From: Streptomyces mobaraensis
Lineage (GTDB): Bacteria > Actinomycetota > Actinomycetes > Streptomycetales > Streptomycetaceae
Reading direction: 5' to 3'
Assembly (NCBI RefSeq): GCF_020099395.1
Contig: NZ_CP083590.1
Location: 4,774,001 to 4,838,000, forward strand
Length of the DNA stretch: 64,000 bases
The notes beneath the pieces were generated by a model. That model was not told where the DNA came from. It worked only from the letters and a program-made list of their open reading frames with translations, and searched no databases. Shown here one piece after another: positions 1 to 64,000 of this stretch. Position numbers and translations under genes: made by a program. Numbering within the stretch: position 1 is the first letter of the stretch; each line of letters begins with the position of its first letter.

Positions 1-841
1 GGAACTTCACCGCGGCCCGCTGCTCGCGGGTCAGCCACTTCTTCTTGACCATGCCGTCGAGGACGTAGTTCCAGCGGGCCACGGCCCTAGGCTTGTTCTC
101 GGGGTGGGCGCCGACGTCGTAGGCGCTGGGCGCGTTGAGCAGGGTGGCGAGGTAGGCGCCCTGGGCGACGTCCAGCTTGTCGGAGTCCTTGCCGTAGTAC
201 GCCTGGGCGGCGGCCTGGATGCCGTAGGCGTTGCGCCCGAAGTAGCTGGTGTTGAGGTAGCCCTCCAGGATGTCGTCCTTGCCGGACTCGCGGTCCAGCT
301 TGATGGCGATGAAGAACTCCTTCACCTTGCGGCTGATGGTCTGCTCCTGGCCCAGGTAGTAGTTCTTCACGTACTGCTGGGTGATCGTGGAGCCCGACTG
401 CTTGCCCTTGCCGGTGACCGTGTTCCACGCCGCGCGGACCATCGCCTCGGGGTTGACCGCGGACTCCCCGTAGAAGTCGCGGTCCTCGGCGGCGAGCACC
501 GCGTGCTGGACGGCCTTGGGGATGCGGCTGAGCGGGACGCTCTCCCGGTTGACCTCCCCGTCGCGGGCGAGCTGGCTGCCGTCCGCGTAGAGGAAGACGT
601 TGCTCTCCGCGGTCGCCGCCTTGTTGGCGGCCGGGATGTCGACCAGCGTGTACCCGGCGATCAGACCGCCCGCGAGGAGGAGGACGACCAGCAGGAACCC
701 GCCGAGCACCATGCGCCACGTGGGCAACAGCCGTCGCCAGCCGGTGCGCTTGCGGGGGCGGGCGGCGTCGCCTCTCGGCGCCCAGCCCGGCGGGTCGTCA
801 CCCCTGGCACGGGTGCGGTGCTGTGACTGCTCGTCGCTCAT
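1..841 (-). CDS. penicillin-binding protein (GT51 transglycosylase), N-terminal part
   Basis: Bifunctional-type penicillin-binding protein that would polymerise lipid II into glycan strands at the outer face of the membrane. The window holds only the first 280 codons. The start (MSDEQSQ) at 841 has an AGGAG about 10 bases upstream. After a basic cytoplasmic tail (about residues 1-43) comes one membrane segment, then the GT51 domain. That domain contains the EDRDFYGE motif with the catalytic glutamate, the GSTITQQYVKN motif and the RKVKEFFIAIKLD motif. The transpeptidase domain would lie beyond base 1, so the exact PBP class cannot be told. It is transcribed away from the ABC exporter genes. 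Confidence 0.93.
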   Translation of the reverse strand, partial: MSDEQSQHRTRARGDDPPGWAPRGDAARPRKRTGWRRLLPTWRMVLGGFLLVVLLLAGGLIAGYTLVDIPAANKAATAESNVFLYADGSQLARDGEVNRESVPLSRIPKAVQHAVLAAEDRDFYGESAVNPEAMVRAAWNTVTGKGKQSGSTITQQYVKNYYLGQEQTISRKVKEFFIAIKLDRESGKDDILEGYLNTSYFGRNAYGIQAAAQAYYGKDSDKLDVAQGAYLATLLNAPSAYDVGAHPENKPRAVARWNYVLDGMVKKKWLTREQRAAVKF

Positions 842-1146
842 CTTTCCCGGAACTCCTCGGCCCGCCGCCGGGGTTGCGGCCACGGCGGACGGTGTCGGTC
901 AGGCGGTGCCGCACGACCCGGCAGCGCTGCCGTGCTTCCCGGAAGCACTGTCGCACCACCGGTCCCGGCCGGGGGGATCCAGCGCCCCCGTACGGCGCGG
1001 TCAGGTCCGTTCGGCGGCGGGCGACCACTCCGAGGGGTGAATAATCCCTGGCACGGGACTGAGGGGTACGGCTACGCTCCTGCGCTTCGGGTTCGGCCCT
1101 GCCGGTCGGCGGACTGACAAGGTTCAACGAGACGAGGGGACGTGGG
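842..1146. other. divergent intergenic region, PBP / ABC exporter
   Basis: About 305 bases between two divergent genes. No frame here shows codon bias or a recognisable product. It must carry promoters for both directions, but I cannot place convincing -35/-10 pairs. Confidence 0.5.
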
Positions 1147-1947
1147 ATGCGGCTGTACGCCGCCGTCGCGGTGAGCGGCTTCCGGCGCCACGCCACGTAC
1201 CGGATGGCCACCGCGGCCGGGGTGTTCACCAATACGGTCTTCGGATTCATCCTCGCCTACACCTTCATCGCCCTCTGGGACGAGCGCCCGCACCTGGGCG
1301 GCTACGACCGGGGGCAGGCCCTCACCTTCGTCTGGGTCGGCCAGGCCCTGCTGGCGGCCGTCTCACTGCTCGGCGGCGGATTCGAGCAGGAGTTGCAGGC
1401 GCGCATCCGCAACGGCGACATCGCGATCGACCTCTACCGGCCCGCCGACCTCCAGCTGTGGTGGCTCGCCGCCGACCTGGGCCGGGCCGCCTTCCAGCTG
1501 CTGGGCCGCGGAGTGGTGCCCCTGACGGCGGGCGCCCTCTGCTTCGAACTCACGCTCCCCCGGGACCCATTGCGCTGGCTGCTGTTCCTGTGCGCCGTCA
1601 CCCTGGCCGTCGTCATCGGCTTCGCGCTGCGCTTCCTGCTGGCGCTGTGCGCCTTCTGGCTGCTCGACGGCGACGGCGTCATCATGATCGGCCAACTGCT
1701 GTGCGTCTTCTTCTCGGGCTCGCTGCTGCCGCTCACCGTCTTCCCCGGCGCCTTCGCCGACGTGGCCCAGGCCCTGCCGTGGTCGGCCGTCCTCCAGGTG
1801 CCGGTGGACGTGCTGATCGGCCGGTACGCCGGGGCGGGCCTGGCGGGCGCGCTCGGCTTCCAGGCCGGCTGGGCCGCGGTGCTGCTGGCCCTCGGCCGGC
1901 TGACCCAGGGGCGGGCCACCCGGAAGGCCGTGGTCCAGGGTGGCTGA
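1147..1947 (+). CDS. ABC-2 type transporter permease (subunit 1)
   Basis: Integral membrane subunit of an ABC exporter, 266 residues with about six hydrophobic segments. It starts MRLYAAVAVSGFRRHATYRM, and the amphipathic N-terminus followed by a FIxAYTFI helix is typical of the ABC2_membrane_6 (PF06182) family. It is the first gene of a tight three-gene unit: the next permease starts 8 bases before its stop, and an ATPase follows. Families of this type export drugs or lipids; the substrate cannot be inferred here. Confidence 0.88.
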   Translation: MRLYAAVAVSGFRRHATYRMATAAGVFTNTVFGFILAYTFIALWDERPHLGGYDRGQALTFVWVGQALLAAVSLLGGGFEQELQARIRNGDIAIDLYRPADLQLWWLAADLGRAAFQLLGRGVVPLTAGALCFELTLPRDPLRWLLFLCAVTLAVVIGFALRFLLALCAFWLLDGDGVIMIGQLLCVFFSGSLLPLTVFPGAFADVAQALPWSAVLQVPVDVLIGRYAGAGLAGALGFQAGWAAVLLALGRLTQGRATRKAVVQGG

Positions 1948-2764
1948 GCGCATGGCCCTCTGGGCGCACGCCGTCCGCGCGTACCTGCTGATCGCCGGGA
2001 TGTGGGTGCGCTCGACGATGACGTACCGCGCGTCGTTCGTCCTCATGACGATCGGCAACTGCGTGGCGGGCGGCCTGGACTTCCTCGCCATCCTGCTGAT
2101 GTTCTCGCACATCGACGCCCTGGGCGGCTTCACCCTCCCCGAGGTCGCGCTGCTCTACGGCGCCACCTGTACCTCCTTCGGCCTCGCCGACCTGATCCTG
2201 GGCAACGCGGAACGCGTGGGACAGCGGGTGCGCGACGGCACGTTCGACACCCTGCTGGTGCGCCCGGTGCCCGTCCTCGCCCAGGTGGCCGCCGACCGCT
2301 TCGCGCTGCGCCGGCTGGGCCGGACGAGCCAGGGGCTGGCGGTGCTGGGCTGGGGCGTCGCCTCGGCCGACGTGGCGTGGACGCCGCTCAAGGCGCTGTT
2401 CCTGCTGGTGACCGTGGTCGCCGGGGCGGCGATCTTCTGCGCCGTGTTCCTGGCCGGCGCGGCGTTCCAGTTCTGGGCGTCCGACGCCTCGGAGGTGGCG
2501 AACTCCTTCACGTACGGCGGCGTCACGCTGCTCCAGTACCCGCCGACGGTCTTCGCCCGCGATCTGGTGCGCGGGGTGACGTTCGTCGTCCCGCTCGCCT
2601 TCGTCAACTGGCTGCCCGTCCTGCGGCTGCTGGGCCGGGACGACCCGTTGCACCTGCCCGGGTGGGTGTCGCTCTGCGGACCGCTGGTGGCGGTGGCGCT
2701 GCTCGCGCTGACGGGACTGGTGTGGCGGGCGGGGCTGAGAAGCTACCGGAGCACAGGGAGTTGA
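1940..2764 (+). CDS. ABC-2 type transporter permease (subunit 2)
   Basis: Second membrane subunit, 274 residues, paralogous in layout to the preceding gene (cytoplasmic N-terminus, about six membrane segments). The GTG at 1940 overlaps the previous gene by 8 bases, which suggests translational coupling; an internal ATG at 1952 is an alternative start. With the upstream permease it probably forms a heterodimeric channel driven by the ATPase at 2767-3765. Confidence 0.88.
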   Translation: MAERMALWAHAVRAYLLIAGMWVRSTMTYRASFVLMTIGNCVAGGLDFLAILLMFSHIDALGGFTLPEVALLYGATCTSFGLADLILGNAERVGQRVRDGTFDTLLVRPVPVLAQVAADRFALRRLGRTSQGLAVLGWGVASADVAWTPLKALFLLVTVVAGAAIFCAVFLAGAAFQFWASDASEVANSFTYGGVTLLQYPPTVFARDLVRGVTFVVPLAFVNWLPVLRLLGRDDPLHLPGWVSLCGPLVAVALLALTGLVWRAGLRSYRSTGS

Positions 2765-2766
2765 GA

Positions 2767-3765
2767 GTGAGCGGGCGGGAAGAACACGATGAGGCGTCCG
2801 ACGAGGCGTTCATCGAACTGGACGGCGTGGAGAAGGTCTTCCACGTCCGCAGGCGCGCCGGCCTGCTGCGCCGCGAACGCCGCGAGGTCCGGGCCGTCGA
2901 CGGCCTCTCCTTCCGGGTGCCGCGCGGCGAGATCGTCGGCTACATCGGGCCCAACGGCGCCGGCAAGTCCACGACGATCAAGATGCTCACCGGCATCCTG
3001 ATGCCCAGCGGCGGCCGGCTGCGCGTCGCCGGCATCGACCCGGCCCGCGACCGCACCCGGCTGGCCCGCCGGATCGGCGTCGTCTTCGGGCAGCGCACCA
3101 CCCTGTGGTGGGACCTGCCGCTGCGCGACTCGTACGGCCTGGTGCGCCGCATGTACCGGATTCCCGACGCCCGTTACCGCGCCAACATGGAACGCTGCGT
3201 CGACCTCCTCGACCTGGGCGACCTGCTCGACGTCCCCGTCCGGCAGCTCTCCCTCGGCCAGCGGATGCGCGGCGACATCGCGGCGGCCCTGCTGCACGAC
3301 CCCGACGTGCTCTACCTGGACGAGCCGACGATCGGCCTCGACGTGGTCAGCAAGGCGAAAGTGCGCGGCTTCCTCCGCGATCTCAACGCGGAGCGCGGCA
3401 CCACTGTCCTGCTCACCACCCACGACCTGACCGACATCGAGCAGCTGTGCGGCCGGGTGATGGTCATCGACCACGGCCGGCTGGTCTACGACGGCGGACT
3501 GGACGGCCTGCACACCGTGGGGGAGAGCGAACGGATGCTCGTCGTCGACCTCGAACGCGAACTGCCGCCGATCGACGACGTGCCCGGCACCCGCGTCGAC
3601 CGGGTGGAAGGCCCGCGCCAGTGGCTGGCCTTCCCGGCGGCCCGCAGCGCCGCCCCCATCGTGGCGGCCGTGGCCGAGCGCTACCCCTTGGTCGACCTCT
3701 CGGTGCGCGAACCGGACATCGAGCAGGTCATCGCCCGGCTCTACGCCGATCGGCCGAGTCTGTGA
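2767..3765 (+). CDS. ABC transporter ATP-binding protein
   Basis: ATPase of the exporter, 332 residues from the GTG at 2767. I chose this start because AGGGAG lies 6 bases upstream, directly before the stop of subunit 2. Walker A is GPNGAGKST, the signature is LSLGQRMRGD, Walker B is DVLYLDEPTIGLD, and the switch histidine sits in TTHDLTD. A C-terminal extension of about 80 residues after the nucleotide-binding domain is usual for drug or polysaccharide exporter ATPases of this family. The frame is open far upstream of the true start, but that part is a shadow of subunit 2. Confidence 0.93.
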   Translation: MSGREEHDEASDEAFIELDGVEKVFHVRRRAGLLRRERREVRAVDGLSFRVPRGEIVGYIGPNGAGKSTTIKMLTGILMPSGGRLRVAGIDPARDRTRLARRIGVVFGQRTTLWWDLPLRDSYGLVRRMYRIPDARYRANMERCVDLLDLGDLLDVPVRQLSLGQRMRGDIAAALLHDPDVLYLDEPTIGLDVVSKAKVRGFLRDLNAERGTTVLLTTHDLTDIEQLCGRVMVIDHGRLVYDGGLDGLHTVGESERMLVVDLERELPPIDDVPGTRVDRVEGPRQWLAFPAARSAAPIVAAVAERYPLVDLSVREPDIEQVIARLYADRPSL

Positions 3766-3790
3766 CGCCGTCAGGCCCTACCCTGTGGTC

Positions 3791-4435
3791 ATGACAAGCG
3801 AACGTCCTGAGATGCGTGCCTCCGACGCCGAGCGCGAGCGCGTCGCCGAGGCGCTGCGTACGGCCGTCGCCGAGGGGCGGCTGGACATGGAGGAGTTCGG
3901 GGACCGCCTGGACGCGGCCTACAAGGCCCGGACCCACGCCGACCTCGCCCCCCTCGTCCGCGACCTGCCGGCCGCCGGGACCGAACTCGCCGTCCCCGCC
4001 GCGGCGGCCCCCGCCGCCACCGACGAGAGCTGGGAGGGCCGCATCGGCGGAACCCCCTCCTCCAAGGGCGCCATCGCCGTCATGGGCGGCTTCCGCCGGC
4101 ACGGCCGCTGGACCGTGCCCCGCGGCTTCACCGCCTTCACCTTCTGGGGCGGCGGCCAGATCGACCTGCGCCAGGCGCACTTCGAGGGCCGCGAGGTGAC
4201 GATCCGCTGCATCGCCGTGATGGGCGGCATGGAGGTCGTCGTCCCGCCGGACCTGGACGTACAGGTCAACGGCCTGGGCCTGATGGGCGGCTTCGACACG
4301 AAGGGCACGGGCGCGGGCTCCCCGGGCTCGCCGCGCGTGCGGATCACGGGGTTCGCGTTCTGGGGCGGGGTGGGTGTGACGCGGAAGGAGCGCAGGGAAA
4401 AGCGGGCAAGGATGTCCCTGGAAAAGGGCGAATAG
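3791..4435 (+). CDS. DUF1707 and LiaF-like C-terminal domain protein
   Basis: 214-residue soluble protein of unknown function. Residues about 4-56 are a DUF1707 module (MRASDAERERVAEAL ... LDMEEFGDRLDAAYKARTHADL), an actinobacterial helical domain. The C-terminal part has the repeated IAVMGG/LMGGF and FWGG turns of the beta-helical LiaF/DUF2154-type cell-wall stress domain. ATG 3791 is preferred over an in-frame GTG at 3785. It follows the ABC ATPase by 25 bases and may share its transcript. A role in envelope sensing is inference from the domain only. Confidence 0.85.
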   Translation: MTSERPEMRASDAERERVAEALRTAVAEGRLDMEEFGDRLDAAYKARTHADLAPLVRDLPAAGTELAVPAAAAPAATDESWEGRIGGTPSSKGAIAVMGGFRRHGRWTVPRGFTAFTFWGGGQIDLRQAHFEGREVTIRCIAVMGGMEVVVPPDLDVQVNGLGLMGGFDTKGTGAGSPGSPRVRITGFAFWGGVGVTRKERREKRARMSLEKGE

Positions 4436-4437
4436 CC

Positions 4438-4590
4438 GGTCCGGCGTTCGAGGGCAGCGCGCGGAGCGCTCACCCGCCCACCCTCGCCCCCTCCAGCCCG
4501 TCCGGCGTTTGAGGACGCGCACCGCAGGTGCGCTCGGGGGGGTGCGGGGGCGCAGCCCCTGCGAGAAACGGGAAGGGGCGGGGCTGGGGA
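4438..4590 (+). repeat. interspersed GTCCGGCGTTTGAGGAC repeat with terminator-like hairpin
   Basis: The stretch after the DUF1707 gene contains a degenerate head (GTCCGGCGTTCGAGGGCAGC near 4440) and then a good copy from about 4496. The good copy has the head GTCCGGCGTTTGAGGAC, a short variable stem, a GC-rich hairpin (GCGGGGGC gca GCCCCTGC) and a tail resembling AAACGG..AGGGGCGGG. Matching units occur at 10014-10100 and, as a facing pair, at 55028-55185. All lie just after genes, so they probably act as transcription terminators or processing sites. Confidence 0.8.
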
Positions 4591-4614
4591 ATCCCCTCCG
4601 GCCCCCCGGGGCGG

Positions 4615-5946
4615 CTAAAGCGCCGCATCCACCGGCCGCCCGACAAGCGCACCGAGATCGACAGCCTCGGCCATCCGCTGATACCCCAGATCATTCGGAT
4701 GCAGCCGATCCCCACTGTCATAAGCGGGCAGCAACCGCTGCGGCGCGGCCGGATCCCGCAACACCCGATCGAAATCCACCACGGAGTCGAACACCCGCCC
4801 CGCCCGAATCTCCGCGTTGACGGCCAGCCGCACAGGTTCCTGCCGCGCCGGAACCACCCCCAGATGCCCGCCGAACGGCGTCAGCGTGGACCCGACGACC
4901 ACCAGCCCCCGCGCGTGGGCCCGCGCCACCAGCCGCCGCAGCCCGTCGACGATGCGCCCGGTGTCGAGCTGCTGCGGCCGCCGCAGGATGTCGTTCACCC
5001 CCAGCTCGACGACGACGGCCCGGACGCCCGTCCGCCCGAGCACGTCCCGGTCGAACCGGTCGAGCGCGCTGGGATTGTTGGGCCGCTCCCGGCCGCCGCG
5101 GTTGCTGAGCAGGATGCGGTTGCCGCTGATGCCTTCATTGAGCACGCCGTAGCGCGGAGCGCCCGGCTCGGTGCGCAGCCGCGCGGCCAGGAAATCGGTC
5201 CAGCGCCGATTGGCACTCATCGTCGAGTTGACGCCGTCGGTGATGGAGTCGCCGATGGCGACGACGGAGCCCGCCGCCTGCGTCCCCCAGACGTCGAGCC
5301 CGGTGACGTACCGCCAGTAGGGCGTCCGGACGGTGTACGAGGCACCGCCCGTGTCCTCCGTCCGGTCGCCGCGCGCGAGCCACGAGACCTGCCGGGCGTG
5401 CGGATGCAGCGTCACCGGCCCGGACGGCGCGGCCGCGTAGAGGGTGACGAGCAGGTCGGACGAGGGGGCGACGGTGAGCGGCACGGGGTCGCTGACGGCG
5501 TCCCCGCCGGCGGGCACGTTCACCGCGCCCCGGCCGTCGAACGACAGCCGTCGCATCGTCCCGGGCACCGCGGCGGCCGTGCCCGGCCCGGCGGAGACGG
5601 CGAGCGAGGCGTGGGTGAGGCGCAGCGGCCGGTTGCCGAAGAGGTTGGAGAGGTGGATGCGGGCGCCGGTGCCGCCGACGCTGGTGTGGATCACGTTGCG
5701 GATGGTTGTCCCGGGGAGCCCGGCCGGTGCCCGCGGGTCCGCGGCGGCGGGCGCGGCGGCCCAGGATCCGGTCCAGCCGCTCACCGCGGCGGGCGCGGCG
5801 TCCGGCCGCCGGCGCTGTGGTTCCCCGCCGCCCGTGGTGCCGCCCGCGGTCCCCAGGAAGATCGCCGTGGAGACCAGGGTGACGACGGCCACCAGCACGG
5901 CGAGCAGGGCACCTGCGGCGCCGCGGGACAGAGGGGGCCTGGTCAT
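4615..5946 (-). CDS. secreted SGNH/GDSL-family hydrolase
   Basis: 443-residue exported esterase/lipase-like enzyme. The start MTRPPLSRG at 5946 has AGGAG about 9 bases upstream; an upstream in-frame start gives an unlikely proline/arginine-rich leader. A hydrophobic N-terminal segment (signal peptide or anchor) is followed by a linker, a beta-rich domain, and the SGNH domain. Block I is VVAIGDSITDG (catalytic Ser in GDS), then NEGISGNR, ELGVNDI (block III), and the C-terminal DRLHPND with the Asp/His pair. The substrate is unknown; relatives deacylate lipids or polysaccharides. Confidence 0.9.
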   Translation of the reverse strand: MTRPPLSRGAAGALLAVLVAVVTLVSTAIFLGTAGGTTGGGEPQRRRPDAAPAAVSGWTGSWAAAPAAADPRAPAGLPGTTIRNVIHTSVGGTGARIHLSNLFGNRPLRLTHASLAVSAGPGTAAAVPGTMRRLSFDGRGAVNVPAGGDAVSDPVPLTVAPSSDLLVTLYAAAPSGPVTLHPHARQVSWLARGDRTEDTGGASYTVRTPYWRYVTGLDVWGTQAAGSVVAIGDSITDGVNSTMSANRRWTDFLAARLRTEPGAPRYGVLNEGISGNRILLSNRGGRERPNNPSALDRFDRDVLGRTGVRAVVVELGVNDILRRPQQLDTGRIVDGLRRLVARAHARGLVVVGSTLTPFGGHLGVVPARQEPVRLAVNAEIRAGRVFDSVVDFDRVLRDPAAPQRLLPAYDSGDRLHPNDLGYQRMAEAVDLGALVGRPVDAAL

Positions 5947-6222
5947 GCGGGAAGTCTCCTGAACGGCGGGCGGACGGAGCGGGATCCGGGCGGGCCGTCG
6001 GGGAAGGCGCCCGTGCGGGTGCCGCCGCGGCCCGGTCGCCGGGTCCATGATCCCACGCGGGTCGCGGGAGCTCCGGGCGGCCGGACCACCGGTGCGGACC
6101 GGCCGCGACGTGTCAGACGGTGGGAACTACCGGGCCGTTCCCCGAGTCGAGCGGGTAGAGAGAAAAGAGCTTTCCCGAGTGGGACGGGGAAACTTCCGAG
6201 GAAACGCGGACGGGTGATACGG

Positions 6223-7959
6223 ATGAATCGGTCCCAAGAGGACGCGGCGGCGGGCGCCGACGACGGCGGGAAGCCGTCCGAAGGCGCACGGTCCGGTGCG
6301 GGGGCGACGGGGGAAGGAGTGGAGAGGGAGACCTCGGAGGCCCCTGAGACGTCTGAGGTCCCAGAGGGGGCCCCAGGGGAGGCCCCCAAGGAGGCGCCTG
6401 GAGACACACCCGAGGAGACGTCCCGGAAGACGCCCGAAGAGCGGTCCTCCGAGGGAGTGATGCCCGGAAAGCCCCGGTTCGGAACGGACCGGCCGACGGA
6501 GACGTCGCGGGGGGCGGGCGGACCGACAGGCGAGGCCCCGGCTCCAGGCGAGGCCCCTGCCTCGGGCGCGACCCCAACCCCGACCCCGGGCCCACCCCCA
6601 CCCCCTGCCCCGGGCGCAGCCCCAGCCTCGTCGAGAGGGACGAGGCCACGAGACGGGGCCCCGTTCGCGGGGACACCCGCCCCCACCCCACCCGTCGGCT
6701 TCACCTACAGCGAGGCCGACGAGCGCAAGCGCCGCGGCGTCCGCCGCATGAAGGCGTTCGCGACCGGTCTGCTGCTCGGCGTCGCCCTCGTCTACGCCCT
6801 CGCCACCTGGGCGAAGTCCTCGGGCGCGGGCCCCTGGGCGGGCTATGTGGCCGCCGCGGCGGAGGCGGGCATGGTGGGCGCGCTCGCCGACTGGTTCGCC
6901 GTCACCGCCCTGTTCCGCCGCCCGCTGGGTCTGCCGATCCCGCACACCGCGATCATCCCGACCAAGAAGGACCAGCTGGGACAGAGTCTCGGCGAGTTCG
7001 TCGGCGAGAACTTCCTCTCGGGGGACGTCGTCCGCCGCCGGCTGCGCGCCGTCGGCATCGGTTCCCGCCTCGCCGCCTGGCTCGCCGCCCCCGAACACGC
7101 CGACCGGGTGACCGCCGAACTGTCCACCGCCCTGCGCGGCGCCCTGCGCGTTCTCCGCGACGCGGACGTGCAGGCGGTGGTCGGCGAGGCCGTCACCCGG
7201 CGGGCGGACGCCCAGGAGATCGCCCCGGGCGTCGGCCGGATGCTGGAGCGGATCATCGCCGACGGCGGCCATCACAAGGCCGTCGACCTGGTCTGCGCCC
7301 GCGCTCACGACTGGCTGGTCGCGCACGGGGACTCGGTGATGCACGCCGTCGCCGGCGGCGCGCCCGGCTGGACGCCGCGCTTCGTCGACCGCAAGGTCGG
7401 CGAGCGGGTCTACAAGGAGCTGCTGCGCTTCGTCACCGAGATGCGCGACATGCCCGAGCACCCGGCGCGCGGCGCGGTCGACCGCTTCCTCGCCGACTTC
7501 GCGCACGACCTCCAGTCCGACCCGGACACCCGGGCGCGGGTGGAGCGGCTGAAGTCGGAGATCCTGGGCCGCAGCGAGGTGCAGGACCTGATCGCGTCGG
7601 CCTGGAGCTCCGTCCGGGCGATGGTGGTGGCCGCCGCCGAGGACGAACGCAGCGAACTGCGGCTCCGCACCCGCACGGCGATCCTCTCCCTGGGCGCCCG
7701 GATGACCGCCGACGAACGGCTGCGCGCCAAGGTCGACGGCTGGCTGGAGGACGCGGCCGTGTACGTGGTGACGACGTACCGGGACGAGATCACGTCGTTG
7801 ATCACGGAGACCGTGGCGGGCTGGGACGCGGAGCAGACGTCCCGCAAGATCGAGGCGCACATCGGGCGGGACCTGCAGTTCATCCGCATCAACGGCACGG
7901 TGGTGGGCGCGCTGGCGGGGCTGCTCATCTACGCGGCGTCGCGGCTGCTGGGGGCGTGA
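6223..7959 (+). CDS. DUF445 family membrane protein with long disordered N-terminus
   Basis: 578 residues from ATG 6223; a GTG at 6214 is an equally in-frame alternative. Roughly the first 160 residues are rich in Pro, Glu, Thr, Gly and Ala and look unstructured. The conserved part begins at GFTYSEADERKRRGVRRMK, followed by a membrane segment (ATGLLLGVALVYALA), the DUF445 core motif ADWFAVTALFRRPLG and IPHTAIIPTKKDQLG, a long helical region, and a closing membrane segment (VVGALAGLLIYAASRLL). Function unknown. The open frame extends back to 4528 but that part is antisense to the SGNH hydrolase. Confidence 0.88.
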   Translation: MNRSQEDAAAGADDGGKPSEGARSGAGATGEGVERETSEAPETSEVPEGAPGEAPKEAPGDTPEETSRKTPEERSSEGVMPGKPRFGTDRPTETSRGAGGPTGEAPAPGEAPASGATPTPTPGPPPPPAPGAAPASSRGTRPRDGAPFAGTPAPTPPVGFTYSEADERKRRGVRRMKAFATGLLLGVALVYALATWAKSSGAGPWAGYVAAAAEAGMVGALADWFAVTALFRRPLGLPIPHTAIIPTKKDQLGQSLGEFVGENFLSGDVVRRRLRAVGIGSRLAAWLAAPEHADRVTAELSTALRGALRVLRDADVQAVVGEAVTRRADAQEIAPGVGRMLERIIADGGHHKAVDLVCARAHDWLVAHGDSVMHAVAGGAPGWTPRFVDRKVGERVYKELLRFVTEMRDMPEHPARGAVDRFLADFAHDLQSDPDTRARVERLKSEILGRSEVQDLIASAWSSVRAMVVAAAEDERSELRLRTRTAILSLGARMTADERLRAKVDGWLEDAAVYVVTTYRDEITSLITETVAGWDAEQTSRKIEAHIGRDLQFIRINGTVVGALAGLLIYAASRLLGA

Positions 7960-7986
7960 GGCCCGGGTGCGGAGCCCTTCCTGCCC

Positions 7987-9162
7987 TCAGGCCCGCACTT
8001 CCGCCTCCCAGTCGACGCGGAACCGGTGCAGATGCCCGAACATCTGCTCGGGGTCGGGGAGGGTGAAGGAGCCGGCGCCGGGGCTGCCGCCGGTGCCGGC
8101 CTTGGCCCGGTTCGTCGTGGCGGCGGCCCGGCCGACGGCCTCCACCCGGGGCCGGCGCAGCCGCTCGTAGGCGGCGAACGCGTCGGGCACGGGCAGGTCC
8201 CGCAGGCAGCGGGCGAGTTCGAGGGCGCTCTCGATGGCGAGGGAGGCGCCCTGCCCGGAGCTGGAGGACGGCGCGTGGACGGCGTCACCGACCAGCACCA
8301 TCGGGCCGCGGTGCCAGTGCGGCACGGACGGCATGCGCTCCATCGGACCGGTGGCCATCAGGTCCTCCGGCCGCGTCCGGGAGATCAGTGCCTCGCCGGG
8401 CACGTGCCCCGCGTACAGCGCGCGCAGCCGGGCCAGCCAGTCGGCGGCGGGGACGCGGGCGACCTCGGCGGTGGTGAGGGGCTCGGTGCGGGGGAGCGCG
8501 GCAAACCAGCACACGCGCCCGTCGGGCAGCCGCCAGTGCCCCAGGAAGACCCGTCCGAAGCCGAAGTGCATCACGCCCGGCTCGACGGGGGCGTTCGGTT
8601 CCTCGTCGACGACGCCGCCGAAGCCCAGCACCCCGCCGTACTCGGGCCCGGGCGCGCCCGGGTCGATGAGCGAGCGGACGGTGGACCGGATGCCGTCGGC
8701 GCCGATCAGCACGTCGGCCTCGGCGGTGCCGCCGTCCGCGAAGAAGGCGGTGACGCCGCGCGGCGTCCGCTCGGCGCCGACGAGCCGGCTGCCGTGGACG
8801 ACGGGGACGCCGCGGGCCACCGCGTGGTCGGACAGCGCCCGGAACAGGTCCGCGCGGCGCATCGCCAGGGTGGGCGGCAGCCCGGCGAAACCGTCGAAGC
8901 GGGACAGCCGGCCGCCCCGGCCGTCTTCCAGCGCGACGGAGGGCACCGGGTGCCCGACCGCCTCGACGGCCCGGTGCGCTCCGATGGTCCGCAGTGCCTC
9001 CAGCCCGTTGGGAGCGATCGTCAACGTCGCCCCGATGCCGTCGGCGGGCGCCGGGCGGGCCTCGTGGACGGTGGCCCGTATACCGGCCTCGGCCAGGGCC
9101 AGGGCCGTCACGGGCCCGGCGATGCCGCCGCCGATGACCAGGGCGGTGCGCGCCTTGTGCAT
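7987..9162 (-). CDS. FAD-dependent monooxygenase
   Basis: 391-residue flavoprotein of the PHBH/salicylate hydroxylase type (PF01494). The N-terminal Rossmann motif is VIGGGIAGPVTALALAEAG, the DG motif is LIGADGIRSTVR (about residue 150), and the GD motif that contacts FAD is LVGDAVHAPSSSSGQGAS. It would hydroxylate a small aromatic or polyketide substrate using NAD(P)H and O2, but the substrate is not evident. It is transcribed divergently from a PadR regulator 95 bases away and ends 27 bases from the convergent DUF445 gene. Confidence 0.92.
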   Translation of the reverse strand: MHKARTALVIGGGIAGPVTALALAEAGIRATVHEARPAPADGIGATLTIAPNGLEALRTIGAHRAVEAVGHPVPSVALEDGRGGRLSRFDGFAGLPPTLAMRRADLFRALSDHAVARGVPVVHGSRLVGAERTPRGVTAFFADGGTAEADVLIGADGIRSTVRSLIDPGAPGPEYGGVLGFGGVVDEEPNAPVEPGVMHFGFGRVFLGHWRLPDGRVCWFAALPRTEPLTTAEVARVPAADWLARLRALYAGHVPGEALISRTRPEDLMATGPMERMPSVPHWHRGPMVLVGDAVHAPSSSSGQGASLAIESALELARCLRDLPVPDAFAAYERLRRPRVEAVGRAAATTNRAKAGTGGSPGAGSFTLPDPEQMFGHLHRFRVDWEAEVRA

Positions 9163-9257
9163 GTGCTTCTCCTCGCTGGTGATCGCTGCCTAGTCGATAG
9201 TTGCAGTGAAACTAGTGTTAGGTCAACTAGTCACCGAGGTGGAGATACGATCCCTTC
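9163..9257. promoter_or_regulatory. divergent promoter and candidate PadR operator
   Basis: The gap between the monooxygenase and padR genes holds two ACTAGT hexamers (9211-9216 and 9226-9231) separated by 9 bases, in a locally AT-richer stretch. On the minus strand TTGACC (complement of 9221-9226) could be the -35 of the monooxygenase. On the plus strand TACGAT (9246-9251) lies 7 bases before the padR ATG, which would make that mRNA essentially leaderless. The palindromic pair is the obvious candidate PadR site. Confidence 0.5.
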
Positions 9258-9863
9258 ATGACGACCCCCGTCCGCGACTCCCCGCTCGCCCTGACCGTGC
9301 TGGCGCTGCTGCACCAGCAGCCGCTGCACCCGTACGGGATCCAGCGGCTCCTGAAGCAGTGGGGGAAGGACAAAGTCGTCAACGTCAGCCAGCGCGCGAG
9401 CCTCTACCGGACGATCGAACGCCTCTGCCAGGCGGGCCTGATCACCGTTCAGGAGACCGGCCGCGACCAGGCGTACCCCGAACGCACCGTCTACGCCCTC
9501 TCCGACGAGGGCCGCCGGGTCGCACGGGAATGGCTGGACGAGATGCTGGCCGTCCCCCGACAGGAGTTCCCCCGCTTCCCGGCGGCGCTCTCCAACCTGA
9601 TGATGGCGGCCCCGGACGAGGCCGCGGCGGCGCTCAGACGACGGGCGGACACGCTGACCCGCACCCTCAAGGAACTGGACGCCGAACTGGCCGACCAGAC
9701 CGACGCCTTCCCCCGGGTCACGGCCCTGGAGACCGAGTACCTGCGCGCGGTGACGGAGGCGGAGGAGCGGTGGATCCGCTCCATCCTGAACGACCTCCGG
9801 ACAGGCCACCTGACCTGGACACCGGCCGCCGACCCGCCCGATCCCGGCCCGTCGGACGCTTGA
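9258..9863 (+). CDS. PadR family transcriptional regulator
   Basis: 201 residues. The N-terminal winged helix (LALTVLALLHQQPLHPYGIQ ... SLYRTIERLCQAGLI) matches PF03551. A wing with YALSDEGRRVAREWL follows, and then a helical Vir_act_alpha_C-like dimerisation domain. PadR proteins usually repress an adjacent gene and release DNA on binding a small phenolic or drug-like ligand; here the divergent monooxygenase is the natural target. No Shine-Dalgarno is visible before the ATG, consistent with a leaderless start. Confidence 0.92.
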   Translation: MTTPVRDSPLALTVLALLHQQPLHPYGIQRLLKQWGKDKVVNVSQRASLYRTIERLCQAGLITVQETGRDQAYPERTVYALSDEGRRVAREWLDEMLAVPRQEFPRFPAALSNLMMAAPDEAAAALRRRADTLTRTLKELDAELADQTDAFPRVTALETEYLRAVTEAEERWIRSILNDLRTGHLTWTPAADPPDPGPSDA

Positions 9864-10110
9864 GGGCGCCGGCTCCTCAACTGTCCGGCGCGTGAGCACA
9901 GCGCACCCGGCACTGACCCACCCGCCCTTGCCGCTCACCCACTCAGCGCGTCCTTGGTGTGAGAACGGCGCACCCGGCACTGACCCACCCACCCTCGCCG
10001 CGCACCCACCCAGCCCGTCCGGCGTTTGAGGACAGCGCGCGCAGCGTGCTGCGGGGGTGCGGGGGCTTGCCCCCGCAAGAAACGGTGAAAGGGCGGGACC
10101 GGGGCACCCC
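9864..10110 (+). repeat. compound interspersed repeat with hairpin
   Basis: Following padR, a unit with GCGCACCCGGCACTGACCC occurs twice (near 9901 and 9967), so about 66 bases are tandemly duplicated. The second copy runs into a full GTCCGGCGTTTGAGGAC element (from 10014). That element ends in a perfect 9-bp hairpin at 10058-10077 (TGCGGGGGC tt GCCCCCGCA), then AAACGGTGAAAGGGCGGG. It is probably the padR terminator. No coding capacity is evident. Confidence 0.75.
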
Positions 10111-10202
10111 AAAAACCACCACGCGACCGCAACGCCCTCCCGGGCCGACGGCCGCCGCCCCGAGCGCCCAAGGTCAGCCTTCTGCCGCCCGGGCGTACCG
10201 CC

Positions 10203-10320
10203 CCCGCCGGGCGGGGCGACCCCGCCGGGCGGGGCGAACCCACCGGGCGGGGCGAACCCACCGCCCGGGGCGAACCCACCGCCCGGGGTGAACCCGCCGT
10301 GCGGGGCGAACCCACCGCCC
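10203..10320. repeat. 18-bp tandem repeat, about 6.5 copies
   Basis: Tandem array with consensus CACCGGGCGGGGCGAACC, each copy differing by one to four bases. It lies 26 bases upstream of the DUF3311 start. Read in one frame it would give Pro-Pro-Gly-Gly-Ala-Asn hexapeptides, but no start or ribosome site supports translation, so I treat it as non-coding. Confidence 0.85.
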
Positions 10321-10346
10321 AAGCAAGACCACCTAGGGTCAACGCC

Positions 10347-10547
10347 GTGTTGAAGAAACGTCCCACCCTCCTCTGGCTCCTAGCCCCCTACGCGCTCTAC
10401 CTGGCCACCCTCCCCCTGACCAACCGCGTCCACCCCACCCTCCTCGGCCTCCCCTTCCTCTTCTTCTGGCTGCTCCTGGCAACCCTCCTCACCCCAGTCG
10501 CCGTCTGGCTGGCCTGGCGCGGCGACCGCAAGCGAGGCCGAGTGTGA
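10347..10547 (+). CDS. DUF3311 small membrane protein
   Basis: 66-residue protein beginning VLKKRPTLLWLLAPYALYLA (GTG start), with two hydrophobic segments separated by TNRVHPTLLGLPF, the DUF3311 pattern. Its stop overlaps the start of the following sodium:solute symporter in GTGA. In actinobacteria DUF3311 genes often sit directly before such symporters and are presumed to be accessory subunits. The upstream ribosome site is weak. Confidence 0.85.
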   Translation: MLKKRPTLLWLLAPYALYLATLPLTNRVHPTLLGLPFLFFWLLLATLLTPVAVWLAWRGDRKRGRV

Positions 10548-12157
10548 ACGCCGCCAACGCCACAACCGCCGCCACCGTCACCGCGGCCAACGCCACCAAC
10601 GCCACCACCGCGACAACCGTCTTCGGCATCTTCATGGTCCTCACGGTCGCCCTGGGCCTCCTGGCCGTCCGGGGCAGGGGCAAAGGCGGCGGCATCGCCG
10701 AGTGGTCGGTCGGCGGCCGCAGTCTCGGCACGGTGATGATCTGGGTGCTGATGGCCGGCGAGGGCTACACCAGCTTCAGCTACCTGGGTGCCGCCGGCTG
10801 GGGCTACAACTTCGGCTCGCCCGTCCTCTACGTCATCGCCTACCTGTCCTGTGGGTACGCGATCGGCTACGTCGTCGGCCCGACCCTCTGGTCGTACGCC
10901 CGCCGGCACGGCCTCGTCTCGATCACCGACATGGTCGCCCACCGCTACGGCCGCCCCTGGCTCGGCGCCTTGGTCGCGGTGCTGGCGACCGTCTGCCTCC
11001 TGCCCTACATCCAGCTCCAGATCACGGGCATGGGCGTCGTCGTCTCGACCATCTCCTATGGCGCCATCAGCCTGAACTGGGCCTATTTCATCGCCTTCGC
11101 CGTCACGACCGCCTTCGTCGTGGTCAGCGGACTGCGCGGCAGCGCATGGGTCTCGGTGCTGAAGGACGTCCTCGTCATCGGTACCCTCGCCTTCCTCGCG
11201 ATCTACGTCCCGATGCACCACTTCGACGGCTACGGTCCGTTCCTCGACCGGCTGGTGGCCGAGAAACCGCAGTGGCTCACCCTCAGCGGACACGGGGGCA
11301 GCGGACTCGGCGCGACCTGGTTCGCGACCACCAGCTTCCTCAACTCCCTCACCGTCGTCATCTTCCCCACCACGGTGGCCGGTTACCTGGGCGCGCGGAG
11401 CGCCGACGCCCTGCGGCGCAACGCCGTTCTGCTGCCGTTCTACAACGTGCTGCTCTTCGTCCCCATGCTGCTGGGCATGGCCGCGATCTTCGTCGTGCCC
11501 GGACTGACCGGGGCGGGCTCCAACCTGGCCCTGTTCAAGCTGGTCGTCGACTCGCTGCCGGCCTGGCTGGTCGGGGTGATCGGGGTGGCGGCGGCCCTGT
11601 CGTCGATCGTGCCGATGGCGGTGTTCATGCTGGTCATCGGGACGATGTGGGGTCGGAGCGTCCTGGGCACGGTGCCCGCCCTCGTGGACCGGCCGCGACG
11701 GCAGCGGTTCGCGGCGCAGACCGTGGTGGTCGTGGCGGGGGCGGCGGCGCTGATCCTGACGTACGCCGCGCCCAACACGCTCGTCAGGCTCTCGCTGATC
11801 TCCTACGAGGGCATGGCCCAGCTCGTCCCCATGATCCTGCTGGGTCTGGTGTGGCGGAGGATGACGCTGTGGGGTGCGCTGAGCGGACTGGCCGTGGGCG
11901 GCGCCCTGGTCTGCGCGCTCGTCTTCACCGAACACGACCCGGTGGGCGGGGTGAACGCGGGGGCGCTGGCGCTCGGCGTGAACCTCGTCGTGGCGCTCGC
12001 GGTCTCGTGGCTGGGACCGAAGCCGGCGGACGACCGGCCGGACGCCGAGGTACTGGCCTCGGACCCGGGACCCGAGGAGTCCGGGCCGGCCGGGGCGGCC
12101 GGGACCGGACGAGTGCCTGTGGCGGACGGGCCTGAGGGGAGCGCGAACGGAACCTGA
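10544..12157 (+). CDS. sodium:solute symporter family transporter (MctP-like)
   Basis: 537-residue transporter of the SSS family with about 13 membrane segments; WSVGGRSLG, MAGEGYTSFSYLGAAGW and a SITDMVAHRYGRP loop resemble MctP-type monocarboxylate permeases. It would import short organic acids such as pyruvate, lactate or acetate with sodium or protons; the substrate assignment is inference. The first 22 residues are an unusual Asn/Ala/Thr repeat (NAANATTAATVTAANATNAT). It is coupled to DUF3311 by a 4-base overlap. Confidence 0.88.
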   Translation: MNAANATTAATVTAANATNATTATTVFGIFMVLTVALGLLAVRGRGKGGGIAEWSVGGRSLGTVMIWVLMAGEGYTSFSYLGAAGWGYNFGSPVLYVIAYLSCGYAIGYVVGPTLWSYARRHGLVSITDMVAHRYGRPWLGALVAVLATVCLLPYIQLQITGMGVVVSTISYGAISLNWAYFIAFAVTTAFVVVSGLRGSAWVSVLKDVLVIGTLAFLAIYVPMHHFDGYGPFLDRLVAEKPQWLTLSGHGGSGLGATWFATTSFLNSLTVVIFPTTVAGYLGARSADALRRNAVLLPFYNVLLFVPMLLGMAAIFVVPGLTGAGSNLALFKLVVDSLPAWLVGVIGVAAALSSIVPMAVFMLVIGTMWGRSVLGTVPALVDRPRRQRFAAQTVVVVAGAAALILTYAAPNTLVRLSLISYEGMAQLVPMILLGLVWRRMTLWGALSGLAVGGALVCALVFTEHDPVGGVNAGALALGVNLVVALAVSWLGPKPADDRPDAEVLASDPGPEESGPAGAAGTGRVPVADGPEGSANGT

Positions 12158-12306
12158 CGGGGGCTTGGCCGGGGGCCCGAACGGCTCTGAACAGGGCGGA
12201 CGGTCCCGGCGGCGCCGTTGTCAGTGGGGCCGTCTACTATCGGAACGACTGGAGGACCGACCGGGACCAGGGATCGGTCCAGGGACCGGACCAGGGGGGG
12301 AGCACG

Positions 12307-12624
12307 ATGAAGCGCGTCATCCGCACACACATCGCCATGTTCCTCATCCTGTGCGCGGAACTCCTGCTCGCGCAGTGCGGACTGCTGAGCATCCTGATGA
12401 GCGCGGTCGCCGTCGCCTCGACGACCGCCGTCGCGGCGGCCCTGACGGTACGCGCCGTCCTCGTGGCGGCGGCCGTCCGCACGGGCCCGCTGACCCCGAC
12501 CCGAATACGCACCGCGATCCGGGACAGGGAACTGCGCACAGCCTTCCTCGCCCAACGCGACCCCGACGCCAGGGGCCGCCGGCGCCCGAGGGCGCCCGGA
12601 CGTCTCGTCCTGACGGCCGCGTAG
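12307..12624 (+). CDS. small membrane protein (DUF6412-like)
   Basis: 105 residues, with a GGGGGGAG ribosome site before the ATG. Two hydrophobic stretches (residues about 8-30 and 35-58) are followed by a cytoplasmic tail, FLAQRDPDARGRRRPRAPG. The tail resembles the signature of a small actinobacterial family that commonly precedes a YidC-like gene, as it does here. A TACTAT at 12235-12240 could be its -10. Function unknown; the family name is from memory. Confidence 0.75.
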   Translation: MKRVIRTHIAMFLILCAELLLAQCGLLSILMSAVAVASTTAVAAALTVRAVLVAAAVRTGPLTPTRIRTAIRDRELRTAFLAQRDPDARGRRRPRAPGRLVLTAA

Positions 12625-12969
12625 CCGCTCCCCGCCGCTCCGGCGCGGGGCCTCACCGCCCCCTGCCGCGTGTGCGCACCGCCTCCGAAACGGCAGCGGT
12701 GCGCCACGGGCGACACATGACGCGCCTTCCCAGCCGAGCCGCTTGACGGCTCCTAGGGCGGCCCGTTCCCCGCCGAGCACCGCACGTCGACACCGGCCCC
12801 CTCACCCGCCAGGGGGCAGGCCGACGGCGAGGAGCAGCGCGGCTCGTCACGCCGAATCCGGCGGACCGGTGACTGTGTCGGCTACGACGTCGATGACGAC
12901 GCAGGGACGACACCACCGGCCCGCCGTACCGAACTCCGGCACGACGAGACCCCCGTGGAGGGCTCCACC
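12625..12969. other. intergenic region before the YidC-like gene
   Basis: About 345 bases. Near the start is a GC-rich inverted repeat (GGAGCGGCGGGGAGCGGC-type stems) that could terminate the upstream gene. The rest presumably holds the yidC promoter. No frame looks coding. Confidence 0.45.
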
Positions 12970-13776
12970 ATGTCCTTTTTCGCGCCCCTGGGTGCACTCC
13001 TGTCCCATGTCGCCGACGCGCTCGAACCCGCCTTCGGGGCCTCGGCGACAGCCGTCACCATCGTCCTGCTCACCCTGGGCGTACGGTTCTGCCTCCACCC
13101 CCTGTCCCGCTCCGCCGCCCGCGGCGAACGGGCCAAGGCGGCCCTGGCCCCGCGGCTGGCGGAGCTGAAGCGCAAGCACGGCAAGGATCCGGAGCGGCTG
13201 CGGCACGCGACGGCCGAGCTGTACGCGGAGACCGGTGTGTCCCCGCTGGCGGGCTGTCTGCCCATGCTCGTCCAACTGCCCGTCTTCTACGTCATGTACC
13301 ACCTGTTCTCGACCGGATCCGGAGGTGACCTCCTCGACCACACCCTGTTCGGCGCCCCGCTCGGCGGCCGGTGGACGAACGCCCTCGCCGACGGCGGCCC
13401 GCTGGGCTCGCACGGCCTCGTCTACCTGGTCCTGTTCGCGGTGGTGGCCGCAGCCGCCACCTGGACGTTCCGGCGTGCCCGCCGGACGGCCGCCGCGACG
13501 CCGCTCCCCGCCACCACCGACAACTCCGTGCCGGGCGCGGAGGCGGTCGCCCTGGCGGCGCGGATCTCACCGTTCCTGCCCTTCGCCACCCTGATCACCG
13601 TGGCGGTCGTACCGCTCGCCGCGGCCCTGTACGTGGTGACGACGACGCTGTGGACGGCGGCGGAACGGGCGTACCTCCACCGGGGCGGGACCGGTCTGAC
13701 GACCGGCCCGACGACCGGTCCGGAGGCTGACGGAGCCGCACCGGCTCCCCGCCGCCGCCGTCCCACGACCGGGTGA
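12970..13776 (+). CDS. YidC/Oxa1 family membrane protein insertase
   Basis: 268-residue insertase paralog. The N-terminal helix is followed by TAVTIVLLTLGVRFCLHPLS (conserved Arg in the hydrophilic groove), the cytoplasmic coiled hairpin ELKRKHGKDPERLRHATAEL, the conserved AGCLPMLVQLPVFYVMY helix, and three further membrane segments. A basic tail ends RRRRPTTG. Streptomyces genomes carry several such genes; this one is likely an accessory paralog because it lies outside the rnpA-jag cluster. ATG 12970 gives a normal start for the family. Confidence 0.88.
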   Translation: MSFFAPLGALLSHVADALEPAFGASATAVTIVLLTLGVRFCLHPLSRSAARGERAKAALAPRLAELKRKHGKDPERLRHATAELYAETGVSPLAGCLPMLVQLPVFYVMYHLFSTGSGGDLLDHTLFGAPLGGRWTNALADGGPLGSHGLVYLVLFAVVAAAATWTFRRARRTAAATPLPATTDNSVPGAEAVALAARISPFLPFATLITVAVVPLAAALYVVTTTLWTAAERAYLHRGGTGLTTGPTTGPEADGAAPAPRRRRPTTG

Positions 13777-13883
13777 ACGGCGGGCGGCGACGGCCGTCCG
13801 ACGGCCGGTCGTCGCCGTCCACAGGCCGAAACGCCACTTGCCGACCGTCCCCAGGATCTTGGACGATCGACCGGTCGTGTATG

Positions 13884-13977
13884 ACGCACCGAGCGCAGTG
13901 GGCGCACCGAGCACACCGAGCGCGTCGATCGCGCCCAGCGCACCGAGCCCGCGCATCACGCACCGAGTTCGCCGAGG
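13884..13977. repeat. imperfect CGCACCGAG direct repeats
   Basis: Between the yidC-like and FAH genes the octamer GCACCGAG recurs at about 13886, 13903, 13939 and 13969, with a variant near 13911. Spacing is irregular. Probably slippage-derived non-coding sequence in the FAH gene leader. Confidence 0.6.
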
Positions 13978-13995
13978 CACCGGAGGGTTGGACCG

Positions 13996-14853
13996 ATGAA
14001 GCTGCTCCGGGTCGGCCCGGCGGGGGCGGAGCGCCCCGCGCTGCTGGACGAGGAGGGCACGCTGCGCGACCTCTCCGCGCTCGTCCCGGACGTGGACGGC
14101 GCGCTGCTTGGCGACCGCCCGCTGCTCGCCCACATCCGGGCGGCCGTCGGCGCGCGCGTGCTCGCGGCCCTGGACCCGGTGGGCCTGCGGATCGGCCCGC
14201 CGGTGGCCCGGATCGGCAAGATCGTCTGCGTGGGGCTCAACTACCGCGCCCACGTAGCGGAGATCGGCGCTCGCACGCCCGCCGAGCCCGTCCTCTTCCT
14301 CAAGGCCCCGGACACCGTCGTCGGTCCGGACGACCCCGTGCTCGTCCCGCCCGGCAGTCTCAAGACCGACTGGGAGGCCGAACTCGCCGTCGTCATCGGC
14401 CGCACGGCCCGCCGGCTGACCACGGACGAGGAGGCGCTGGCCGCCGTCGCCGGCTACACCATCAGCAACGACGTGTCCGAACGCGCCTACCAGCTCGAAC
14501 GCGGCGGCCAGTGGGACAAGGGCAAGAACTGCGAGACGTTCAACCCGCTGGGCCCCTGGCTCGTCACCGCCGACGAGGTGCCCGACCCCCAGGAACTGAC
14601 GATCCACGCCTGGGTCAACGGCGCGCTGATGCAGGAGGGGAGCACGGCGGACCAGATCTTCCCGGTGGCTCATCTCGTGCGCTATATCAGTCAGTTCATG
14701 ACGCTCTACCCTGGTGACGTCATCAACACCGGCACCCCGGCGGGCGTCGCCCTGGGCCGGCCCGAGCCCAAGCCGTACCTCCGCTCCGGAGACGTCGTCG
14801 AACTCGCGATCGACGGTCTGGGGCGGCAGCGGCAGCACCTCAAGGGCGGGTAG
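13996..14853 (+). CDS. fumarylacetoacetate hydrolase family protein
   Basis: 285-residue FAH-fold enzyme (PF01557). A variable N-terminal domain precedes KIVCVGLNYRAHVAEIG, the metal-site motif DWEAELAVVIG, GYTISNDVSER and PGDVINTGTPAGVALG. Relatives are ureidoglycolate lyases, 2-hydroxyhepta-2,4-diene-1,7-dioate isomerases or acylpyruvases; the sequence does not tell which. The Glu/Glu/Asp set expected for Mg2+ or Mn2+ binding appears intact. GGAGG lies 8 bases before the ATG. Confidence 0.93.
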   Translation: MKLLRVGPAGAERPALLDEEGTLRDLSALVPDVDGALLGDRPLLAHIRAAVGARVLAALDPVGLRIGPPVARIGKIVCVGLNYRAHVAEIGARTPAEPVLFLKAPDTVVGPDDPVLVPPGSLKTDWEAELAVVIGRTARRLTTDEEALAAVAGYTISNDVSERAYQLERGGQWDKGKNCETFNPLGPWLVTADEVPDPQELTIHAWVNGALMQEGSTADQIFPVAHLVRYISQFMTLYPGDVINTGTPAGVALGRPEPKPYLRSGDVVELAIDGLGRQRQHLKGG

Positions 14854-14950
14854 GCGCGGAGGCATCCGGGGCGGCGGGGCGGGGTGCGTTCGGGGGAACG
14901 GGCGCGTGTGCTGCCCGAGGGGGTCGGTCGTGGTGTGCTTATTTTCGGAT

Positions 14951-15457
14951 ATGCGGCACAGTCTTCGCCGGGCCCGCCTCCGGGTCCGTCCCACCGCCCG
15001 GGCCACGGTCGCCGCGACGGCGACGGTCATGGCGACGACGATCAGCGGCGCCCTGCTGCTCTGCGCCTTCACCGCCCCCGGCACCACCGACCCCGACCCC
15101 GACGCCGCGGCCCGCTGCGCGGCGGGCGCCCCGGGCGCCTGCGTCGGCGGCGCCCCCCTTACCGGCGCCGACCGGCTCGAAACGGAGGCGGGCCAGGACG
15201 ACGGGCAGGACGCCCCGCCCTGGCCCCTCGGCTCCGCGGCCCCCACCGCCCTCCCCACCGACCCCGCCCTCCGCGCCCGACTCCCCATCACCGTCGCCCC
15301 CTTGTCCGCCGCCCGCCCCGCCGCCGACGGCCGGGAACAGGGCCACCACGGGCCGCCGATGAGCGGCGACATGGCCCTCGGCGGCTCTCTGGTCCTCCTG
15401 GGCTCGGGCCTGGCCCTGGCCGTCCTCTACCGCTCACGGGCAGAGGACGACATGTGA
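14951..15457 (+). CDS. hypothetical membrane-anchored protein
   Basis: 168 residues from ATG 14951. An Arg-rich N-terminus and a hydrophobic segment (about residues 20-40) are followed by an Ala/Pro/Asp-rich region containing the pair CAAGAPGAC. A second hydrophobic segment lies near the C-terminus (DMALGGSLVLLGSGLALAVLY). Third codon positions are almost all G/C, supporting real coding. I do not recognise the family. Confidence 0.6.
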   Translation: MRHSLRRARLRVRPTARATVAATATVMATTISGALLLCAFTAPGTTDPDPDAAARCAAGAPGACVGGAPLTGADRLETEAGQDDGQDAPPWPLGSAAPTALPTDPALRARLPITVAPLSAARPAADGREQGHHGPPMSGDMALGGSLVLLGSGLALAVLYRSRAEDDM

Positions 15458-15558
15458 CCCACGCCACTTCGTGACCCGTCACGTCCGCACCCCGCCGTCC
15501 GTCCAGACTCCAGACCGGCCCCGCAGCCGGCCGGCCCGGTCAGGAGAGAGGACGAGAC

Positions 15559-16014
15559 ATGGAAACCGTGACGGTACGACGCGTCATCGCGGCCCCGATC
15601 GCCGACGTCTTCGAGTGGTGCGCCACGACCACCAACTACACCCGCTCCCCGTTCGTCCTCAAGGCCCGTCTGGCCCGTCCCGGCGCGGACGCGCCGTACG
15701 GGGTGGGCGCCGTCCGGCTGCACACCTGGCTGATCGGCTGGTTCCGCGAACGCGTCACGGCCTACAACCCGCCCTACGACTTCACCTACGACGTCGACCG
15801 AAGCTACCCGCCGGCCCGCCACGAGCTGGGCCGCATGACGTTCGCCGAAGTCCCGGAAGGCACGCTCGTCACCTGGACGACGACCTTCGGCCTCCCCATC
15901 CCGGGCGGCGCCCGCCTCGCCCGCCACTTCGCCAAGCCCGTCATCACCCGCGTCTTCGCCGACATCCTGACCGCCGCCGAGAGGTCCCTCACCACGACGA
16001 CGGCCCGGACCTGA
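15559..16014 (+). CDS. SRPBCC family protein
   Basis: 151 residues with an AGGAGAGAGGA ribosome site. The helix-grip (Bet v 1/START-like) fold is suggested by the start METVTVRRVIAAPIADVFEWCATTTNYTRSP and by the strand pattern LGRMTFAEVPEGTLVTWTTTF. Such proteins bind hydrophobic ligands or act as cyclases; no catalytic residues can be assigned. It stands alone between a small membrane protein and an acetyltransferase. Confidence 0.85.
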   Translation: METVTVRRVIAAPIADVFEWCATTTNYTRSPFVLKARLARPGADAPYGVGAVRLHTWLIGWFRERVTAYNPPYDFTYDVDRSYPPARHELGRMTFAEVPEGTLVTWTTTFGLPIPGGARLARHFAKPVITRVFADILTAAERSLTTTTART

Positions 16015-16146
16015 CAAACCCCAAGCGATTCCGGCCCACGACCGACCCGGAACGTCCCGGAACGCACGTCCGTCCCACCAGCACCCCACGGCGCCCATGA
16101 GAAGATCCGTGCCCTGCCCGCCGGTTCCGACCCGTGGAGAACGACG

Positions 16147-16701
16147 ATGTACGCGATACCCCTCGACGACAACGGCGGCGAGCTGGGCCCCCTGGAACCC
16201 TGGCACGCCGAGGAGTTCCTGGCCTGCGTCGTCCGGAGCGGGGACTTCGTCGGGCGGTTCCTCCCCGTCCCGCACAAGATCACCGACCTGGAGTCGAGCC
16301 GCGCGTACCTCCGCTCGTACATGGAGAAGGCCGCCACCGACACCGGCCGGCTGTACGGCATCAGGCTGGACGGCACGCTGGTCGGCGTCGTCCTGTTCCG
16401 CGTCATGGACGTCGAACAGGGCACGGCGGAGGTCGGCTGCTGGCTCGAACCGGCCGCCGCCGGCAAGGGCCTGGTCACCCGGGCCGCGCGGCACATCATC
16501 GACTGGGCCGTCGAGGAGCGGGGCATCCACCGCATCGAGTGGCGCGCCGCGACCCACAACGAGCCCAGCATCGCCGTCGCCCGCCGCCTCGGCATGACGA
16601 AGGAGGGCGTCCTGCGGGAGCACTTCCTCCACGCGGGCGAGCGGCACGACTTCGAGATCTGGTCGGTCCTCGCCCCGGAGTGGCGAGCGGCGAAGAAGTG
16701 A
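16147..16701 (+). CDS. GNAT acetyltransferase (RimJ/RimL type)
   Basis: 184 residues with the RimJ/RimL layout: LEPWHAEEFLACVVRS at the front, GTAEVGCWLEPAAAGKGLVTRAAR (acetyl-CoA loop), IEWRAATHNEPSIAVARRLGM and a tail HDFEIWSVLAPEW. It would N-acetylate a protein terminus or a small amine. No operon partner is evident. Confidence 0.9.
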   Translation: MYAIPLDDNGGELGPLEPWHAEEFLACVVRSGDFVGRFLPVPHKITDLESSRAYLRSYMEKAATDTGRLYGIRLDGTLVGVVLFRVMDVEQGTAEVGCWLEPAAAGKGLVTRAARHIIDWAVEERGIHRIEWRAATHNEPSIAVARRLGMTKEGVLREHFLHAGERHDFEIWSVLAPEWRAAKK

Positions 16702-16758
16702 CGGCCGGATAGCACAGGTGTCCTCGTCGGCCACCGGGATGTGAGGGGCGAATCAACG

Positions 16759-18661
16759 GTGCGTCTCCATCGCCTCTTCCTCTCCGAAGCGCGGGTGTAC
16801 CCCGCACGAGTGCTCGGCGCGGCGTTCGCCTGCGCGGTGACGGCCGCCGCGGTGGGGGCCTGCGGGCTGCTGCTCGCCGCGGTGGAGCAGTCACCGGCCG
16901 GTGCCTGGGTATCGGGTGCCCAAGGCGTGAAGGACACCGAGAACCTGCTCAGCCTGCTGATCACCCTCATGGTCATGTCCGCGGTGATGGTGTTGGGGAC
17001 GACCGTGTCCTTGTGGACGTCGCAACGCCTGCCGGAGTTCGCCGTCCTCCGGGCGCTGGGGGCGACCGTCGGCCGGATCCGCGCCCTGGTGACCACCGAC
17101 GTTCTGTGGCTCGCGGCCCTCGCATCGGTCCTGGGGGTCGGGGCGGGGACGGTGCCGCTCGCGCGGTGGTGCCGAAGTCTGCTGGTGGAACGGGAGTTGC
17201 TACCGGGATCCGTGCAGTTGCCGGGAGCGGGCACGACCGCGCTCGTCGGCGCGGCGGTGTGTGCCGCGGTCTGCTGCATCGCCGTTCTCGCCGGGCTGGG
17301 GGCCATCCACGCGGCGGGCCGGGCCAGCGCCATCGCCGCGGTGCGCGGAGGGACGGACCAGCCGGAGGGCGGACGGCGCCGGGCCCGCTTGTTCACGGGC
17401 CTGGCCATGGCGCTGCTCCTGTGCCTCCCCCTCCTGGTCATCATCATGGTGCCGCAGATGCCGGACATGTACCGGGCGGCCATGGCGACGGGGCTGGCGC
17501 TGGTTCTCCTGCCGACGCTGGCCGTGCTGGGGCCGTGGGTCATCCCCGTCCTGAGCGGTCCCTTCGCTGCCGCTCTGCGCCTGCTGGACCGCCGGCTGGG
17601 CAAGGTCGCGGCCGCCGGTCTGCGCGGAACGTCCGGCCGCACCGCGGCGGTCGCCGTCCCGGTCCTGATCGCGCTGGGCATCTCGACCTGCATGCTCGGC
17701 GCCGACACCCACGTGAACCAGGCCGTACGGGAGCAGACCGCCCAGGCCCTGCGCGCGCACGCCGTGGTCACGGCCCACGACGGCGTCCGACTGCCCGCCG
17801 AACCGCCGGCCCTGCGACGGGCAACGGCGGTTCCGGTACTGGCCGCGCGGCTGAAGACGCCGCCTTCCTTCTGGGAGAAACGCCCCAAGCCGCAACGCGC
17901 CTGGGGCGTCGACGGCAAAGCGCTGAAGAAGGTGCTCGACCTCGATGTCACACAGGGAGACCTCGGACGGGTCGATACCGGATCCTGCGCCGCCGGCTCG
18001 ACCGTCGCGCAGGCCCAGGGCTGGCACCTGGGACAGCGGGTGCGCCTCACCTTCGCCGACGGACGGCGGCAATCACTGCGACTGGCCGCGGTCTACCAGC
18101 GGGATTTCGCCTTCCCGGGCCTGCTGCTGTCACGGAAATCGGTGCTGGCACACACACCGGACGCGTCGGCCGATCGGATCTTCCTCACCGGTGACAGCGG
18201 CGCGTGGCCGACCACTCCTGGGCAACGGGTGCGGTCACAGGACGACTACCTCTCCCGCCTGCAACCACGCAACCCTGCCGATTCCTTCGCCACTTACCTG
18301 ATCGTCGCCATCGTCACCGGCTATGCGCTGCTGTCCGCGGCCAACACCTGCGCCTTGGCCCAACGGGACCGCGACTCCGAGAGGGCTCGTCTCCGCGCCA
18401 TGGGCCTGAGCCGACCGCAGCTCTTCCGGCTGGTCGCCCTGGAAACGCTGGCCGCTACGGCCGTGGGAGCTGTCCTTCGTCTCACTCGTCTGCCTCGCGC
18501 CCCTGGCCAGCCAGTTGGGCCAGGGCCTGTGGCCGGCTTTCAACTGGCCGTGGCTGACGGGCGTCACCGCGGCGACGCTCGCACTGACCGTCGGTGTGTC
18601 CGTATGCGCCGCGCATCCCGCGCGTCGGATCGGCAGGCAGTACGCCGAGGCATCGGCGTGA
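16759..18661 (+). pseudogene. FtsX-like ABC permease, frameshifted near the 3' end
   Basis: The reading frame from GTG 16759 encodes a two-block FtsX/MacB-type permease with two membrane clusters and an extracytoplasmic domain. At LVALETLAATAVGA (about 18470) the expected last helix leaves this frame. It resumes in another frame as WELSFVSLVCLAPLAS ... AHPARRIGRQYAEASA and stops at 18661. In the original frame the tail is Arg/Pro-rich and unlike the family, running on to 18735. No ATPase gene is adjacent, so the gene is orphaned as well as shifted. A sequencing error is the alternative explanation. Confidence 0.75.
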
Positions 18662-18688
18662 AATCGCTGTCACCTGTTGCATCTGCAC

Positions 18689-18913
18689 TCAGCACGCCGG
18701 TTTCAGGCCATTCGGCTCCCGCATCGCCGCGATGAAAGCCACCCAGGCGCTCGGCTCGAAAGTGCAGGCCCCTCGCGGCCGCGCCTTGCTGTCGCGGACG
18801 GCTATGCGGCGGTCGGGGGTAGGGCGGTGCTCGACGCACTGCTCGTCTCCGTCGGGGCAGTACGAGGACTTCCGCCAGTGGCTTTCCTGGGGGTGGGGGC
18901 GTTGGTGTATCAC
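18689..18913 (-). CDS. DUF397 domain protein
   Basis: 74 residues with the DUF397 signature: WRKSSYCPDGDEQCVEH, VRDSK, and FEPSAWVAFIAAM. Its ATG overlaps the stop of the XRE regulator (ATGA at 18910-18913). DUF397/XRE pairs are abundant in Streptomyces (WhiJ/AbaA/BldB neighbourhoods) and have been described as toxin-antitoxin-like or developmental regulators. Which role applies here is unknown. Confidence 0.9.
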   Translation of the reverse strand: MIHQRPHPQESHWRKSSYCPDGDEQCVEHRPTPDRRIAVRDSKARPRGACTFEPSAWVAFIAAMREPNGLKPAC

Positions 18914-19794
18914 TTTGCACCCCTTGTGTGTTGTTGTTCGAGCTCAAGCACGATGGACTCCATCAGCTCGGCGGTCTGCGTAGTCGACAGGGCGGCTGCC
19001 TTCAGGCGGGCGATCGTTTTCCAGGCTTTCCTGATCACCTCATCGTCCTCCAGGTACAGACTGCCGTCGAGGGATGGGATGTGCACGACGTCCAAGTCAA
19101 GGGGTTTGGGGTACGAGAACACGGTGAAAGCACCCTGGACAGTGCTCCATCCGTGATGACGGAAGGGGACGACCCGGACCGTCAGCGCGGGTTCCCGGTT
19201 CACGGCGATGAGGTGCCGGAGCTGGTCGGCCAGGACGGTCGGGCCGCCGATCTGCTGGTGGATGGCACCTTCATGGATCAGGGCCAGGTATCGAGGCGGA
19301 TTGTCCCGTCGCAGGATCTGCTGCCGTGCGAGGCGGAGATCGACGAAGAAGTCGACTTCCGCGTCGGTGAGGTGCGAGGACGCATCGCGGATGACAGCTG
19401 CTGCATAATCCCGAGTTTGCAAGAGGCCCGGGATGAGTTGGGGCTGGAACGCGGTGATGCGCGCGGCATCCGATTCATGGGTCAGCAATTCCTTGAAGTC
19501 CGCGTTGAGCCTGCTGCTGTGGCCCCGCCACCAGGTGCGCTGATTTCCCTCGGCGGCGAGCGCGATCAACCATTCGCGCGTCTTCTCGTCGGCGATCTCG
19601 TACAGCGCGAAGAGCGTCTCCAGTTCCAGGCGGGTCACGCGGTGGCGGCCCGTCTCGATGCGGCTGATCTTCGTGTTGTCGGTGTGGATCGCCTGGGCCG
19701 CGTCGGTGGCGGTGATGCCCGCTGCCTCGCGGGCCTCCCTGAGGATGGTGCCGAGCCTGCGGCGGCGGGCGGTACGGCGGGACGCGTGTGCCAT
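18910..19794 (-). CDS. XRE-family regulator, Scr1/DUF5753 type
   Basis: 294 residues. Helix-turn-helix at about residues 14-70 (LGTILREAREAAGITATDAA ... NTKISRIETGRHRVTRLELE). The remainder is a DUF5753 domain recognised by ITAFQPQLIPGLLQTRDYA, RLARQQIL and TVRVVPFRHHG. It forms an operon with the DUF397 gene by 4-base overlap and is divergent from small genes at 20000. Codon use is less GC-rich than neighbours, suggesting later acquisition. Confidence 0.92.
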   Translation of the reverse strand: MAHASRRTARRRRLGTILREAREAAGITATDAAQAIHTDNTKISRIETGRHRVTRLELETLFALYEIADEKTREWLIALAAEGNQRTWWRGHSSRLNADFKELLTHESDAARITAFQPQLIPGLLQTRDYAAAVIRDASSHLTDAEVDFFVDLRLARQQILRRDNPPRYLALIHEGAIHQQIGGPTVLADQLRHLIAVNREPALTVRVVPFRHHGWSTVQGAFTVFSYPKPLDLDVVHIPSLDGSLYLEDDEVIRKAWKTIARLKAAALSTTQTAELMESIVLELEQQHTRGAK

Positions 19795-19869
19795 GTGCTG
19801 CTTCTCCCCTTAAGCGTTCGGGTCCAGCGTGCTGCGTGGGAGGGGCGCGTCGCCTCAATGTGCGGGTTG

Positions 19870-19887
19870 ATCACCCAGAAGGGTGAT
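19870..19887. promoter_or_regulatory. inverted repeat upstream of the XRE gene
   Basis: ATCACCC (19870-19876) and GGGTGAT (19881-19887) form a perfect 7-bp inverted repeat around AGAA. A second small palindrome, TCCAA-T-TTGGA, follows within about 5 bases. They lie 76 bases upstream of the XRE start, where an autoregulatory operator would be expected. Confidence 0.45.
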
Positions 19888-19999
19888 TCCTCCAATTTGG
19901 AAGGCTATTCCTTGCCGGATGGGCGCAGACTGATGGAGCAAGGTCACAACGAGCAACCTGCACAGGAGTGTTGCTGTCCACTATCGGGGGGCGGGGCTC

Positions 20000-20338
20000 A
20001 TGACGTACAGAACCGGCACCTACGTCGTCGACGTGCGGGAGAACCGGCTGGTCCAAGTGATCGGCGCCGACGAGGGTCGCGTGCAGGTCCGCCGGCCGGG
20101 CGGCGGTCTGGAGTGGGAAGTGCCGCCGTCCGCCCTGCGGTTGGCGACGCGCGAGGAACGCAACGCGGCGGGGTTGCGGCCGTACCAGACCGGTTGCGGC
20201 CGGTGCGCGGAGCTGGAGGCGGCGAGGCGGGTCGCCGCGGGCGGGGGCGATGCGGCGGTGTCGGGGGACGCGACGGCGGCGGCGCTGACCCACTGGGTGA
20301 CGGAGCACTGCGGGCGCGGCGACGAGGGGCGACGATGA
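20000..20338 (+). CDS. small protein, EWxVPPxxLRLAT type
   Basis: 112 residues: an N-terminal beta-rich module (GTYVVDVRENRLVQVIGADEG, RRPGGGLEWEVPPSALRLAT) and a C-terminal part with a CGRC pair and HWVTEHC. I recognise the N-terminal pattern as common in Streptomyces near XRE/DUF397 loci but know no function. The following small gene overlaps it by 4 bases (ATGA). Confidence 0.7.
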   Translation: MTYRTGTYVVDVRENRLVQVIGADEGRVQVRRPGGGLEWEVPPSALRLATREERNAAGLRPYQTGCGRCAELEAARRVAAGGGDAAVSGDATAAALTHWVTEHCGRGDEGRR

Positions 20339-20556
20339 GGACGGGAACGGGAACGGCGAAGACGCACACCACCACCGGCCGCCTTGTGCGGCACTGCAAG
20401 CACACTGCGGGCTGGGACTCCCGCGGCGGGGCGGAACGCTGCCGGGCCTGCGGGACGTGCCGGTTCACGGAATACCGAGCGGTACGGCCGCCCGGCCCAC
20501 TGCCGCCGGGGCCGCCACCGCCCGAGGGCGCTCCGACGCGGAGGGGGAGGGGGTAA
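20335..20556 (+). CDS. small cysteine-containing protein
   Basis: 73 residues, start overlapping the previous stop (ATGA). Residues HCKHTAGWDSRGGAERC and RACGTCRF give a C/H plus CxxC arrangement that could bind zinc, followed by a Pro-rich tail. Codon bias and coupling to the upstream gene support it. Function unknown. Confidence 0.6.
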   Translation: MRTGTGTAKTHTTTGRLVRHCKHTAGWDSRGGAERCRACGTCRFTEYRAVRPPGPLPPGPPPPEGAPTRRGRG

Positions 20557-20608
20557 CGGCAGCGCGGACGACGGAGGTTCACAGGTCAGCGGGAGGAGCG
20601 ACCCCGCC

Positions 20609-21184
20609 TCACTGATCCCCATCCGCCGCCGCGCGATCACGCAGCATCACCGCGTGGACGCCGTTGCCCCAGGGGTCGACCTCGGCGATCGTCCGGTAGC
20701 CCCACGAGCGGTACGCGGTCCGGGCGGGTGTCGCCGCGTGGTGGACGGTGAGGAGGATGCGGTCCGCGTCCGTGGTGCGGAGCAGGGCGTCGTGCAGCCG
20801 GCGGGCGAGGCCGTGTCGTCGGTGGGCGGCGCGGACGGCGAGTTCCAGCAGGCAGAGGGTCCGGTGCCGGTCGGCGGGGGCGACGTACGGGTCCCACCAG
20901 CCGGACCGCCGGTCGAGGGTGGTGCCCAGCGCCATGCCGGCGGGTTCGCCCGCCGCCGTGCGGGCGAGGGCCGCGCGGAAGGCGGGGTGCGCGGCCTCCG
21001 TGCGGAAACGGTCGAAGGTCAGGGCGACGTCCGCTTCCGTCTCGCCGTACGGGGGTTCGGCGAACGCCTCGGCGTAGACGAGGCGGAAGGCGTCCATACC
21101 CCGGACCGCCGTCGGGCCGTCCATGGTCTCCACGGCATAGAGACCGGCCGCGGCGCGGGAGGCGGAGTGCGTCATGGCCGTCAT
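20609..21184 (-). CDS. GNAT acetyltransferase
   Basis: 191 residues from ATG 21184; ATG 21175 is an alternative. The acetyl-CoA motif is LLELAVRAAHRRHGLARRLHDALL, followed by ILLTVHHAATPARTAYRSWGY, the usual GNAT C-terminal strand-helix. The protein is convergent with the small genes at 20000-20556 and begins next to the SRPBCC remnant. Substrate unknown. Confidence 0.85.
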   Translation of the reverse strand: MTAMTHSASRAAAGLYAVETMDGPTAVRGMDAFRLVYAEAFAEPPYGETEADVALTFDRFRTEAAHPAFRAALARTAAGEPAGMALGTTLDRRSGWWDPYVAPADRHRTLCLLELAVRAAHRRHGLARRLHDALLRTTDADRILLTVHHAATPARTAYRSWGYRTIAEVDPWGNGVHAVMLRDRAAADGDQ

Positions 21185-21262
21185 TGCAGCATCCGGTGCC
21201 GGGCGAAGCCCAGGCGGGGCGAGGAGAACGGAGGTGACCTGCGGGTTCGAAGATCGACGTGA

Positions 21263-21577
21263 CAGGTAGAGGCGATGGCCATGCCCGGCACCGGGTTCTC
21301 CGTCACGATCCGGGCCGAGGTCCTGGCCTTCGAGCCGGAGCGGATGCTCAGGGTCGGGTGGCGGGACGCCGCCCCCGACTCCCGGTCCGGCGCCGACTGG
21401 ACGGTCACCTGGGCCCTGGAGGGGGAGGGCCGGGGCCCGCCTCTTCCTCGTCCACGAGGGCTTCGACCCGGACAATGCCCTCCAGATGCGCGCCCGTTCG
21501 ATCATGGACGGATCATGGACGGCGGCTGGCGGTCCGGCGTGCTGCGTGGCCCGGCCGGACTGCGTGGCCGGACCGTG
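21263..21577 (+). pseudogene. SRPBCC/AHSA1-type protein remnant
   Basis: The frame from 21275 reads GTGFSVTIRAEVLAFEPERM, then WTVTWALEGEGRG, clearly the middle of an AHSA1-type domain, but lacks its first third (in-frame stop at 21260). After 21434 the family sequence continues in the next frame (ARLFLVHEGFDPDNALQM). It then returns to the first frame as IMDGGWRSGVL after an 11-base tandem duplication (GATCATGGACG twice, 21500-21521). One extra base plus the 11-base insert cancel, so about 24 residues are scrambled and the frame stays open. No plausible ending precedes the antisense oxidoreductase gene. Confidence 0.7.
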
Positions 21578-21610
21578 GGGAGCGGGGGGCGCCGGACGGG
21601 ACGGCGGTGG

Positions 21611-22693
21611 TCAGAGGGTGATCGTGCGGCCCTCCGTCGCCGACACCCTCGCCGCCTCCAGGACGCGCAGCGCCGCCGCCGCCTCCGCCGCGGTGACCGG
21701 CGGCCGGCCGCCGGTGCGCAGGGCCTCCACGATCGCCGCGTAGTAGGCGGGGTAGTCGCCGGGGAGGGTCGGCACGGGCTCGCCGCCGCCGGTCAGCGGG
21801 GACTCGCCCTCGCCGAGCCGGCCCCACAGGGACCGCGGCTCGACGCCCCACGGGGTTCCGTCGTCCGGGCGCAGGCCCTCGCGGAGGGCGGCCTCCTGCG
21901 GGTCGAGGCCGTACTTGACGTAACCCCCGTCGCTGCCCAGCACCCGGAAGCGGGGGCCTAGTTGGGCCGTGGTGGCGCTCATCCAGAGGTGGGAGCGGAC
22001 GCCGTCGGCGTGGCGGAGGGCGATGAAGGTGTCGTCGTCCGCCTCGGCGCCCGGGCGGCGGATGTCCGCCTCGGCGTAGACGCTGACGGCGGGGCCGAAG
22101 AGGGTCAGCGCCTGGTCGACCAGGTGGCTGCCGAGATCGTAGAGGAGGCCGCCCAGTTCGGCGGGGTCGCCGGACTCGCGCCAGCCGCCCTTGGGGCGCG
22201 GGCGCCACCGTTCGAAGCGGGACTCGAAGCGCAGGACGCGGCCGAGGCTGCCGTCGCCGACCAGGGAGCGGACGGTGCGGAAGTCGTTGTCCCAGCGCCG
22301 GTTCTGGAAGACGCTGAGCAGCAGCCCGCGCCGCTCGGCCAGCGCGTCCAGTTCGTCCGCCTCGGCGGCGGTGGCGGCGAGGGGCTTGTCGACGACGACC
22401 GGCAGCCCGGCCTCCAGGGCGCGGCGGGCCAGCGGCACATGGGTGCGGTTGGGGGAGGCGACGACGATCAGGTCGAGGTCGCCGGCGCGGGCGAAGAGCT
22501 CGTCGGGGTCGGCGGAGGTCCGGGCTCCGGGGTGTTCGGTGGCGACCTGCCGCTGCCGCTCCGGGTTGGCGGTGACGACCGTGTCGAGGGCCAGGCCCTC
22601 GGTGGCGGCGATCAGCGGGGCGTGGAAGAACGACCCCGCGACGCCGTAACCGATCAGGCCGACGCGGAGGGGGGTGTCGGAGATGCCGTCCAT
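21611..22693 (-). CDS. Gfo/Idh/MocA family oxidoreductase
   Basis: 360-residue NAD(P)-dependent sugar or inositol-type dehydrogenase. The N-terminal Rossmann motif is VGLIGYGVAGSFFHAPLI, then VVASPNRTHVPLARRALEAG and VVDKPLAAT (the EKP-like lysine). The C-terminal domain has LYDLGSHLVDQALTLFG, carrying the catalytic histidine. Start MDGISDTP at 22693 was chosen over an upstream start that would run through the divergent operator. It is divergent from a ROK regulator that probably controls it. Confidence 0.92.
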   Translation of the reverse strand: MDGISDTPLRVGLIGYGVAGSFFHAPLIAATEGLALDTVVTANPERQRQVATEHPGARTSADPDELFARAGDLDLIVVASPNRTHVPLARRALEAGLPVVVDKPLAATAAEADELDALAERRGLLLSVFQNRRWDNDFRTVRSLVGDGSLGRVLRFESRFERWRPRPKGGWRESGDPAELGGLLYDLGSHLVDQALTLFGPAVSVYAEADIRRPGAEADDDTFIALRHADGVRSHLWMSATTAQLGPRFRVLGSDGGYVKYGLDPQEAALREGLRPDDGTPWGVEPRSLWGRLGEGESPLTGGGEPVPTLPGDYPAYYAAIVEALRTGGRPPVTAAEAAAALRVLEAARVSATEGRTITL

Positions 22694-22702
22694 GCCCGCC
22701 AC

Positions 22703-22723
22703 TTTGGCAACACTGTTGCAAAA
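22703..22723. promoter_or_regulatory. palindromic operator between oxidoreductase and ROK genes
   Basis: GCAACA-C-TGTTGC (22707-22719) is a perfect 6-bp inverted repeat. It is flanked by TTT and AAA that extend the symmetry after one mismatched pair. It sits 10 bases from the oxidoreductase start and 27 bases from the ROK start, a position and sequence typical of ROK-family repressor sites. Confidence 0.6.
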
Positions 22724-22749
22724 GCGCAAGCGCCCACGACAATGGTTCC

Positions 22750-23811
22750 GTGAACAGGACCGATCCCGGAGCCAACCTGGCCGCGCTGCGCGACCACAAC
22801 ACCGCCGTCGTCCTCGGGCTGCTCCGCTGCGCCGGCCCGGCCGGCGCCAGCCGGGCCGAGCTGGCCGCCGGGGCGGGGCTCACCCCGCAGGCCGTCAGCA
22901 AGATCACGGGCCGGCTGCGGGACACGGGGCTGGCCGCCGAAGCGGGCCGCCGCGCCTCCACCGGCGGCAAACCGGCGACGGCCCTGCGCCTGGTCCCCGG
23001 CGCCGCCCACGCCGTGGGCGTGCACCTCGACCGGGACGCGCTCACCGTCACCCTCGTCGACCTCACCGGCACCGAGACCGCCACCCGTACCGCGCCGCTC
23101 GACTTCGGAGCCGGGGCGCAGGCCGTGCTGGACGCGGTGGCCGACGCGGTGACCGCGCTGCTCGCCGACCACGCCACCGGCGACGTGCTCGGTGCCGGCG
23201 TCGCCGTCCCCGGCCCCCTCGATCACCGCAGCGGCGTCCTGCACCGGGTCACCGGCTTCCCCCGGTGGGACGGCTTCCCGCTCCGCGACGCGCTGGGCGA
23301 ACGGCTCGGGCTGCCCGTCGTCGTCGACAAGGACACCAACGCCGCCGCGCTCGGCCTCGCCCTGCGCGCCCCCCGCGCCACCGGCTCCTTCGCCTATCTG
23401 CACCTGGGCACCGGCCTCGGCGCCGGGCTCGTCCTCGACGGCGGCGTCCACCGCGGACCCCGCACGGGCGCGGGGGAGTTCGGGCACCAGGTCGTCATGG
23501 TCGACGGCCCCCTGTGCGCCTGCGGAGACCGCGGCTGCCTCGAAGCGCTCTGCCTCGCCGCCGTCGCCGAGGGCGACACCGCACGCGCCGCGCGGCTGCT
23601 CGGCGTCGGCGCGCTCAACCTCGTACGCCTCCTGGACATCGACGGTGTCCTGCTGGGCGGCGGTGTGGTGCTCGCGCGGCCCGCGGCCTTCGTGGGCGGG
23701 GTCCGGGACGCGCTCGGCGGCGCGGTGCCGGTCGATGTCGCCCCCGAAGGGGCCCGGGTGGTCGTCGGGGGCGCGGCGGAGCTGGTGCTTGCTCCGCTGT
23801 TCGGGGTCTGA
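22750..23811 (+). CDS. ROK family transcriptional regulator
   Basis: 353 residues from GTG 22750. An N-terminal winged helix (NTAVVLGLLRCAGPAGASRA ... LTPQAVSKITGRLRDTGL) precedes a ROK domain with LGTGLGAGLVLDGGVHRG, GAGEFGHQ and the zinc motif CACGDRGCLE. The usual sugar-kinase phosphate loop is partly degenerate, so it is more likely a sugar-responsive repressor than a kinase. It probably regulates the divergent oxidoreductase and itself through the palindrome at 22703-22723. No clear ribosome site precedes the GTG. Confidence 0.92.
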   Translation: MNRTDPGANLAALRDHNTAVVLGLLRCAGPAGASRAELAAGAGLTPQAVSKITGRLRDTGLAAEAGRRASTGGKPATALRLVPGAAHAVGVHLDRDALTVTLVDLTGTETATRTAPLDFGAGAQAVLDAVADAVTALLADHATGDVLGAGVAVPGPLDHRSGVLHRVTGFPRWDGFPLRDALGERLGLPVVVDKDTNAAALGLALRAPRATGSFAYLHLGTGLGAGLVLDGGVHRGPRTGAGEFGHQVVMVDGPLCACGDRGCLEALCLAAVAEGDTARAARLLGVGALNLVRLLDIDGVLLGGGVVLARPAAFVGGVRDALGGAVPVDVAPEGARVVVGGAAELVLAPLFGV

Positions 23812-23926
23812 CTCCCGCCCTGCTCGGGGACTGACTCCCGCCCTGCTCGGGGTCTGACTCCCGTCCTGGTCCGGGTTCGGATCCCGTCCTGATCCGGGGT
23901 CCGGCTCCCTTCCCGGTCCGGGATCC
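23803..23926. repeat. 23-bp tandem repeats after the ROK gene
   Basis: About five diverging copies of a unit containing CTGACTCCCGCCCTGCTCGG. The ROK stop codon lies inside the first copy. Each unit can fold a small CCCG...CGGG stem, so the array may act as a multi-hairpin terminator. Divergence increases toward the 3' side. Confidence 0.8.
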
Positions 23927-24060
23927 GAAGGGCGGCCGGAAGCCCCGGCCGCCCGGCGTCGGTCACCCCTCCGGGGGAACGCAATGCACCCTTACCGACC
24001 AACCGCGTTGTTCCTCATGTGATGTCCGCTTTCCGATCCGTCACCCGGAAGGGAACCCCC

Positions 24061-24366
24061 ATGAGAACCGCCGCCCTCCTCCCCGCCCTCGCCGCCGCCC
24101 TCCTGCTCACCGCCGCGGCCCCCGCCACCGCCGCGCCGCACGGGATCAGCCGGACGTACCAGGACCCGGCCGGCAAGGCCGCCACCCACACCCTCCTCTG
24201 CCCGGGGCGCGAACACGCGCACAGCGGAGGGGCGCAGGTGGAGCCGCACAACTACGTGGCGAGCTCCGCGCCGACGGACGACCGCCGCGGCTGGACGATC
24301 ACGACCGAGCCACTCCCCGGCAACACCCGGGCCCGCAAGGTGATCCTCTACGTTCTCTGCGCCTGA
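24061..24366 (+). CDS. small secreted protein
   Basis: 101 residues from ATG 24061 with GAAGGGA upstream. The N-terminus is a clean Sec signal peptide (RTAALLPALAAALLLTAAA, cleavage near ATAAPH). The mature part is about 75 residues with two cysteines (LLCPG and the C-terminal VLCA) that could form a disulfide. No family recognised. Confidence 0.7.
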   Translation: MRTAALLPALAAALLLTAAAPATAAPHGISRTYQDPAGKAATHTLLCPGREHAHSGGAQVEPHNYVASSAPTDDRRGWTITTEPLPGNTRARKVILYVLCA

Positions 24367-24521
24367 CCGGACGGCCCTCTCAGGGCAGCGTTCCGGCCGC
24401 CCACCCCCGTCCGGGTGAGCCGCCCCTCGTCCCAACGGGCGGAAGTCCGCCGCCGGCCGGGGGACATGTCCGTCGTGTCCTTCGCCATGCGGCGCGCGGC
24501 GGGGATGTTCCCGCCACCGGG

Positions 24522-24566
24522 AGTCACCAGAGTCATCAGAGCCACCAGAGTTCCCGGAGCCCCCAG
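24522..24566. repeat. 9-bp tandem repeat, five copies
   Basis: AGTCACCAG, AGTCATCAG, AGCCACCAG, AGTTCCCGG and AGCCCCCAG lie head to tail, ending 16 bases before the start of the LAATG surface protein. It would be in the 5' leader of that mRNA. Confidence 0.7.
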
Positions 24567-24582
24567 CAGCAAAGGTTCCCCG

Positions 24583-25500
24583 ATGCCGTTGTCCCGCGCG
24601 CTGCCGATCCCCGTATCCGCCGCGCCCGCTCTCCCGGCGCGCGCGGCGGCGCTCGCCCCGCCACTCCACGCCCTGCCCCTCCACGCCTTGCCGTTCCTCG
24701 CCCTGGCGGCGCTCGTCCTCGGCCTCGGCGCACCGGCACCAGCCGCCGCCTCTGTCGCACCCGCCGCCTCCGCCCCACCCTCGACACCGGTCGGGCCCGC
24801 CGCCGAGCACCGTGGCGACCGGCCGGGATGCGGGGACGCCGGCCGCACCGAGTTCCCGATCGCCTCCCGGCTCACCGGCGGCCCCGACGTCTACGAGCGC
24901 GGCGCCCCCGCACCCGCCTGGGAGCTGGAACTCCGCAACGTCACGGGCCAGGAGTGCCGGGACGTGCACCCCGTCGCCGTCCTGGCCGACGCCAAGCGAG
25001 CGCTCCGGCCCGAGCACATCCACCTGGAGTTCTACGACAAGGAGGGCGCGCGCTGGCGGCCGGTGCGGTTCGAACGCACCGAGGAGGCGGAGAACGTCGG
25101 CGTCTTCGACGGTGGTTCGTCCGGTTTCCACGGCTTCTCCGTCCCCGCCCGCAGGACCGTCGTCGTCCCGCTGCGGCTCGGTTTCACCGACGCCGCACCC
25201 GACGGGCCCGTCACCGCGAACGTCACCGCCGTCCAGCGGCGCGGCGCGGACGGCGCCTGGGTCGGGGAGTCCGGCGACTACACCTTCACCGTCGCCCCCG
25301 CCCCGACCGCCCCCGCCCCCACCCCCGCCAGGCCGGGCCCGACACCGCACGCCGTCCCCGCGCCGGGCCGCGACCCCGGCCCCCCGGTCCTCGCGGCGAC
25401 CGGCGGATCGCACGCCGTTCCCGTGCTCGCCGCCGTCGCCTGCGTCTGCCTCGCCGGCGGGGCGGGGCTGCTGCTGTGGGCCCGCCGGATGCGGCGCTGA
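24583..25500 (+). CDS. cell-wall-anchored surface protein with LAATG sorting signal
   Basis: 305 residues from ATG 24583 (AAAGG about 8 bases upstream). An N-terminal signal region ends near APAAASV. An immunoglobulin-like domain spans about residues 75-230 (WELELRNVTGQECRDVHPVA, HIHLEFYDKEG, FHGFSVPARRTVVVPLRL). A Pro-rich spacer is followed by LAATGGSH, a hydrophobic helix and the tail ARRMRR. That is a class E-type sortase sorting signal (LAxTG). The nearest sortase, at 27275, looks like class F, so the anchoring enzyme may be encoded elsewhere. Confidence 0.8.
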   Translation: MPLSRALPIPVSAAPALPARAAALAPPLHALPLHALPFLALAALVLGLGAPAPAAASVAPAASAPPSTPVGPAAEHRGDRPGCGDAGRTEFPIASRLTGGPDVYERGAPAPAWELELRNVTGQECRDVHPVAVLADAKRALRPEHIHLEFYDKEGARWRPVRFERTEEAENVGVFDGGSSGFHGFSVPARRTVVVPLRLGFTDAAPDGPVTANVTAVQRRGADGAWVGESGDYTFTVAPAPTAPAPTPARPGPTPHAVPAPGRDPGPPVLAATGGSHAVPVLAAVACVCLAGGAGLLLWARRMRR

Positions 25501-25670
25501 CCGGCCCGGGCGAAGAAGTGGAGGAGCCATCCGGAAGGCCGCCGCCGCGGGCTGACTAGGCTGGGAGGTGCCGGCCGGTGGGCGAGCCCCGCCGGTCCGG
25601 TTCGTCCCCGATCCGGCGAGGGGCCTTTCGGGCCCGGCGGCGGGCCGCCCAGCATGGCAGGAGTTCCGCA

Positions 25671-26450
25671 GTGGCAGAGCGCAAGCCCATCGAGTCCTGG
25701 CTCACCGACATGGACGGTGTGCTGATGCACGAAGGCGTCCCGGTGCCGGGGGCGGACACCTTCATCTCCCGCCTCCGGGACTCCGGGAAGCCCTTCCTGG
25801 TGCTCACCAACAACTCCATCTACACCCCGCGCGACCTGCACGCCCGCCTCCAGCGGATCGGCCTCGACGTGCCCGTCGGCAACATCTGGACCTCGGCCCT
25901 GGCCACCGCGCAGTTCCTGGACGACCAGCGGCCGGGCGGCACGGCGTACGTCATCGGCGAGGCCGGGCTGACCACCGCGCTGCACGACATCGGCTACGTC
26001 CTCACCGACGCGGACCCCGATTACGTCGTTCTGGGCGAAACGCGGACGTACTCCTTCGAAGCGCTCACCAAGGCGATCCGGCTGATCAACGCGGGTGCCC
26101 GCTTCATCGCCACCAACCCTGACGAGACCGGCCCCTCCGCCGAGGGCGCCCTGCCCGCCACCGGTTCCGTCGCCGCGCTGATCACCAAGGCGACCGGCCG
26201 CGAGCCCTACTTCGTCGGCAAGCCCAACCCGCTGATGATGCGGGCCGGTCTGAACGTCATCGGCGCCCACTCGGAGACCAGCGCGATGATCGGCGACCGG
26301 ATGGACACCGACGTCCTCGCCGGACTGGAGGCCGGCATGGAGACGTTCCTGGTGCTCACCGGCCTGACCCGGCCCGACGAGATCGACCGCTATCCCTTCC
26401 GGCCGTCCCGCGTCGTCGACTCGATCGCGGATCTCACCGAACTGATCTGA
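25671..26450 (+). CDS. HAD-IIA family phosphatase (NagD-like)
   Basis: 259 residues from GTG 25671, with AGGAG 7 bases upstream. HAD motif I is WLTDMDGVLM (nucleophile and acid/base Asp), motif II is LVLTNN, the conserved Lys lies in FVGKPNPLM, and motif IV is MIGDRMDTDVLAG. The cap domain (GLTTALHDIGYVLTDADPDY) is the C2a type of NagD/phosphoglycolate phosphatases. It dephosphorylates a small metabolite in the cytoplasm; the substrate is not identifiable. An in-frame upstream extension lacks a ribosome site. Confidence 0.93.
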   Translation: MAERKPIESWLTDMDGVLMHEGVPVPGADTFISRLRDSGKPFLVLTNNSIYTPRDLHARLQRIGLDVPVGNIWTSALATAQFLDDQRPGGTAYVIGEAGLTTALHDIGYVLTDADPDYVVLGETRTYSFEALTKAIRLINAGARFIATNPDETGPSAEGALPATGSVAALITKATGREPYFVGKPNPLMMRAGLNVIGAHSETSAMIGDRMDTDVLAGLEAGMETFLVLTGLTRPDEIDRYPFRPSRVVDSIADLTELI

Positions 26451-26616
26451 AACGAGCACACACGGAGATGAACGCCGCCCCGGACGGCGGACATCGCTGC
26501 CCGCCGTCCGGGCGGTACGGACATCCGGTTCGTCACCGGTTGGAGTAACGGGAGCACGGAGCGGATGCGCGGCCGCTCCCGGGCAGGTGAACTTCTGAGG
26601 TATCAGGAGGTTCATC

Positions 26617-27255
26617 ATGGTTTCAGTCCGCTCCGCACTCTGTGGTGCGCTGGCGGCGGTCGCCGTCGGTGCCGCTCCCGCCCATGCCCTCGATGATCCC
26701 GTGACCACCCGGACCACGACGGTCGACATCGTCCCCCTCACCGCGAAGCCCGGCGCCGACGTACGCGTCCGCGTCTCGGGGTGCACCGGCGAACGCGCCA
26801 CGGCCGTCTCGGAGGCGTTCGTGACCGACGCCAAGCTCACCCGCGACACCACCGGGCACCTCGCCGACGCCACGGTCCGCTCCACCACCACGGCCGGCAC
26901 CTACCCGGTGCGGGTCAGCTGCGACGGGCGGGACGGCGTCGCAGAAGGCCAGTTGATCGTCCTTCCGGAGGCCGGCGCCGCCTCCCTGGCCGACGGCCAC
27001 GACGGCCGGGGCCCCGCCGTGGGCGGCCACGACGGGCACGACGGCTTCGTCGCCCAGGAGCACGCCCAGGAGCGCGCTCCGGAGCACGACCACGGCGTCC
27101 CCGTCGCGCCGGTCCCGGCCGGAGGCGGCGGCACCGCCCCCGTCGCCGCCTCGGGTACGCCCGGCACCCCCGGCCTGGTGGTCGGCGGCGTCGGCGTCCT
27201 GATCGCCGGCGGTCTGATCTGGTACCGCCGACGTACCGAGGCGGGCAGACGGTGA
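26617..27255 (+). CDS. secreted protein with C-terminal membrane anchor
   Basis: 212 residues, strong AGGAGG ribosome site before the ATG. A signal peptide (cleavage near AHALDD) is followed by a beta-sandwich-like region with one Cys pair (VSGCTG, VSCDG), then a His/Asp/Gly-rich stretch (DGHDGRGPAVGGHDGHDG). A hydrophobic helix and RRRTEAGRR end it. There is no recognisable LPXTG-like motif. It directly precedes the class F sortase, 19 bases away, and is likely co-transcribed. Confidence 0.8.
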   Translation: MVSVRSALCGALAAVAVGAAPAHALDDPVTTRTTTVDIVPLTAKPGADVRVRVSGCTGERATAVSEAFVTDAKLTRDTTGHLADATVRSTTTAGTYPVRVSCDGRDGVAEGQLIVLPEAGAASLADGHDGRGPAVGGHDGHDGFVAQEHAQERAPEHDHGVPVAPVPAGGGGTAPVAASGTPGTPGLVVGGVGVLIAGGLIWYRRRTEAGRR

Positions 27256-27274
27256 ACGGAAGCGACCGGGTGCC

Positions 27275-27937
27275 ATGTCGGAACCACGCGCCAGCGGCCA
27301 CGGCCGCCTCCTGACGGGCCTGGCCTGGGCCGCCCTGCTGGTCGCCCTGTGGCTGTGGGGGCGCCAGGCCACCGAGGTGCCCATGGGCTCCTGGCCGGCC
27401 ACCGGTGACGTGGCCGCCGCCGGCCGGCCGCCCGCCCGGGAACTGCCGCCGCCCCTCGCCCCGCTGCCCGGCGCCGAGCCGGAGCGGCTGGCCGTCCGGG
27501 CCATGGGGCTGCGCGCCCCGATCGAGGGCCACGGCCTCACGCCGCAGGGGGCGGTGGAGCCGCCGCCGTACGAGCGGCCGGACGCCGTCGCCTGGTACCG
27601 GGGCGGCCCGCAGCCCGGCAGCCTCGGCGCGGCCGTGCTCGTCGGGCACGTCGACACCGAGCGGGCGCCCGCCGTCTTCGCCGACCTGGGCAAGCTCAAG
27701 CGGGGCGAGACCGTCACCGTCACCCGGGTCGACGGCTCCGCCGCCGACTTCACCGTCGAGGACGTCACCGTCTTCGCCAAGGACCGGTTCGACGCCGCCA
27801 AGGTCTACGGACCGCACGACCCCGGACGGGCCGAGCTCCGGCTGATCACCTGCGGCGGCGACTACGATCGCGCCCGCCGCGAGTACAGCGCCAATGTGGT
27901 CGTCTCCGCCTACCTGACCGGAAGCGGACGGGCCTGA
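27275..27937 (+). CDS. class F sortase
   Basis: 220-residue transpeptidase with an N-terminal membrane anchor (about residues 12-29). The catalytic His125 is in VLVGHVDT, Cys193 in LITCGGDY, and the Arg is in RREYSANVVV (201-202). It would act outside the membrane, joining or trimming surface proteins; class F sortases are typical of actinobacteria, and their substrates are poorly known. It is downstream of, and probably co-expressed with, the anchored protein at 26617. Confidence 0.92.
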   Translation: MSEPRASGHGRLLTGLAWAALLVALWLWGRQATEVPMGSWPATGDVAAAGRPPARELPPPLAPLPGAEPERLAVRAMGLRAPIEGHGLTPQGAVEPPPYERPDAVAWYRGGPQPGSLGAAVLVGHVDTERAPAVFADLGKLKRGETVTVTRVDGSAADFTVEDVTVFAKDRFDAAKVYGPHDPGRAELRLITCGGDYDRARREYSANVVVSAYLTGSGRA

Positions 27938-28001
27938 ACCGTACAAGAAGCGGCAATTGTGCTCCGAGAGAGCGATCTGCCGTCATGTCATGAGATGACT
28001 T

Positions 28002-28015
28002 CCCACGCTCGTGGG
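28002..28015. promoter_or_regulatory. 14-bp palindrome upstream of the GH6 gene
   Basis: CCCACGCTCGTGGG, a 6-bp inverted repeat around CT, lies about 85 bases before the GH6 start. Its size and symmetry resemble a LacI-type operator, but it does not match the CebR box TGGGAGCGCTCCCA. No regulator can be assigned. Confidence 0.3.
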
Positions 28016-28100
28016 CACGCTGTGCCAGCATGGGGGCGACCGGTTCATTGTCCCGAGGGGACCCCAGACGTCTCCCGGAAGTACACCCAAGGGGGAGTGG

Positions 28101-29180
28101 ATGTACGGCAGTCACACCGGCCACACCCGCCCAGCCTGTTCGGCTCACACGGCCCTGACCCGTACCGGCTCCGCGATGGCCGCCCTGGCCGCGCTCGCCG
28201 GACTCGCCGGGCTCACCGGCTGCTCCTCCTCCGACGACGAGGCCACGGGCCCCGGCCCGCAGCCGTCCGCCGCCTCCCCGTCCCAGCTTCCCCGGGACCA
28301 CTCCCCGTTCTGGGTGAACCCCAACGGCAACGCCGCCCGGCAGGCGGCCCGGCTCCTCGGCTCCGGCAAGGAGCAGGAGGCCCGGCTGATCGCGAAGATC
28401 GCCCAGCAGCCGGTCGCCGAGTGGATCGGCGTCGACGACCCCGAGAGCCAGACCCGCGGCTTCACCGAGGCGGCGGCCAAGGCCGACCGCGACGCCCTCC
28501 TCGTCCTCTACAACATTCCGCACCGCGACTGCGGCCAGTACTCCCAGGGCGGCGCCGCCGACGGCGACTCCTACCGCGCCTGGCTGGACCGGGCGGCGAG
28601 CGGCATCGGCGACCGCCGCGCCACCGTGATCCTGGAGCCCGACGCGCTGCCGCACATGGAGGACGGCTGTACGCCCCAGCAGTTCCACGAGGAGCGGTAC
28701 GCGCTGCTCAAGGAGGCCGTCCGCAGACTGAAGGCGCTGCCCCGCACCAAGGTCTACCTGGACGCCGGCAACCCCAGCTGGGTCACCCCGGCCGACCGGA
28801 TGGCCGAGCCGCTGCGCCGCGCGGGCATCGACCGGGCGGACGGCTTCGCGCTCAACGTCTCCAACTTCCAGACCACGCAGGCCAGCAAGGAGTACGGGCA
28901 CACCCTCTCGGCGCTGGTGGGCTACAAGCACTTCGTCATCGACACCAGCCGCAACGGCAACGGGCCGCTCTCCGACGGCGATCACGAGAAGGCCTGGTGC
29001 AACCCCTCCGGGCGGGCGCTCGGCGAACCGCCCACCACCCGTACCGGCGACCGGCTGGTCGACGCCTACCTGTGGGTCAAGCGGCCCGGCGAGTCGGACG
29101 GGGCCTGCAAGGGCGGGCCCGACGCGGGGGAGTGGTGGGAGACCTACGCCCTGGAGCTGGCCCGGAACGCCCGTTCCTGA
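28101..29180 (+). CDS. cslZ: GH6 family glycoside hydrolase lipoprotein (CslZ-like)
   Basis: 359 residues from ATG 28101 (GGGGGAG just upstream). A lipobox LTGC places the lipidated Cys at 41, so the enzyme is tethered outside the membrane. Both GH6 signatures are present: VLYNIPHRDCGQYS (about 135-148) and TVILEPDALP with the catalytic acid Asp181. Also seen are LDAGNPSW and NVSNFQTT. It would cleave beta-1,4-glucan. Beside glxA and cslA, it is the natural counterpart of CslZ, thought to process the glucan made by CslA at hyphal tips. It converges on glxA with a 30-base gap. Confidence 0.88.
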   Translation: MYGSHTGHTRPACSAHTALTRTGSAMAALAALAGLAGLTGCSSSDDEATGPGPQPSAASPSQLPRDHSPFWVNPNGNAARQAARLLGSGKEQEARLIAKIAQQPVAEWIGVDDPESQTRGFTEAAAKADRDALLVLYNIPHRDCGQYSQGGAADGDSYRAWLDRAASGIGDRRATVILEPDALPHMEDGCTPQQFHEERYALLKEAVRRLKALPRTKVYLDAGNPSWVTPADRMAEPLRRAGIDRADGFALNVSNFQTTQASKEYGHTLSALVGYKHFVIDTSRNGNGPLSDGDHEKAWCNPSGRALGEPPTTRTGDRLVDAYLWVKRPGESDGACKGGPDAGEWWETYALELARNARS

Positions 29181-29182
29181 GC

Positions 29183-29202
29183 GGGCCACGGCTTCCTGGC
29201 CC
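29183..29202. terminator. bidirectional hairpin between GH6 gene and glxA
   Basis: GGGCCA (29183-29188) pairs with TGGCCC (29197-29202) in the short gap between the two convergent genes. It is a short stem without a U-tract, so termination is plausible but not certain. Confidence 0.4.
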
Positions 29203-29210
29203 AAGGGCGC

Positions 29211-31226
29211 TCAGTCCTTCTCCTCTTCCTTTTCCTTCTTCTCGTCCTTCTTCTCCGCCGTCGGCACCTTCACCCAGACCGCCTTCGACGGCGTGCCCTT
29301 CTCGTCCACCACCATGACCATGTACCACCCGGGCGGCACCAGGGACGGGTCCTTCGGGAGGGTCACGGTGAAACGGTCGGCCCCCTCCTTCTTGAGGTCC
29401 AGTGCGATCGACCGCTGTTCGATGTTGGTGACGTGGGTGAACGAACCCGGCCGGATCAGGCGGGCCTTGGCGACTCCCTGCGCGGAGGTGATCCGGTAGG
29501 TGGTCTTGTCGCCGAGCTTCACGATCCGCCGGTCGGTGTCCCTGATCTCGGGACGGTCGCCCTTGTGGAAGAGGTACGGCGGGGTGTAGAGGTCGATCTG
29601 CTGCTGGAAGACGCCGGGTTGGGTGTTGTCCTTGTCCCGGAAGAGGGAGTCCGAGCCGAAGGTCATCACCCGTCCGTCGGGCAGCAGCAGCGCGCCGGAG
29701 TGGTAGTTGCGGCCGACCAGCGGGTCGGCGACCCGGTGGGAGGCGTTGGCCTTGGGATCGTAGATCTCGGCCTTGAGGACGTTGGAGGCGCTGCGGCCGC
29801 GGTAGTCGCCCGAGCCGTTGGTGGTGAGGACCGTGTCGTCCGGCAGGATGACGCTGCTGGGGTAGCGGGCCTTGGCGTAGAGGTCCGGGCCGTCGTGGAA
29901 GCGGGGGCGCTCGGTGTGCAGGTCGACGATGCGCGTCTTCGCCGTCGACTTCTTGTCCTCGCCGACCCCGCCGCCGCCGAGCACCATGTACCGCTGGTCC
30001 TGGGCGGGCGGCAGCAGGACGGACATCGAGGTCTCCAGGGCGTCCGGGTCGCTGATGCCGGGGACCGGGATGAACGAGTTGTTCCCCAGGTCCCACACGC
30101 CCGGGTCGCGGCCCTTGTCGGCCGGGCCGTAGCCCGCGTTGGAGCCGGTGTAGAAGATCTTCCCCTTGTCGGTGAGGAAGAGGGCCGGGTAGGTGGGGAA
30201 GAACCGCTCCTGCGGGAGGTAGGCCCACTTCTTGGTCTTGGGGTCGTAGACCTCGTTCTTGCCCGGGACTACCTGGCCGATCTCGTCCAGCCCGGAGACG
30301 GAGAGGACCTTGCCGTCCTGGAGGGTGGTGAGCGTGGGGTACCAGCGGGCCTCGTTCATCGGATCGACGGTGACGTAGCGCTCGGCGACCGGGTCGAACT
30401 CGAAGGCGTCCTTGATGCCCTGGAAGTCCTTCTTGTCGAACGACAGCTTGTTGGCGATGCCGTAGAAGTTACGGTCGTCCTCGCCCGTGAGGCCGTCGAT
30501 GCGGTAGTTGTCGGTGAGGCCGGTGGCGTGTTCCTGGCCCTGCTCCAGCGCCTCCACATAGACCCGGGCGGTGCTGACGGTGACCTTGACCTTGCCGTCC
30601 TTGCCCTGTTCCTTCTTGGCGCGCGGCACCAGGACGGCGTCCTTCGACTCGAAGGTCTTGCCGGACTGCTTGCCGGTGAACCGGGTGCCGGCCGGGAAGG
30701 TCATCGGCTTGTCCGGGTTCTCGTTGTGGACGATCATCAGCCCGCCGGCCCGGGTGACATCGCCCTCCAGCTTCTCGTAGCGCTGGGTGCCGCCCGCGAC
30801 CAGCAGCTTTCCGTCCGGCAGCTGGGTGTGGCCGGCGCAGAAGAGGTCCTTGGGGGTGGGGATGTTCTTGAAGGTGTTCTTCTCGGGGTCCCACAGGACC
30901 GTCCGGAACGTCTTCGCCGCGAAGTTGGCGGCGTTGTTGCCCGAGCCCGCGACCAGCAGCACCTTGCCCGTCTGGAGCAGGGCCGCGTGGATCGTGTTGA
31001 TCCGGTACTCGTCCGGGACGTCGACGACGTCCCAGTGGCCGTTCGCCGCCTTGTACTCCGGCTTGTTGATCTTGTACTCGTGGTACTGGTCCGAGGCGTA
31101 ACCCCAGATCGCCGGCCCGTTCATGCCCGCCAGGACGAGGGCCACCGCCGCGCCCACCGCCGTCCGGCGGGTGCGGCGGCCGATGACGGGCCCGGAACGG
31201 CGGTCGGTCAGGTGCCGGAGTCTCAT
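29211..31226 (-). CDS. glxA: GlxA, galactose-oxidase-like radical copper oxidase
   Basis: 671 residues from ATG 31226, which overlaps the cslA stop by 4 bases. An N-terminal arginine pair and a hydrophobic segment form a signal or anchor. The kelch propeller carries the expected copper and cofactor residues: Cys130 (DLFCAGHT) for the Cys-Tyr crosslink, Trp295-Tyr296 (EARWYPTL), Tyr508-His509 (GRNYHSGALL) and His598 (SFTHVTN). The C-terminal domain is Ig-like, with a Lys/Glu-rich tail. GlxA oxidises a CslA-made glycan and is needed for tip glycan deposition and normal development in Streptomyces. Confidence 0.95.
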   Translation of the reverse strand: MRLRHLTDRRSGPVIGRRTRRTAVGAAVALVLAGMNGPAIWGYASDQYHEYKINKPEYKAANGHWDVVDVPDEYRINTIHAALLQTGKVLLVAGSGNNAANFAAKTFRTVLWDPEKNTFKNIPTPKDLFCAGHTQLPDGKLLVAGGTQRYEKLEGDVTRAGGLMIVHNENPDKPMTFPAGTRFTGKQSGKTFESKDAVLVPRAKKEQGKDGKVKVTVSTARVYVEALEQGQEHATGLTDNYRIDGLTGEDDRNFYGIANKLSFDKKDFQGIKDAFEFDPVAERYVTVDPMNEARWYPTLTTLQDGKVLSVSGLDEIGQVVPGKNEVYDPKTKKWAYLPQERFFPTYPALFLTDKGKIFYTGSNAGYGPADKGRDPGVWDLGNNSFIPVPGISDPDALETSMSVLLPPAQDQRYMVLGGGGVGEDKKSTAKTRIVDLHTERPRFHDGPDLYAKARYPSSVILPDDTVLTTNGSGDYRGRSASNVLKAEIYDPKANASHRVADPLVGRNYHSGALLLPDGRVMTFGSDSLFRDKDNTQPGVFQQQIDLYTPPYLFHKGDRPEIRDTDRRIVKLGDKTTYRITSAQGVAKARLIRPGSFTHVTNIEQRSIALDLKKEGADRFTVTLPKDPSLVPPGWYMVMVVDEKGTPSKAVWVKVPTAEKKDEKKEKEEEKD

Positions 31227-33079
31227 GGCTGGGCTCCCTCGGGCTGCTTGCCGTGGCGCGCGGTCCACCACCAGGCGACGATCGGCGCGACCGTGATGAC
31301 GACGGCCAGGGCCGCCCAGGTGCGCATCGCCGCATGGCTGTGGCCGAGGAAGAACGAGGCCACCAGCGAACCGCCGAAGATCAGTAGGAAGAAGAGGTGG
31401 ATGCGGAAGGTGCCGAAGAGGGTGTCCGGGCTGGCGGAGTCACCCTTGGGGGTGACCACGAAGCGGCTCTTGCGGCGCAGGACGGCGTCGAGCAGCGAGC
31501 GGGCGTAGACGGGCGCGGAGAGAGCGGACATCACCATGCCGGCGACCCCGCCGGAGCCCTCGGGCTCGTGAGGGGAGACGTTGTGCCGGCGGTTCCAGAT
31601 GTAGAGGCCGATCTGGAGTGCGGCGGCGTCGCTGTAGAGCATCATCCAGACCTGTGAGTCGATCTGGATGCCGGCCGCGCCCAGGCCCAGGAAGAGGGTG
31701 CAACTGAGGGCCCCCAGCATCCAGTTGACCGCGGTCATCGGATAGTAGATGACCATGAGCGTGTAGTTGAGGAAAGGGCCGGGCGCGAGGGTGAAGGGGC
31801 CCTTCCAGTACTGCTTGATGATCGTCTCGTAGGTGCCCCGGGACCAGCGCAGCTGCTGGGTGAAGAAGTCCGTCCAGGCGTTGGGGCCCTCCCCGACGGC
31901 GAGGACGTCGGGCGTGTAGACGGAGCGCCAGCGGCGGCCGGTGGCCGGATTGCGGTGGCGGTGGAGCTCGAAGCCGGTGGCCATGTCCTCGGTGATCGAG
32001 TCGTAGAGACCGCCGACGCCCTTGAGGGCGCTGATCCGCACCGCGTTGTTGGTGCCGACGAACATGGGGGCGCCGTAGCGGTTGCCCGCGCGCTGGATGA
32101 GGGCATGGAAGAGGAACTGCTGGCTCTCGGCGGCCTTGGTGACCGTCGCGTCGTAGTTCCCGTACACCTGAGGTCCAACGACAAAGGCGACATTGGGGTC
32201 ACGGAAGTAACCGAGCATGCGCTCCAGGAAGTTGGGCAGCGGCACGTGGTCGGTGTCCACGGAGGCGAAGAAGTCGTAGTCGTCGCCGTGCGCGTCCAGC
32301 CAGGCGTTGTAGTTGCCGTGCTTGGTCCGCGCCCGGTGCGGGCCCTTGGGGCGGTTCCACCTCTCGATCCCCTTGCGGGTGAAGTGGCGCACCCCCAGCC
32401 GGGCGCAGACCGCCTTGACCTCGGGGTCGTCGCCCTCGTCCAGGAGCCAGACGTCCACAGGGCCGCGGTGGCGGACCCGCACGGCGGCCTCCAGGGTGCG
32501 GGTGACCATCGCGATCGGCTCCTTGCCGGGCACGAACGAGGTGAGGAACGCGACCCGGGTGCCGGTCTCGGGGACGACGGGTATCGGGTCGCGGGCGACC
32601 AGCGTGGCATGGGCGTTGGAGATGACGTTCAGCGTCCGGAAGAGCTCGATCAGCCCGATGGAGACCAGCATGACCAGGTCGAGGACGCGCATCAGCGGTC
32701 CGACGTGGTCGCGCTGCACCCAGTGGGCGGGCTGGAGCAGCCAGAGGAGGAGGACGACGGAGACGACGGGGGCCGCGCCCAGCAGGAGCGCGGCCCGGAC
32801 CCGGTGCGGCTCGTCGGCCAGCAGGCTGCGGTAGCGGACGGTGTAGGGGCCGTCCCCCGGGCGGGTGAGCGGGCCGGCGAGCCGGCTGTAGTGCTCGTAG
32901 TCGTAGCGGGGATGGAAGGATCTGGGGGCACGCGGGCGGGCCGAGCGCGGAGGGGCGGGTCTGCGCCGCGCGTCGTCCGGCCCCGGGGGCGCGGGGATGC
33001 GCGGCCGGGTGGTGACCGACGGGTCGCGGGGCGGATCGTACGGGATCTGCCGCCGCGCGTCGGCAGGCGTGGACGTCAT
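31223..33079 (-). CDS. cslA: CslA, cellulose-synthase-like glycosyltransferase
   Basis: 618-residue GT2 membrane enzyme. A disordered Pro/Arg-rich N-terminus (1-60) is followed by two membrane helices, the catalytic domain, then membrane segments. The four synthase motifs are intact: Asp214 (LLDEG), Asp275-x-Asp277 (SVDTDHVP), Asp365 in TED, and QQLRW (408-412). No PilZ domain is visible. It polymerises a beta-glucan at growing tips and is translationally coupled to glxA. Confidence 0.95.
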   Translation of the reverse strand: MTSTPADARRQIPYDPPRDPSVTTRPRIPAPPGPDDARRRPAPPRSARPRAPRSFHPRYDYEHYSRLAGPLTRPGDGPYTVRYRSLLADEPHRVRAALLLGAAPVVSVVLLLWLLQPAHWVQRDHVGPLMRVLDLVMLVSIGLIELFRTLNVISNAHATLVARDPIPVVPETGTRVAFLTSFVPGKEPIAMVTRTLEAAVRVRHRGPVDVWLLDEGDDPEVKAVCARLGVRHFTRKGIERWNRPKGPHRARTKHGNYNAWLDAHGDDYDFFASVDTDHVPLPNFLERMLGYFRDPNVAFVVGPQVYGNYDATVTKAAESQQFLFHALIQRAGNRYGAPMFVGTNNAVRISALKGVGGLYDSITEDMATGFELHRHRNPATGRRWRSVYTPDVLAVGEGPNAWTDFFTQQLRWSRGTYETIIKQYWKGPFTLAPGPFLNYTLMVIYYPMTAVNWMLGALSCTLFLGLGAAGIQIDSQVWMMLYSDAAALQIGLYIWNRRHNVSPHEPEGSGGVAGMVMSALSAPVYARSLLDAVLRRKSRFVVTPKGDSASPDTLFGTFRIHLFFLLIFGGSLVASFFLGHSHAAMRTWAALAVVITVAPIVAWWWTARHGKQPEGAQP

Positions 33080-33282
33080 CAGTCATTCCCCCCACACGCG
33101 GGAACCCCGCGTGGTACGCCGGTACATGAACCCCGGCCGGCCCCCCTCGGCCGGCGCGGGCGCCTGGACACCGGCTCCCTCCGGTGTCTCCCGGCTCACT
33201 GTGTGCACGGTGAGACGGGGATCACAGCCGCCGTTCAGGATCTCTGACGCCTCTTCATGATCGCAAGGGTGAAACGAGCGGT

Positions 33283-34008
33283 TTACCGGGCAAAGCGGTA
33301 GTCCAGTCGGAGACGTGTACGAATGTCGCAGAAATGGTCACGGATGGCCTCTTCCGTTCGTTCCGCGTCACCTGTTCGAACCGCCGCGACGATGGCCCGG
33401 TGCCGGGCGCAGACCGTCCCCGGGTCGGCCGGCGCGGACGGCGGGCCGGAGCGCACCCGGTGGAGGGCGGTCCAGTACGCCTCGGGAACCGTGTCGAGCA
33501 GGGGGTTGTCCAGCCCCCGGCGGAGGGCGGCGTGGAAGGCCCGGTCGGTCTCCGCGCGGACCGGACCGGTCAGGGCCTCGTCCGCCATCCGGGCGACGAT
33601 CGCGTCCAGCTCGGCCAGATCGGCCGCGGGCACCCGCCCCGCAAGCCGCCGGGCCAGTCCCGCCTCCACCGCCTCCCGCAGTTCCAGCAGCTGGAGCAGG
33701 CTGTCCTCGCTGCGCCGGTGGCCCGCGACGGTGCGGAACGCGAGGGCCTCGACCACGGGCTCCATGGTCATCGGGCCCACATAGGTGCCGAAGCCGTGCC
33801 GGATCTCCACGATGCCCATCGCCTGGAGCGCCTTCAGCGCCTCGCGCACCCCCGTGCGCCCCGTCCCCAGCAGCTCCGTCAGCTCGCGCTCGGTGGGCAG
33901 CGGCGCCCCCGGCGGCAGCCGGCGGTCGACGATGAGCCTTTTGATCCGCTCCGGATGGTCACTGGCCATTGGGAGACTGTGCCCGGGTGTCATCCGCTTG
34001 GCCAGCAC
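33283..34008 (-). CDS. FadR/GntR family regulator
   Basis: 241 residues from GTG 34008; ATG 33993 is an alternative. Winged helix: IKRLIVDRRLPPGAPLPTER ... GTGRTGVREALKALQAMGIVE. The C-terminal FCD domain has DRAFHAALRRGLDNPLL and HRAIVAAVRTGDAE, with metal-binding His positions. It would sense an organic acid. No obvious target operon adjoins; cslA lies downstream on the same strand, 204 bases away, and a tRNA-Lys lies upstream. Confidence 0.9.
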   Translation of the reverse strand: MLAKRMTPGHSLPMASDHPERIKRLIVDRRLPPGAPLPTERELTELLGTGRTGVREALKALQAMGIVEIRHGFGTYVGPMTMEPVVEALAFRTVAGHRRSEDSLLQLLELREAVEAGLARRLAGRVPAADLAELDAIVARMADEALTGPVRAETDRAFHAALRRGLDNPLLDTVPEAYWTALHRVRSGPPSAPADPGTVCARHRAIVAAVRTGDAERTEEAIRDHFCDIRTRLRLDYRFAR

Positions 34009-34050
34009 ACGAAAGCCTGGGGCAGAACCGTACGGATGACGGCGGGAACG

Positions 34051-34087
34051 CCGAGAGGCCCCTCACGGTGAGTGAGGGGCCTCTCGG
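34051..34087 (-). terminator. terminator of tRNA-Lys copy 1
   Basis: Perfect 15-bp stem (34051-34065 with 34073-34087, core GAGAGGCCCCTCA) with a 7-base loop, 7 bases beyond the 3' end of the tRNA. There is no U-tract. Confidence 0.8.
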
Positions 34088-34094
34088 CTGTCTG

Positions 34095-34168
34095 TGCGCC
34101 GCCAGGGACTCGAACCCCGGACCCGCTGATTAAGAGTCAGCTGCTCTAACCAACTGAGCTAGCGGCGC
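34095..34168 (-). tRNA. tRNA-Lys(CTT), copy 1
   Basis: 74-base cloverleaf: acceptor GCGCCGC, D-arm GCTCAGTTGGTTAGAGC, anticodon stem GCTGA/TCAGC with loop CTCTTAA (anticodon CTT), T-loop TTCGAGT, discriminator A. CCA is not encoded. A TAGAGT about 14 bases upstream is a likely -10. Its sequence is identical to the copies at 37740 and 44258. Confidence 0.97.
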
Positions 34169-34409
34169 CTGCTGACAGAGAAAACTCTACCTCACTCCTG
34201 GGGGTGCCGATGACCACCCTGGCGGAGTACGGGCCCGGGCCGAGTGGACCGCCGCCCGGGTCCGCGCTGGTGGGAGGCCCGGCGGGACCGGTGGACCGCC
34301 GTGAGGTGCGGGGCACGCGGACCGTTGAGAAGCTGGCGGAGCGGTGCCTGAGGCAATCGATCGCACGCCCGCGGGCGACCGTGGACCGAGGGCGGAAGGC
34401 GGTGGAACG

Positions 34410-35336
34410 GTGCGGACGACAGCCGGTGGACCGATACCGGACGGCCGTGTGCGCCCCCGGCGCGACACGACGTCCGCCCCGCCCGGCACGGGCGGAAGTA
34501 CTGCGGAGAGTGACGAGGACGCCGGGCACCGGCGCTGCGCCGTCCGGGGCGCCATCGTGGCGGCCGTGGGCGCGGCCGTCATAGCCGGCTCGGGCACGGC
34601 CGCGGCCGCGCCGGGCGACCCGCCGGACCCGGTGGCCGCGCCCGTCGCCGCTCCCGCCGCGCCGGAGACCCCGGCGGAGGCGTCCACGGCCGCCGACACC
34701 GGCGCGGACGAGGACGGGGTGGCGGAGGAGGCGTCCGGTGCCGGGGGTGAGGAGGAGTCCGGTGCGCTCCCCGCGGAGCCTGAGACGCCCGCGGCACCCG
34801 GGGCGGGGGAAGCAGTGCTGCCGGAGGCGGACGGGACGGGGGCCGACTCCGGCGGCCCGGGAGACACGGCCGTACCCGCCGAACCGGCCGGGCTGCCCGC
34901 ACCGGAGGCCGAGACACCGGCCGCCGGCGCGGACGCCATGGACGACATGGGCGCAGCCGCCGTGGCCAAGGGGCTGGAAGCGGCCGTCGTGTACGCGCTG
35001 GCGCACATCGGCGACGCGTACGCGCTGGGTGGCACGGGCCCGCACCGCTGGGACTGCTCCGGGCTGGTACAGGTGGCGTACCGCCGGGCGGGCGTCCGGC
35101 TGCCGCGCATCGCCGCGGATCAGTACCGGGCCACGGCACGGATTCCGCGTACGTCCCTGCGCCGTGGGGACCTGGTGTTCTGGTCGCGGAACGGGCGGGC
35201 GTCCGGCGTCCACCACGTGGCGATCTACCTCGGCGACAGCCGGTACCTGGAGGCGGCCCGGCCGGGCACCAAGGTGCGGATCTCGACATTCGCCCGGTAC
35301 AAGCCGAACCTGTACGGGCGGGTGCGACTGCCCTGA
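34410..35336 (+). CDS. NlpC/P60 family cell-wall peptidase
   Basis: 308 residues from GTG 34410; an in-frame ATG at 34344 is possible. A signal-type hydrophobic segment (AIVAAVGAAVIAGSGTAAAA) is followed by a long Ala/Pro/Glu-rich linker of about 110 residues. The C-terminal NlpC/P60 domain has the catalytic Cys in WDCSGLVQVAYRRAG and His in GVHHVAIYLGD. It would cleave peptidoglycan stem peptides outside the cell. It is divergent from tRNA-Lys copy 1. Confidence 0.88.
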   Translation: MRTTAGGPIPDGRVRPRRDTTSAPPGTGGSTAESDEDAGHRRCAVRGAIVAAVGAAVIAGSGTAAAAPGDPPDPVAAPVAAPAAPETPAEASTAADTGADEDGVAEEASGAGGEEESGALPAEPETPAAPGAGEAVLPEADGTGADSGGPGDTAVPAEPAGLPAPEAETPAAGADAMDDMGAAAVAKGLEAAVVYALAHIGDAYALGGTGPHRWDCSGLVQVAYRRAGVRLPRIAADQYRATARIPRTSLRRGDLVFWSRNGRASGVHHVAIYLGDSRYLEAARPGTKVRISTFARYKPNLYGRVRLP

Positions 35337-35387
35337 GCCCTCGCCGCGCCTGTCGGGGGCCCTCGCCGTTCCCGTCAGGGGCGGCCG

Positions 35388-36203
35388 TCACCGCTTCCGG
35401 AACGCCACCCTCGCCAGCACCCCCGCCACCACCAGTGCCACGACCGCCAGCACCACGAGGTCCGGAACGGCGTTGCCGAGGCGGGAGGCGGTCTCCTCCA
35501 GGCTCGCCTCCTGGTCGGCGTCGAGAAGACCGGGGAGCCCGGTGGTCCCGTCGTACCGGAGGAAGAGGATGCCGATGGCGATGAAGAAGAGGCCGGAGAG
35601 GAGGGAGGTGGTGTGGAGACGGAGGCGGCCCATCCGGATCTCGCGCCCCCTGAGCCAGCCACGGGTGCCCAGCCGGAAGCGGTCCCAGAACAGGGCGAGG
35701 ACGAACAGCGGAAGGGCCATGCCCAGGGCGTAGACGGCGAGCATGGCCGCCCCCTGGAGCGCCTCGCCGCGCATCGCCGTCATGGCCAGGACCGAACCGA
35801 GGATCGGCCCCGCGCAGAAACCGGCCAGCCCGTACACACAGCCCAGCAGGTAGGTGGAGGCCGCCGTGCGCGGGGTGATCCGGCCGGCCGCCGCCTGGGC
35901 CCGGCGCGAGGCGAAGCCCAGGCCGAGGATCTGGGCGGCGCCCAGGGCGATGACGATCCACCCGCCGGCCGTCACGAGCGCCTCGCGGTGGCCGTTGAAC
36001 AGCCGGCTGGCCGCGCTGGAGGCCGCGCCCAGCGGGACCAGCGTGGTGGCGAGCCCGAGGTAGAAGACGCCGGTCCGGGCCAGCAGCCGGCCCGGGCTCG
36101 CGAGCGAGTAGGCGAAGAACGCGGGCAGCAGCAGGGCGCTGCACGGGCTGACCAGGGCGAGGACGCCGCCGAGGAACGCGGCGAGGTAGCCGATGTCGGT
36201 CAT
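35388..36203 (-). CDS. CcdA/DsbD-like thiol-disulfide membrane transporter
   Basis: 271 residues with six or seven membrane helices. Two conserved cysteines lie in VSPCSALLLPAFFAY and AGFCAGPILGS, which transfer electrons across the membrane from cytoplasmic thioredoxin. The start overlaps the stop of the DsbA-like gene (ATGA), so the two form one unit. The likely job is reducing or recycling the DsbA partner or cytochrome c thiols. Confidence 0.9.
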   Translation of the reverse strand: MTDIGYLAAFLGGVLALVSPCSALLLPAFFAYSLASPGRLLARTGVFYLGLATTLVPLGAASSAASRLFNGHREALVTAGGWIVIALGAAQILGLGFASRRAQAAAGRITPRTAASTYLLGCVYGLAGFCAGPILGSVLAMTAMRGEALQGAAMLAVYALGMALPLFVLALFWDRFRLGTRGWLRGREIRMGRLRLHTTSLLSGLFFIAIGILFLRYDGTTGLPGLLDADQEASLEETASRLGNAVPDLVVLAVVALVVAGVLARVAFRKR

Positions 36204-37087
36204 GCGCCCGGTCCGCCCTTCGGCTTCCCGGAGTCCTCGGTGGTCTGCGGGGTCCTGGCGGCCTTGGCCAGCCGGGCCTGTTCGACGGCCGCCTCGAACT
36301 CCTTCATCGGCTGGGCCCCGGCGAGCGGCCGGCCGCCGACGAGGAAGGACGGGGTGCTGCTGACGCCGAGGCGGTAGCCCTCCTGCTGGTCCTTCTTCAC
36401 GGCCTCCTCGGCGGCGTCGCTCTTCATGTCGGCGCGGAAGCGGTCGAGGTCGCCGACCCCGGCGGTGCGGGCCATGTCGACGAGCTTGTCCTCGGCCAGG
36501 GCGTCGCCCTTGCGGGTCTTGGCGTAGAGCTCGTCGTGGAACTGCCAGAAGCGGCCCTGCCTGCCGGCCGCCCAGGAGGCGCGGGCGGCGCGCTGCGAGG
36601 GATCACCGAAGATCGGGAAGTTGCGGAACTCGATCCGCAGGACGCCCTCGTCCACATACTTCTTGATCAGTTCCGGCTGGCTCTCGCGGGTGAAACGGCC
36701 GCAGAACGAACACTGGTAGTCGGCGTACTCCACCAGCACCACGGGCGCGTCCGGCTTGCCGAGGGCGAGCGGATCGCCCTTCTCGCGGCGGCTGGTCATC
36801 CGCTCGGCCTCGTCGAAGAGGGGCTGCTGGGGGTCGGGGGAGGCGGTGGCGGCGGGCTTGGCGCGATCGTCCGAGCCGCCGGAGCCGCCGGAACTCTTGG
36901 CGATCGCCAGGCCCGCGGCGACGACCGCCACGACCAGGGCGGCGCCCGCGCCCACGGCGGCGAGCCGGCGGCCGGTGGTGGAGGAGGCGGCCGGGGTCTT
37001 CTTGGCGGACGGCGCTTTCTGCCCGTTCTTCGGGGTGCGCGCGTTCTTCTTGTCGGAGCGCGCGTTGTTCTTGCTGGAGGGGGACAT
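36200..37087 (-). CDS. DsbA-family thioredoxin-fold protein
   Basis: 295 residues from ATG 37087. A Lys/Asn/Ala-rich cytoplasmic tail (about 40 residues), one membrane anchor (LAAVGAGAALVVAVVAAGLA), then an extracytoplasmic DsbA-like domain. The redox motif is CSFC in YADYQCSFCGRF, and the cis-Pro loop is GVSSTPSFLVGG. It would form or shuffle disulfides in exported proteins with the coupled CcdA-like partner downstream. Confidence 0.92.
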   Translation of the reverse strand: MSPSSKNNARSDKKNARTPKNGQKAPSAKKTPAASSTTGRRLAAVGAGAALVVAVVAAGLAIAKSSGGSGGSDDRAKPAATASPDPQQPLFDEAERMTSRREKGDPLALGKPDAPVVLVEYADYQCSFCGRFTRESQPELIKKYVDEGVLRIEFRNFPIFGDPSQRAARASWAAGRQGRFWQFHDELYAKTRKGDALAEDKLVDMARTAGVGDLDRFRADMKSDAAEEAVKKDQQEGYRLGVSSTPSFLVGGRPLAGAQPMKEFEAAVEQARLAKAARTPQTTEDSGKPKGGPGA

Positions 37088-37164
37088 GGTGGGCGGAGCT
37101 CCCAAGGTCTCTACGGAATCCAGGCATGCCGGAGTACGGCCCGGCGCGGGCCGTACGGGCGGGT

Positions 37165-37623
37165 CTAGATCCGCAGGACGGGGAGGAGCTCGGCGCTGCC
37201 GACGAGCGACGCGGGCGGCGCCCGGGGGACGCGGGCCCGCGGTGCCGGGGCCTGCGGGAGCGGCGTGCGCGCGGTGGCGGACGCGGTCAGGGGGTCGGTG
37301 GGGGCGTGCGGGACGACGACCTCCGTGCCCTTCTGCGGCACGTCGAGCGGCCGGCAGCTCCCGCCGCCGGTGTCCTGGTCGCTCCGGACGGAGACGACCG
37401 CCGCTCCGGTCGGGGACGGCGCCTCCGGCCGCGCCGCGGTGAGCGGCCGGGCGGTGGCGGCGGCCGGTGCCGGGCCGGACGGACGGGAAAGGGCCGAGCC
37501 GGAGAGGGGCGAGCCGGAGAGGGCCGGACCGAAGAGGGTGGGGCCGGCGGAGGCCGGGCCGAGGACGGCCAGCAGGAGCAGCAGCATCAGGCCGGCTGCC
37601 GAGGGGCGGCGCCGCTGGGGCAC
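37165..37623 (-). CDS. hypothetical secreted protein
   Basis: 152 residues. The start was chosen at GTG 37623 because AAAGGAG lies 7 bases upstream. The signal-like segment LMLLLLLAVLGPASAGP is followed by a low-complexity Ser/Gly/Pro/Leu region (GPALSGSPLSGSALSRPSGP) and a Pro/Ala-rich remainder with one Cys. It lies just upstream of the DsbA-like gene on the same strand. I recognise no family. Confidence 0.55.
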   Translation of the reverse strand: MPQRRRPSAAGLMLLLLLAVLGPASAGPTLFGPALSGSPLSGSALSRPSGPAPAAATARPLTAARPEAPSPTGAAVVSVRSDQDTGGGSCRPLDVPQKGTEVVVPHAPTDPLTASATARTPLPQAPAPRARVPRAPPASLVGSAELLPVLRI

Positions 37624-37697
37624 GTGGCTGCTCCTTTCCGCCGACTTTCCCGACGTCGTTCGTGACGTCCTTCCTGACGTCCGCTGGTCTCCGCTAC

Positions 37698-37733
37698 GCA
37701 GAAGGCCCCTCACCGGAGTGAGGGGCCTTCTGC
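37698..37733 (-). terminator. terminator of tRNA-Lys copy 2
   Basis: Perfect 15-bp stem (37698-37712 with 37719-37733, core GAAGGCCCCTCA) and 6-base loop, directly after the tRNA 3' end. It resembles the hairpin after copy 1 but is not identical. Confidence 0.8.
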
Positions 37734-37739
37734 TGTCTG

Positions 37740-37813
37740 TGCGCCGCCAGGGACTCGAACCCCGGACCCGCTGATTAAGAGTCAGCTGCTCTAACCAACT
37801 GAGCTAGCGGCGC
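37740..37813 (-). tRNA. tRNA-Lys(CTT), copy 2
   Basis: 74 bases identical to the copy at 34095-34168, anticodon CTT, no encoded CCA. TAGTAT lies about 14 bases upstream as candidate -10. The leader TGCTGAC just before the 5' end is shared with the other two copies. Confidence 0.97.
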
Positions 37814-37886
37814 CTGCTGACGAGATAAATACTACCTGGTCCCGAGGGGTGCTTCGCACCACCCGCCGCTCGCGGTCACTCCGGCC

Positions 37887-38648
37887 TCATCGGAGGGCCA
37901 GGGAGAGCAGCATCGGAGCGGCGTGCCGGTTGAGCGCGTCCGCCGCCTGGCGGAGCCGGTGGGCGTGGGCGAGCGGCAGCGAGAGGGCGAGGCAGCCGAC
38001 CCGCTTGCCCGCCGTGACGGGGACGGCGGCGCAGACCGTGCCCACCGCGTACTCCTGCAGATCGAGGACGGGCACGCTGGCGGGCTGCGCGGCGAGCCGG
38101 GTGAGCAGCGTCTTCTCGTCGGTGATCGTCCGGGAGGTGAGCCGGGCGGTCCGGTGCCGGGAGAAGTGGTCGCGCCGGTCGTCGTGGTCGAGCTGGGTGA
38201 GCAGGCACTTGCCCAGCGCGCTGGCGTGGGCGGCGGTCCGGAAGTCGACCCACTCGTGCACGCGGGGCGTCCCCGGCCCGTCCGCGTACTGGGTGATCCG
38301 GACCTCCCCGTCGACGTACCCGCTGAGGTAGACGGCCGCGCCGACGGTGTCCCGCAGCCGGGCGAGTGCCCGCTGGAGCCGGCCGGCGAGGGCGGCGTCG
38401 CGGTCGCCGCCCGTGGTCAGCAGGGCGAGCGCGGGGCCCGCGGCGTAGGCGTCCTCCCCGACCCGGGTCACGTACCGCTCGCGGCGGAGCATCGCCAGCA
38501 GGTGGGCGAGGCGCCCGGCGGGCAGGCCGGACTCCCGGGCGAGCTGGGCCTCGCTCACGCCGCCGGAGTATTTGGTGACCGTCTCCAGGACGCGCAGGGC
38601 GTGCTGCACCGAGTGGAACGGTGTGATCGGCTCGGGCTTGAGCGCCAC
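37887..38648 (-). CDS. IclR family transcriptional regulator
   Basis: 253 residues. The N-terminal winged helix is [19 protein letters not shown] ... [19 protein letters not shown]. The C-terminal effector domain has [14 protein letters not shown] and the closing [19 protein letters not shown] pattern. It is divergent from the LLM flavoenzyme gene and may regulate it. The effector is unknown. Confidence 0.92.
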
Positions 38649-38985
38649 GGTCTCCCCTTGGCTGGTCGCGCGGGTTTCCGCTTCTCACGATAGGGCGAAG
38701 CGGGCCGCGCGGAGAGGGTGTTGCGCGAGAAGGGGAGGCTCCGGAACGCTCCGGGCTGTGGGGCTGGTCGGGGGCATATGCCGTCGGAATGCCGTCGGTA
38801 TGTCGGGGTGGGCGGCCGAAGTGGCATCCGGCGGGGGAATAAAGCGGAGAGCGGCTCCGGTTCTCTTCCGGCGGGACCGGTGGCAGGACGTCCCCGCGGC
38901 GCTCTCAGGGGTGGCCGCGGCGCGCTCCCGGACCCACGACAGAGCAGCGCGCACCGCGCGACGGCGAGCAGGGAGGCGGGCCACC
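38649..38985. other. divergent region between IclR and LLM genes
   Basis: About 337 bases. No recognisable gene; open frames here are Arg/Gly-rich without ribosome sites. It must carry both promoters, but I see no clear palindrome. Confidence 0.45.
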
Positions 38986-40092
38986 GTGGCCGACGAGCAC
39001 GACGAGATCATCCGGGCGACCCCTCGTGGACGCGCCCCCGTCCCCCTGTCCGTCCTGGACCTGGCCACCGTGGGCGCCGGCCGTACGGCGCGGCAGGCGC
39101 TGGAGACCACCGTCGAGCTGGCCCGGCTGACCGAGCGGCGCGGCTACCACCGCTACTGGGTCGCCGAACACCACTCGATGCCCGGCGTCGCCAGCTCCTC
39201 GCCCGCCGTGATCCTCGCCCATCTCGCGGCCCGGACGGACCGGATCCGGCTTGGTTCCGGAGGGGTGATGCTGCCCAACCACGCGCCGCTGGTGATCGCC
39301 GAACAGTTCGGCACCCTGGAGGCGTTCGCGCCGGGGCGGATCGATCTGGGCCTCGGGCGCGCGCCGGGCACGGACGGCGCCACCGCCGCCGCCCTGCGCC
39401 GGGCGGACCGGCTCGCGGAGGGGGCGGACGAGTTCCCGCAGCAGCTCTCGGAGCTGGTGCGCTTCCTCGACGACGACTTCCCGGACGGCCACCCCTACGC
39501 CCGGATCCACGCCGTGCCCGGACCCGTCCAGGGCCGGGTGCCCGGCGGCGTACAGCGGGCCGACCGGCCGTCCGTCTGGCTGCTCGGCTCCTCCGGGTTC
39601 AGCGCCCGGCTCGCCGGGGCGCTGGGGCTGCCCTTCTCCTTCGCCCACCACTTCTCGGCGGCCAACACCGTCCCGGCCCTCGACCTCTACCGCGCGTCCT
39701 TCCGCCCCTCGGCCGTCCTCGACCGCCCCTACGCCAAGATCGGCGTCCAGGCGCTGGCGGCGGACGACCCGAAGGAGGCGCGCCGCCAGGTGCTCACCGG
39801 GGCGCTGTCCATGCTCCGGCTGCGCCGGGGACGCCCGGGGCTGGTGCCGACTCCCGAGGAGGCCGAGGCGTACGAATTCGGCGAGGTGGAGCGGGACTTC
39901 GTCGACGACTGGCTGCGGAACGTGGTCTACGGCACCCCGGACGAGGTACGGGAGGGGCTGGACGCGCTGGTGCGGCGGACGGGCGTCGACGAGCTGATGA
40001 TCACGGCCAATGTGCATGGCGCGGACGCCCGGTTGCGCAGCTATGAGCTGATCGCGGACGCGTACGGGATGCCGGGCGCCTTCGGCGCGTAG
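38986..40092 (+). CDS. LLM class flavin-dependent oxidoreductase
   Basis: 368 residues from GTG 38986 (GGGAGG about 9 bases upstream). Luciferase-like motifs: [59 protein letters not shown] and [17 protein letters not shown]. This belongs to the MsnO8-like branch of the family, which uses reduced FMN. Substrate unknown. Confidence 0.92.
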
Positions 40093-40796
40093 GGGGCTGG
40101 GGCGTTGGGATGCGGCCGGCCTGCTCGGCTCGGCCGGCCCGACCGGCCCACGCTGCCCGATCGGAGTGATCAGCACACTCGGCCCGACCTGAGTGACCGG
40201 CGTCGCCGGCGGAGTCGACGCCGTGCGGCCGGGGCGCTGGGCGCACGGCCGGTCAGCTCCGGGCACCTGCCCGGCCGGCCGGGCATACAGGCATACCGGG
40301 CCACCGGGCGGGCGGCCGGTCGCACCGGGGGTGCCGGGTGGGCGGCCGGTCACATCCGGGCGCGGCCCGGCCGGCCGGGCGCACCGGGGAGCCGGGGGGA
40401 GGGGCGGCCGGTCTGCCGGGGAGCCGGGAGGCGGCCGGTTGTGCCGAAGGTGGCCGGTTGTGCCGGGCGCCGAACAAGGCGCGGCGCGCCGGGGCGCCCT
40501 GGGTGTGGGGAGGGCCGGCGTGTGCGGCCCGCCGCGTGCGGTGTGCCCGGCCGGGACGGGCGTGTCGCAGTCCGTGCCGCGTCGGCGCACGCGGGCGTGT
40601 GGCTCGGCCGTCACTTGCGCCCTGCCCAAGAAGGTGCGCCCGAGGGCCCTGGGTACAGGCAGGGTCGGCGTGTGCGGCCCGCCGCGTTCGGCGTGCCCGG
40701 CCGCAGATGGGCGCGCGGCGTCGGTCGCGTACCGCGTCAGCGCACGCGAGCGCATGGCCCGGCCGTCGTTCGTGCCCGGCTCGGGGCGCGCGCGGC
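40093..40796. other. 704-base non-coding stretch with repeats
   Basis: No convincing gene in six frames. The first half repeats GCGGCCGGT with CACCGGG variants at irregular spacing. From about 40473 to 40785 a unit of roughly 155 bases (starting AACAAGGCGC or AAGAAGGTGC, and containing GGCGTGTGCGGCCCGCCGCG) is present twice in tandem with point differences. It separates the LLM gene from the end of the convergent c-di-GMP gene. Confidence 0.7.
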
Positions 40797-42557
40797 TCAC
40801 ACCGCAGCGCGCGCCCCCACCCCCAGCAGCGCGGAGATCCGGTCCGCGCCCACCGGGCGGGAGTAGAACCAGCCCTGCCCGGTGTCGCAGCCGATCCGCC
40901 CCAGGCGTTCCGCCTGCTCCGCGTTCTCCACGCACTCCGCCGTCACCGTCAGCCCCAGCCGGTGCGCCAGTTGCACCAGGGCCTCGACGATCGTCTCGTC
41001 CGCCGGGTTCGGCGGTTCGTCGGTGCGGAAGCCGTGGACGAACGAGCCGTCCAGCTTCAGCGTGGAGACCGGGAGTCTGCTGAGGTAGGAGAGGTTGGAG
41101 TAGCCGGTGCCGAAGTCGTCGATGGCGATGGCGACGCCCATGTCGCTCAGCCGGCGCAGTTGTTGGAGCGGTCGTCCCGCCGAGCCCATCACCGCCGATT
41201 CCGTGAGCTCCAGTTGGAGCAGGCGCGGCGGCAGCCCCGTCTCGGCGAGGATCGCGGCGACGTCCGCGACGAGGTCGGAGTCCCAGACCTGACGGACCGC
41301 CACATTGACGCTGACGACGAGCGGTTCGTCCGGCCGTTCCAGCTGCCAGCGGCGGGCCTGGCGACAGGCGGTCTCCAGCACCCAGCGGCCGAGCGGCACG
41401 ATCGCGCCGGTCTCCTCGGCCAGCCCGATGAACCGATTCGGCGCGAGCGTGCCGAACTGTGGGTGGTGCCAGCGCACCAGGGCCTCCACCCCGCGGACGA
41501 CCCCGTCGCCCAGGCCGACCAGCGGCTGGTACTGGAGGACGAACTCACCCCGGTCGACGGCCGGCCGGAGAGTGCTGGAGAGGGCCTGCCGGGTCATCCG
41601 GTGGGCGTTGCGCTCCGGGTCGAAGAGGGCCCAGCGCGCCTTGCCGTCCGCCTTCGCCCAGTACAGCGTGGTGTCCGCGGCCTGCATCAGCTCGGTCGCG
41701 TGCGTCCCGGCCGCCGGGCGCTCGACGACTCCGATGCTGGCCGACACCGACAGCCGCTGCCCGCCCACCTCGAACGGCCGCTGGAGCGCGGCCAGTACGG
41801 CGGTGGCGAGCGCGACGAGCTGCTCGGTGCCGGCCGACTCCTCCACCAGCAGGGCGAACTCGTCGCCGCCCAGCCGGGCGACCAGATGGCCGCCCTCCGC
41901 GGCGCAGTCGCGCAGCCGGCGGGCCACCGCGCAGAGCAGCCGGTCGCCGGCGCGGTGGCCGAGGGTGTCGTTGACGGCCTTGAAGCCGTCGAGGTCCAGG
42001 TAGCACAGACCGATCCGGGCGTCCTCGTCCTCCTCCGCCGCGGCCAGCGCGGCGGCCAGCCGCTCGAAGAAGAGGCTGCGGTTGGGCAGCCGGGTCACCG
42101 GGTCGTGCATCCGCAGGTGCCGCAGCCGGGCGCGCAGGTCCCGGCGCTCGCTGATGTCCGCGACCGACAGCAGGGCGTCGTGGCCGCCCGGCAGCGGGGT
42201 GACGGCGACCTCGGCCCACACCGCCCGGCCGCCGGGACGCCGCAGCCGGCGCGTGCAGTGGAGCCGGGCCCGGCGGCCGAGCAACACGTCCCGGTACGCG
42301 TTCCAGGTCCGGGAGTCCTCGCGCAGCCCGGTGAACTCGGCCGCGGGACAGCCTTCCAGCCGGGCGGGGTCGGTGCCCAGCAGCGCCCCGAGGGCGTCGT
42401 TGGCGACGCGCACCAGGCCGTCGGCCCCGACGACGGCCATCCCGAGGTGCGCGGCCCGGAAGGCAGCGCGGAAATCGTCCGCGTTGACGTGACGTTGTGT
42501 GACGACGGGCGCCGCCGCGCCCGGCGCGCCGCCCTGGCCGTCGAGGGTTCCGCTCAC
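40797..42557 (-). CDS. cdgA: PAS-GGDEF-EAL c-di-GMP turnover protein (CdgA-like)
   Basis: 586 residues from GTG 42557 (GGGAG 6 bases upstream). A PAS domain spans about 27-140 (FRAAHLGMAVVGADGLVRVA ... SVADISERRDL). The GGDEF domain has an intact active site at 230-234 (ARLGGDEFALLVEE); no RxxD inhibitory site is visible before it. The EAL domain begins at 358 (GVEALVRWHHP) with DDFGTGYSNLSYL and ECVENAEQAE, so the phosphodiesterase residues also look intact. It may make and break c-di-GMP, the ligand of BldD. The gene name is inferred from domain order and neighbourhood. Confidence 0.85.
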   Translation of the reverse strand: MSGTLDGQGGAPGAAAPVVTQRHVNADDFRAAFRAAHLGMAVVGADGLVRVANDALGALLGTDPARLEGCPAAEFTGLREDSRTWNAYRDVLLGRRARLHCTRRLRRPGGRAVWAEVAVTPLPGGHDALLSVADISERRDLRARLRHLRMHDPVTRLPNRSLFFERLAAALAAAEEDEDARIGLCYLDLDGFKAVNDTLGHRAGDRLLCAVARRLRDCAAEGGHLVARLGGDEFALLVEESAGTEQLVALATAVLAALQRPFEVGGQRLSVSASIGVVERPAAGTHATELMQAADTTLYWAKADGKARWALFDPERNAHRMTRQALSSTLRPAVDRGEFVLQYQPLVGLGDGVVRGVEALVRWHHPQFGTLAPNRFIGLAEETGAIVPLGRWVLETACRQARRWQLERPDEPLVVSVNVAVRQVWDSDLVADVAAILAETGLPPRLLQLELTESAVMGSAGRPLQQLRRLSDMGVAIAIDDFGTGYSNLSYLSRLPVSTLKLDGSFVHGFRTDEPPNPADETIVEALVQLAHRLGLTVTAECVENAEQAERLGRIGCDTGQGWFYSRPVGADRISALLGVGARAAV

Positions 42558-42582
42558 CGCTCGCTCCCGCGTGGCAATCGTT

Positions 42583-42600
42583 CCGCACCGTATGGTGCGG
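42583..42600. promoter_or_regulatory. hairpin in the cdgA-like leader
   Basis: CCGCACC-GTAT-GGTGCGG is a perfect 7-bp stem with a 4-base loop, 26 bases upstream of the GTG start. It could be an operator or affect translation. Confidence 0.35.
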
Positions 42601-42828
42601 CTTTCATGAGTCTCGTACGCGTGGTCGAATTGACGGCATTCGGCCGCCGGTTGGGGCAATCCATGCTGCAAATGTGGCGATCATAGGGCTCGTGCGGGGC
42701 CCGTTCCAGCGGCCGGGTCTCGATCAGGGGAGCCGCGACCCTGGATTCGACCGTTTCTGTACGTCCATGCCCGCTCGGGGCCGAGGCTGCATGGGCGTGC
42801 ATCTCGATGACATCTCGATTGACCGTCC

Positions 42829-42843
42829 GTGACTGAGTGTGAT
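42829..42843. promoter_or_regulatory. BldD-box-like site
   Basis: GTGACTGAGTGTGAT matches the published BldD consensus nTnACnC(A/T)GnGTnAn at every fixed base but one (G for C at position 7). It lies in the divergent gap, 272 bases upstream of the cdgA-like start and 109 bases upstream of the M6 protease start. cdgA is a known BldD target in S. coelicolor. Confidence 0.5.
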
Positions 42844-42952
42844 GTACCCAGAAGTCGGCCCAGTCACTCGACCGGGGGACCGGAACAGGGCATAACCCTA
42901 CAAACCGCCTGAGGGTGGGAGAGGTGTCCCGATTCCGTCCCGGGAGGTCGAC

Positions 42953-44188
42953 GTGGTGCGTCCGCAGACACCCAGGGGGGTGGAGCGGTCCGGGCTGCGC
43001 CGGCTGTGGGCGGTGCTGACCTGCCTGTGCGCCATCGCGGCGACCCTGGTGGCGGCCCCCGCCCGGGCCGTCGGGCCGGGCGGCCCCTGCGCGCTGCCCC
43101 GCAGCGACGCCCACCACTCCGAGGGGCTGGACACCCGGAACCCGTCCTACCCGCGCGCCCTCGGCCGGCTGGACGCCGTCATGGTCTTCCTCTCCTTCCC
43201 GGACTCCCGGCCGGTCGCCACCCCCGCCCAGCTCATGGCGGACCACTTCCCCGGCACCTCCCGGTTCTTCGAACGGGCCTCGTACGGCCGGTTCTCCGTC
43301 CGCGCCCACCCCGTGGACCGGTGGTTCCGGATGCCCCGGCCCTCCACCGCGTACCGGATACAGCGTGACTGGGACGGCGAGCTGCGCACCACCTATCTGA
43401 GGGACGCCATCACGGCCGCGCGCGGCGCCGTGGACTTCGGCCGCTACGGGCTGGTCTACCTGGTCGCCGACCCGGACGCGCCCGGGGTGGACTCCGACGC
43501 CACCAAGGTCGTCAACCTGGAGCGGCCGCTGGAGGTCGACGGCGCCGAGCTGCGCCGGGTCGTCACCGTCTTCGAGCACCACCCGCCCGACCGGAACGTC
43601 CTCGCCCACGAGACGGGGCACGTCCTGGACCTGCCCGACCTCTATCACCGGCCCTCCGAGGGCAAGGGCGACTGGGACACCCACGTCGGCGACTGGGACC
43701 TCATGGGCAGCCAGTTCGGGCTGGCCGCCGACCCCTTCGGCTGGCACAAGTGGAAGCTGGGCTGGCTCGACGCCCGGCAGGTGGACTGCGTCCTCGGCCG
43801 CGGCGGCGCCGTGCACACCGTCCAGCCGCTGGAGGCCCCGATGCGGCCGGGGGACACCCGGACCCGGCTGGTGGTGGCCAGGACCGGGGTCAGCAGCGCC
43901 GTCGTGGTCGAGGCCCGGACCGCGACCGGCAACGACGCCGCCACCTGCACCGAGGGCGTGCTGGTCTACCGGGTGGACAGCGAGACGCCGTCCGGCGGCG
44001 GTCCCGTGCAGGTGGTGGACGGCCATCCCGGCACCCTGGCCTGCCCGGGGGAGGCCGTCTACCCGCCGCTGGCCGACGCCCCGCTCGGGGTCGGGGAGTC
44101 CCTGACCGTCCCGGAGGGCGGGATCCGGGTGGCGGTACGCGGGCGGGCGGCGGACGGGGCGTGGACGGTCCGGGTCAGCCGGGAGTGA
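42953..44188 (+). CDS. secreted M6-family metalloprotease
   Basis: 411 residues from GTG 42953 (GGGAGG upstream). Signal peptide with cleavage near ARAVGP. The zinc motif HETGHVLDLPD (219-229) gives the HExxHxxxxxD pattern, followed by GDWDLMGS as a Met-turn-like segment, as in immune-inhibitor A relatives. The C-terminal beta domain has two Cys pairs. It would degrade extracellular proteins. A clear terminator and tRNA-Lys copy 3 (opposite strand) follow. Confidence 0.9.
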   Translation: MVRPQTPRGVERSGLRRLWAVLTCLCAIAATLVAAPARAVGPGGPCALPRSDAHHSEGLDTRNPSYPRALGRLDAVMVFLSFPDSRPVATPAQLMADHFPGTSRFFERASYGRFSVRAHPVDRWFRMPRPSTAYRIQRDWDGELRTTYLRDAITAARGAVDFGRYGLVYLVADPDAPGVDSDATKVVNLERPLEVDGAELRRVVTVFEHHPPDRNVLAHETGHVLDLPDLYHRPSEGKGDWDTHVGDWDLMGSQFGLAADPFGWHKWKLGWLDARQVDCVLGRGGAVHTVQPLEAPMRPGDTRTRLVVARTGVSSAVVVEARTATGNDAATCTEGVLVYRVDSETPSGGGPVQVVDGHPGTLACPGEAVYPPLADAPLGVGESLTVPEGGIRVAVRGRAADGAWTVRVSRE

Positions 44189-44215
44189 CGTTCCAAGGGA
44201 CTCCCGGCAAGGCAC

Positions 44216-44247
44216 GAAAAAGCCCCTCCACCGAAGTGGAGGGGCTT
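44216..44247 (-). terminator. rho-independent terminator of tRNA-Lys copy 3
   Basis: 12-bp stem (44220-44231 with 44236-44247, core AGCCCCTCCAC) with loop TTCG on the tRNA strand, followed by a short U-tract (TTTTC at 44220-44216). It may also stop transcription from the M6 protease gene. Confidence 0.85.
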
Positions 44248-44257
44248 CCTCTGTCTG

Positions 44258-44331
44258 TGCGCCGCCAGGGACTCGAACCCCGGACCCGCTGATTAAGAGT
44301 CAGCTGCTCTAACCAACTGAGCTAGCGGCGC
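44258..44331 (-). tRNA. tRNA-Lys(CTT), copy 3
   Basis: 74 bases identical to the copies at 34095 and 37740. The candidate -10 TAGAGT, about 14 bases upstream, contains the TAG stop codon of the preceding gene (44350-44352). Confidence 0.97.
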
Positions 44332-44349
44332 CTGCTGACAGAGAAGACT

Positions 44350-44931
44350 CTAGCACCCTGATCCGGTGGAAAGAAAATCCGTATGTTTGAGACCGGCGCG
44401 GGCGGTACGGACGCAGGACCAGAGCAGGACGTCGGGCCCCGGCAGCCACGGGTGCCGGACCTCCGGGGCGACCACCCAGCGCGAGGCCGGCGGCACCGGT
44501 TCCGTCCCGTCCGGCGGGTACGGCGGGGGGACCGTCACCGCGTCGCCCGTGCCCAGGCACAGCAGCGGCGGGACGGCCCGGGCCCACTCCTCCCAGCGCA
44601 GCAGCGCCGGCAGCCGCTGGGCCGTGCCGGGCGCCGCGAACAGCAGCAGCCGGCCCTGCTGGGCGGCGACCGGCCCGGAACCGGGCCCGTCCGACCACAG
44701 CCGGTCCAGCATCCGGCGGCCGAACAGGGACGGGACGCCGATCACGTCGAAGGCCCGCCCGCACGGCAGCAGCAGCGGGGTCCGCGGGTCGGCCGCCCAC
44801 AGGGCCAGCACGCTGCGGGGGAGCGGACTGGCCGAGGCGAGCCACTCGGCACCGGCGGGACGGACCGGCTCCCAGACGGCGGCCGGCTGCGGGAGGCGGG
44901 CGGGGTGCGGAACGCGTGGGCTGGAGTCCAT
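44350..44931 (-). CDS. PrimPol-N-like short protein
   Basis: 193 residues. The core LLLPCGRAFDVIGVPSLFGRRM, then GPVAAQQGRLLLFAAPGTAQRL and RWVVAPEVRHPWLPGPDVLLW, matches a Streptomyces family often annotated as bifunctional DNA primase/polymerase. It lacks the acidic catalytic triad expected of an active PrimPol and is too short. Its stop codon overlaps the putative promoter of tRNA-Lys copy 3. A distant paralog is encoded at 53604. Function unknown. Confidence 0.65.
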   Translation of the reverse strand: MDSSPRVPHPARLPQPAAVWEPVRPAGAEWLASASPLPRSVLALWAADPRTPLLLPCGRAFDVIGVPSLFGRRMLDRLWSDGPGSGPVAAQQGRLLLFAAPGTAQRLPALLRWEEWARAVPPLLCLGTGDAVTVPPPYPPDGTEPVPPASRWVVAPEVRHPWLPGPDVLLWSCVRTARAGLKHTDFLSTGSGC

Positions 44932-45088
44932 GCCCTCATGGTCGGCTCGCGGCCGGGGGCGGGTGGCGGCAGTTCCCTGAAATCGGGACAGCGCGGGACG
45001 GGGTGCGCTAGGTTGTGCGCCGCATATGCCAACGGCCCATGAGACGGGTCATGGGCCGGGTGCGCGGCGAGGGGCCGCCGGAGCGGGC

Positions 45089-45460
45089 TCAGTCGGCCGT
45101 TCTGCCGCTGCGCAGCAGCTCACGGCCGAACTCCACCATCTTCTTGGCGTAGTCCTCGCTCCACTCGGCGCGCTCCGCGATCACGGCGGTGGGCAGCCGG
45201 TCGAACCGCCGGGGGTCGGCGAGCTGGGCCGCCGCCACGGCCTGGAACTCGATCGCGCGGTCGGCCGCCGCGCGGAAGGCCAGGGCCAGCTCCGTCGAGC
45301 GGGCCAACAGTTCGCGCGGGTCCTCGATCGACTCGAGGTCGAAGAAGTGCTCGGCCTCCGAGACGGCCTCAGGCGGCTCGAAGAGCAGCGGCGCGGGCCT
45401 GCGGCGGGGAGCCGCGCCACCGCCCGGACCGGGAGCCTGTTTCGGCTCGCACTCGCACAT
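45089..45460 (-). CDS. small CECEP protein, conserved hypothetical
   Basis: 123 residues. GGAGGT touches the ATG at 45466 directly, so the in-frame ATG at 45460, 6 bases away, is the better start (MCECEPKQAPGPGG). Two close cysteines at the N-terminus could bind a metal. The rest is helical: AEHFFDLESIEDPRELLARS, AFRAAADRAIEFQAVAAAQL, SEDYAKKMVEFGREL. It is on the same strand as the helicase operon, downstream of it. No family recognised. Confidence 0.65.
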   Translation of the reverse strand: MCECEPKQAPGPGGGAAPRRRPAPLLFEPPEAVSEAEHFFDLESIEDPRELLARSTELALAFRAAADRAIEFQAVAAAQLADPRRFDRLPTAVIAERAEWSEDYAKKMVEFGRELLRSGRTAD

Positions 45461-45588
45461 GTACATACCTCCAGGATCGTCTGCGCCGCCATCCATTGTC
45501 GCGCCGCGCGCAAGGGGGCCCGCTGTCGCAGCGGGTGCGGCGGTCCCGGGCCGGCGGTCCCGGGCCGCGGTCATCGGCCGCCCCCGGC

Positions 45589-45690
45589 GGGCGGGTGCCG
45601 GGGGCGGCGGTCAGGGTTTCCAGCGGACCCGGTGCTCGCTCAGATGCGTCAGGACCGCGAAATTCGCCTCCCACCCATCAGGGCTGTGAT
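45589..45690 (-). repeat. duplicated remnant of the helicase gene 3' end
   Basis: This segment is a second copy, offset by 140 bases, of the end of the helicase gene (matching about 45729-45830). On the minus strand it still reads PDGWEANFAVLTHLSEHRVRW and stops at 45611; the intact gene has PDGWEANFAVLTHLNEHRVR and stops at 45751. The remnant has no start of its own and is in another frame relative to the helicase. Confidence 0.85.
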
Positions 45691-45750
45691 CTTCGACCGC
45701 CTCCGGCGGCGTGCCGGACGCCGTCCGGCGGGCGGGTGCCGGGGCGGCGG

Positions 45751-47154
45751 TCAGGGTTTCCACCGGACCCGGTGTTCGTTCAGATGCGTGAGCACCGCGA
45801 AATTCGCCTCCCACCCGTCCGGGAACTTCACCGCCACCCCCAGCCGCACCGGCTCCGTCGACGGGTGCTCGTCCAGCAGGCGGTCCACGCCCGCGCGGCA
45901 CACCACGACGCAGGCGTGCCGGTGGCGTGAGGCCAGGACGCAGAGGCGGCCGGTCTCCAGGTGGAAGGCGGTGGCGTCGGGGCGGCCCGAGAGGGGGTGC
46001 AGGACGACGGTGACGTCGAACTCGCGGCCCTGGAGCCGGTTGGCCGTGTCCACCGTCACGCCGGTCACCCCGTGCTCCCCCAGCGCCGCGCGGACGGCCG
46101 CCGCCTGGTCCCGGTGGGCGGTGCCCACCGCGATCCGGGCCGCGGTGAGCGGGACGGGACCGGGGGCGCGCTCGCTGGTCAAGGCCGCGCCGCGGTCGAG
46201 CATCCGGCGTACCACCAGGGCCACCGCCTCGACGGCCTCCGGGTCCGTGCGCGGCACGTGCCGCTCGGGCAGCTCCAGCAGCCCCCAGCCGGACGCGGCG
46301 GCCTCGTCCAGCACCCGGTCCACCGCCGACCCGTCCTGCCGGACGCCGAAGGACATCAGCCGGTCGCCGTGGTCCGTGCCGCTGCGGAAGCGGGTGTACG
46401 GGTAGAACGCGTCCGACACCAGGCGCGCGGCGGACGCCGGCAGCCGCCAGGACACCGGGAGCCGGTGCTGCGGCAGCCCGGGGTTGTGGGCGAGGAGCGT
46501 GCTGACCGCGCTCACCGACGGGTCGTACGACAGGCCGGCCCACTGCGCCGTCCCCTCGGCGCCCACCACGCTGAACGGGTCGAGCTGGCCCGGGTCGCCG
46601 ACGAACAGGGCCCGGTCGAACAGGCCGGCCACGGCCAGCAGCGCGTCCGAGCGCATCTGGTACGCCTCGTCGACGATCGCCTGGCCCCAGGGCTCGGTCA
46701 CCTTGGTGTGCGCCCACTTCGCGGCGGTGGAGACGACCACGTCGAGACCGGCGAGGTCCGCGGCCTTCGTCGACGTGACGACCTGGTCGAGCCCGTCCAG
46801 CGCCGGGTCGTACGGCCGCGGGTCGCTGCTGTGCAGCCGGCCGACCGGCAGGTCGGCGTCCTCCTCGGCCAGCCGCAGCACCAGGTCGTCCACCTGGGCG
46901 TTGGTCTGCGCGACGACCATCAGCGGCCGGCCCGCCCGGGCCAGTTCCAGGGCGGCGCGGACGACCAGCGTGGACTTGCCGGCGCCGGGCGGCGAGTCGA
47001 CGACGACGCCGCGGTGCCGGCCGTCCAGCGTGTCGCGCAGGATGGCTCGCGTGGCCGCGGCGGCGGCCGCGGACGGGTCGAAGGCATGGGGCTCCCGCAC
47101 TGGCCCGGCGGGGGCCGGGATCGCTTTCTGGGTCACGGCAGGCTCCTGGGTCAT
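45751..47154 (-). CDS. SF1 (Upf1/Dna2-like) DNA helicase
   Basis: 467 residues. Motif I VDSPPGAGKST (52-62), motif Ia VVAQTNAQVDD, motif II AIVDEAYQ (DEA 162-164), motif III VGDPGQLDPF (185-194), motif IV SWRLPASAARL, motif V DTANRLQGREFDVTVVLHPL and motif VI ASRHRHACVVVC. DEA/GDPGQL is the Upf1/Dna2 (SF1B) pattern. No 1B/stalk insertion is evident, so it is compact. Its ATG overlaps the stop of the 522-residue gene (ATGA), and that gene in turn overlaps the nuclease gene; the three are probably co-translated and work together on DNA. Confidence 0.88.
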   Translation of the reverse strand: MTQEPAVTQKAIPAPAGPVREPHAFDPSAAAAAATRAILRDTLDGRHRGVVVDSPPGAGKSTLVVRAALELARAGRPLMVVAQTNAQVDDLVLRLAEEDADLPVGRLHSSDPRPYDPALDGLDQVVTSTKAADLAGLDVVVSTAAKWAHTKVTEPWGQAIVDEAYQMRSDALLAVAGLFDRALFVGDPGQLDPFSVVGAEGTAQWAGLSYDPSVSAVSTLLAHNPGLPQHRLPVSWRLPASAARLVSDAFYPYTRFRSGTDHGDRLMSFGVRQDGSAVDRVLDEAAASGWGLLELPERHVPRTDPEAVEAVALVVRRMLDRGAALTSERAPGPVPLTAARIAVGTAHRDQAAAVRAALGEHGVTGVTVDTANRLQGREFDVTVVLHPLSGRPDATAFHLETGRLCVLASRHRHACVVVCRAGVDRLLDEHPSTEPVRLGVAVKFPDGWEANFAVLTHLNEHRVRWKP

Positions 47155-48719
47155 AGCAGGTCCTCCGTGGTCACCGGATCGGGCTCCTCCGCCGCCGTGC
47201 CGGGCGGACCGCCGTGGGTCCAGGGCGTGCGCTCGGGCTCGGGCAGCTCGGGGCCGCCCCTGGGCGCGTGCTCGAACAGCGTCCAGCAGACCCGGTCACC
47301 GGGCGCGGGCACCGTCCCCTCGTCGGGGACCTTGCCGCGGCCCATGCCACCGGTCAGCCGGACCGTCAGCCCGGCCGGGCCGGCGGCCACGAACTCGGCG
47401 GGCTGCGACCGGCCGTCGGCCAGCACCCGGTGCACCCGCGCGCCCTCCTCCAGCAGCGGCGCGTCGTCCGTACGGACGGTGACCAGCGGCCGCGGGCGCG
47501 GCACCTTCGCCTCCGAGAGGGCCATGACCACCTCGGTGACCTCCCCGGCGAACGCCTCGCCGGCCAGCCGCCGCCCGGCCATGACCAGCGGATCGTCCAG
47601 CGCCTCCTGGGCGTCCAGCCGGGCCCGCGCGGTCTCCCGCGCGGCGAGCTTCCGCGCGGCGGTGACCGCGTCGTCCCGGCGCGGCTGCGGCGGCTCGCCG
47701 GCCCGCAGCCGGTCCCGGTGCCCGGTGTACGACCAGCGGTCGCGCTTCCAGCGCTCGGCGACCGAGGCGCCCTCGGGGAGGGCGCGCAGCAGGTCGACGC
47801 CGTGCCAGACGGCGTCCCAGGTGGGCCGCAGCTGTGAGAGGAGCAGCGTGCGGATCACCGTGTCGGCGGCCCGCAGCCCGGCGTGGCCCCGGCCGGTCTC
47901 CAGGACCGCCGTCCGGGCCCGGTCGTAGCGGGCGATGGCGGGGGCCAGCAGCTTGTTGTCGAAGGCGGGGTCGGTGGCCGGGCCGGCGGGCGGGTGGAGC
48001 AGCAGGCCGTCGGCGTCGCGCGCCAGCTCGGCGCGGCGGGCCGCCTCCGGGCCGGTGCTTCCCTCGGGCGGGTCGATCCAGGCGAGCAGCGCGCCCAGGT
48101 GCTGGTCCTCCAAGTGGCTCTGGCCGGTGGCCCAGTGCCGGGAGAGCGACTCGGTCATCGGGAGCAGGAGGGCACTGCCGGGGAGGCGGGCCCGCTCCCC
48201 GTAGTGGGTGAGCCAGCGGCCGAGCAGCGGGACGCGGGGCGGCGCCGGCCAGTCGGCCGCCGGGTCCTCCTCGGCGGTGCGCCGGAAGCGCATGGACCGG
48301 CCGAGCAGCCGGACGTACTCGGCCGCGGCCGGGCCGGGGACCAGCAACTGCGGGGCGTCGGCGCACAGCTCGGCCTCGACGGTCGTCCGGCGGCCGGTCG
48401 CCGGGTCGGTCTCCTTGCGCTCCTCGGTGACAGTGTCGTCCGCGTACCCCTCGACGTAGGGCAGGACGGCCTCGGCGAGCTCGGCCAGGAAGGCGAACCG
48501 CAGGGCGCGGTCGCGCGGCTGAGGGACCGTCAGCAGGTGGGGCGCGTCGCGGTCGGTGCCGACGAGGGCGCCGAGGGGCGCGCCCGTCTCACCGGCGGTG
48601 GTGAGCGGGACGAGCACGAGCGGGCGGTCCGACAGGTGCCGGTGGCGGACGGTGGCCAGGGGGCGGGCGCGGCCGGCGTGCAGCGCCTCCAGGCGGGCGA
48701 GGGAGGTGATCAGCGACAT
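47151..48719 (-). CDS. conserved protein of nuclease-helicase operon, unknown
   Basis: 522 residues from ATG 48719, overlapping the nuclease stop by 10 bases and the helicase start by 4. No motif I recognise. The N-terminal part has mixed strands (RPLATVRHRHLSDRPLVLVP). The middle is helical with LLLPMTESLSRHWATGQSHL and RWKRDRWSYTGHRDRL. The C-terminus looks like small beta barrels (VRTDDAPLLEEGARVHRVLA, GDRVCWTLFEHAP), such as the OB or 1B module of SF1B helicases. It may supply the DNA-binding parts missing from the compact helicase; that is inference. Confidence 0.75.
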   Translation of the reverse strand: MSLITSLARLEALHAGRARPLATVRHRHLSDRPLVLVPLTTAGETGAPLGALVGTDRDAPHLLTVPQPRDRALRFAFLAELAEAVLPYVEGYADDTVTEERKETDPATGRRTTVEAELCADAPQLLVPGPAAAEYVRLLGRSMRFRRTAEEDPAADWPAPPRVPLLGRWLTHYGERARLPGSALLLPMTESLSRHWATGQSHLEDQHLGALLAWIDPPEGSTGPEAARRAELARDADGLLLHPPAGPATDPAFDNKLLAPAIARYDRARTAVLETGRGHAGLRAADTVIRTLLLSQLRPTWDAVWHGVDLLRALPEGASVAERWKRDRWSYTGHRDRLRAGEPPQPRRDDAVTAARKLAARETARARLDAQEALDDPLVMAGRRLAGEAFAGEVTEVVMALSEAKVPRPRPLVTVRTDDAPLLEEGARVHRVLADGRSQPAEFVAAGPAGLTVRLTGGMGRGKVPDEGTVPAPGDRVCWTLFEHAPRGGPELPEPERTPWTHGGPPGTAAEEPDPVTTEDLL

Positions 48720-49939
48720 CCGGCCGTCCCTTCGGGTCCTTCCGGCTGCCCGGCGGCGGCCAGGGCCTCGGCGCGCAGGGCGGCGGCGCGGCGGAGGGCG
48801 GCGACGGCGGGATCGTCCTCGGACCCGTGGCACGGGCCCGACTCGCCCCCGGCCGCCGCGAGGACCTCCTCGACCGTGGTCAGCCCGCCGAGCCCGGAGC
48901 GCACGTTCCGCCCCAGGTGCCGGACGTCGCCCTCGGCGCGCGCCCGGTCGCGGCAGTGGAACGCCAGCTCGCAGGCGGCGAGGCAGTCCGGCGCGTACGC
49001 GGCGTCGACCGCCTCGACGGCGGCCGTCAGCTCCGCCGCCGGCCGGTCCGGGGCGAAGGAGGTGCCGGGCGGGAGGGCGGCGGCGATCTCCTCGACCCGG
49101 GTGAGCCGGCCGAGCTGGCGGTGGGTGGTGGCGCGCTGCTTGCGGAGGTCGAGGAGGGCGGCGGCCGGCAGGTTGGAGAAGTCCTTGGGGCAGACCAGCA
49201 GCGCTTCGTGGCGTACCCGGCCGTTCTCGGGGGCCGGCCCGGGAAGCCGCTCGGCCACCGTCTCCAGGGCGAGCGCGTACACCGCGGCCTGCCGGGCGGC
49301 GGCCCCGGCCTTGGCGGCGTCGGCCGCGCCGTCGATCATGGCGAAGGACTTGATCTCGACCACCGTCCAGGTGCCGTCCGGGTGCACGACGACGGCGTCC
49401 GGCTCCAGGTAGGCGGGGGTGCCGGCCACGGTGAGCGCCAGCATGGGGTGGTCGAGGAGCGCCCACCGGCCGGCGGCGGTGGCCTCCCGCAGGGCCAGGG
49501 CGGTGCGGGCCGTGCGGCCCTCGGGGCCGGCGGCGGAGAGGTCGGGCGCGTCCACGGCGTCCGGGGGCTCCGGCGCCTCTCCGGCGGGCAGCGCGGCGTG
49601 CAGCAGCCGGACGAGCTCCGTACCGCCGTCGGCCTTCACCCGGGCCTCGAAGGCATTGCCGCGCGCTATGGCGAACTGCGACTGCCCGAACGCGGCGGGT
49701 GTGCCGAGCGCCCGCGCGAGGGCCGCCTTGTCGACCCCGGCGCCGTCGAGCAGGGCGCGGCGGCGGCAGCCGGGGTTGGCGGCGAGGGCCGCCAGGGCGC
49801 GGGCGTCCAGCGGGCGCGGCGGGACGTCCGGCCCGCGCAGCTCAGCGAGCCGCAGCCGGAGCGCCGTCGGGCCGGCTGCCGCCGGCTCCGCCGCGGGACT
49901 GCCGGGGGATGTCCGAAGGGATCGAAGGGATGTGCTCAC
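48710..49939 (-). CDS. RecB/Cas4-like Fe-S nuclease
   Basis: 409 residues from GTG 49939. PD-(D/E)XK nuclease core: RGNAFEARV (93-101), Asp181 in LEPDAVVV, Glu195-x-Lys197 in WTVVEIKS, and QAAVYALAL (217-225, RecB motif QxxxY). Cys58 (NPGCRRRALLD) with Cys319-x3-Cys323-x5-Cys329 (DCLAACELAFHCRDRA) is the one-plus-three cysteine arrangement of the [4Fe-4S] clamp in Cas4, AddB and Dna2. No cas genes are near. It is first in an operon with the 522-residue protein and SF1 helicase. Its first 98 bases overlap the PAP2 gene in another frame. Confidence 0.85.
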   Translation of the reverse strand: MSTSLRSLRTSPGSPAAEPAAAGPTALRLRLAELRGPDVPPRPLDARALAALAANPGCRRRALLDGAGVDKAALARALGTPAAFGQSQFAIARGNAFEARVKADGGTELVRLLHAALPAGEAPEPPDAVDAPDLSAAGPEGRTARTALALREATAAGRWALLDHPMLALTVAGTPAYLEPDAVVVHPDGTWTVVEIKSFAMIDGAADAAKAGAAARQAAVYALALETVAERLPGPAPENGRVRHEALLVCPKDFSNLPAAALLDLRKQRATTHRQLGRLTRVEEIAAALPPGTSFAPDRPAAELTAAVEAVDAAYAPDCLAACELAFHCRDRARAEGDVRHLGRNVRSGLGGLTTVEEVLAAAGGESGPCHGSEDDPAVAALRRAAALRAEALAAAGQPEGPEGTAGCR

Positions 49940-50885
49940 TGCCGTCCGCCTCGCGCTGTCTCTCCGGCGCACCCGCCCGGCCGCCGCCGGCGGGCATGCC
50001 GGACGCGGTCGTGCGCGGGTGCGCAGTACGAGCCGAAGTCTCGCACCCGGCACTGACAATCGCCGGGCTCTCGGGCATTCCCGCAGGTCCGGCCGGGTCG
50101 AGCGAGGGCAGGGCGCGGGGCGCCCGGGCGCGGAGCCGCTCGCCGAGGCGCAGCGCGGGGCGGGTCAGCAGCAGGCCGACGCCCATGACGGCGGCACCGG
50201 CGACGGCGTCCAGGAAGTAGTGGTTGGCCGTGCCCATGACCACGAGGGTGATGGTCAGGGGGTAGGCGACGCCGAGGACCTTCGCCCAGGTGCCGCGCCC
50301 GTGGCGCCACAGCATGACGCCGCACCACAGCGCCCAGCCCACGTGCAGGCTCGGCATGGCCGCGTACTGGTTGGTGAGCCCGCCGAGACCGCGCGGGGCG
50401 CTGGCGTCACCGCCCCACCATCCGTACGACGAGTACTGGTGCATGGTGTCGATGAAGCCGTAGCCGTCCGGGAGGAGGCGGGGCGGGCAGGTGGGCAGCA
50501 GGGTGAAGCCCACCAGGCCGATGAGGGTGGAGAGCATCAGCCAGGTCCGGCCGCTGCGGTAGTGCTCGGAGTGGCGCCGGAAGACCCACACCAGGATGGC
50601 CGGGGTGACCACGTAGTGCAGCGAGGCGTACACGAAGTCCGCGGGCACGCCGAGGATGGCGTGGTCCGTGAACAGGCGGTTGAGGGGGTGTTCGAAATTT
50701 ATTCGAAACTGCTTCTCGATATCGAGTATCGACACACCGTGATCGACCGCCGACTGCACATCGCCGCGGACCAGCAGGCGGCCCGCCGAGTACAGCGCGT
50801 AGACGACGGCGATCAGTGGCAGTTCGGTCCACCAGCGCGGCCGCTTCCCGAGTGGTGCGGTGCGGTACATCCGGACGCTCTCCAT
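49842..50885 (-). CDS. PAP2 family membrane phosphatase/transferase
   Basis: 347 residues from ATG 50885. About six membrane helices. The PAP2 signature is split over LPTCPPRLLPDGYG, QYAAMPSLHVGWA (catalytic-type His) and MGTANHYFLDAVAG, as in inositol phosphorylceramide synthase-like members. The C-terminal 90 residues are polar and disordered. It would act on lipid phosphates. A short AT-rich, palindrome-containing stretch lies in its 5' third (50691-50726). Confidence 0.88.
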   Translation of the reverse strand: MESVRMYRTAPLGKRPRWWTELPLIAVVYALYSAGRLLVRGDVQSAVDHGVSILDIEKQFRINFEHPLNRLFTDHAILGVPADFVYASLHYVVTPAILVWVFRRHSEHYRSGRTWLMLSTLIGLVGFTLLPTCPPRLLPDGYGFIDTMHQYSSYGWWGGDASAPRGLGGLTNQYAAMPSLHVGWALWCGVMLWRHGRGTWAKVLGVAYPLTITLVVMGTANHYFLDAVAGAAVMGVGLLLTRPALRLGERLRARAPRALPSLDPAGPAGMPESPAIVSAGCETSARTAHPRTTASGMPAGGGRAGAPERQREADGSEHIPSIPSDIPRQSRGGAGGSRPDGAPAAAR

Positions 50886-51167
50886 GTGTTCAGGCGGCCA
50901 ACAAGCGCGCATGCAACCGTACGGCGTACGCCGCATCCGCCGCACACCGCCCCGTCGGGCCACGGAAACACCGGGGTCATCCGGTGTTCGGTTCCTGGGT
51001 GCGGCGCATGAGGAGGAAGACGATCGAATATGGCCTCGGGTTGCCTGTGGCGCAAGTGAGTGATGATAGTTCCGACGGGTCTAAGGCATCCGTACCGCAC
51101 ATCACTTTTGTGGCAGCTCCCGCCATTTTGTGGGGGAAGTCACCGAGATCCCGAGGGAGCCCGCTCC

Positions 51168-51764
51168 ATGGCACCGCGCATCCTGCTGGCCCGGCACGGA
51201 CAGACCGAGTGGTCGCTGTCCGGAAGACACACCGGCCGCACGGACATCCCCCTCCTCGACGAGGGACGGCGCGGGGCGAAGCTCCTCGGCGAGCGCCTGC
51301 ACCGCGCCCCCTGGGACGGCCTGCCCGGCGTCGAGGTCCGTACCAGTCCGTTGCTCCGGGCGAGTGAAACCTGCGACCTCGCCGGCTTCGGCGAGCGCGC
51401 CACCGCGTGGGACGCCTTGATGGAGTTCGACTACGGCGCCTACGAGGGCATGACCCCCGCCGAGATCAAGGCCCAGCGGCCCGGCTGGCTGATCTGGCGC
51501 GACGGCGTCCCCGGCGGCGAGACCCTCGACCAGGTCGCGGCCCGCGCCGACGAGGTCGTCCGCTGGGCGCGCTCCGCCGCCGACCGGGACGTGCTCGTCT
51601 TCGCCCACGGCCACATCCTGCGCGTCATCGCCGCCCGCTGGCTCGGCTTCGAGGCGTCCTTCGCGGCGCGCATCCGGCTGGAGCCGACGTCGCTGTCGAT
51701 CCTCGGCTGGGCCTACGGCGAGCCGGCGATCGAGCGCTGGAACGACACCGGGCACCTGGGCTGA
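51168..51764 (+). CDS. histidine phosphatase family protein
   Basis: 198 residues with the phosphoglycerate-mutase-like fold: [24 protein letters not shown] (catalytic His in RHG), [29 protein letters not shown] and [16 protein letters not shown] (second His). It dephosphorylates a small molecule in the cytoplasm. GAGGGAG lies upstream of the ATG. Divergent from the PAP2 gene. Confidence 0.92.
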
Positions 51765-51892
51765 ACCGGGCCGGCCGGCGGGGCCGCAGGGGCTGAGCCA
51801 GGCCGACTGTCGGGGCCGCCTCGGGCTGCCGCGGGCCGGCCGTCAGGTCCACCCGAGCCGCGCCGGGCCGGTCAGGTCCGCCTCAGGGTGCC

Positions 51893-53296
51893 TCAGGCCG
51901 CGCGCCGCGCCAGGAACGACTCCACCGCCGGGTCCTCCGTGAACCGGCGCAGCGTCCGGGACGTGCCGTCGAGCATCCCGCGGATGCGGGCGGACCGGAC
52001 CTGGCCGAGCAGGTCCAGGACGCGCTCCCCGGCCGCCGCCGCCGCGTCCGGGGAGCCGGAGTGCGCCAGGTCGTCCGCGAGCTGCGCCGTATAGAGGGCG
52101 ATATTGCGGGCGAAGTGGGGGTCGGCCAGCGCCACGGCCCGCTCGCCGTGCTCCGCCGCGCGGGACCGGTCGCCCAGCGCGGACCAGCACTGCGCCTCCA
52201 GCCCCTCCAGCTCGGCCTCGCCGAAGAACGTCATCCACTCGGGATCCGCCTCGCACGCCCCTTGCCCGAAGAGGGACCGGGCCCGCAGCAGGGCGCCCGC
52301 GCAGGCCGCCCGGTCGCCCAGCCGGGCCCAGCCCCCGGCCTCGCGCAGCGCCAGCAGCGACATCAGCCGGGCCGAGCCCAGCCGCCGGCCCACGTGCTGC
52401 GCGGCCTGGGCGGCGCGGACGGCCTCCCGCGGACGGCCGGCGTCCCGGGCCAGGAACGCGGTGTTGCAGAACGCGTGCGCCTCCAGCGCCGCGTCCCCGG
52501 CGACCCGCGCGGTGGCCAGCGCCTCCGCGTAGTGCGATCGGGCGTCGGCGAACCGGCCGGAGTCGTGCGCCAACCACCCGACGGAGATCGCCAGTTCACC
52601 GGCGCCGGTGTGCAGCCGGTCGGCCACCGACTGCCGCCGGGCCTCCGCGTCCAGCAGGTCGTACGCCGCCCGCAGCGGCCGGGTGGCGCGCCGGTAGAGG
52701 CCGTCGGCGCCGTGCCGGTCGTCGAGCAGCCGGATGCGGCGGACGGCCTCCTCCACCGCCAGGGCCTCCGCCTCGCCGGCGTGGCGCCGGGGGCGGGCGC
52801 CCGCGGCGGCGCTCAGGGAGACGACGGCCACCGCGGCCGTGCCATGGGTCATGAACGCGCGACGCAACACGTCGCTCTCCTCGTCACTGGTACCGCCGGT
52901 GCCGGGGGCGCCGGCGTCCCGGAGGCCCGGTGCGCCGGGACCCGTCGCGTCACCGTCGTCGGCGGGGCTTTCGATGTGAGCGGGCGGCGCACCGCCCTTG
53001 TTTCGCGCCCCCCGTCCGCGTACGGTCTCGCGGGGGAGGAAGCCCATGTCCACCGGCTCACGACCGGGGAACATATGGCGGAACACCCGCTCGTAGGCGT
53101 AGTTGGGGCAGCGGATCTCGCCGGATTCGACGCGCCCGATGTACCGCGCGTCACACGAGACCTGTTCCCCGATCTCCCGGGCCGCACGCCGCACCGCCGC
53201 CGCGAATTCCGCAGGTGACCGCGGTCCGCGCAACGCGCGGAAGACGGTGTTCGGGCGGGGTGCGCGAGGTGACGGGGACGCGTGGGGCGACGCCAT
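51893..53296 (-). CDS. NsdA/NsdB-type regulator
   Basis: 467 residues. The N-terminus RPNTVFRALRGPRSPAEFAA and VSCDARYIGRVESGEIRCPN match the NsdA family (helix-turn-helix-like), known in S. coelicolor as negative regulators of antibiotic production and sporulation. A linker of about 60 residues and a hydrophobic stretch (AFMTHGTAAVAVVSLSAAAG) precede a TPR-like helical array to the end. Whether it is NsdA itself or a paralog cannot be decided here. Confidence 0.8.
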   Translation of the reverse strand: MASPHASPSPRAPRPNTVFRALRGPRSPAEFAAAVRRAAREIGEQVSCDARYIGRVESGEIRCPNYAYERVFRHMFPGREPVDMGFLPRETVRGRGARNKGGAPPAHIESPADDGDATGPGAPGLRDAGAPGTGGTSDEESDVLRRAFMTHGTAAVAVVSLSAAAGARPRRHAGEAEALAVEEAVRRIRLLDDRHGADGLYRRATRPLRAAYDLLDAEARRQSVADRLHTGAGELAISVGWLAHDSGRFADARSHYAEALATARVAGDAALEAHAFCNTAFLARDAGRPREAVRAAQAAQHVGRRLGSARLMSLLALREAGGWARLGDRAACAGALLRARSLFGQGACEADPEWMTFFGEAELEGLEAQCWSALGDRSRAAEHGERAVALADPHFARNIALYTAQLADDLAHSGSPDAAAAAGERVLDLLGQVRSARIRGMLDGTSRTLRRFTEDPAVESFLARRAA

Positions 53297-53603
53297 GGCC
53301 GGACCCTCTCCTGGCGAGTGCCGCCCCTCCGGCGACCGGGGCGGACGGTGGTGCTGCCGTACGGCGTGATGACCGTACCGGCTGCCGGGAATCCCGTACG
53401 TCCGCTTTGGCTACAAAACGGATATCCCACTCGCGATCCGCCATGAACTGCCATCCTTTACGGCGGCACGGCGCCGTAGCCGTTGACGGCTCAAGGGAGT
53501 TGAACAGTACGAGCAGGTGCCTGCCGTCCGTGCCGCGGCCCCGGCGGGCGGGCGCGGGACGGCGGCGACGGGTTCAGCGAAACGTGCGGAGGAGGCGTTC
53601 CCC
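53297..53603. other. divergent region between NsdA-like and PrimPol-like genes
   Basis: About 307 bases without a recognisable gene. TTGACG (near 53483) followed 17 bases later by AGTACG is a weak plus-strand promoter candidate. A locally AT-richer segment (GGCTACAAAACGGATATCCC) lies near 53411. Confidence 0.4.
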
Positions 53604-54056
53604 TTGGCGGAAGCCGGAGTGAACATCGGCGGCTCGCGGACGGCGGCCCTTCACCAGGCGCGCCCCGGACACGGCCAGGCCGCGCGCCCGGCCCGGGCGC
53701 AGGGTGAGGGCGTCCCCTGCGACCTGGTCACGGTGCCCGCCCGGCAGGGCCTGGAGGCGGTGGACATCCTCCGCCTCCGCGACGGGGTCGGGCCCGTCCT
53801 GCACGACGGCGAGTGCCACACCCTCGGATTCCTCGTCCCGGCCGGCACCGCGGCGGCCTGGGACGTCCCCGGCAGCGCCTGCACCCAGGCGTACGGGCGC
53901 GGGGCGCGCACCGGCCGCCACGAGCCGCCCGTCACGGGCAGCGGCTGGCTGGTGGCCCCCGAGGCGGCGCTCGCCGAGGCCACCGACCCGGCCGTGCTGC
54001 GGGCGGCGCTCGGGGAGGCGGCCCGCACCATCGAGGCCGTCGACCGCTGCCGCTGA
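53604..54056 (+). CDS. PrimPol-N-like short protein (paralog)
   Basis: 150 residues. TTG 53604 was chosen because GGAGGAGG lies 8 bases upstream; GTG 53619 is an alternative. The core VPCDLVTVPARQGLEAVDIL, GPVLHDGECHTLGFLVPAGT and SGWLVAPEAAL follows the same order as the protein at 44350 (PCGRAFDVIGVP, GPV, APGTA, RWVVAPE). No catalytic acidic residues of PrimPol are visible. Function unknown. Confidence 0.6.
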   Translation: MAEAGVNIGGSRTAALHQARPGHGQAARPARAQGEGVPCDLVTVPARQGLEAVDILRLRDGVGPVLHDGECHTLGFLVPAGTAAAWDVPGSACTQAYGRGARTGRHEPPVTGSGWLVAPEAALAEATDPAVLRAALGEAARTIEAVDRCR

Positions 54057-54112
54057 CCCGTCGGCCGGCCGTCCCGTACGGGTGCCCGGACGAACCGGGC
54101 GATACTTGACGG

Positions 54113-55015
54113 ATGGCTAAAGGCAGGCGGGCGGCCGGGGACACGGGCCGGAGCGGACGGCGGGCGGGGCGCGGGCGCGCCGCGGAGCCCGTCACCGAGC
54201 AGGTGGCGGGCGGCCTCGCGGAGCTCGAACCGGACCCCGACCGTCCGCGGGCCAGGACCCTGCTGATCGACGGCGCGCCGCAGTCCCATGTGGACCCGGA
54301 CGACCCGGCCCGCCTGGAGTTCTCCTACCAGCGGCGGCTCGGCCACGTCGCCGACCTCGCCGCGCCGCCCGGGCGCCCGGTCCAGGCCCTCCACCTCGGC
54401 GGCGGCGCCTTCACCCTGGCCCGCTACGTCGCCGCGACCCGGCCGCGCTCCACCCAGCAGGTCGTCGAGATCGACGCGCCGCTGGTCGCCTTCGTCCGGC
54501 GCGAGCTGCCGCTCGATCCCTCCTGGCGGATCCGGGTGCGCTCCGGTGACGCGCGCGAGGTGCTCGCCAAGGTGGCCGACGGGTGGGCGGATCTGATCAT
54601 CGCGGATGTGTTCGCCGGGGCGCGGACGCCAGCGCATCTGACCAGCGTCGAGTTCACGGCCGATGTGCGGCGGGTGCTGCGGCCGGGTGGTCTGTACGCG
54701 GCGAACTTGGCGGACGGTCCGCCTTCCCTCGGCTTCGTCAAGTCGCAGATCGCGACCGTGGGGACGGTGTTTCCCGAGGTGTGTTTGGTGGCGGAGCCGG
54801 CGGTGTTGCGGGGGCGACGGTTTGGTAACGCGATTCTTGTGGCGTCGGATGTGGCTTTGCCATTGGGGGAGTTGGGGCGGCGTTGCGCGACGGATGCGGC
54901 GCAGGGGCGGGTGGAGGCCGGTACTGATCTCGCCGCCTTCGCCGGCGGGGCGGCGGCGGTCCGCGATGCGCACGCGAAGCCGTCGCCGGAGCCTCCGCCG
55001 TCGGTTTTCCGGTGA
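54113..55015 (+). CDS. spermidine synthase-like methyltransferase-fold protein
   Basis: 300 residues. A basic N-terminal tail leads to a Rossmann core: RPVQALHLGGGAFTLARYVA (nucleotide loop), VVEIDAPLVAFVRRELPL, RVRSGDAREVLAKV and ADLIIADVFAGARTP. This resembles the spermidine synthase family, but the polyamine-binding acidic set is not clearly conserved, so the reaction is uncertain. It ends 12 bases before a large inverted repeat. Confidence 0.85.
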   Translation: MAKGRRAAGDTGRSGRRAGRGRAAEPVTEQVAGGLAELEPDPDRPRARTLLIDGAPQSHVDPDDPARLEFSYQRRLGHVADLAAPPGRPVQALHLGGGAFTLARYVAATRPRSTQQVVEIDAPLVAFVRRELPLDPSWRIRVRSGDAREVLAKVADGWADLIIADVFAGARTPAHLTSVEFTADVRRVLRPGGLYAANLADGPPSLGFVKSQIATVGTVFPEVCLVAEPAVLRGRRFGNAILVASDVALPLGELGRRCATDAAQGRVEAGTDLAAFAGGAAAVRDAHAKPSPEPPPSVFR

Positions 55016-55027
55016 GGGTGCCCCAGC

Positions 55028-55185
55028 CCCGCCCTTTCACCGTTTCTTGCGGGGGAGGGCCCCGCACCCCTGAAGCGCCCTGCGGGCGCTGTCCTCAAAC
55101 GCCGGACGGGCTGAATCAGCCCGTCCGGCGTTTGAGGACAAGGGGGTCTGGGGCGCAGCCCCAGGAAACGGCGAAAGGGCGGGAC
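55028..55185. repeat. facing pair of interspersed repeats forming a 23-bp perfect hairpin
   Basis: Two GTCCGGCGTTTGAGGAC elements face each other. Bases 55091-55113 pair perfectly with 55117-55139, leaving only AAT as loop. Outer arms (CCCGCCCTTTC at about 55028 and GAAAGGGCGGG at about 55175) extend the symmetry, and the right unit has its own hairpin (CTGGGGC gca GCCCCAG). Placed between convergent genes, it should end transcription from both sides. Confidence 0.9.
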
Positions 55186-55194
55186 GGGGGCGAC

Positions 55195-56568
55195 TCACCC
55201 CACCCGCCCGCCCCGAATCACCCCCCGATACCACTCCCCACTCCCCTTCACCGTCCGCGACAACGTCGCGTAATCGACGTACACGATCCCAAACCGCTTG
55301 CTGTACCCGTACGCCCACTCGAAGTTGTCGAGCAGCGACCACACGAAGAACCCCCACACGTCCGCCCCGTCCCCCAACGCCCGCAGCACCGCGTCGAAGT
55401 GCCCGCGCAGATAGGCGATGCGGTCGGGATCGTGCACGGCCCCCCGGCCGTCCGGCTTGTCGTCGTAGGCGGCGCCGTTCTCGGAGACGGCGAGGGGGAG
55501 GCCGGGGGCTTCGCGGGTGAAGCGCAGGAGGAGGTCGTACAGGCCGCTCGGATCGACGGTCCAGTCCATGGCCGTCCGGGGTCCCGGAGGCTGGTGGAAG
55601 GCGACGCCCTGGGCCCCGGGATAGGGCGAACGCGCAGGTGAGGGGCGGTTGTCAGTGGCGGCTGATACAACGGACGGCGTGTAGTAGTTGATGCCCAGCC
55701 AGTCCAGGGGGTGCTTGATGACGGAGGTGTCGCCGTCGCGGACGAACGACCAGTCCGTGATCTTGGCCGTGTCGTCGATCAGGTCGGCGGGGTACGCGCC
55801 GTGGAGCATGGGCCCGGTGAAGATACGGGTGGAGAGCGCGTCGATACGCCGCTGAGCGTCCAGGTCGGCGGGTGACGTGGTGCGGGCCCGGACGGCGTTG
55901 GGGTTGAGGACGACCGCGACGCGCGCCCGGCGCGGCAGGGTGGCGCGCAGTGCCTGGGCGCCCAGCCCATGGGCGAGGTTGAGGTGGTGCGCGGCGCGCA
56001 GGGCCGCGGCGTCGTCGGTGCGCCCGGGGGCGTGTACCCCCGAGGCGTAGCCCAGGAAGGCGCTGCACCAGGGCTCGTTGAGGGTGGCCCAGCACTCGAC
56101 CCGGTCGCCCAGCGCCCGTGCGACGAGCTCGGCGTAGTCGGCGAAGCGGTAGGCGGTCTCGCGGGCCGGCCAGCCGCCCGCCGTCTCCAGCTCCTGCGGC
56201 AGGTCCCAGTGGTAGAGGGTCAGGACGGGCTTGATGCCGTGGGCGAGGAGCTCGTCGGCGAGCCGGCGGTAGAAGTCGAGGCCCTTGGGTGAGGCGGGCC
56301 CGCTGCCGGTGGGCTGGACGCGGGGCCAGGAGACGGAGAAGCGGTAGGCGCCCAGGCCGAGGCGGGCCATCAGGCGGACGTCCTCGGCGTACCGGTGGTA
56401 GTGGTCGGTGGCCGTGTCGCCGGTGTCGCCGTTCAGCACCTTGCCGGGCGTGTGGCTGAAGGTGTCCCAGATGGAAGGGGTGCGGCCGTCCTCGTGGACC
56501 GCGCCCTCCACCTGGTACGCGGCGGTCGCGGCGCCCCAGACGAAGCCGGGAGGGAAGGTCGTGGGCAT
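55195..56568 (-). CDS. bglC: GH1 beta-glucosidase (BglC-like)
   Basis: 457 residues from ATG 56568 (GGAG 7 bases upstream; a GTG six bases earlier is possible). GH1 motifs: [15 protein letters not shown], the acid/base Glu165 in TLNEP, the nucleophile Glu363 in [10 protein letters not shown], and [16 protein letters not shown]. No signal peptide, so it hydrolyses imported cello-oligosaccharides in the cytoplasm. It is the last gene of the transporter operon, 70 bases after cebG. The gene symbol is inferred from context. Confidence 0.9.
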
Positions 56569-56638
56569 GAACACGCTCCGGAGGAGAGAGAAGAAGGGGC
56601 GGAGGGGGACGGGGGAGATGACGGAGCCGGCACGGGCG

Positions 56639-57514
56639 TCAGCCCTTGACCGCGCCGCGCATGATGCCGCCGACGATGTGCCGTCCGAAGAGGGCGAGCA
56701 CGAGCAGCAGCGGCAGCGTGCCGAGCAGCGCCCCGGCCATCACGACGGCTTGGTCGGGGACGTAGCCGCGGCCGAGGCCGGTGAGGGCCACCTGGACGGT
56801 CGGGTTGTCCTGGGTCAGCGCGATCACCGGCCAGAAGAAGTCGTTCCAGGACTGCACGAAGGAGAGCATCCCGAGCACCGCCATCGCGGGCCGGGCGACG
56901 GGGAGGACGACGTGCCGTACGACGCGCAGGCTGCCGGCGCCGTCGACCCGGGCGGCCTCGATCAGTTCGGTGGGCAGCGCCTCCACGAGGTACTGCCGCA
57001 TGAAGAACACGCCGAACGCGCTGACCAGGGTGGGCAGGACGACCGTCTGCAGCCGGTCGGTCCAGCCCAGCTCCGCGACGAGTGCGAACAGGGGGACCAC
57101 CGAGAGCTGTGGGGGCACCATCATCGTGCCCACCACCACCGCCAGCAGGGCGTTCCGCCCCCGGAACCGCAGCTTGGCGAAGGCGAAGCCGGCGAGGGTG
57201 CAGAAGAGGACGGTGCCCAGGGCGACGCAGCCGGCGACCAGCGTCGTGTTCAGCAACGCCAGGCCCAGGTTGGCGTCGCTCCACGCGATGCCCAGGTTGT
57301 GCGCCAGGTTGCCGCCGAACCAGAGGGGCGGCGGGGTGTGCGCGAGCCGGGTGTTGTCGTGCGAGGCGGCCACGGCCGTCCACACCAGGGGCAGCACCGA
57401 GCCCGCGGTGAAGAGGACGAGCACGGTGTATCCGAGCGGTCCGGTGCGTGGCCGCCCGCCGGCCGGCGCGCGGGTGGCGCGGGTGACGGGGGTGGCAGGG
57501 GCGGGGACGGGCAC
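56639..57514 (-). CDS. cebG: sugar ABC transporter permease (CebG-like)
   Basis: 291 residues, about six membrane helices. The EAA loop that contacts the ATPase is [20 protein letters not shown]. Family MalG/CebG. It starts 9 bases after the CebF-like gene. As in other Streptomyces ceb systems, no ATPase gene is in the operon; MsiK usually serves from elsewhere. Confidence 0.88.
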
Positions 57515-57523
57515 GGCGGCTCC

Positions 57524-58531
57524 TCAGCGGTCCGTGCGCAGCCGGCGGGCGAGCAGCCCGCCCACGGCGGCGACCAGCAGCAGGATCAGGAACATGGCCC
57601 AGGCCACGGCGGAGGCACGGCCGAGGTGGAAGCCGAACCACCCCTGCTCGTACAGATAGAGGCCCAGGGTCTGGAACTGGTGCGAGGCCCCGCCCTTCTG
57701 CCCGGCCGCCCCGCCGAACAGCAGGGGCTCGCCGAACAGCTGGGTCGCCCCGATCGTCGAGACGACGACGGTGAACAGGATCGTCGGCCGCAGCGAGGGC
57801 ACGGTGACGTGCCGGAACTGCCGGATCCGCGAGGCGCCGTCCAGCGCCGCCGACTCGTACAGCTCGTCGGGGATCGCCTGCATGGCGGCCAGGTAGATCA
57901 GCGCGTTGTAGCCCGTCCACCGCCAGACGACGATCGAGGAGACGGCGATCCGGGAGGTCCACGTGCCGTTCTGCCAGTCGACCGGGTCGACGCCCGCCAG
58001 CCCCAGCGCCCAGTTGATCAGCCCGTAGTCCCGCCCGTAGAGGAGGACGAACACCAGGGTGGCCGCGGCGACCGACGTGGCGTACGGGGTGAGGAGGGCG
58101 ACGCGCCAGAAGGTGGCGGCCCGCAGCCGCTGGTGCAGAAGATGCGCCAGACAGAGGGCCGTCAGCAGTTGGGGGACGGTCGAGAGCACGCCGATGGTGA
58201 AGGTGTTGCCCAGGGCGTTCCAGAAGAACTCGTCGTGCAGCAGCCGGAGGTAGTTGCGCGCCCCGGCCCACTCCATCCGGCTCAGGTCCGTGAGTTCGAG
58301 CCGGTGGAGTGAGGCCCAGCCGGTCCAGAGGAGGGGGAAGAGACCGAATGCGGAGAAGAACAGGAAGAACGGCGCCACGAACGCGTACGGGCTCCAGCGC
58401 ACGTCCCACCGGTGACGGCGGGTGCGCCAGGCGGCGCGGCGGTCCCGGCCGGGGGCGGGCGGGGGGTGCGACGGGCCCGGAGCCGGCTCCGCGCCGGGGT
58501 CCTCGACGGTGGTGGGCGGCGCCGAGGTCAT
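57524..58531 (-). CDS. cebF: sugar ABC transporter permease (CebF-like)
   Basis: 335 residues from ATG 58531, overlapping the binding-protein stop by 4 bases. A Pro-rich cytoplasmic N-terminus is followed by about six helices, and the EAA loop ESAALDGASRIRQFRHVTVP. Family MalF/CebF. It forms the heterodimeric channel with the following gene. Confidence 0.88.
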   Translation of the reverse strand: MTSAPPTTVEDPGAEPAPGPSHPPPAPGRDRRAAWRTRRHRWDVRWSPYAFVAPFFLFFSAFGLFPLLWTGWASLHRLELTDLSRMEWAGARNYLRLLHDEFFWNALGNTFTIGVLSTVPQLLTALCLAHLLHQRLRAATFWRVALLTPYATSVAAATLVFVLLYGRDYGLINWALGLAGVDPVDWQNGTWTSRIAVSSIVVWRWTGYNALIYLAAMQAIPDELYESAALDGASRIRQFRHVTVPSLRPTILFTVVVSTIGATQLFGEPLLFGGAAGQKGGASHQFQTLGLYLYEQGWFGFHLGRASAVAWAMFLILLLVAAVGGLLARRLRTDR

Positions 58532-59841
58532 TCGTCCACCGCGTTGTGGATCTCCTTCTGGGCCGCCGCCCAGGCCGCCCGCGGGTCCCTGCCCTGCTGC
58601 TCGACCTGCGGGATGCCGACGTCGGTGAAGGCGGTGCCGATCTGCTGCTCGTGCGGCCCGATCACCAGCGTGGGCGCCCCCTGGGCGGCCCGGGCGAAGA
58701 TCCGCGCGACCGGGGCCCCGCCGAAGTAGGGGTTCCGCGCGTCCCGCAGCTCCGGCATGCCGTACGAGGCGGGGGTGGAGGGGAAGCTCGACTGCCGGGC
58801 GAAGAGCCTGGCCTGCTGCGCGGGCGCGGTCAGCCAGGCGGCGAGCGCCACGGCCTGCGCCCGGTGCCGGGCGGCCTTCGGCACGGTCAGGAACGAGCCG
58901 CCCCAGCTGGCCGGCCGGGGCGCCGGTGCCACGTCCCACAGGCCCCGGCCCGCGTCGCCCGACTTCTCCTTGATGTAGCCGAGCATCCACGGTGGGCAGG
59001 CGACGGTGGCGAAGCGGCCGTTCGCGTACGCCTGGTCCCAGGGTTTCTCGAACTGTCGCAGCCGCGCGGTCAGCCCCTCGCGGGCCGCCCGCACCGCCAG
59101 GTCCCAGGCCGCCCGGACGGCCGGGCCGCCGGTGTACAGCGGGCGGCCGGAGCGGTCGTAGTAGCGCTCCGGATAGCCGTGGATGGCGGCGTTGTAGACG
59201 CCCGCCGCCGAGTCGGTGAAGACCGTGCCCGCCGGGGCCCGCTTCCGGTAGGCGCGGCCGGCGTCGAGGTACTTCCGCCAGTCGCCGGCCCACAGCCGGC
59301 CGACGGCCTCCCGGTCGGTGGGCAGCCCGGCCCGGCGGAAGAGGTCCTTGCGGTAGCAGACGGCGATCGGCCCGATGTCCGTGCCGAGCCCGACCGTGCG
59401 GCCGTCGGGGTCGGTGGCCTGGGCCCATTTCCACCCGAGCCAGTCGGCCCGGCGTACGCCCGGCGCCCGGGACAGGTCCTCCAGCCGGCGGCCCTGGCCC
59501 GCCGCCAGGTCGTGCAGGGTGCCGACCTCGACCGCCTGGACGTCCGCCAGCCCGCTGCCGGTCACCAGGTGCGTCAGGAACTGGGGGAAGTAGGTGTCGC
59601 TCCGCTCGATCACGTTCTCCTTGATCCGGATCTCCGGGTGCAGCCGCTCGTACTCGGCGTACAGCCCGGCCTGCCGGTAGCCGAAGACCCCGAAGGTGCC
59701 GACGGAGAGCGTGGTCCGCCCGTCGTCGTCGGCCGCGCAGCCGGTGAGCGCCGCGGCCAGGAGCAGCGCGGCCGCCAGTGCCGCCGGTGCCGCCCGTGCC
59801 CGTCGGGTCCGGGGGCGCCGTCCCTGGGTGCCGCCGCGCAT
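58528..59841 (-). CDS. cebE: sugar ABC transporter substrate-binding lipoprotein (CebE-like)
   Basis: 437 residues from ATG 59841 (AGGAGGAGGC upstream). Twin-arginine-rich N-region, lipobox LTGC, then an SBP_bac fold. Segments such as LSVGTFGVFGYRQAGLY, LGTDIGPIAVCYRKDLF and ATVACPPWMLGYIKEKSGDA closely resemble Streptomyces CebE, which binds cellobiose and cellotriose. First gene of the operon. A TTGACA (complement of 59963-59968) upstream is a good -35. Confidence 0.88.
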   Translation of the reverse strand: MRGGTQGRRPRTRRARAAPAALAAALLLAAALTGCAADDDGRTTLSVGTFGVFGYRQAGLYAEYERLHPEIRIKENVIERSDTYFPQFLTHLVTGSGLADVQAVEVGTLHDLAAGQGRRLEDLSRAPGVRRADWLGWKWAQATDPDGRTVGLGTDIGPIAVCYRKDLFRRAGLPTDREAVGRLWAGDWRKYLDAGRAYRKRAPAGTVFTDSAAGVYNAAIHGYPERYYDRSGRPLYTGGPAVRAAWDLAVRAAREGLTARLRQFEKPWDQAYANGRFATVACPPWMLGYIKEKSGDAGRGLWDVAPAPRPASWGGSFLTVPKAARHRAQAVALAAWLTAPAQQARLFARQSSFPSTPASYGMPELRDARNPYFGGAPVARIFARAAQGAPTLVIGPHEQQIGTAFTDVGIPQVEQQGRDPRAAWAAAQKEIHNAVDE

Positions 59842-60113
59842 GCCTCCTCCTGGTGCCGTGCCCGCCCCACCGGCCCACGGGAGGCGGCCCGCCAAGGGGC
59901 GTACCGCGCCGGAGCGTTGGGGGTTCCGGGACTGCCCCGAGACTCGCCGCAACCTGGCGTAGTGTCAAGGACGCGCTGCGTGACGTGACCTAGGGGGTGA
60001 AAGAGGCGTGGGGAGAGCTTCCGGCGTGTCGTGGTGGTGGGGCGGCGGGAGGCCCGGCACGGGCTGACGGCCATTCGGACGCGCGGACCCGCACACGGGC
60101 CGCGGCTGGAAAC
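59842..60113. promoter_or_regulatory. upstream region of the ceb-like operon
   Basis: Holds a minus-strand TTGACA at 59968-59963 with only a weak -10 about 17 bases on (GAGTCT). I find no CebR box (TGGGAGCGCTCCCA) or near match here. No coding frame is evident; the LacI-family cebR gene expected in this position is absent. Confidence 0.5.
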
Positions 60114-60155
60114 GCCGAAGGCCCTGACCTGGTTTCCCAGATCAGGGCCTTCGGC
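60114..60155 (-). terminator. terminator of tRNA-His
   Basis: 14-bp stem: GCCGAAGGCCCTGA (60114-60127) with its complement at 60142-60155, 6 bases beyond the tRNA 3' end, with a 14-base loop that can fold further (TGG/CCA). Confidence 0.8.
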
Positions 60156-60161
60156 TCTGAG

Positions 60162-60235
60162 GGTGAGTAACGGGACTCGAACCCGCGACATCCTGGACCA
60201 CAACCAGGTGCTCTACCAGCTGAGCTATACCCACC
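60162..60235 (-). tRNA. tRNA-His(GTG)
   Basis: Cloverleaf with acceptor GTGGGTA/TACTCAC, D-arm GCTCAGCTGGTAGAGC, anticodon stem CCTGG/CCAGG with loop TTGTGGT (anticodon GTG), and T-loop TTCGAGT. An extra G before position 1 (complement of 60235) faces discriminator C73, the histidine identity element. CCA is not encoded. Confidence 0.96.
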
Positions 60236-60386
60236 ACGACCGGCGTTCGTTTCCGTGTTTCCCACCGGCCGAGAAGAAGTCTACAGGGTCCGGAGGGGTG
60301 CTCGCTCCCGGCTTTCGCCGTGCCGGGAGCGAGCTGCGTCACTCCGCCGGAATCCCCGTGGAAACCCCACGGGGATCAAGGCCGTA

Positions 60387-61001
60387 CTACGACTGAACAG
60401 GAAGGACGTGCTTGGCCGCGATCGCCTTCGCCGTGTCGGAGTCCGGACCGGGCTGCGGCACGAAGATCGCCTCGCGGTAGTAGCGGAGCTCGGCGATCGA
60501 CTCGCGGATGTCGGCGAGGGCCCGGTGGTTGCCGGCCTTCTTCGGGCTGGCGAAGTAGGCACGGGGGAACCAGCGCCGGGACAGCTCCTTCACCGACGAG
60601 ACGTCGACGATGCGGTAGTGCAGGTGCTTCTCCAGCTCCGGCATGTCCCGCAGCAGGAAGCCGCGGTCGGTGCCGACCGAGTTTCCGCACAGCGGGGCCT
60701 TGCCGGGCTCCGGGACGTACTCGCGGATGTACGCCAGGACCTGCCGCTCCGCTTCCTCGAGCGTCGTCCCGCCGTCCAGCTCGTCGAGCAGCCCGGAGGC
60801 CGTGTGCATCTGGCGCACCACCTCGGGCATGGTGGTCAGGGCCTCGGCGGGCGGGCGGATGACGATGTCCACACCGTCGCCGAGGATGTTCAGCTCCGAG
60901 TCGGTCACCAGGGCGGCCACCTCGATGAGCGCGTCGGTCGACAGCGAGAGCCCGGTCATCTCGCAGTCGATCCACACCATGCGATCGTTCATGGAACTCA
61001 C
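60387..61001 (-). CDS. orn: oligoribonuclease
   Basis: 204 residues from GTG 61001 (ATG 60992 is possible). DEDDh exonuclease motifs: WIDCEMTGL (Asp, Glu), NSVGTDRGFL (Asp), and NHRALADIRESI (His and Asp). It degrades two- to five-base RNAs and linear pGpG, so it also completes c-di-GMP breakdown. Its start overlaps the adpA stop (GTGA), a conserved adpA-orn arrangement in Streptomyces. Confidence 0.95.
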   Translation of the reverse strand: MSSMNDRMVWIDCEMTGLSLSTDALIEVAALVTDSELNILGDGVDIVIRPPAEALTTMPEVVRQMHTASGLLDELDGGTTLEEAERQVLAYIREYVPEPGKAPLCGNSVGTDRGFLLRDMPELEKHLHYRIVDVSSVKELSRRWFPRAYFASPKKAGNHRALADIRESIAELRYYREAIFVPQPGPDSDTAKAIAAKHVLPVQS

Positions 61002-62377
61002 CCTACGGGGCGTTCCCGCTGGCCGGGCAGGTGCGGGCTGTACAGGTCGGACTCCGGCTTGCCCGGTTCGACGGCGCCCGGACCGTGTCCCGGTCCATGG
61101 CCGAACCCCGGGTTCCCCGGCCCGTGCCCCAGGGGCACCCCGTGTCCGGGATGCCCGCCGTGTCCGCCGTGCCCGGCGGAGTGCGGCGGACCGCCGAGCG
61201 GACCGGCCGACGCGTGCGCGGCGGCCAGGGCCGTCCGTCTCAGCCCGACGACCGCCGGCTCCCCGGACCGGGGCTCCAGCGGGTCCGGGGAGCCGAAGCG
61301 GTCACCCCGCCCGTCCCGGTCCGGCCGCTCGGGGCGGTCCGGCCGGCCGTCGGGGCCGCCCTGGGGCCGCCGCGCCCGGTAGGCCGCCCGGTAGGCCGCG
61401 GGGGAGGACCCCAGCTGCCGCCGGAAGTGGCCGCGCAGGGCGACGGGGGAACGGAATCCGCAGCGTCCGGCGACCTCGTCCACGGAGTAGTCGGACGTCT
61501 CCAGCAGCCGCTGTGCCTGGAGCACCCGCTGGGTGATCAGCCACTGGAGCGGCGCACTGCCGGTGAGCGAACGGAACCTGCGGTCGAAGGTGCGGCGGCT
61601 CATATAGGCGCGGGCGGCCAGGGTCTCCACGTCGAACTGTTCGTGGAGGTGCTCCAGCGCCCAGGCGACGACCTCGGCGAGCGGATCGGCGCCGATCTCC
61701 TCCGGTAAAGACCGGTCGAGATAGCGCTCCTGGCCGCCGCTGCGGCGCGGCGGTACGACGAGGCGTCGGGCGAGCGCCCCGGCGGCGTCCGCGCCGTGGT
61801 CGGTGCGGACGATGTGCAGGCACAGGTCGATGCCGGCGGCGGTGCCCGCGGAGGTCAGGACGTCACCGTCGTCCACGAAGAGCTCCCGCGGGTCCACATG
61901 GACCGAGGGGTAGCGCTTGGCGAGTGTCGGCGCGTACATCCAGTGGGTGGTGGCGGGTCTGCCGTCGAGCAGTCCCGCGGCGGCCAGTACGAAGGCCCCG
62001 GTGCACAGCCCGACGATGCGGGCGCCTTCCTCGTGGGCGCGGCGCAGTGCGTCGAGGGCGGCGGGTGGCGGTGGCTGGGTGATGGACCGCCAGGCCGGTA
62101 CGACGACGGTGCCGGCCCTGGAGAGCGCCTCCAGGCCGTACGGCGCGGTCAGTTCCAGACCGCCGGTCGTTCGCAATGGCACATCTTCGCCCGCGCAGAC
62201 GAGCAGGCGATAACGGGGAACCCCGGCATCCTGCCGGTCGATCCCGAATACGGAGAGCGGAATGGAGCTTTCGAAGATCGGGCCGCCGCTGAAGAGCAAA
62301 ACGGCGACGATCTCCCGGCGGCGGCGTCCGGAGAGCTTGCGCACGGTCTCCGGTACGGTCGTGGAGTCCTGGCTCAT
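60998..62377 (-). CDS. adpA: AdpA, central developmental regulator (TTA-containing)
   Basis: 459 residues. The DJ-1/PfpI-like N-terminal domain (about 20-190: AVLLFSGGPIFESSIPLSVF, RIVGLCTGAFVLAAAGLL) is followed by an AraC DNA-binding domain of two helix-turn-helices (about 235-330: ETLAARAYMSRRTFDRRFRS, DEVAGRCGFRSPVALRGHFR). Codon 224, Leu in DRSLPEEIG, is TTA (complement of 61706-61708), placing AdpA under control of the rare tRNA encoded by bldA. The C-terminal 110 residues are a Gly/His/Pro-rich tail. It activates many genes for aerial growth and secondary metabolism. Confidence 0.96.
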   Translation of the reverse strand: MSQDSTTVPETVRKLSGRRRREIVAVLLFSGGPIFESSIPLSVFGIDRQDAGVPRYRLLVCAGEDVPLRTTGGLELTAPYGLEALSRAGTVVVPAWRSITQPPPPAALDALRRAHEEGARIVGLCTGAFVLAAAGLLDGRPATTHWMYAPTLAKRYPSVHVDPRELFVDDGDVLTSAGTAAGIDLCLHIVRTDHGADAAGALARRLVVPPRRSGGQERYLDRSLPEEIGADPLAEVVAWALEHLHEQFDVETLAARAYMSRRTFDRRFRSLTGSAPLQWLITQRVLQAQRLLETSDYSVDEVAGRCGFRSPVALRGHFRRQLGSSPAAYRAAYRARRPQGGPDGRPDRPERPDRDGRGDRFGSPDPLEPRSGEPAVVGLRRTALAAAHASAGPLGGPPHSAGHGGHGGHPGHGVPLGHGPGNPGFGHGPGHGPGAVEPGKPESDLYSPHLPGQRERPVG

Positions 62378-62744
62378 GGCGCTAAGCCCCCCTCGGCGGT
62401 CGAGTCCTCTCGGTCCTGCACGTTTCCCCTCGGTCCTGAACGGTTCCCCCGCCGGTCATGGCCAAGATCGAATCTACTGTGTCGGATGTAGTCGCGGTGA
62501 CCAGTTCACCATCCGGCTCTATGTCGACATGACAACTTGGCGCGAAGCGTTCGATCACGAAGCGTTGCACTTGCAGGCCCCGCTGAAAAGTACGCCTCTC
62601 GGCTCTGCCCCCACGCCGTAGGGATCAACCGCCCTCAGCGGTCCTTTCCTTGCTGGTCGCCCGGCTGTTGGGGGCTGGTCAGGCCAAGCGAGGGCCCTCG
62701 GCCTGAAGTTGGCCGAAAACATACGGGTGTGGGCGTACGAAAAA
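62378..62744. promoter_or_regulatory. upstream region of adpA
   Basis: About 367 bases separating adpA from the end of the next minus-strand gene. The sequence is AT-richer than average (TTGGCGCGAAGCG, GACATGACAACTTGG). TGGCGCGAAG at 62538-62547 matches the AdpA consensus TGGCSNGWWY except the last base, compatible with autoregulation. A -10/-35 pair cannot be assigned firmly. Confidence 0.4.
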
Positions 62745-63188
62745 TCAGTCGACGTACGTACTGGCGCCCGGATGGCGTGCGCCGCGATGCGTACCGGTAC
62801 CGGTGCGGCCGTGCCGGCCGCGGTGCGGGGAGACCGGCGGCGCGACTCGTTCGAGTGCCCCTCCGAGGGCCTCCTCCAGGTCCTCTTCGAGTGCTCCGGC
62901 GGGCTGTTCGCCCCGGTCCGTCCGGCGGCCCGCGCCACCCCGGCCGACGGCCCGCGGGGCGCGGCCGGCGGCCCGTTCGGACCGCCGGAGGAGGGCGTGG
63001 CAGGCGCAGGTGAGGGCCACGAGGCCGGCGGCGCTGCCGGCCGCCCCGCCGAAGGACCGTCCGCACATCAGCAGGACGAGGGGGACCAGGGCGCAGCTGA
63101 ACGCCGCCCAGCGCACCACGTCGCTCACCGGATCGGGCGATTCCCGGTCGGGTTCGGCGGCGTGGGCGTCGTCGCGGGTTCCGGGCAC
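62745..63188 (-). CDS. hypothetical membrane protein upstream of adpA
   Basis: 147 residues from GTG 63188 (AGGGAG 8 bases upstream); a longer frame reaches 63329. Conserved core PDPVSDVVRWAAFSCALVPL with two hydrophobic segments (FSCALVPLVLLMCG and AGSAAGLVALTCACHALL), followed by a polar Arg/Gly-rich tail. Function unknown. Confidence 0.65.
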   Translation of the reverse strand: MPGTRDDAHAAEPDRESPDPVSDVVRWAAFSCALVPLVLLMCGRSFGGAAGSAAGLVALTCACHALLRRSERAAGRAPRAVGRGGAGRRTDRGEQPAGALEEDLEEALGGALERVAPPVSPHRGRHGRTGTGTHRGARHPGASTYVD

Positions 63189-63649
63189 GGAGCGGCTCCC
63201 TGGTGGCGGCTGCTGGCGGTAGTACAACGCGGGTCCGGCGTGTGGGTCACTCGGCGAACGGGCAGGGGTAGGGACACACGGGGCATTGCGCTGGGGGCGG
63301 CCCTCGTGCATGCTCCGGGGAACGCTCACCCGTCAGCCGTCACACCCGTCGAGGGGACACCGCGTGTCGCACCCGTCGTCCGGACGTCCGCCCCTCGGGG
63401 GCGGCCGTCGCAGGCGGGCGGCCGCCGGCGTCTTCCGGCCCCGTTCGGCGGGCCGGCCTCTGGGCACCCGGCGGGCGGGGCCGTACCCTGGGGGGTAAGT
63501 CCTTGAAAAGATGAATCCCGGACGGATTTTTGTCGCCGTACTGACACCCATGCGCCCGCGCGGTGTCCCGTACGGCGGGAAATGTCCCTTCAGTCCACCG
63601 CAGCCCACCGCCGACCCTCCGCAAGAGGACTTCCTTCGCCGAGACACCG
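63189..63649. other. divergent region before the universal stress gene
   Basis: About 461 bases with no convincing gene. The stretch TTGAAAAGATGAATCCCGG (near 63503) is unusually AT-rich and is the likeliest place for promoter or regulator sites. Confidence 0.4.
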
Positions 63650-64000
63650 ATGGCCGGTCACGAATTCTCCGAACCCGCGGACCGCAAGCGGATCGCCGAT
63701 CAGACGGCGCTTCCCGAAGCGGTGGAAGAAACACGTCATTCCTGCGATCCCGCGTTCCAGCACGGTGTCGTGGTGGGTTTCGACGGCTCCACGTCGAGCG
63801 AACGGGCGCTTGCTTATGCAATCGGCATGGCCCGGCGTTCCGGCTCGGGCCTGATCATCGTCCATGTGGCCAACCGGCTGCCGACGACCGTCTGGGCGGG
63901 CTGCGAACCGCCGGTCTTCGTGGACGTCCCCGACCACCGCACCGAGGTCCTGGGCCTGGAACTGGCCTGCGCCGACCACCTCTCCGAGGTGCCCTGGATC
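63650..64000 (+). CDS. universal stress protein (partial)
   Basis: First 117 codons, cut by the window end. A polar N-terminal extension of about 40 residues precedes the UspA fold: HGVVVGFDGSTSSERALAYA (strand 1 and helix 1) and LIIVHVANRLPTT (strand 2). The ATP-binding GxxGx9GS motif lies beyond the end. ATG 63650 is the first start; its ribosome site is weak. Confidence 0.85.
   Translation, partial: MAGHEFSEPADRKRIADQTALPEAVEETRHSCDPAFQHGVVVGFDGSTSSERALAYAIGMARRSGSGLIIVHVANRLPTTVWAGCEPPVFVDVPDHRTEVLGLELACADHLSEVPWI

Follow-up and report, generated by a model that had tools for sequence, protein, structure and literature searches.

The three-gene operon at positions 45,751 to 49,939 of the Streptomyces mobaraensis window (the whole 64,000-nucleotide stretch that was analysed) probably encodes a Dna2-type nuclease-helicase that is split into three chains and acts on DNA ends or flaps. 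The core copy would serve damage-induced repair, while variant copies would work with a dedicated SbcCD; we give this reading a probability of roughly 70%. It draws on computed protein families, folds (moderate in the case of the middle protein), domain order, co-occurrence, gene fusions, a promoter element and a linkage to SbcCD. A recA-like promoter, and Mre11-Rad50 genes that recur next to its relatives, hint at a bacterial machine, so far unrecognised, for the trimming of DNA that is broken or terminal. These results support the preliminary description, which had read the operon as a DNA end-processing, repair or defence complex, and our search of the open-licence literature found no earlier account of it. 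Beyond that description, the analysis adds the recA-like element, the association of paralogues with Mre11-Rad50 and their location close to chromosome ends, and clades whose nuclease site is degenerate.

Domain content of the three chains

All three genes lie on the reverse strand. The first, nuc (48,710–49,939, GTG start, 409 aa), encodes a PD-(D/E)XK nuclease of RecB/Cas4 fold according to alignment and fold prediction; the second, mid (47,151–48,719, ATG start, 522 aa), encodes the middle protein; and the third, hel (45,751–47,154, ATG start, 467 aa), encodes an SF1B (Upf1/Dna2-like) helicase core. On re-checking the sequence, the protein lengths and the overlaps given in the preliminary description (10 bases between nuc and mid, 4 between mid and hel) proved exact, and so did its nuclease residues (D181, E195/K197, Q217/Y221, C58, C319, C323 and C329) and the helicase motifs DEA (residues 162–164) and GDPGQL (186–191). 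A second copy of the hel 3′ end and the bases after it is found at 45,575–45,683 (reverse strand), 140 bp downstream of 45,715–45,823.

Regarding nuc, an alignment of 59 nuclease sequences showed C58, C319, C323, C329, K197 and Y221 to be invariant and H164, D181, E195 and Q217 nearly so; H164 is probably the motif I histidine of the RecB family, with motifs II-III (D181, E195 and K197) encoded at 49,349–49,399 on the reverse strand. The protein has a RecB-family PD-(D/E)XK domain, as Dna2 does, and its predicted model shows the Cas4 fold that had been proposed, together with the four conserved cysteines. These presumably bind an Fe-S cluster, with C58 (codon at 49,766–49,768, reverse strand) as first ligand and C319-x3-C323-x5-C329 (48,953–48,985, reverse strand) as the three others. 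In 144 nuclease ORFs (one of 145 loci was dropped for being shorter than 250 aa, and some genomes are present twice), C319, C323 and C329 were kept in all and C58 in 143, the remaining one reading X. No Pfam or NCBIfam model matched nuc above cut-off, and comparison of nuc and mid with PDB sequences gave only short-stretch matches to engineered proteins, or marginal ones. The start of nuc is uncertain: its first ~25 residues are unconserved, have low model confidence and probably lie outside the fold.

At least one of the site residues D181, E195 and K197 is missing in 11 of the 144 ORFs. Eight of these belong to a single clade of Streptomyces loci carrying only the upstream gene X281 described below (L017, L019 and L193-L198) and have lost H164 and K197, along with either E195 or D181 and Y221; the other three (L077, L156 and L158) come from Streptosporangiaceae or a relative. 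Since all 11 degenerate nucleases retain the four cysteines, these seem to be important beyond catalysis. Loci linked to SbcCD keep D181, E195, K197, Q217 and Y221 intact in 41 of 41 cases.

The middle protein had been described as of unknown family, and indeed no Pfam or NCBIfam model matched it above cut-off. With moderate confidence, residues 31–370 (47,610–48,629, reverse strand) resemble the exonuclease region of family B DNA polymerases, in which the exonuclease catalytic motif I is not recognisable. Residues 349–497 (47,229–47,675, reverse strand) would form a stalk helix and a beta-barrel, matched at moderate strength to the 1B-domain segment of IGHMBP2, Dna2, senataxin and Upf1. As for hel, it matched AAA_11, AAA_12 and AAA_30 in Pfam, with UvrD_C_2 reaching only an E value of 0.14, and its profile retrieved DNA2 as the top solved structure (E 8e-12), followed by IGHMBP2 (5e-11). 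The alignment to DNA2 begins at about residue 642 of the latter. Only ~50 residues precede the Walker A motif of hel, too few to accommodate its own 1B module. In all 119 hel ORFs, the lysine of Walker A and the DE of motif II were retained.

Searching with the three proteins joined into one query, we found ten long proteins. Five (P0244-P0248, ~930 aa each) are complete mid-hel fusions, and P0249 (789 aa) joins mid to part of hel, a partial fusion that may be a read-through. We rejected the other four as fusions: P0250 is a single mid with long insertions, P0251 links mid to a portion of hel, with some stretches scrambled, and P0252 and P0253 look chimeric. No full nuc-mid-hel fusion was present among the ten. 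In its genome context, at locus L200, the mid-hel fusion has nuc, X281 and SbcCD alongside. Because P0244, P0247, P0248 and L200 share one clade (P0245 and P0246 fall outside the sampling of the tree), the fusion probably arose once, with P0249 as a possible second event. Together with the moderate-strength fold comparison, these natural fusions back the 1B module that had been anticipated in mid.

The three chains correspond, in gene order, to residues 20–419 (nuc), 456–569 (the C-terminus of mid) and 642 onward (hel) of Dna2. Given the nuc fold, the best match of hel to DNA2, the lack of a 1B module in hel, the 1B-like C-terminus of mid and the mid-hel fusions, the operon is collinear with Dna2 and split into three chains.

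Co-occurrence and the core Streptomyces copy

The preliminary description had staked its proposal on the three genes staying together, and they were adjacent or co-occurring in every carrier genome surveyed. We detected mid in 48 of 296 Actinomycetes genomes, and hel (E<=1e-30) and nuc in the same 48; G222 was discounted as an additional nuc carrier, its match covering 53 residues at E=7e-5. In a sample of the phylum, 11 of 296 genomes were positive, all from the same class. The distance between mid and hel is at most 2 kb in 46 of the 48 carriers, the exceptions being G149 and G240; G201 is among the 46 because its hel contig also carries the tail end of mid. The order nuc-mid-hel was seen in 30 of the 31 loci of the first synteny table, in which L002, among the 30, and L001, which ends before hel, are both the locus of the window. 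Among the best 80 named-genome loci of at least 500 confirmed, hel is next to nuc-mid or one gene away in 56 and not adjacent in 24, for two of which the sequence stops at mid.

One could argue that the three proteins are not parts of a single machine and are co-transcribed for regulation only, given that the three Micromonospora genomes measured carry hel 36 kb (G149), 49 kb (G240) and 108 kb (G331) away from nuc-mid. Against this stand the exact co-occurrence in 48 genomes, the natural mid-hel fusions and the fact that hel lacks the very domain that mid resembles, and we consider it very improbable. Loss of hel in Micromonospora was rejected for the 12 genomes tested that have a nuc-mid locus with no adjacent hel (G149, G240 and those of ten of the 24 loci above), since all of them retained a strong hel. 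Another strong hel occurs in three of these genomes, twice as part of a complete operon (L182 and L183).

Within Streptomyces, mid was present in 44 of 45 genomes, and flanking genes are common to the eight loci of type A, the type of the window copy, with enough flank. Therefore, the type-A copy is an old core locus. Its first two products are mostly annotated as ‘hypothetical protein’, and mid is 97% identical to a middle protein recorded for S. mobaraensis. The eight window neighbours were classified with Pfam as GGDEF-EAL, short Prim-Pol-like, PAP2, histidine phosphatase, TPR and RNase_T exonuclease proteins, plus two with no match. None of these eight is Cas-like, and the CRISPR Cas4 reading was set aside. 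The earlier statement that no cas or rec genes are nearby was checked on these eight neighbours; in relatives, sbcD-sbcC often adjoins the operon. A relative of the GGDEF-EAL gene lies near nuc-mid in many Micromonospora loci, which may hint at a common ancestral place of these and the type-A loci; it is a hint because EAL genes are common.

Ahead of nuc lies the conserved element TTGTCAGTGCCGGGTGCGAGACT (50,037–50,059, reverse strand). Near the nuc start, TTGTCAGTG(G/C)CGG(A/G)TGC(C/G)AGACTTC is near-invariant in 26 of 29 distinct type-A genomes, and the remaining three match 21–22 of the 25 element positions; in relatives, the element is located between −119 and +16 relative to the projected start. 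TGTCRGTG was found there in 35 of 40 type-A loci compared with 3 of 146 others (duplicates included). Across the whole genome, a relaxed pattern gave one exact and six one-mismatch sites, and the reversed control pattern gave none. No clear repair genes mark the six other sites: one precedes what we take to be a NADAR-like gene, another a presumed AlkD-like gene, and the remaining four have no obvious part in repair. The element resembles the UV-inducible recA promoter of S. rimosus, TTGTCAGTGGC-N6-TAGggT (Ahel et al. 2002, as quoted in an excerpt of PMC2375139), with equal spacing and with C or G replacing the first T of the −10. According to an excerpt of PMC9380542, conservation of the mycobacterial PafBC motif does not extend to S. 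venezuelae. Owing to this and to the identity of the six other sites, damage induction of the core copy is best worded as a supported guess from its promoter sequence.

Divergent copies with X281, SbcCD and Wadjet

Many relatives carry a fourth gene upstream, X281 (~280 aa, no family above cut-off), which marks type B. It is patchy, occurring in 23 of 295 Streptomyces genomes (E<=1e-20), of which 21 were read (all but G471 and G544). We grouped 145 loci, some genomes counting twice and the labels depending on the flank length present, into 41 with an SbcD-like gene nearby, 54 with X281 only and 50 with neither. SbcD was found in 17 of the best 80 named-genome loci. SbcD-SbcC lie divergently upstream in Streptomyces, Streptacidiphilus, Catenulispora and Nocardia, and on the same strand downstream of hel in Amycolatopsis, Kibdelosporangium and some Micromonospora. 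The SMC protein of these pairs is called SbcC-like, and not Lamassu, because it scores lower with LmuB (4e-17) than with mad3 (1e-23) and is partnered by SbcD. In a tree of 112 mid rows (Micromonospora and Actinomadura thinned), divergent copies adjoin sbcD-sbcC in at least three places, separated by starred branches: a Streptomyces/Nocardia group and its sister, an Amycolatopsis group, and L131. The computed figure of at least six forced changes is inflated by L089, with a damaged X281 and SbcD not found, and by the separately labelled fusion rows.

In four of five single-contig Streptomyces genomes, a tally that omits short draft contigs, less than 25 kb separates an SbcCD-linked copy from a chromosome end. 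The distance is 24 kb at either end of G385 and G459, whose inverted copies are identical across the 19.8 kb compared, 4.7 kb in G425 and, in G048 of another sample, about 18 kb. On plasmid records, they are 13 kb from the record end in L083 (linear) and 4 kb in L082 (recorded as circular). The six X-only copies on large contigs, namely in G346, G372, G524, G591, G576 and G507 (G372 and G507 having more than one contig), are all more than 1 Mb from the contig end. From these distances, the type-B units might be seen as telomere-processing modules of linear replicons, in which Mre11-Rad50 and the split nuclease-helicase open or repair protein-capped ends and are hence carried in terminal repeats. 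We regard this as unlikely: the G440 copy is about 523 kb from the end, the sbcCD genes of L082 are in pieces, other SbcCD-linked copies come from Nocardia, Amycolatopsis, Kibdelosporangium and Micromonospora, the core copy has an internal position, and subtelomeres gather horizontally moved genes anyway. Part of the end-proximity may be general, since Wadjet and Lamassu are likewise enriched toward Streptomyces chromosome ends, according to an excerpt of PMC10482375.

That enrichment of Wadjet, the two plasmid records with SbcCD-linked copies, the location of others close to chromosome ends, and the patchiness of X281 would also fit a primary role in anti-phage or anti-plasmid defence, degrading foreign DNA ends, with the core Streptomyces copy domesticated. 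In the same direction, Wadjet jetABCD follows hel in L082, L083, L085-L090 and G048 (6 of the best 80 named-genome loci), with a match to the PADLOC type I model in L083, the locus tested. In Micromonospora, Pfam identified a GmrSD_N gene (L099) and a RhuM gene (L100) between mid and hel, the gap in L102 is as large as that in L099, and by inspection L099 also has presumed HsdM-like genes downstream. Weighing against defence are the core copy in nearly all Streptomyces with its conserved neighbourhood and recA-like element, and the lack of matches to PADLOC 2023 models for nuc, mid and X281, for which we set aside any known defence system; hel of the window gave weak cross-matches to helicases (best 3.8e-8). 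Besides, viral contigs yielded 77 and 17 pattern matches for nuc and mid, none of them confirmed, and phage records held no confirmed mid relative, so a phage origin was set aside as well. Overall, we judge the defence reading somewhat unlikely.

Returning to the split Dna2-type machine, we infer its assembly, polarity, substrate, Fe-S cluster and inducibility as follows. The three proteins would come together in a single particle, where the barrel of mid completes the hel motor and the second domain of mid bridges to the nuclease. The complex would bind exposed single strand, and hel would pull the strand so that nuc cuts it, leaving DNA ends or flaps processed. The core Streptomyces copy would probably be induced by DNA damage and serve repair, and in the variants a dedicated SbcCD (Mre11-Rad50) would first open blocked or hairpin ends and then hand them on. 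In eukaryotes, Mre11-Rad50 and Dna2 act together on ends. Tentatively, and at less than even odds, the six-gene unit (X281, nuc, mid, hel, sbcD and sbcC) may give Actinobacteria a counterpart of eukaryotic Mre11-Rad50/Dna2 resection, with a three-chain Dna2 acting alongside a dedicated Mre11-Rad50. In Streptomyces, where the unit is found near linear chromosome ends (in two genomes within the terminal repeats) and on plasmids, and in some cases together with Wadjet, it would police or process the ends of replicons, and general repair beside AdnAB would fall to the core form with its three damage-inducible genes.

Comparison with known systems

With Cas4 and the Argonaute-associated Cas4 (ACE1), the operon shares the nuclease fold, and the cysteine pattern of Cas4 resembles that of nuc, but the partners differ, as does the C-x3-C-x5-C spacing, and neither a CRISPR nor an Argonaute context was seen. 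AdnAB, AddAB and RecBCD are alike in nuclease fold and in the general pairing of a nuclease with a helicase, yet their motors are UvrD-like SF1A enzymes fused to the nuclease, whereas hel stands alone as a chain and has its matches in AAA_11/AAA_12; hence we rejected identity with AdnAB/AddAB. NurA and HerA are, to our knowledge, unrelated to nuc and hel; the likeness to the archaeal Mre11-Rad50-HerA-NurA system is that, in literature excerpts, Mre11-Rad50 resects DNA ends jointly with a nuclease and a motor. Elsewhere in the genome, PF12705 is found at three separate loci, and an excerpt of PMC5869714 names AdnAB as the main helicase-nuclease of Streptomyces.

IGHMBP2, Upf1 and senataxin have the same helicase motifs, stalk and 1B barrel. 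Unlike them, the operon adds a nuclease partner and places the 1B on a separate protein, joined to the motor in some Streptomyces; we know of no other SF1B helicase whose domain 1B is supplied in trans. Dna2 is a central repair enzyme of eukaryotes, where it is one chain. If our reading is correct, a near-universal Streptomyces operon gives bacteria a resection route of eukaryotic design, and how linear bacterial chromosomes coexist with end-attacking nucleases becomes testable. The operon differs from Dna2 in its low sequence identity, in the extra polymerase-exonuclease-like domain of the middle chain and in being divided among three ORFs, with mid and hel fused in some relatives, where Dna2 has all domains on one polypeptide. 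What both have in common is the succession of a Cas4-like nuclease with four conserved cysteines, a stalk and 1B barrel between nuclease and motor, here provided by mid, and an SF1B Upf1-like helicase core, here provided by hel.

Repeats and neighbouring genes downstream of the operon

The 3' end of the helicase gene is repeated in tandem downstream of it in the window, where an extra copy of 45715-45823 lies at 45575-45683 (minus strand), with a spacing of 140 bp. The repeat unit consists of the last ~23 helicase codons and the bases after them. Among the 160 loci having the tail peptide, ten, from eight distinct genomes, showed more than one match to it, counting one locus (L010) in which the second match is weak. 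All of these are type-A loci, the core Streptomyces operon copies, with four copies in L025 and three in L029 at 169 bp, and two in L031. Also downstream of the operon, on the minus strand, are the genes of a 161-aa protein (45089-45574) and of a short Prim-Pol-like protein (44350-44931; Pfam E-value 1.6e-6), whose relatives adjoin type-A operons in 7/8 and 6/8 of the long-flank loci, respectively.

Insertions and a degenerate nuclease clade

In two Micromonospora loci, foreign genes are inserted exactly between the middle-protein and helicase genes: a GmrSD_N gene in L099 (11622-13919), where genes that we take to be HsdM-like lie downstream of the helicase, and a RhuM gene in L100 (11506-12555). 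Eight internal Streptomyces copies (L017, L019 and L193-L198) form one clade in which the nuclease active site is degenerate, although its four cysteines are intact.

Partial and joined matches

One genome (G222), lacking the middle protein and the helicase, gave a weak 53-residue match to the C-terminal part of the nuclease (C9:24939-25097). Besides, two database ORFs (P0252 and P0253) join the N-terminal part of the helicase to an SbcC-like or to a GmrSD-type protein, and these joins are possibly assembly or recombination artefacts.
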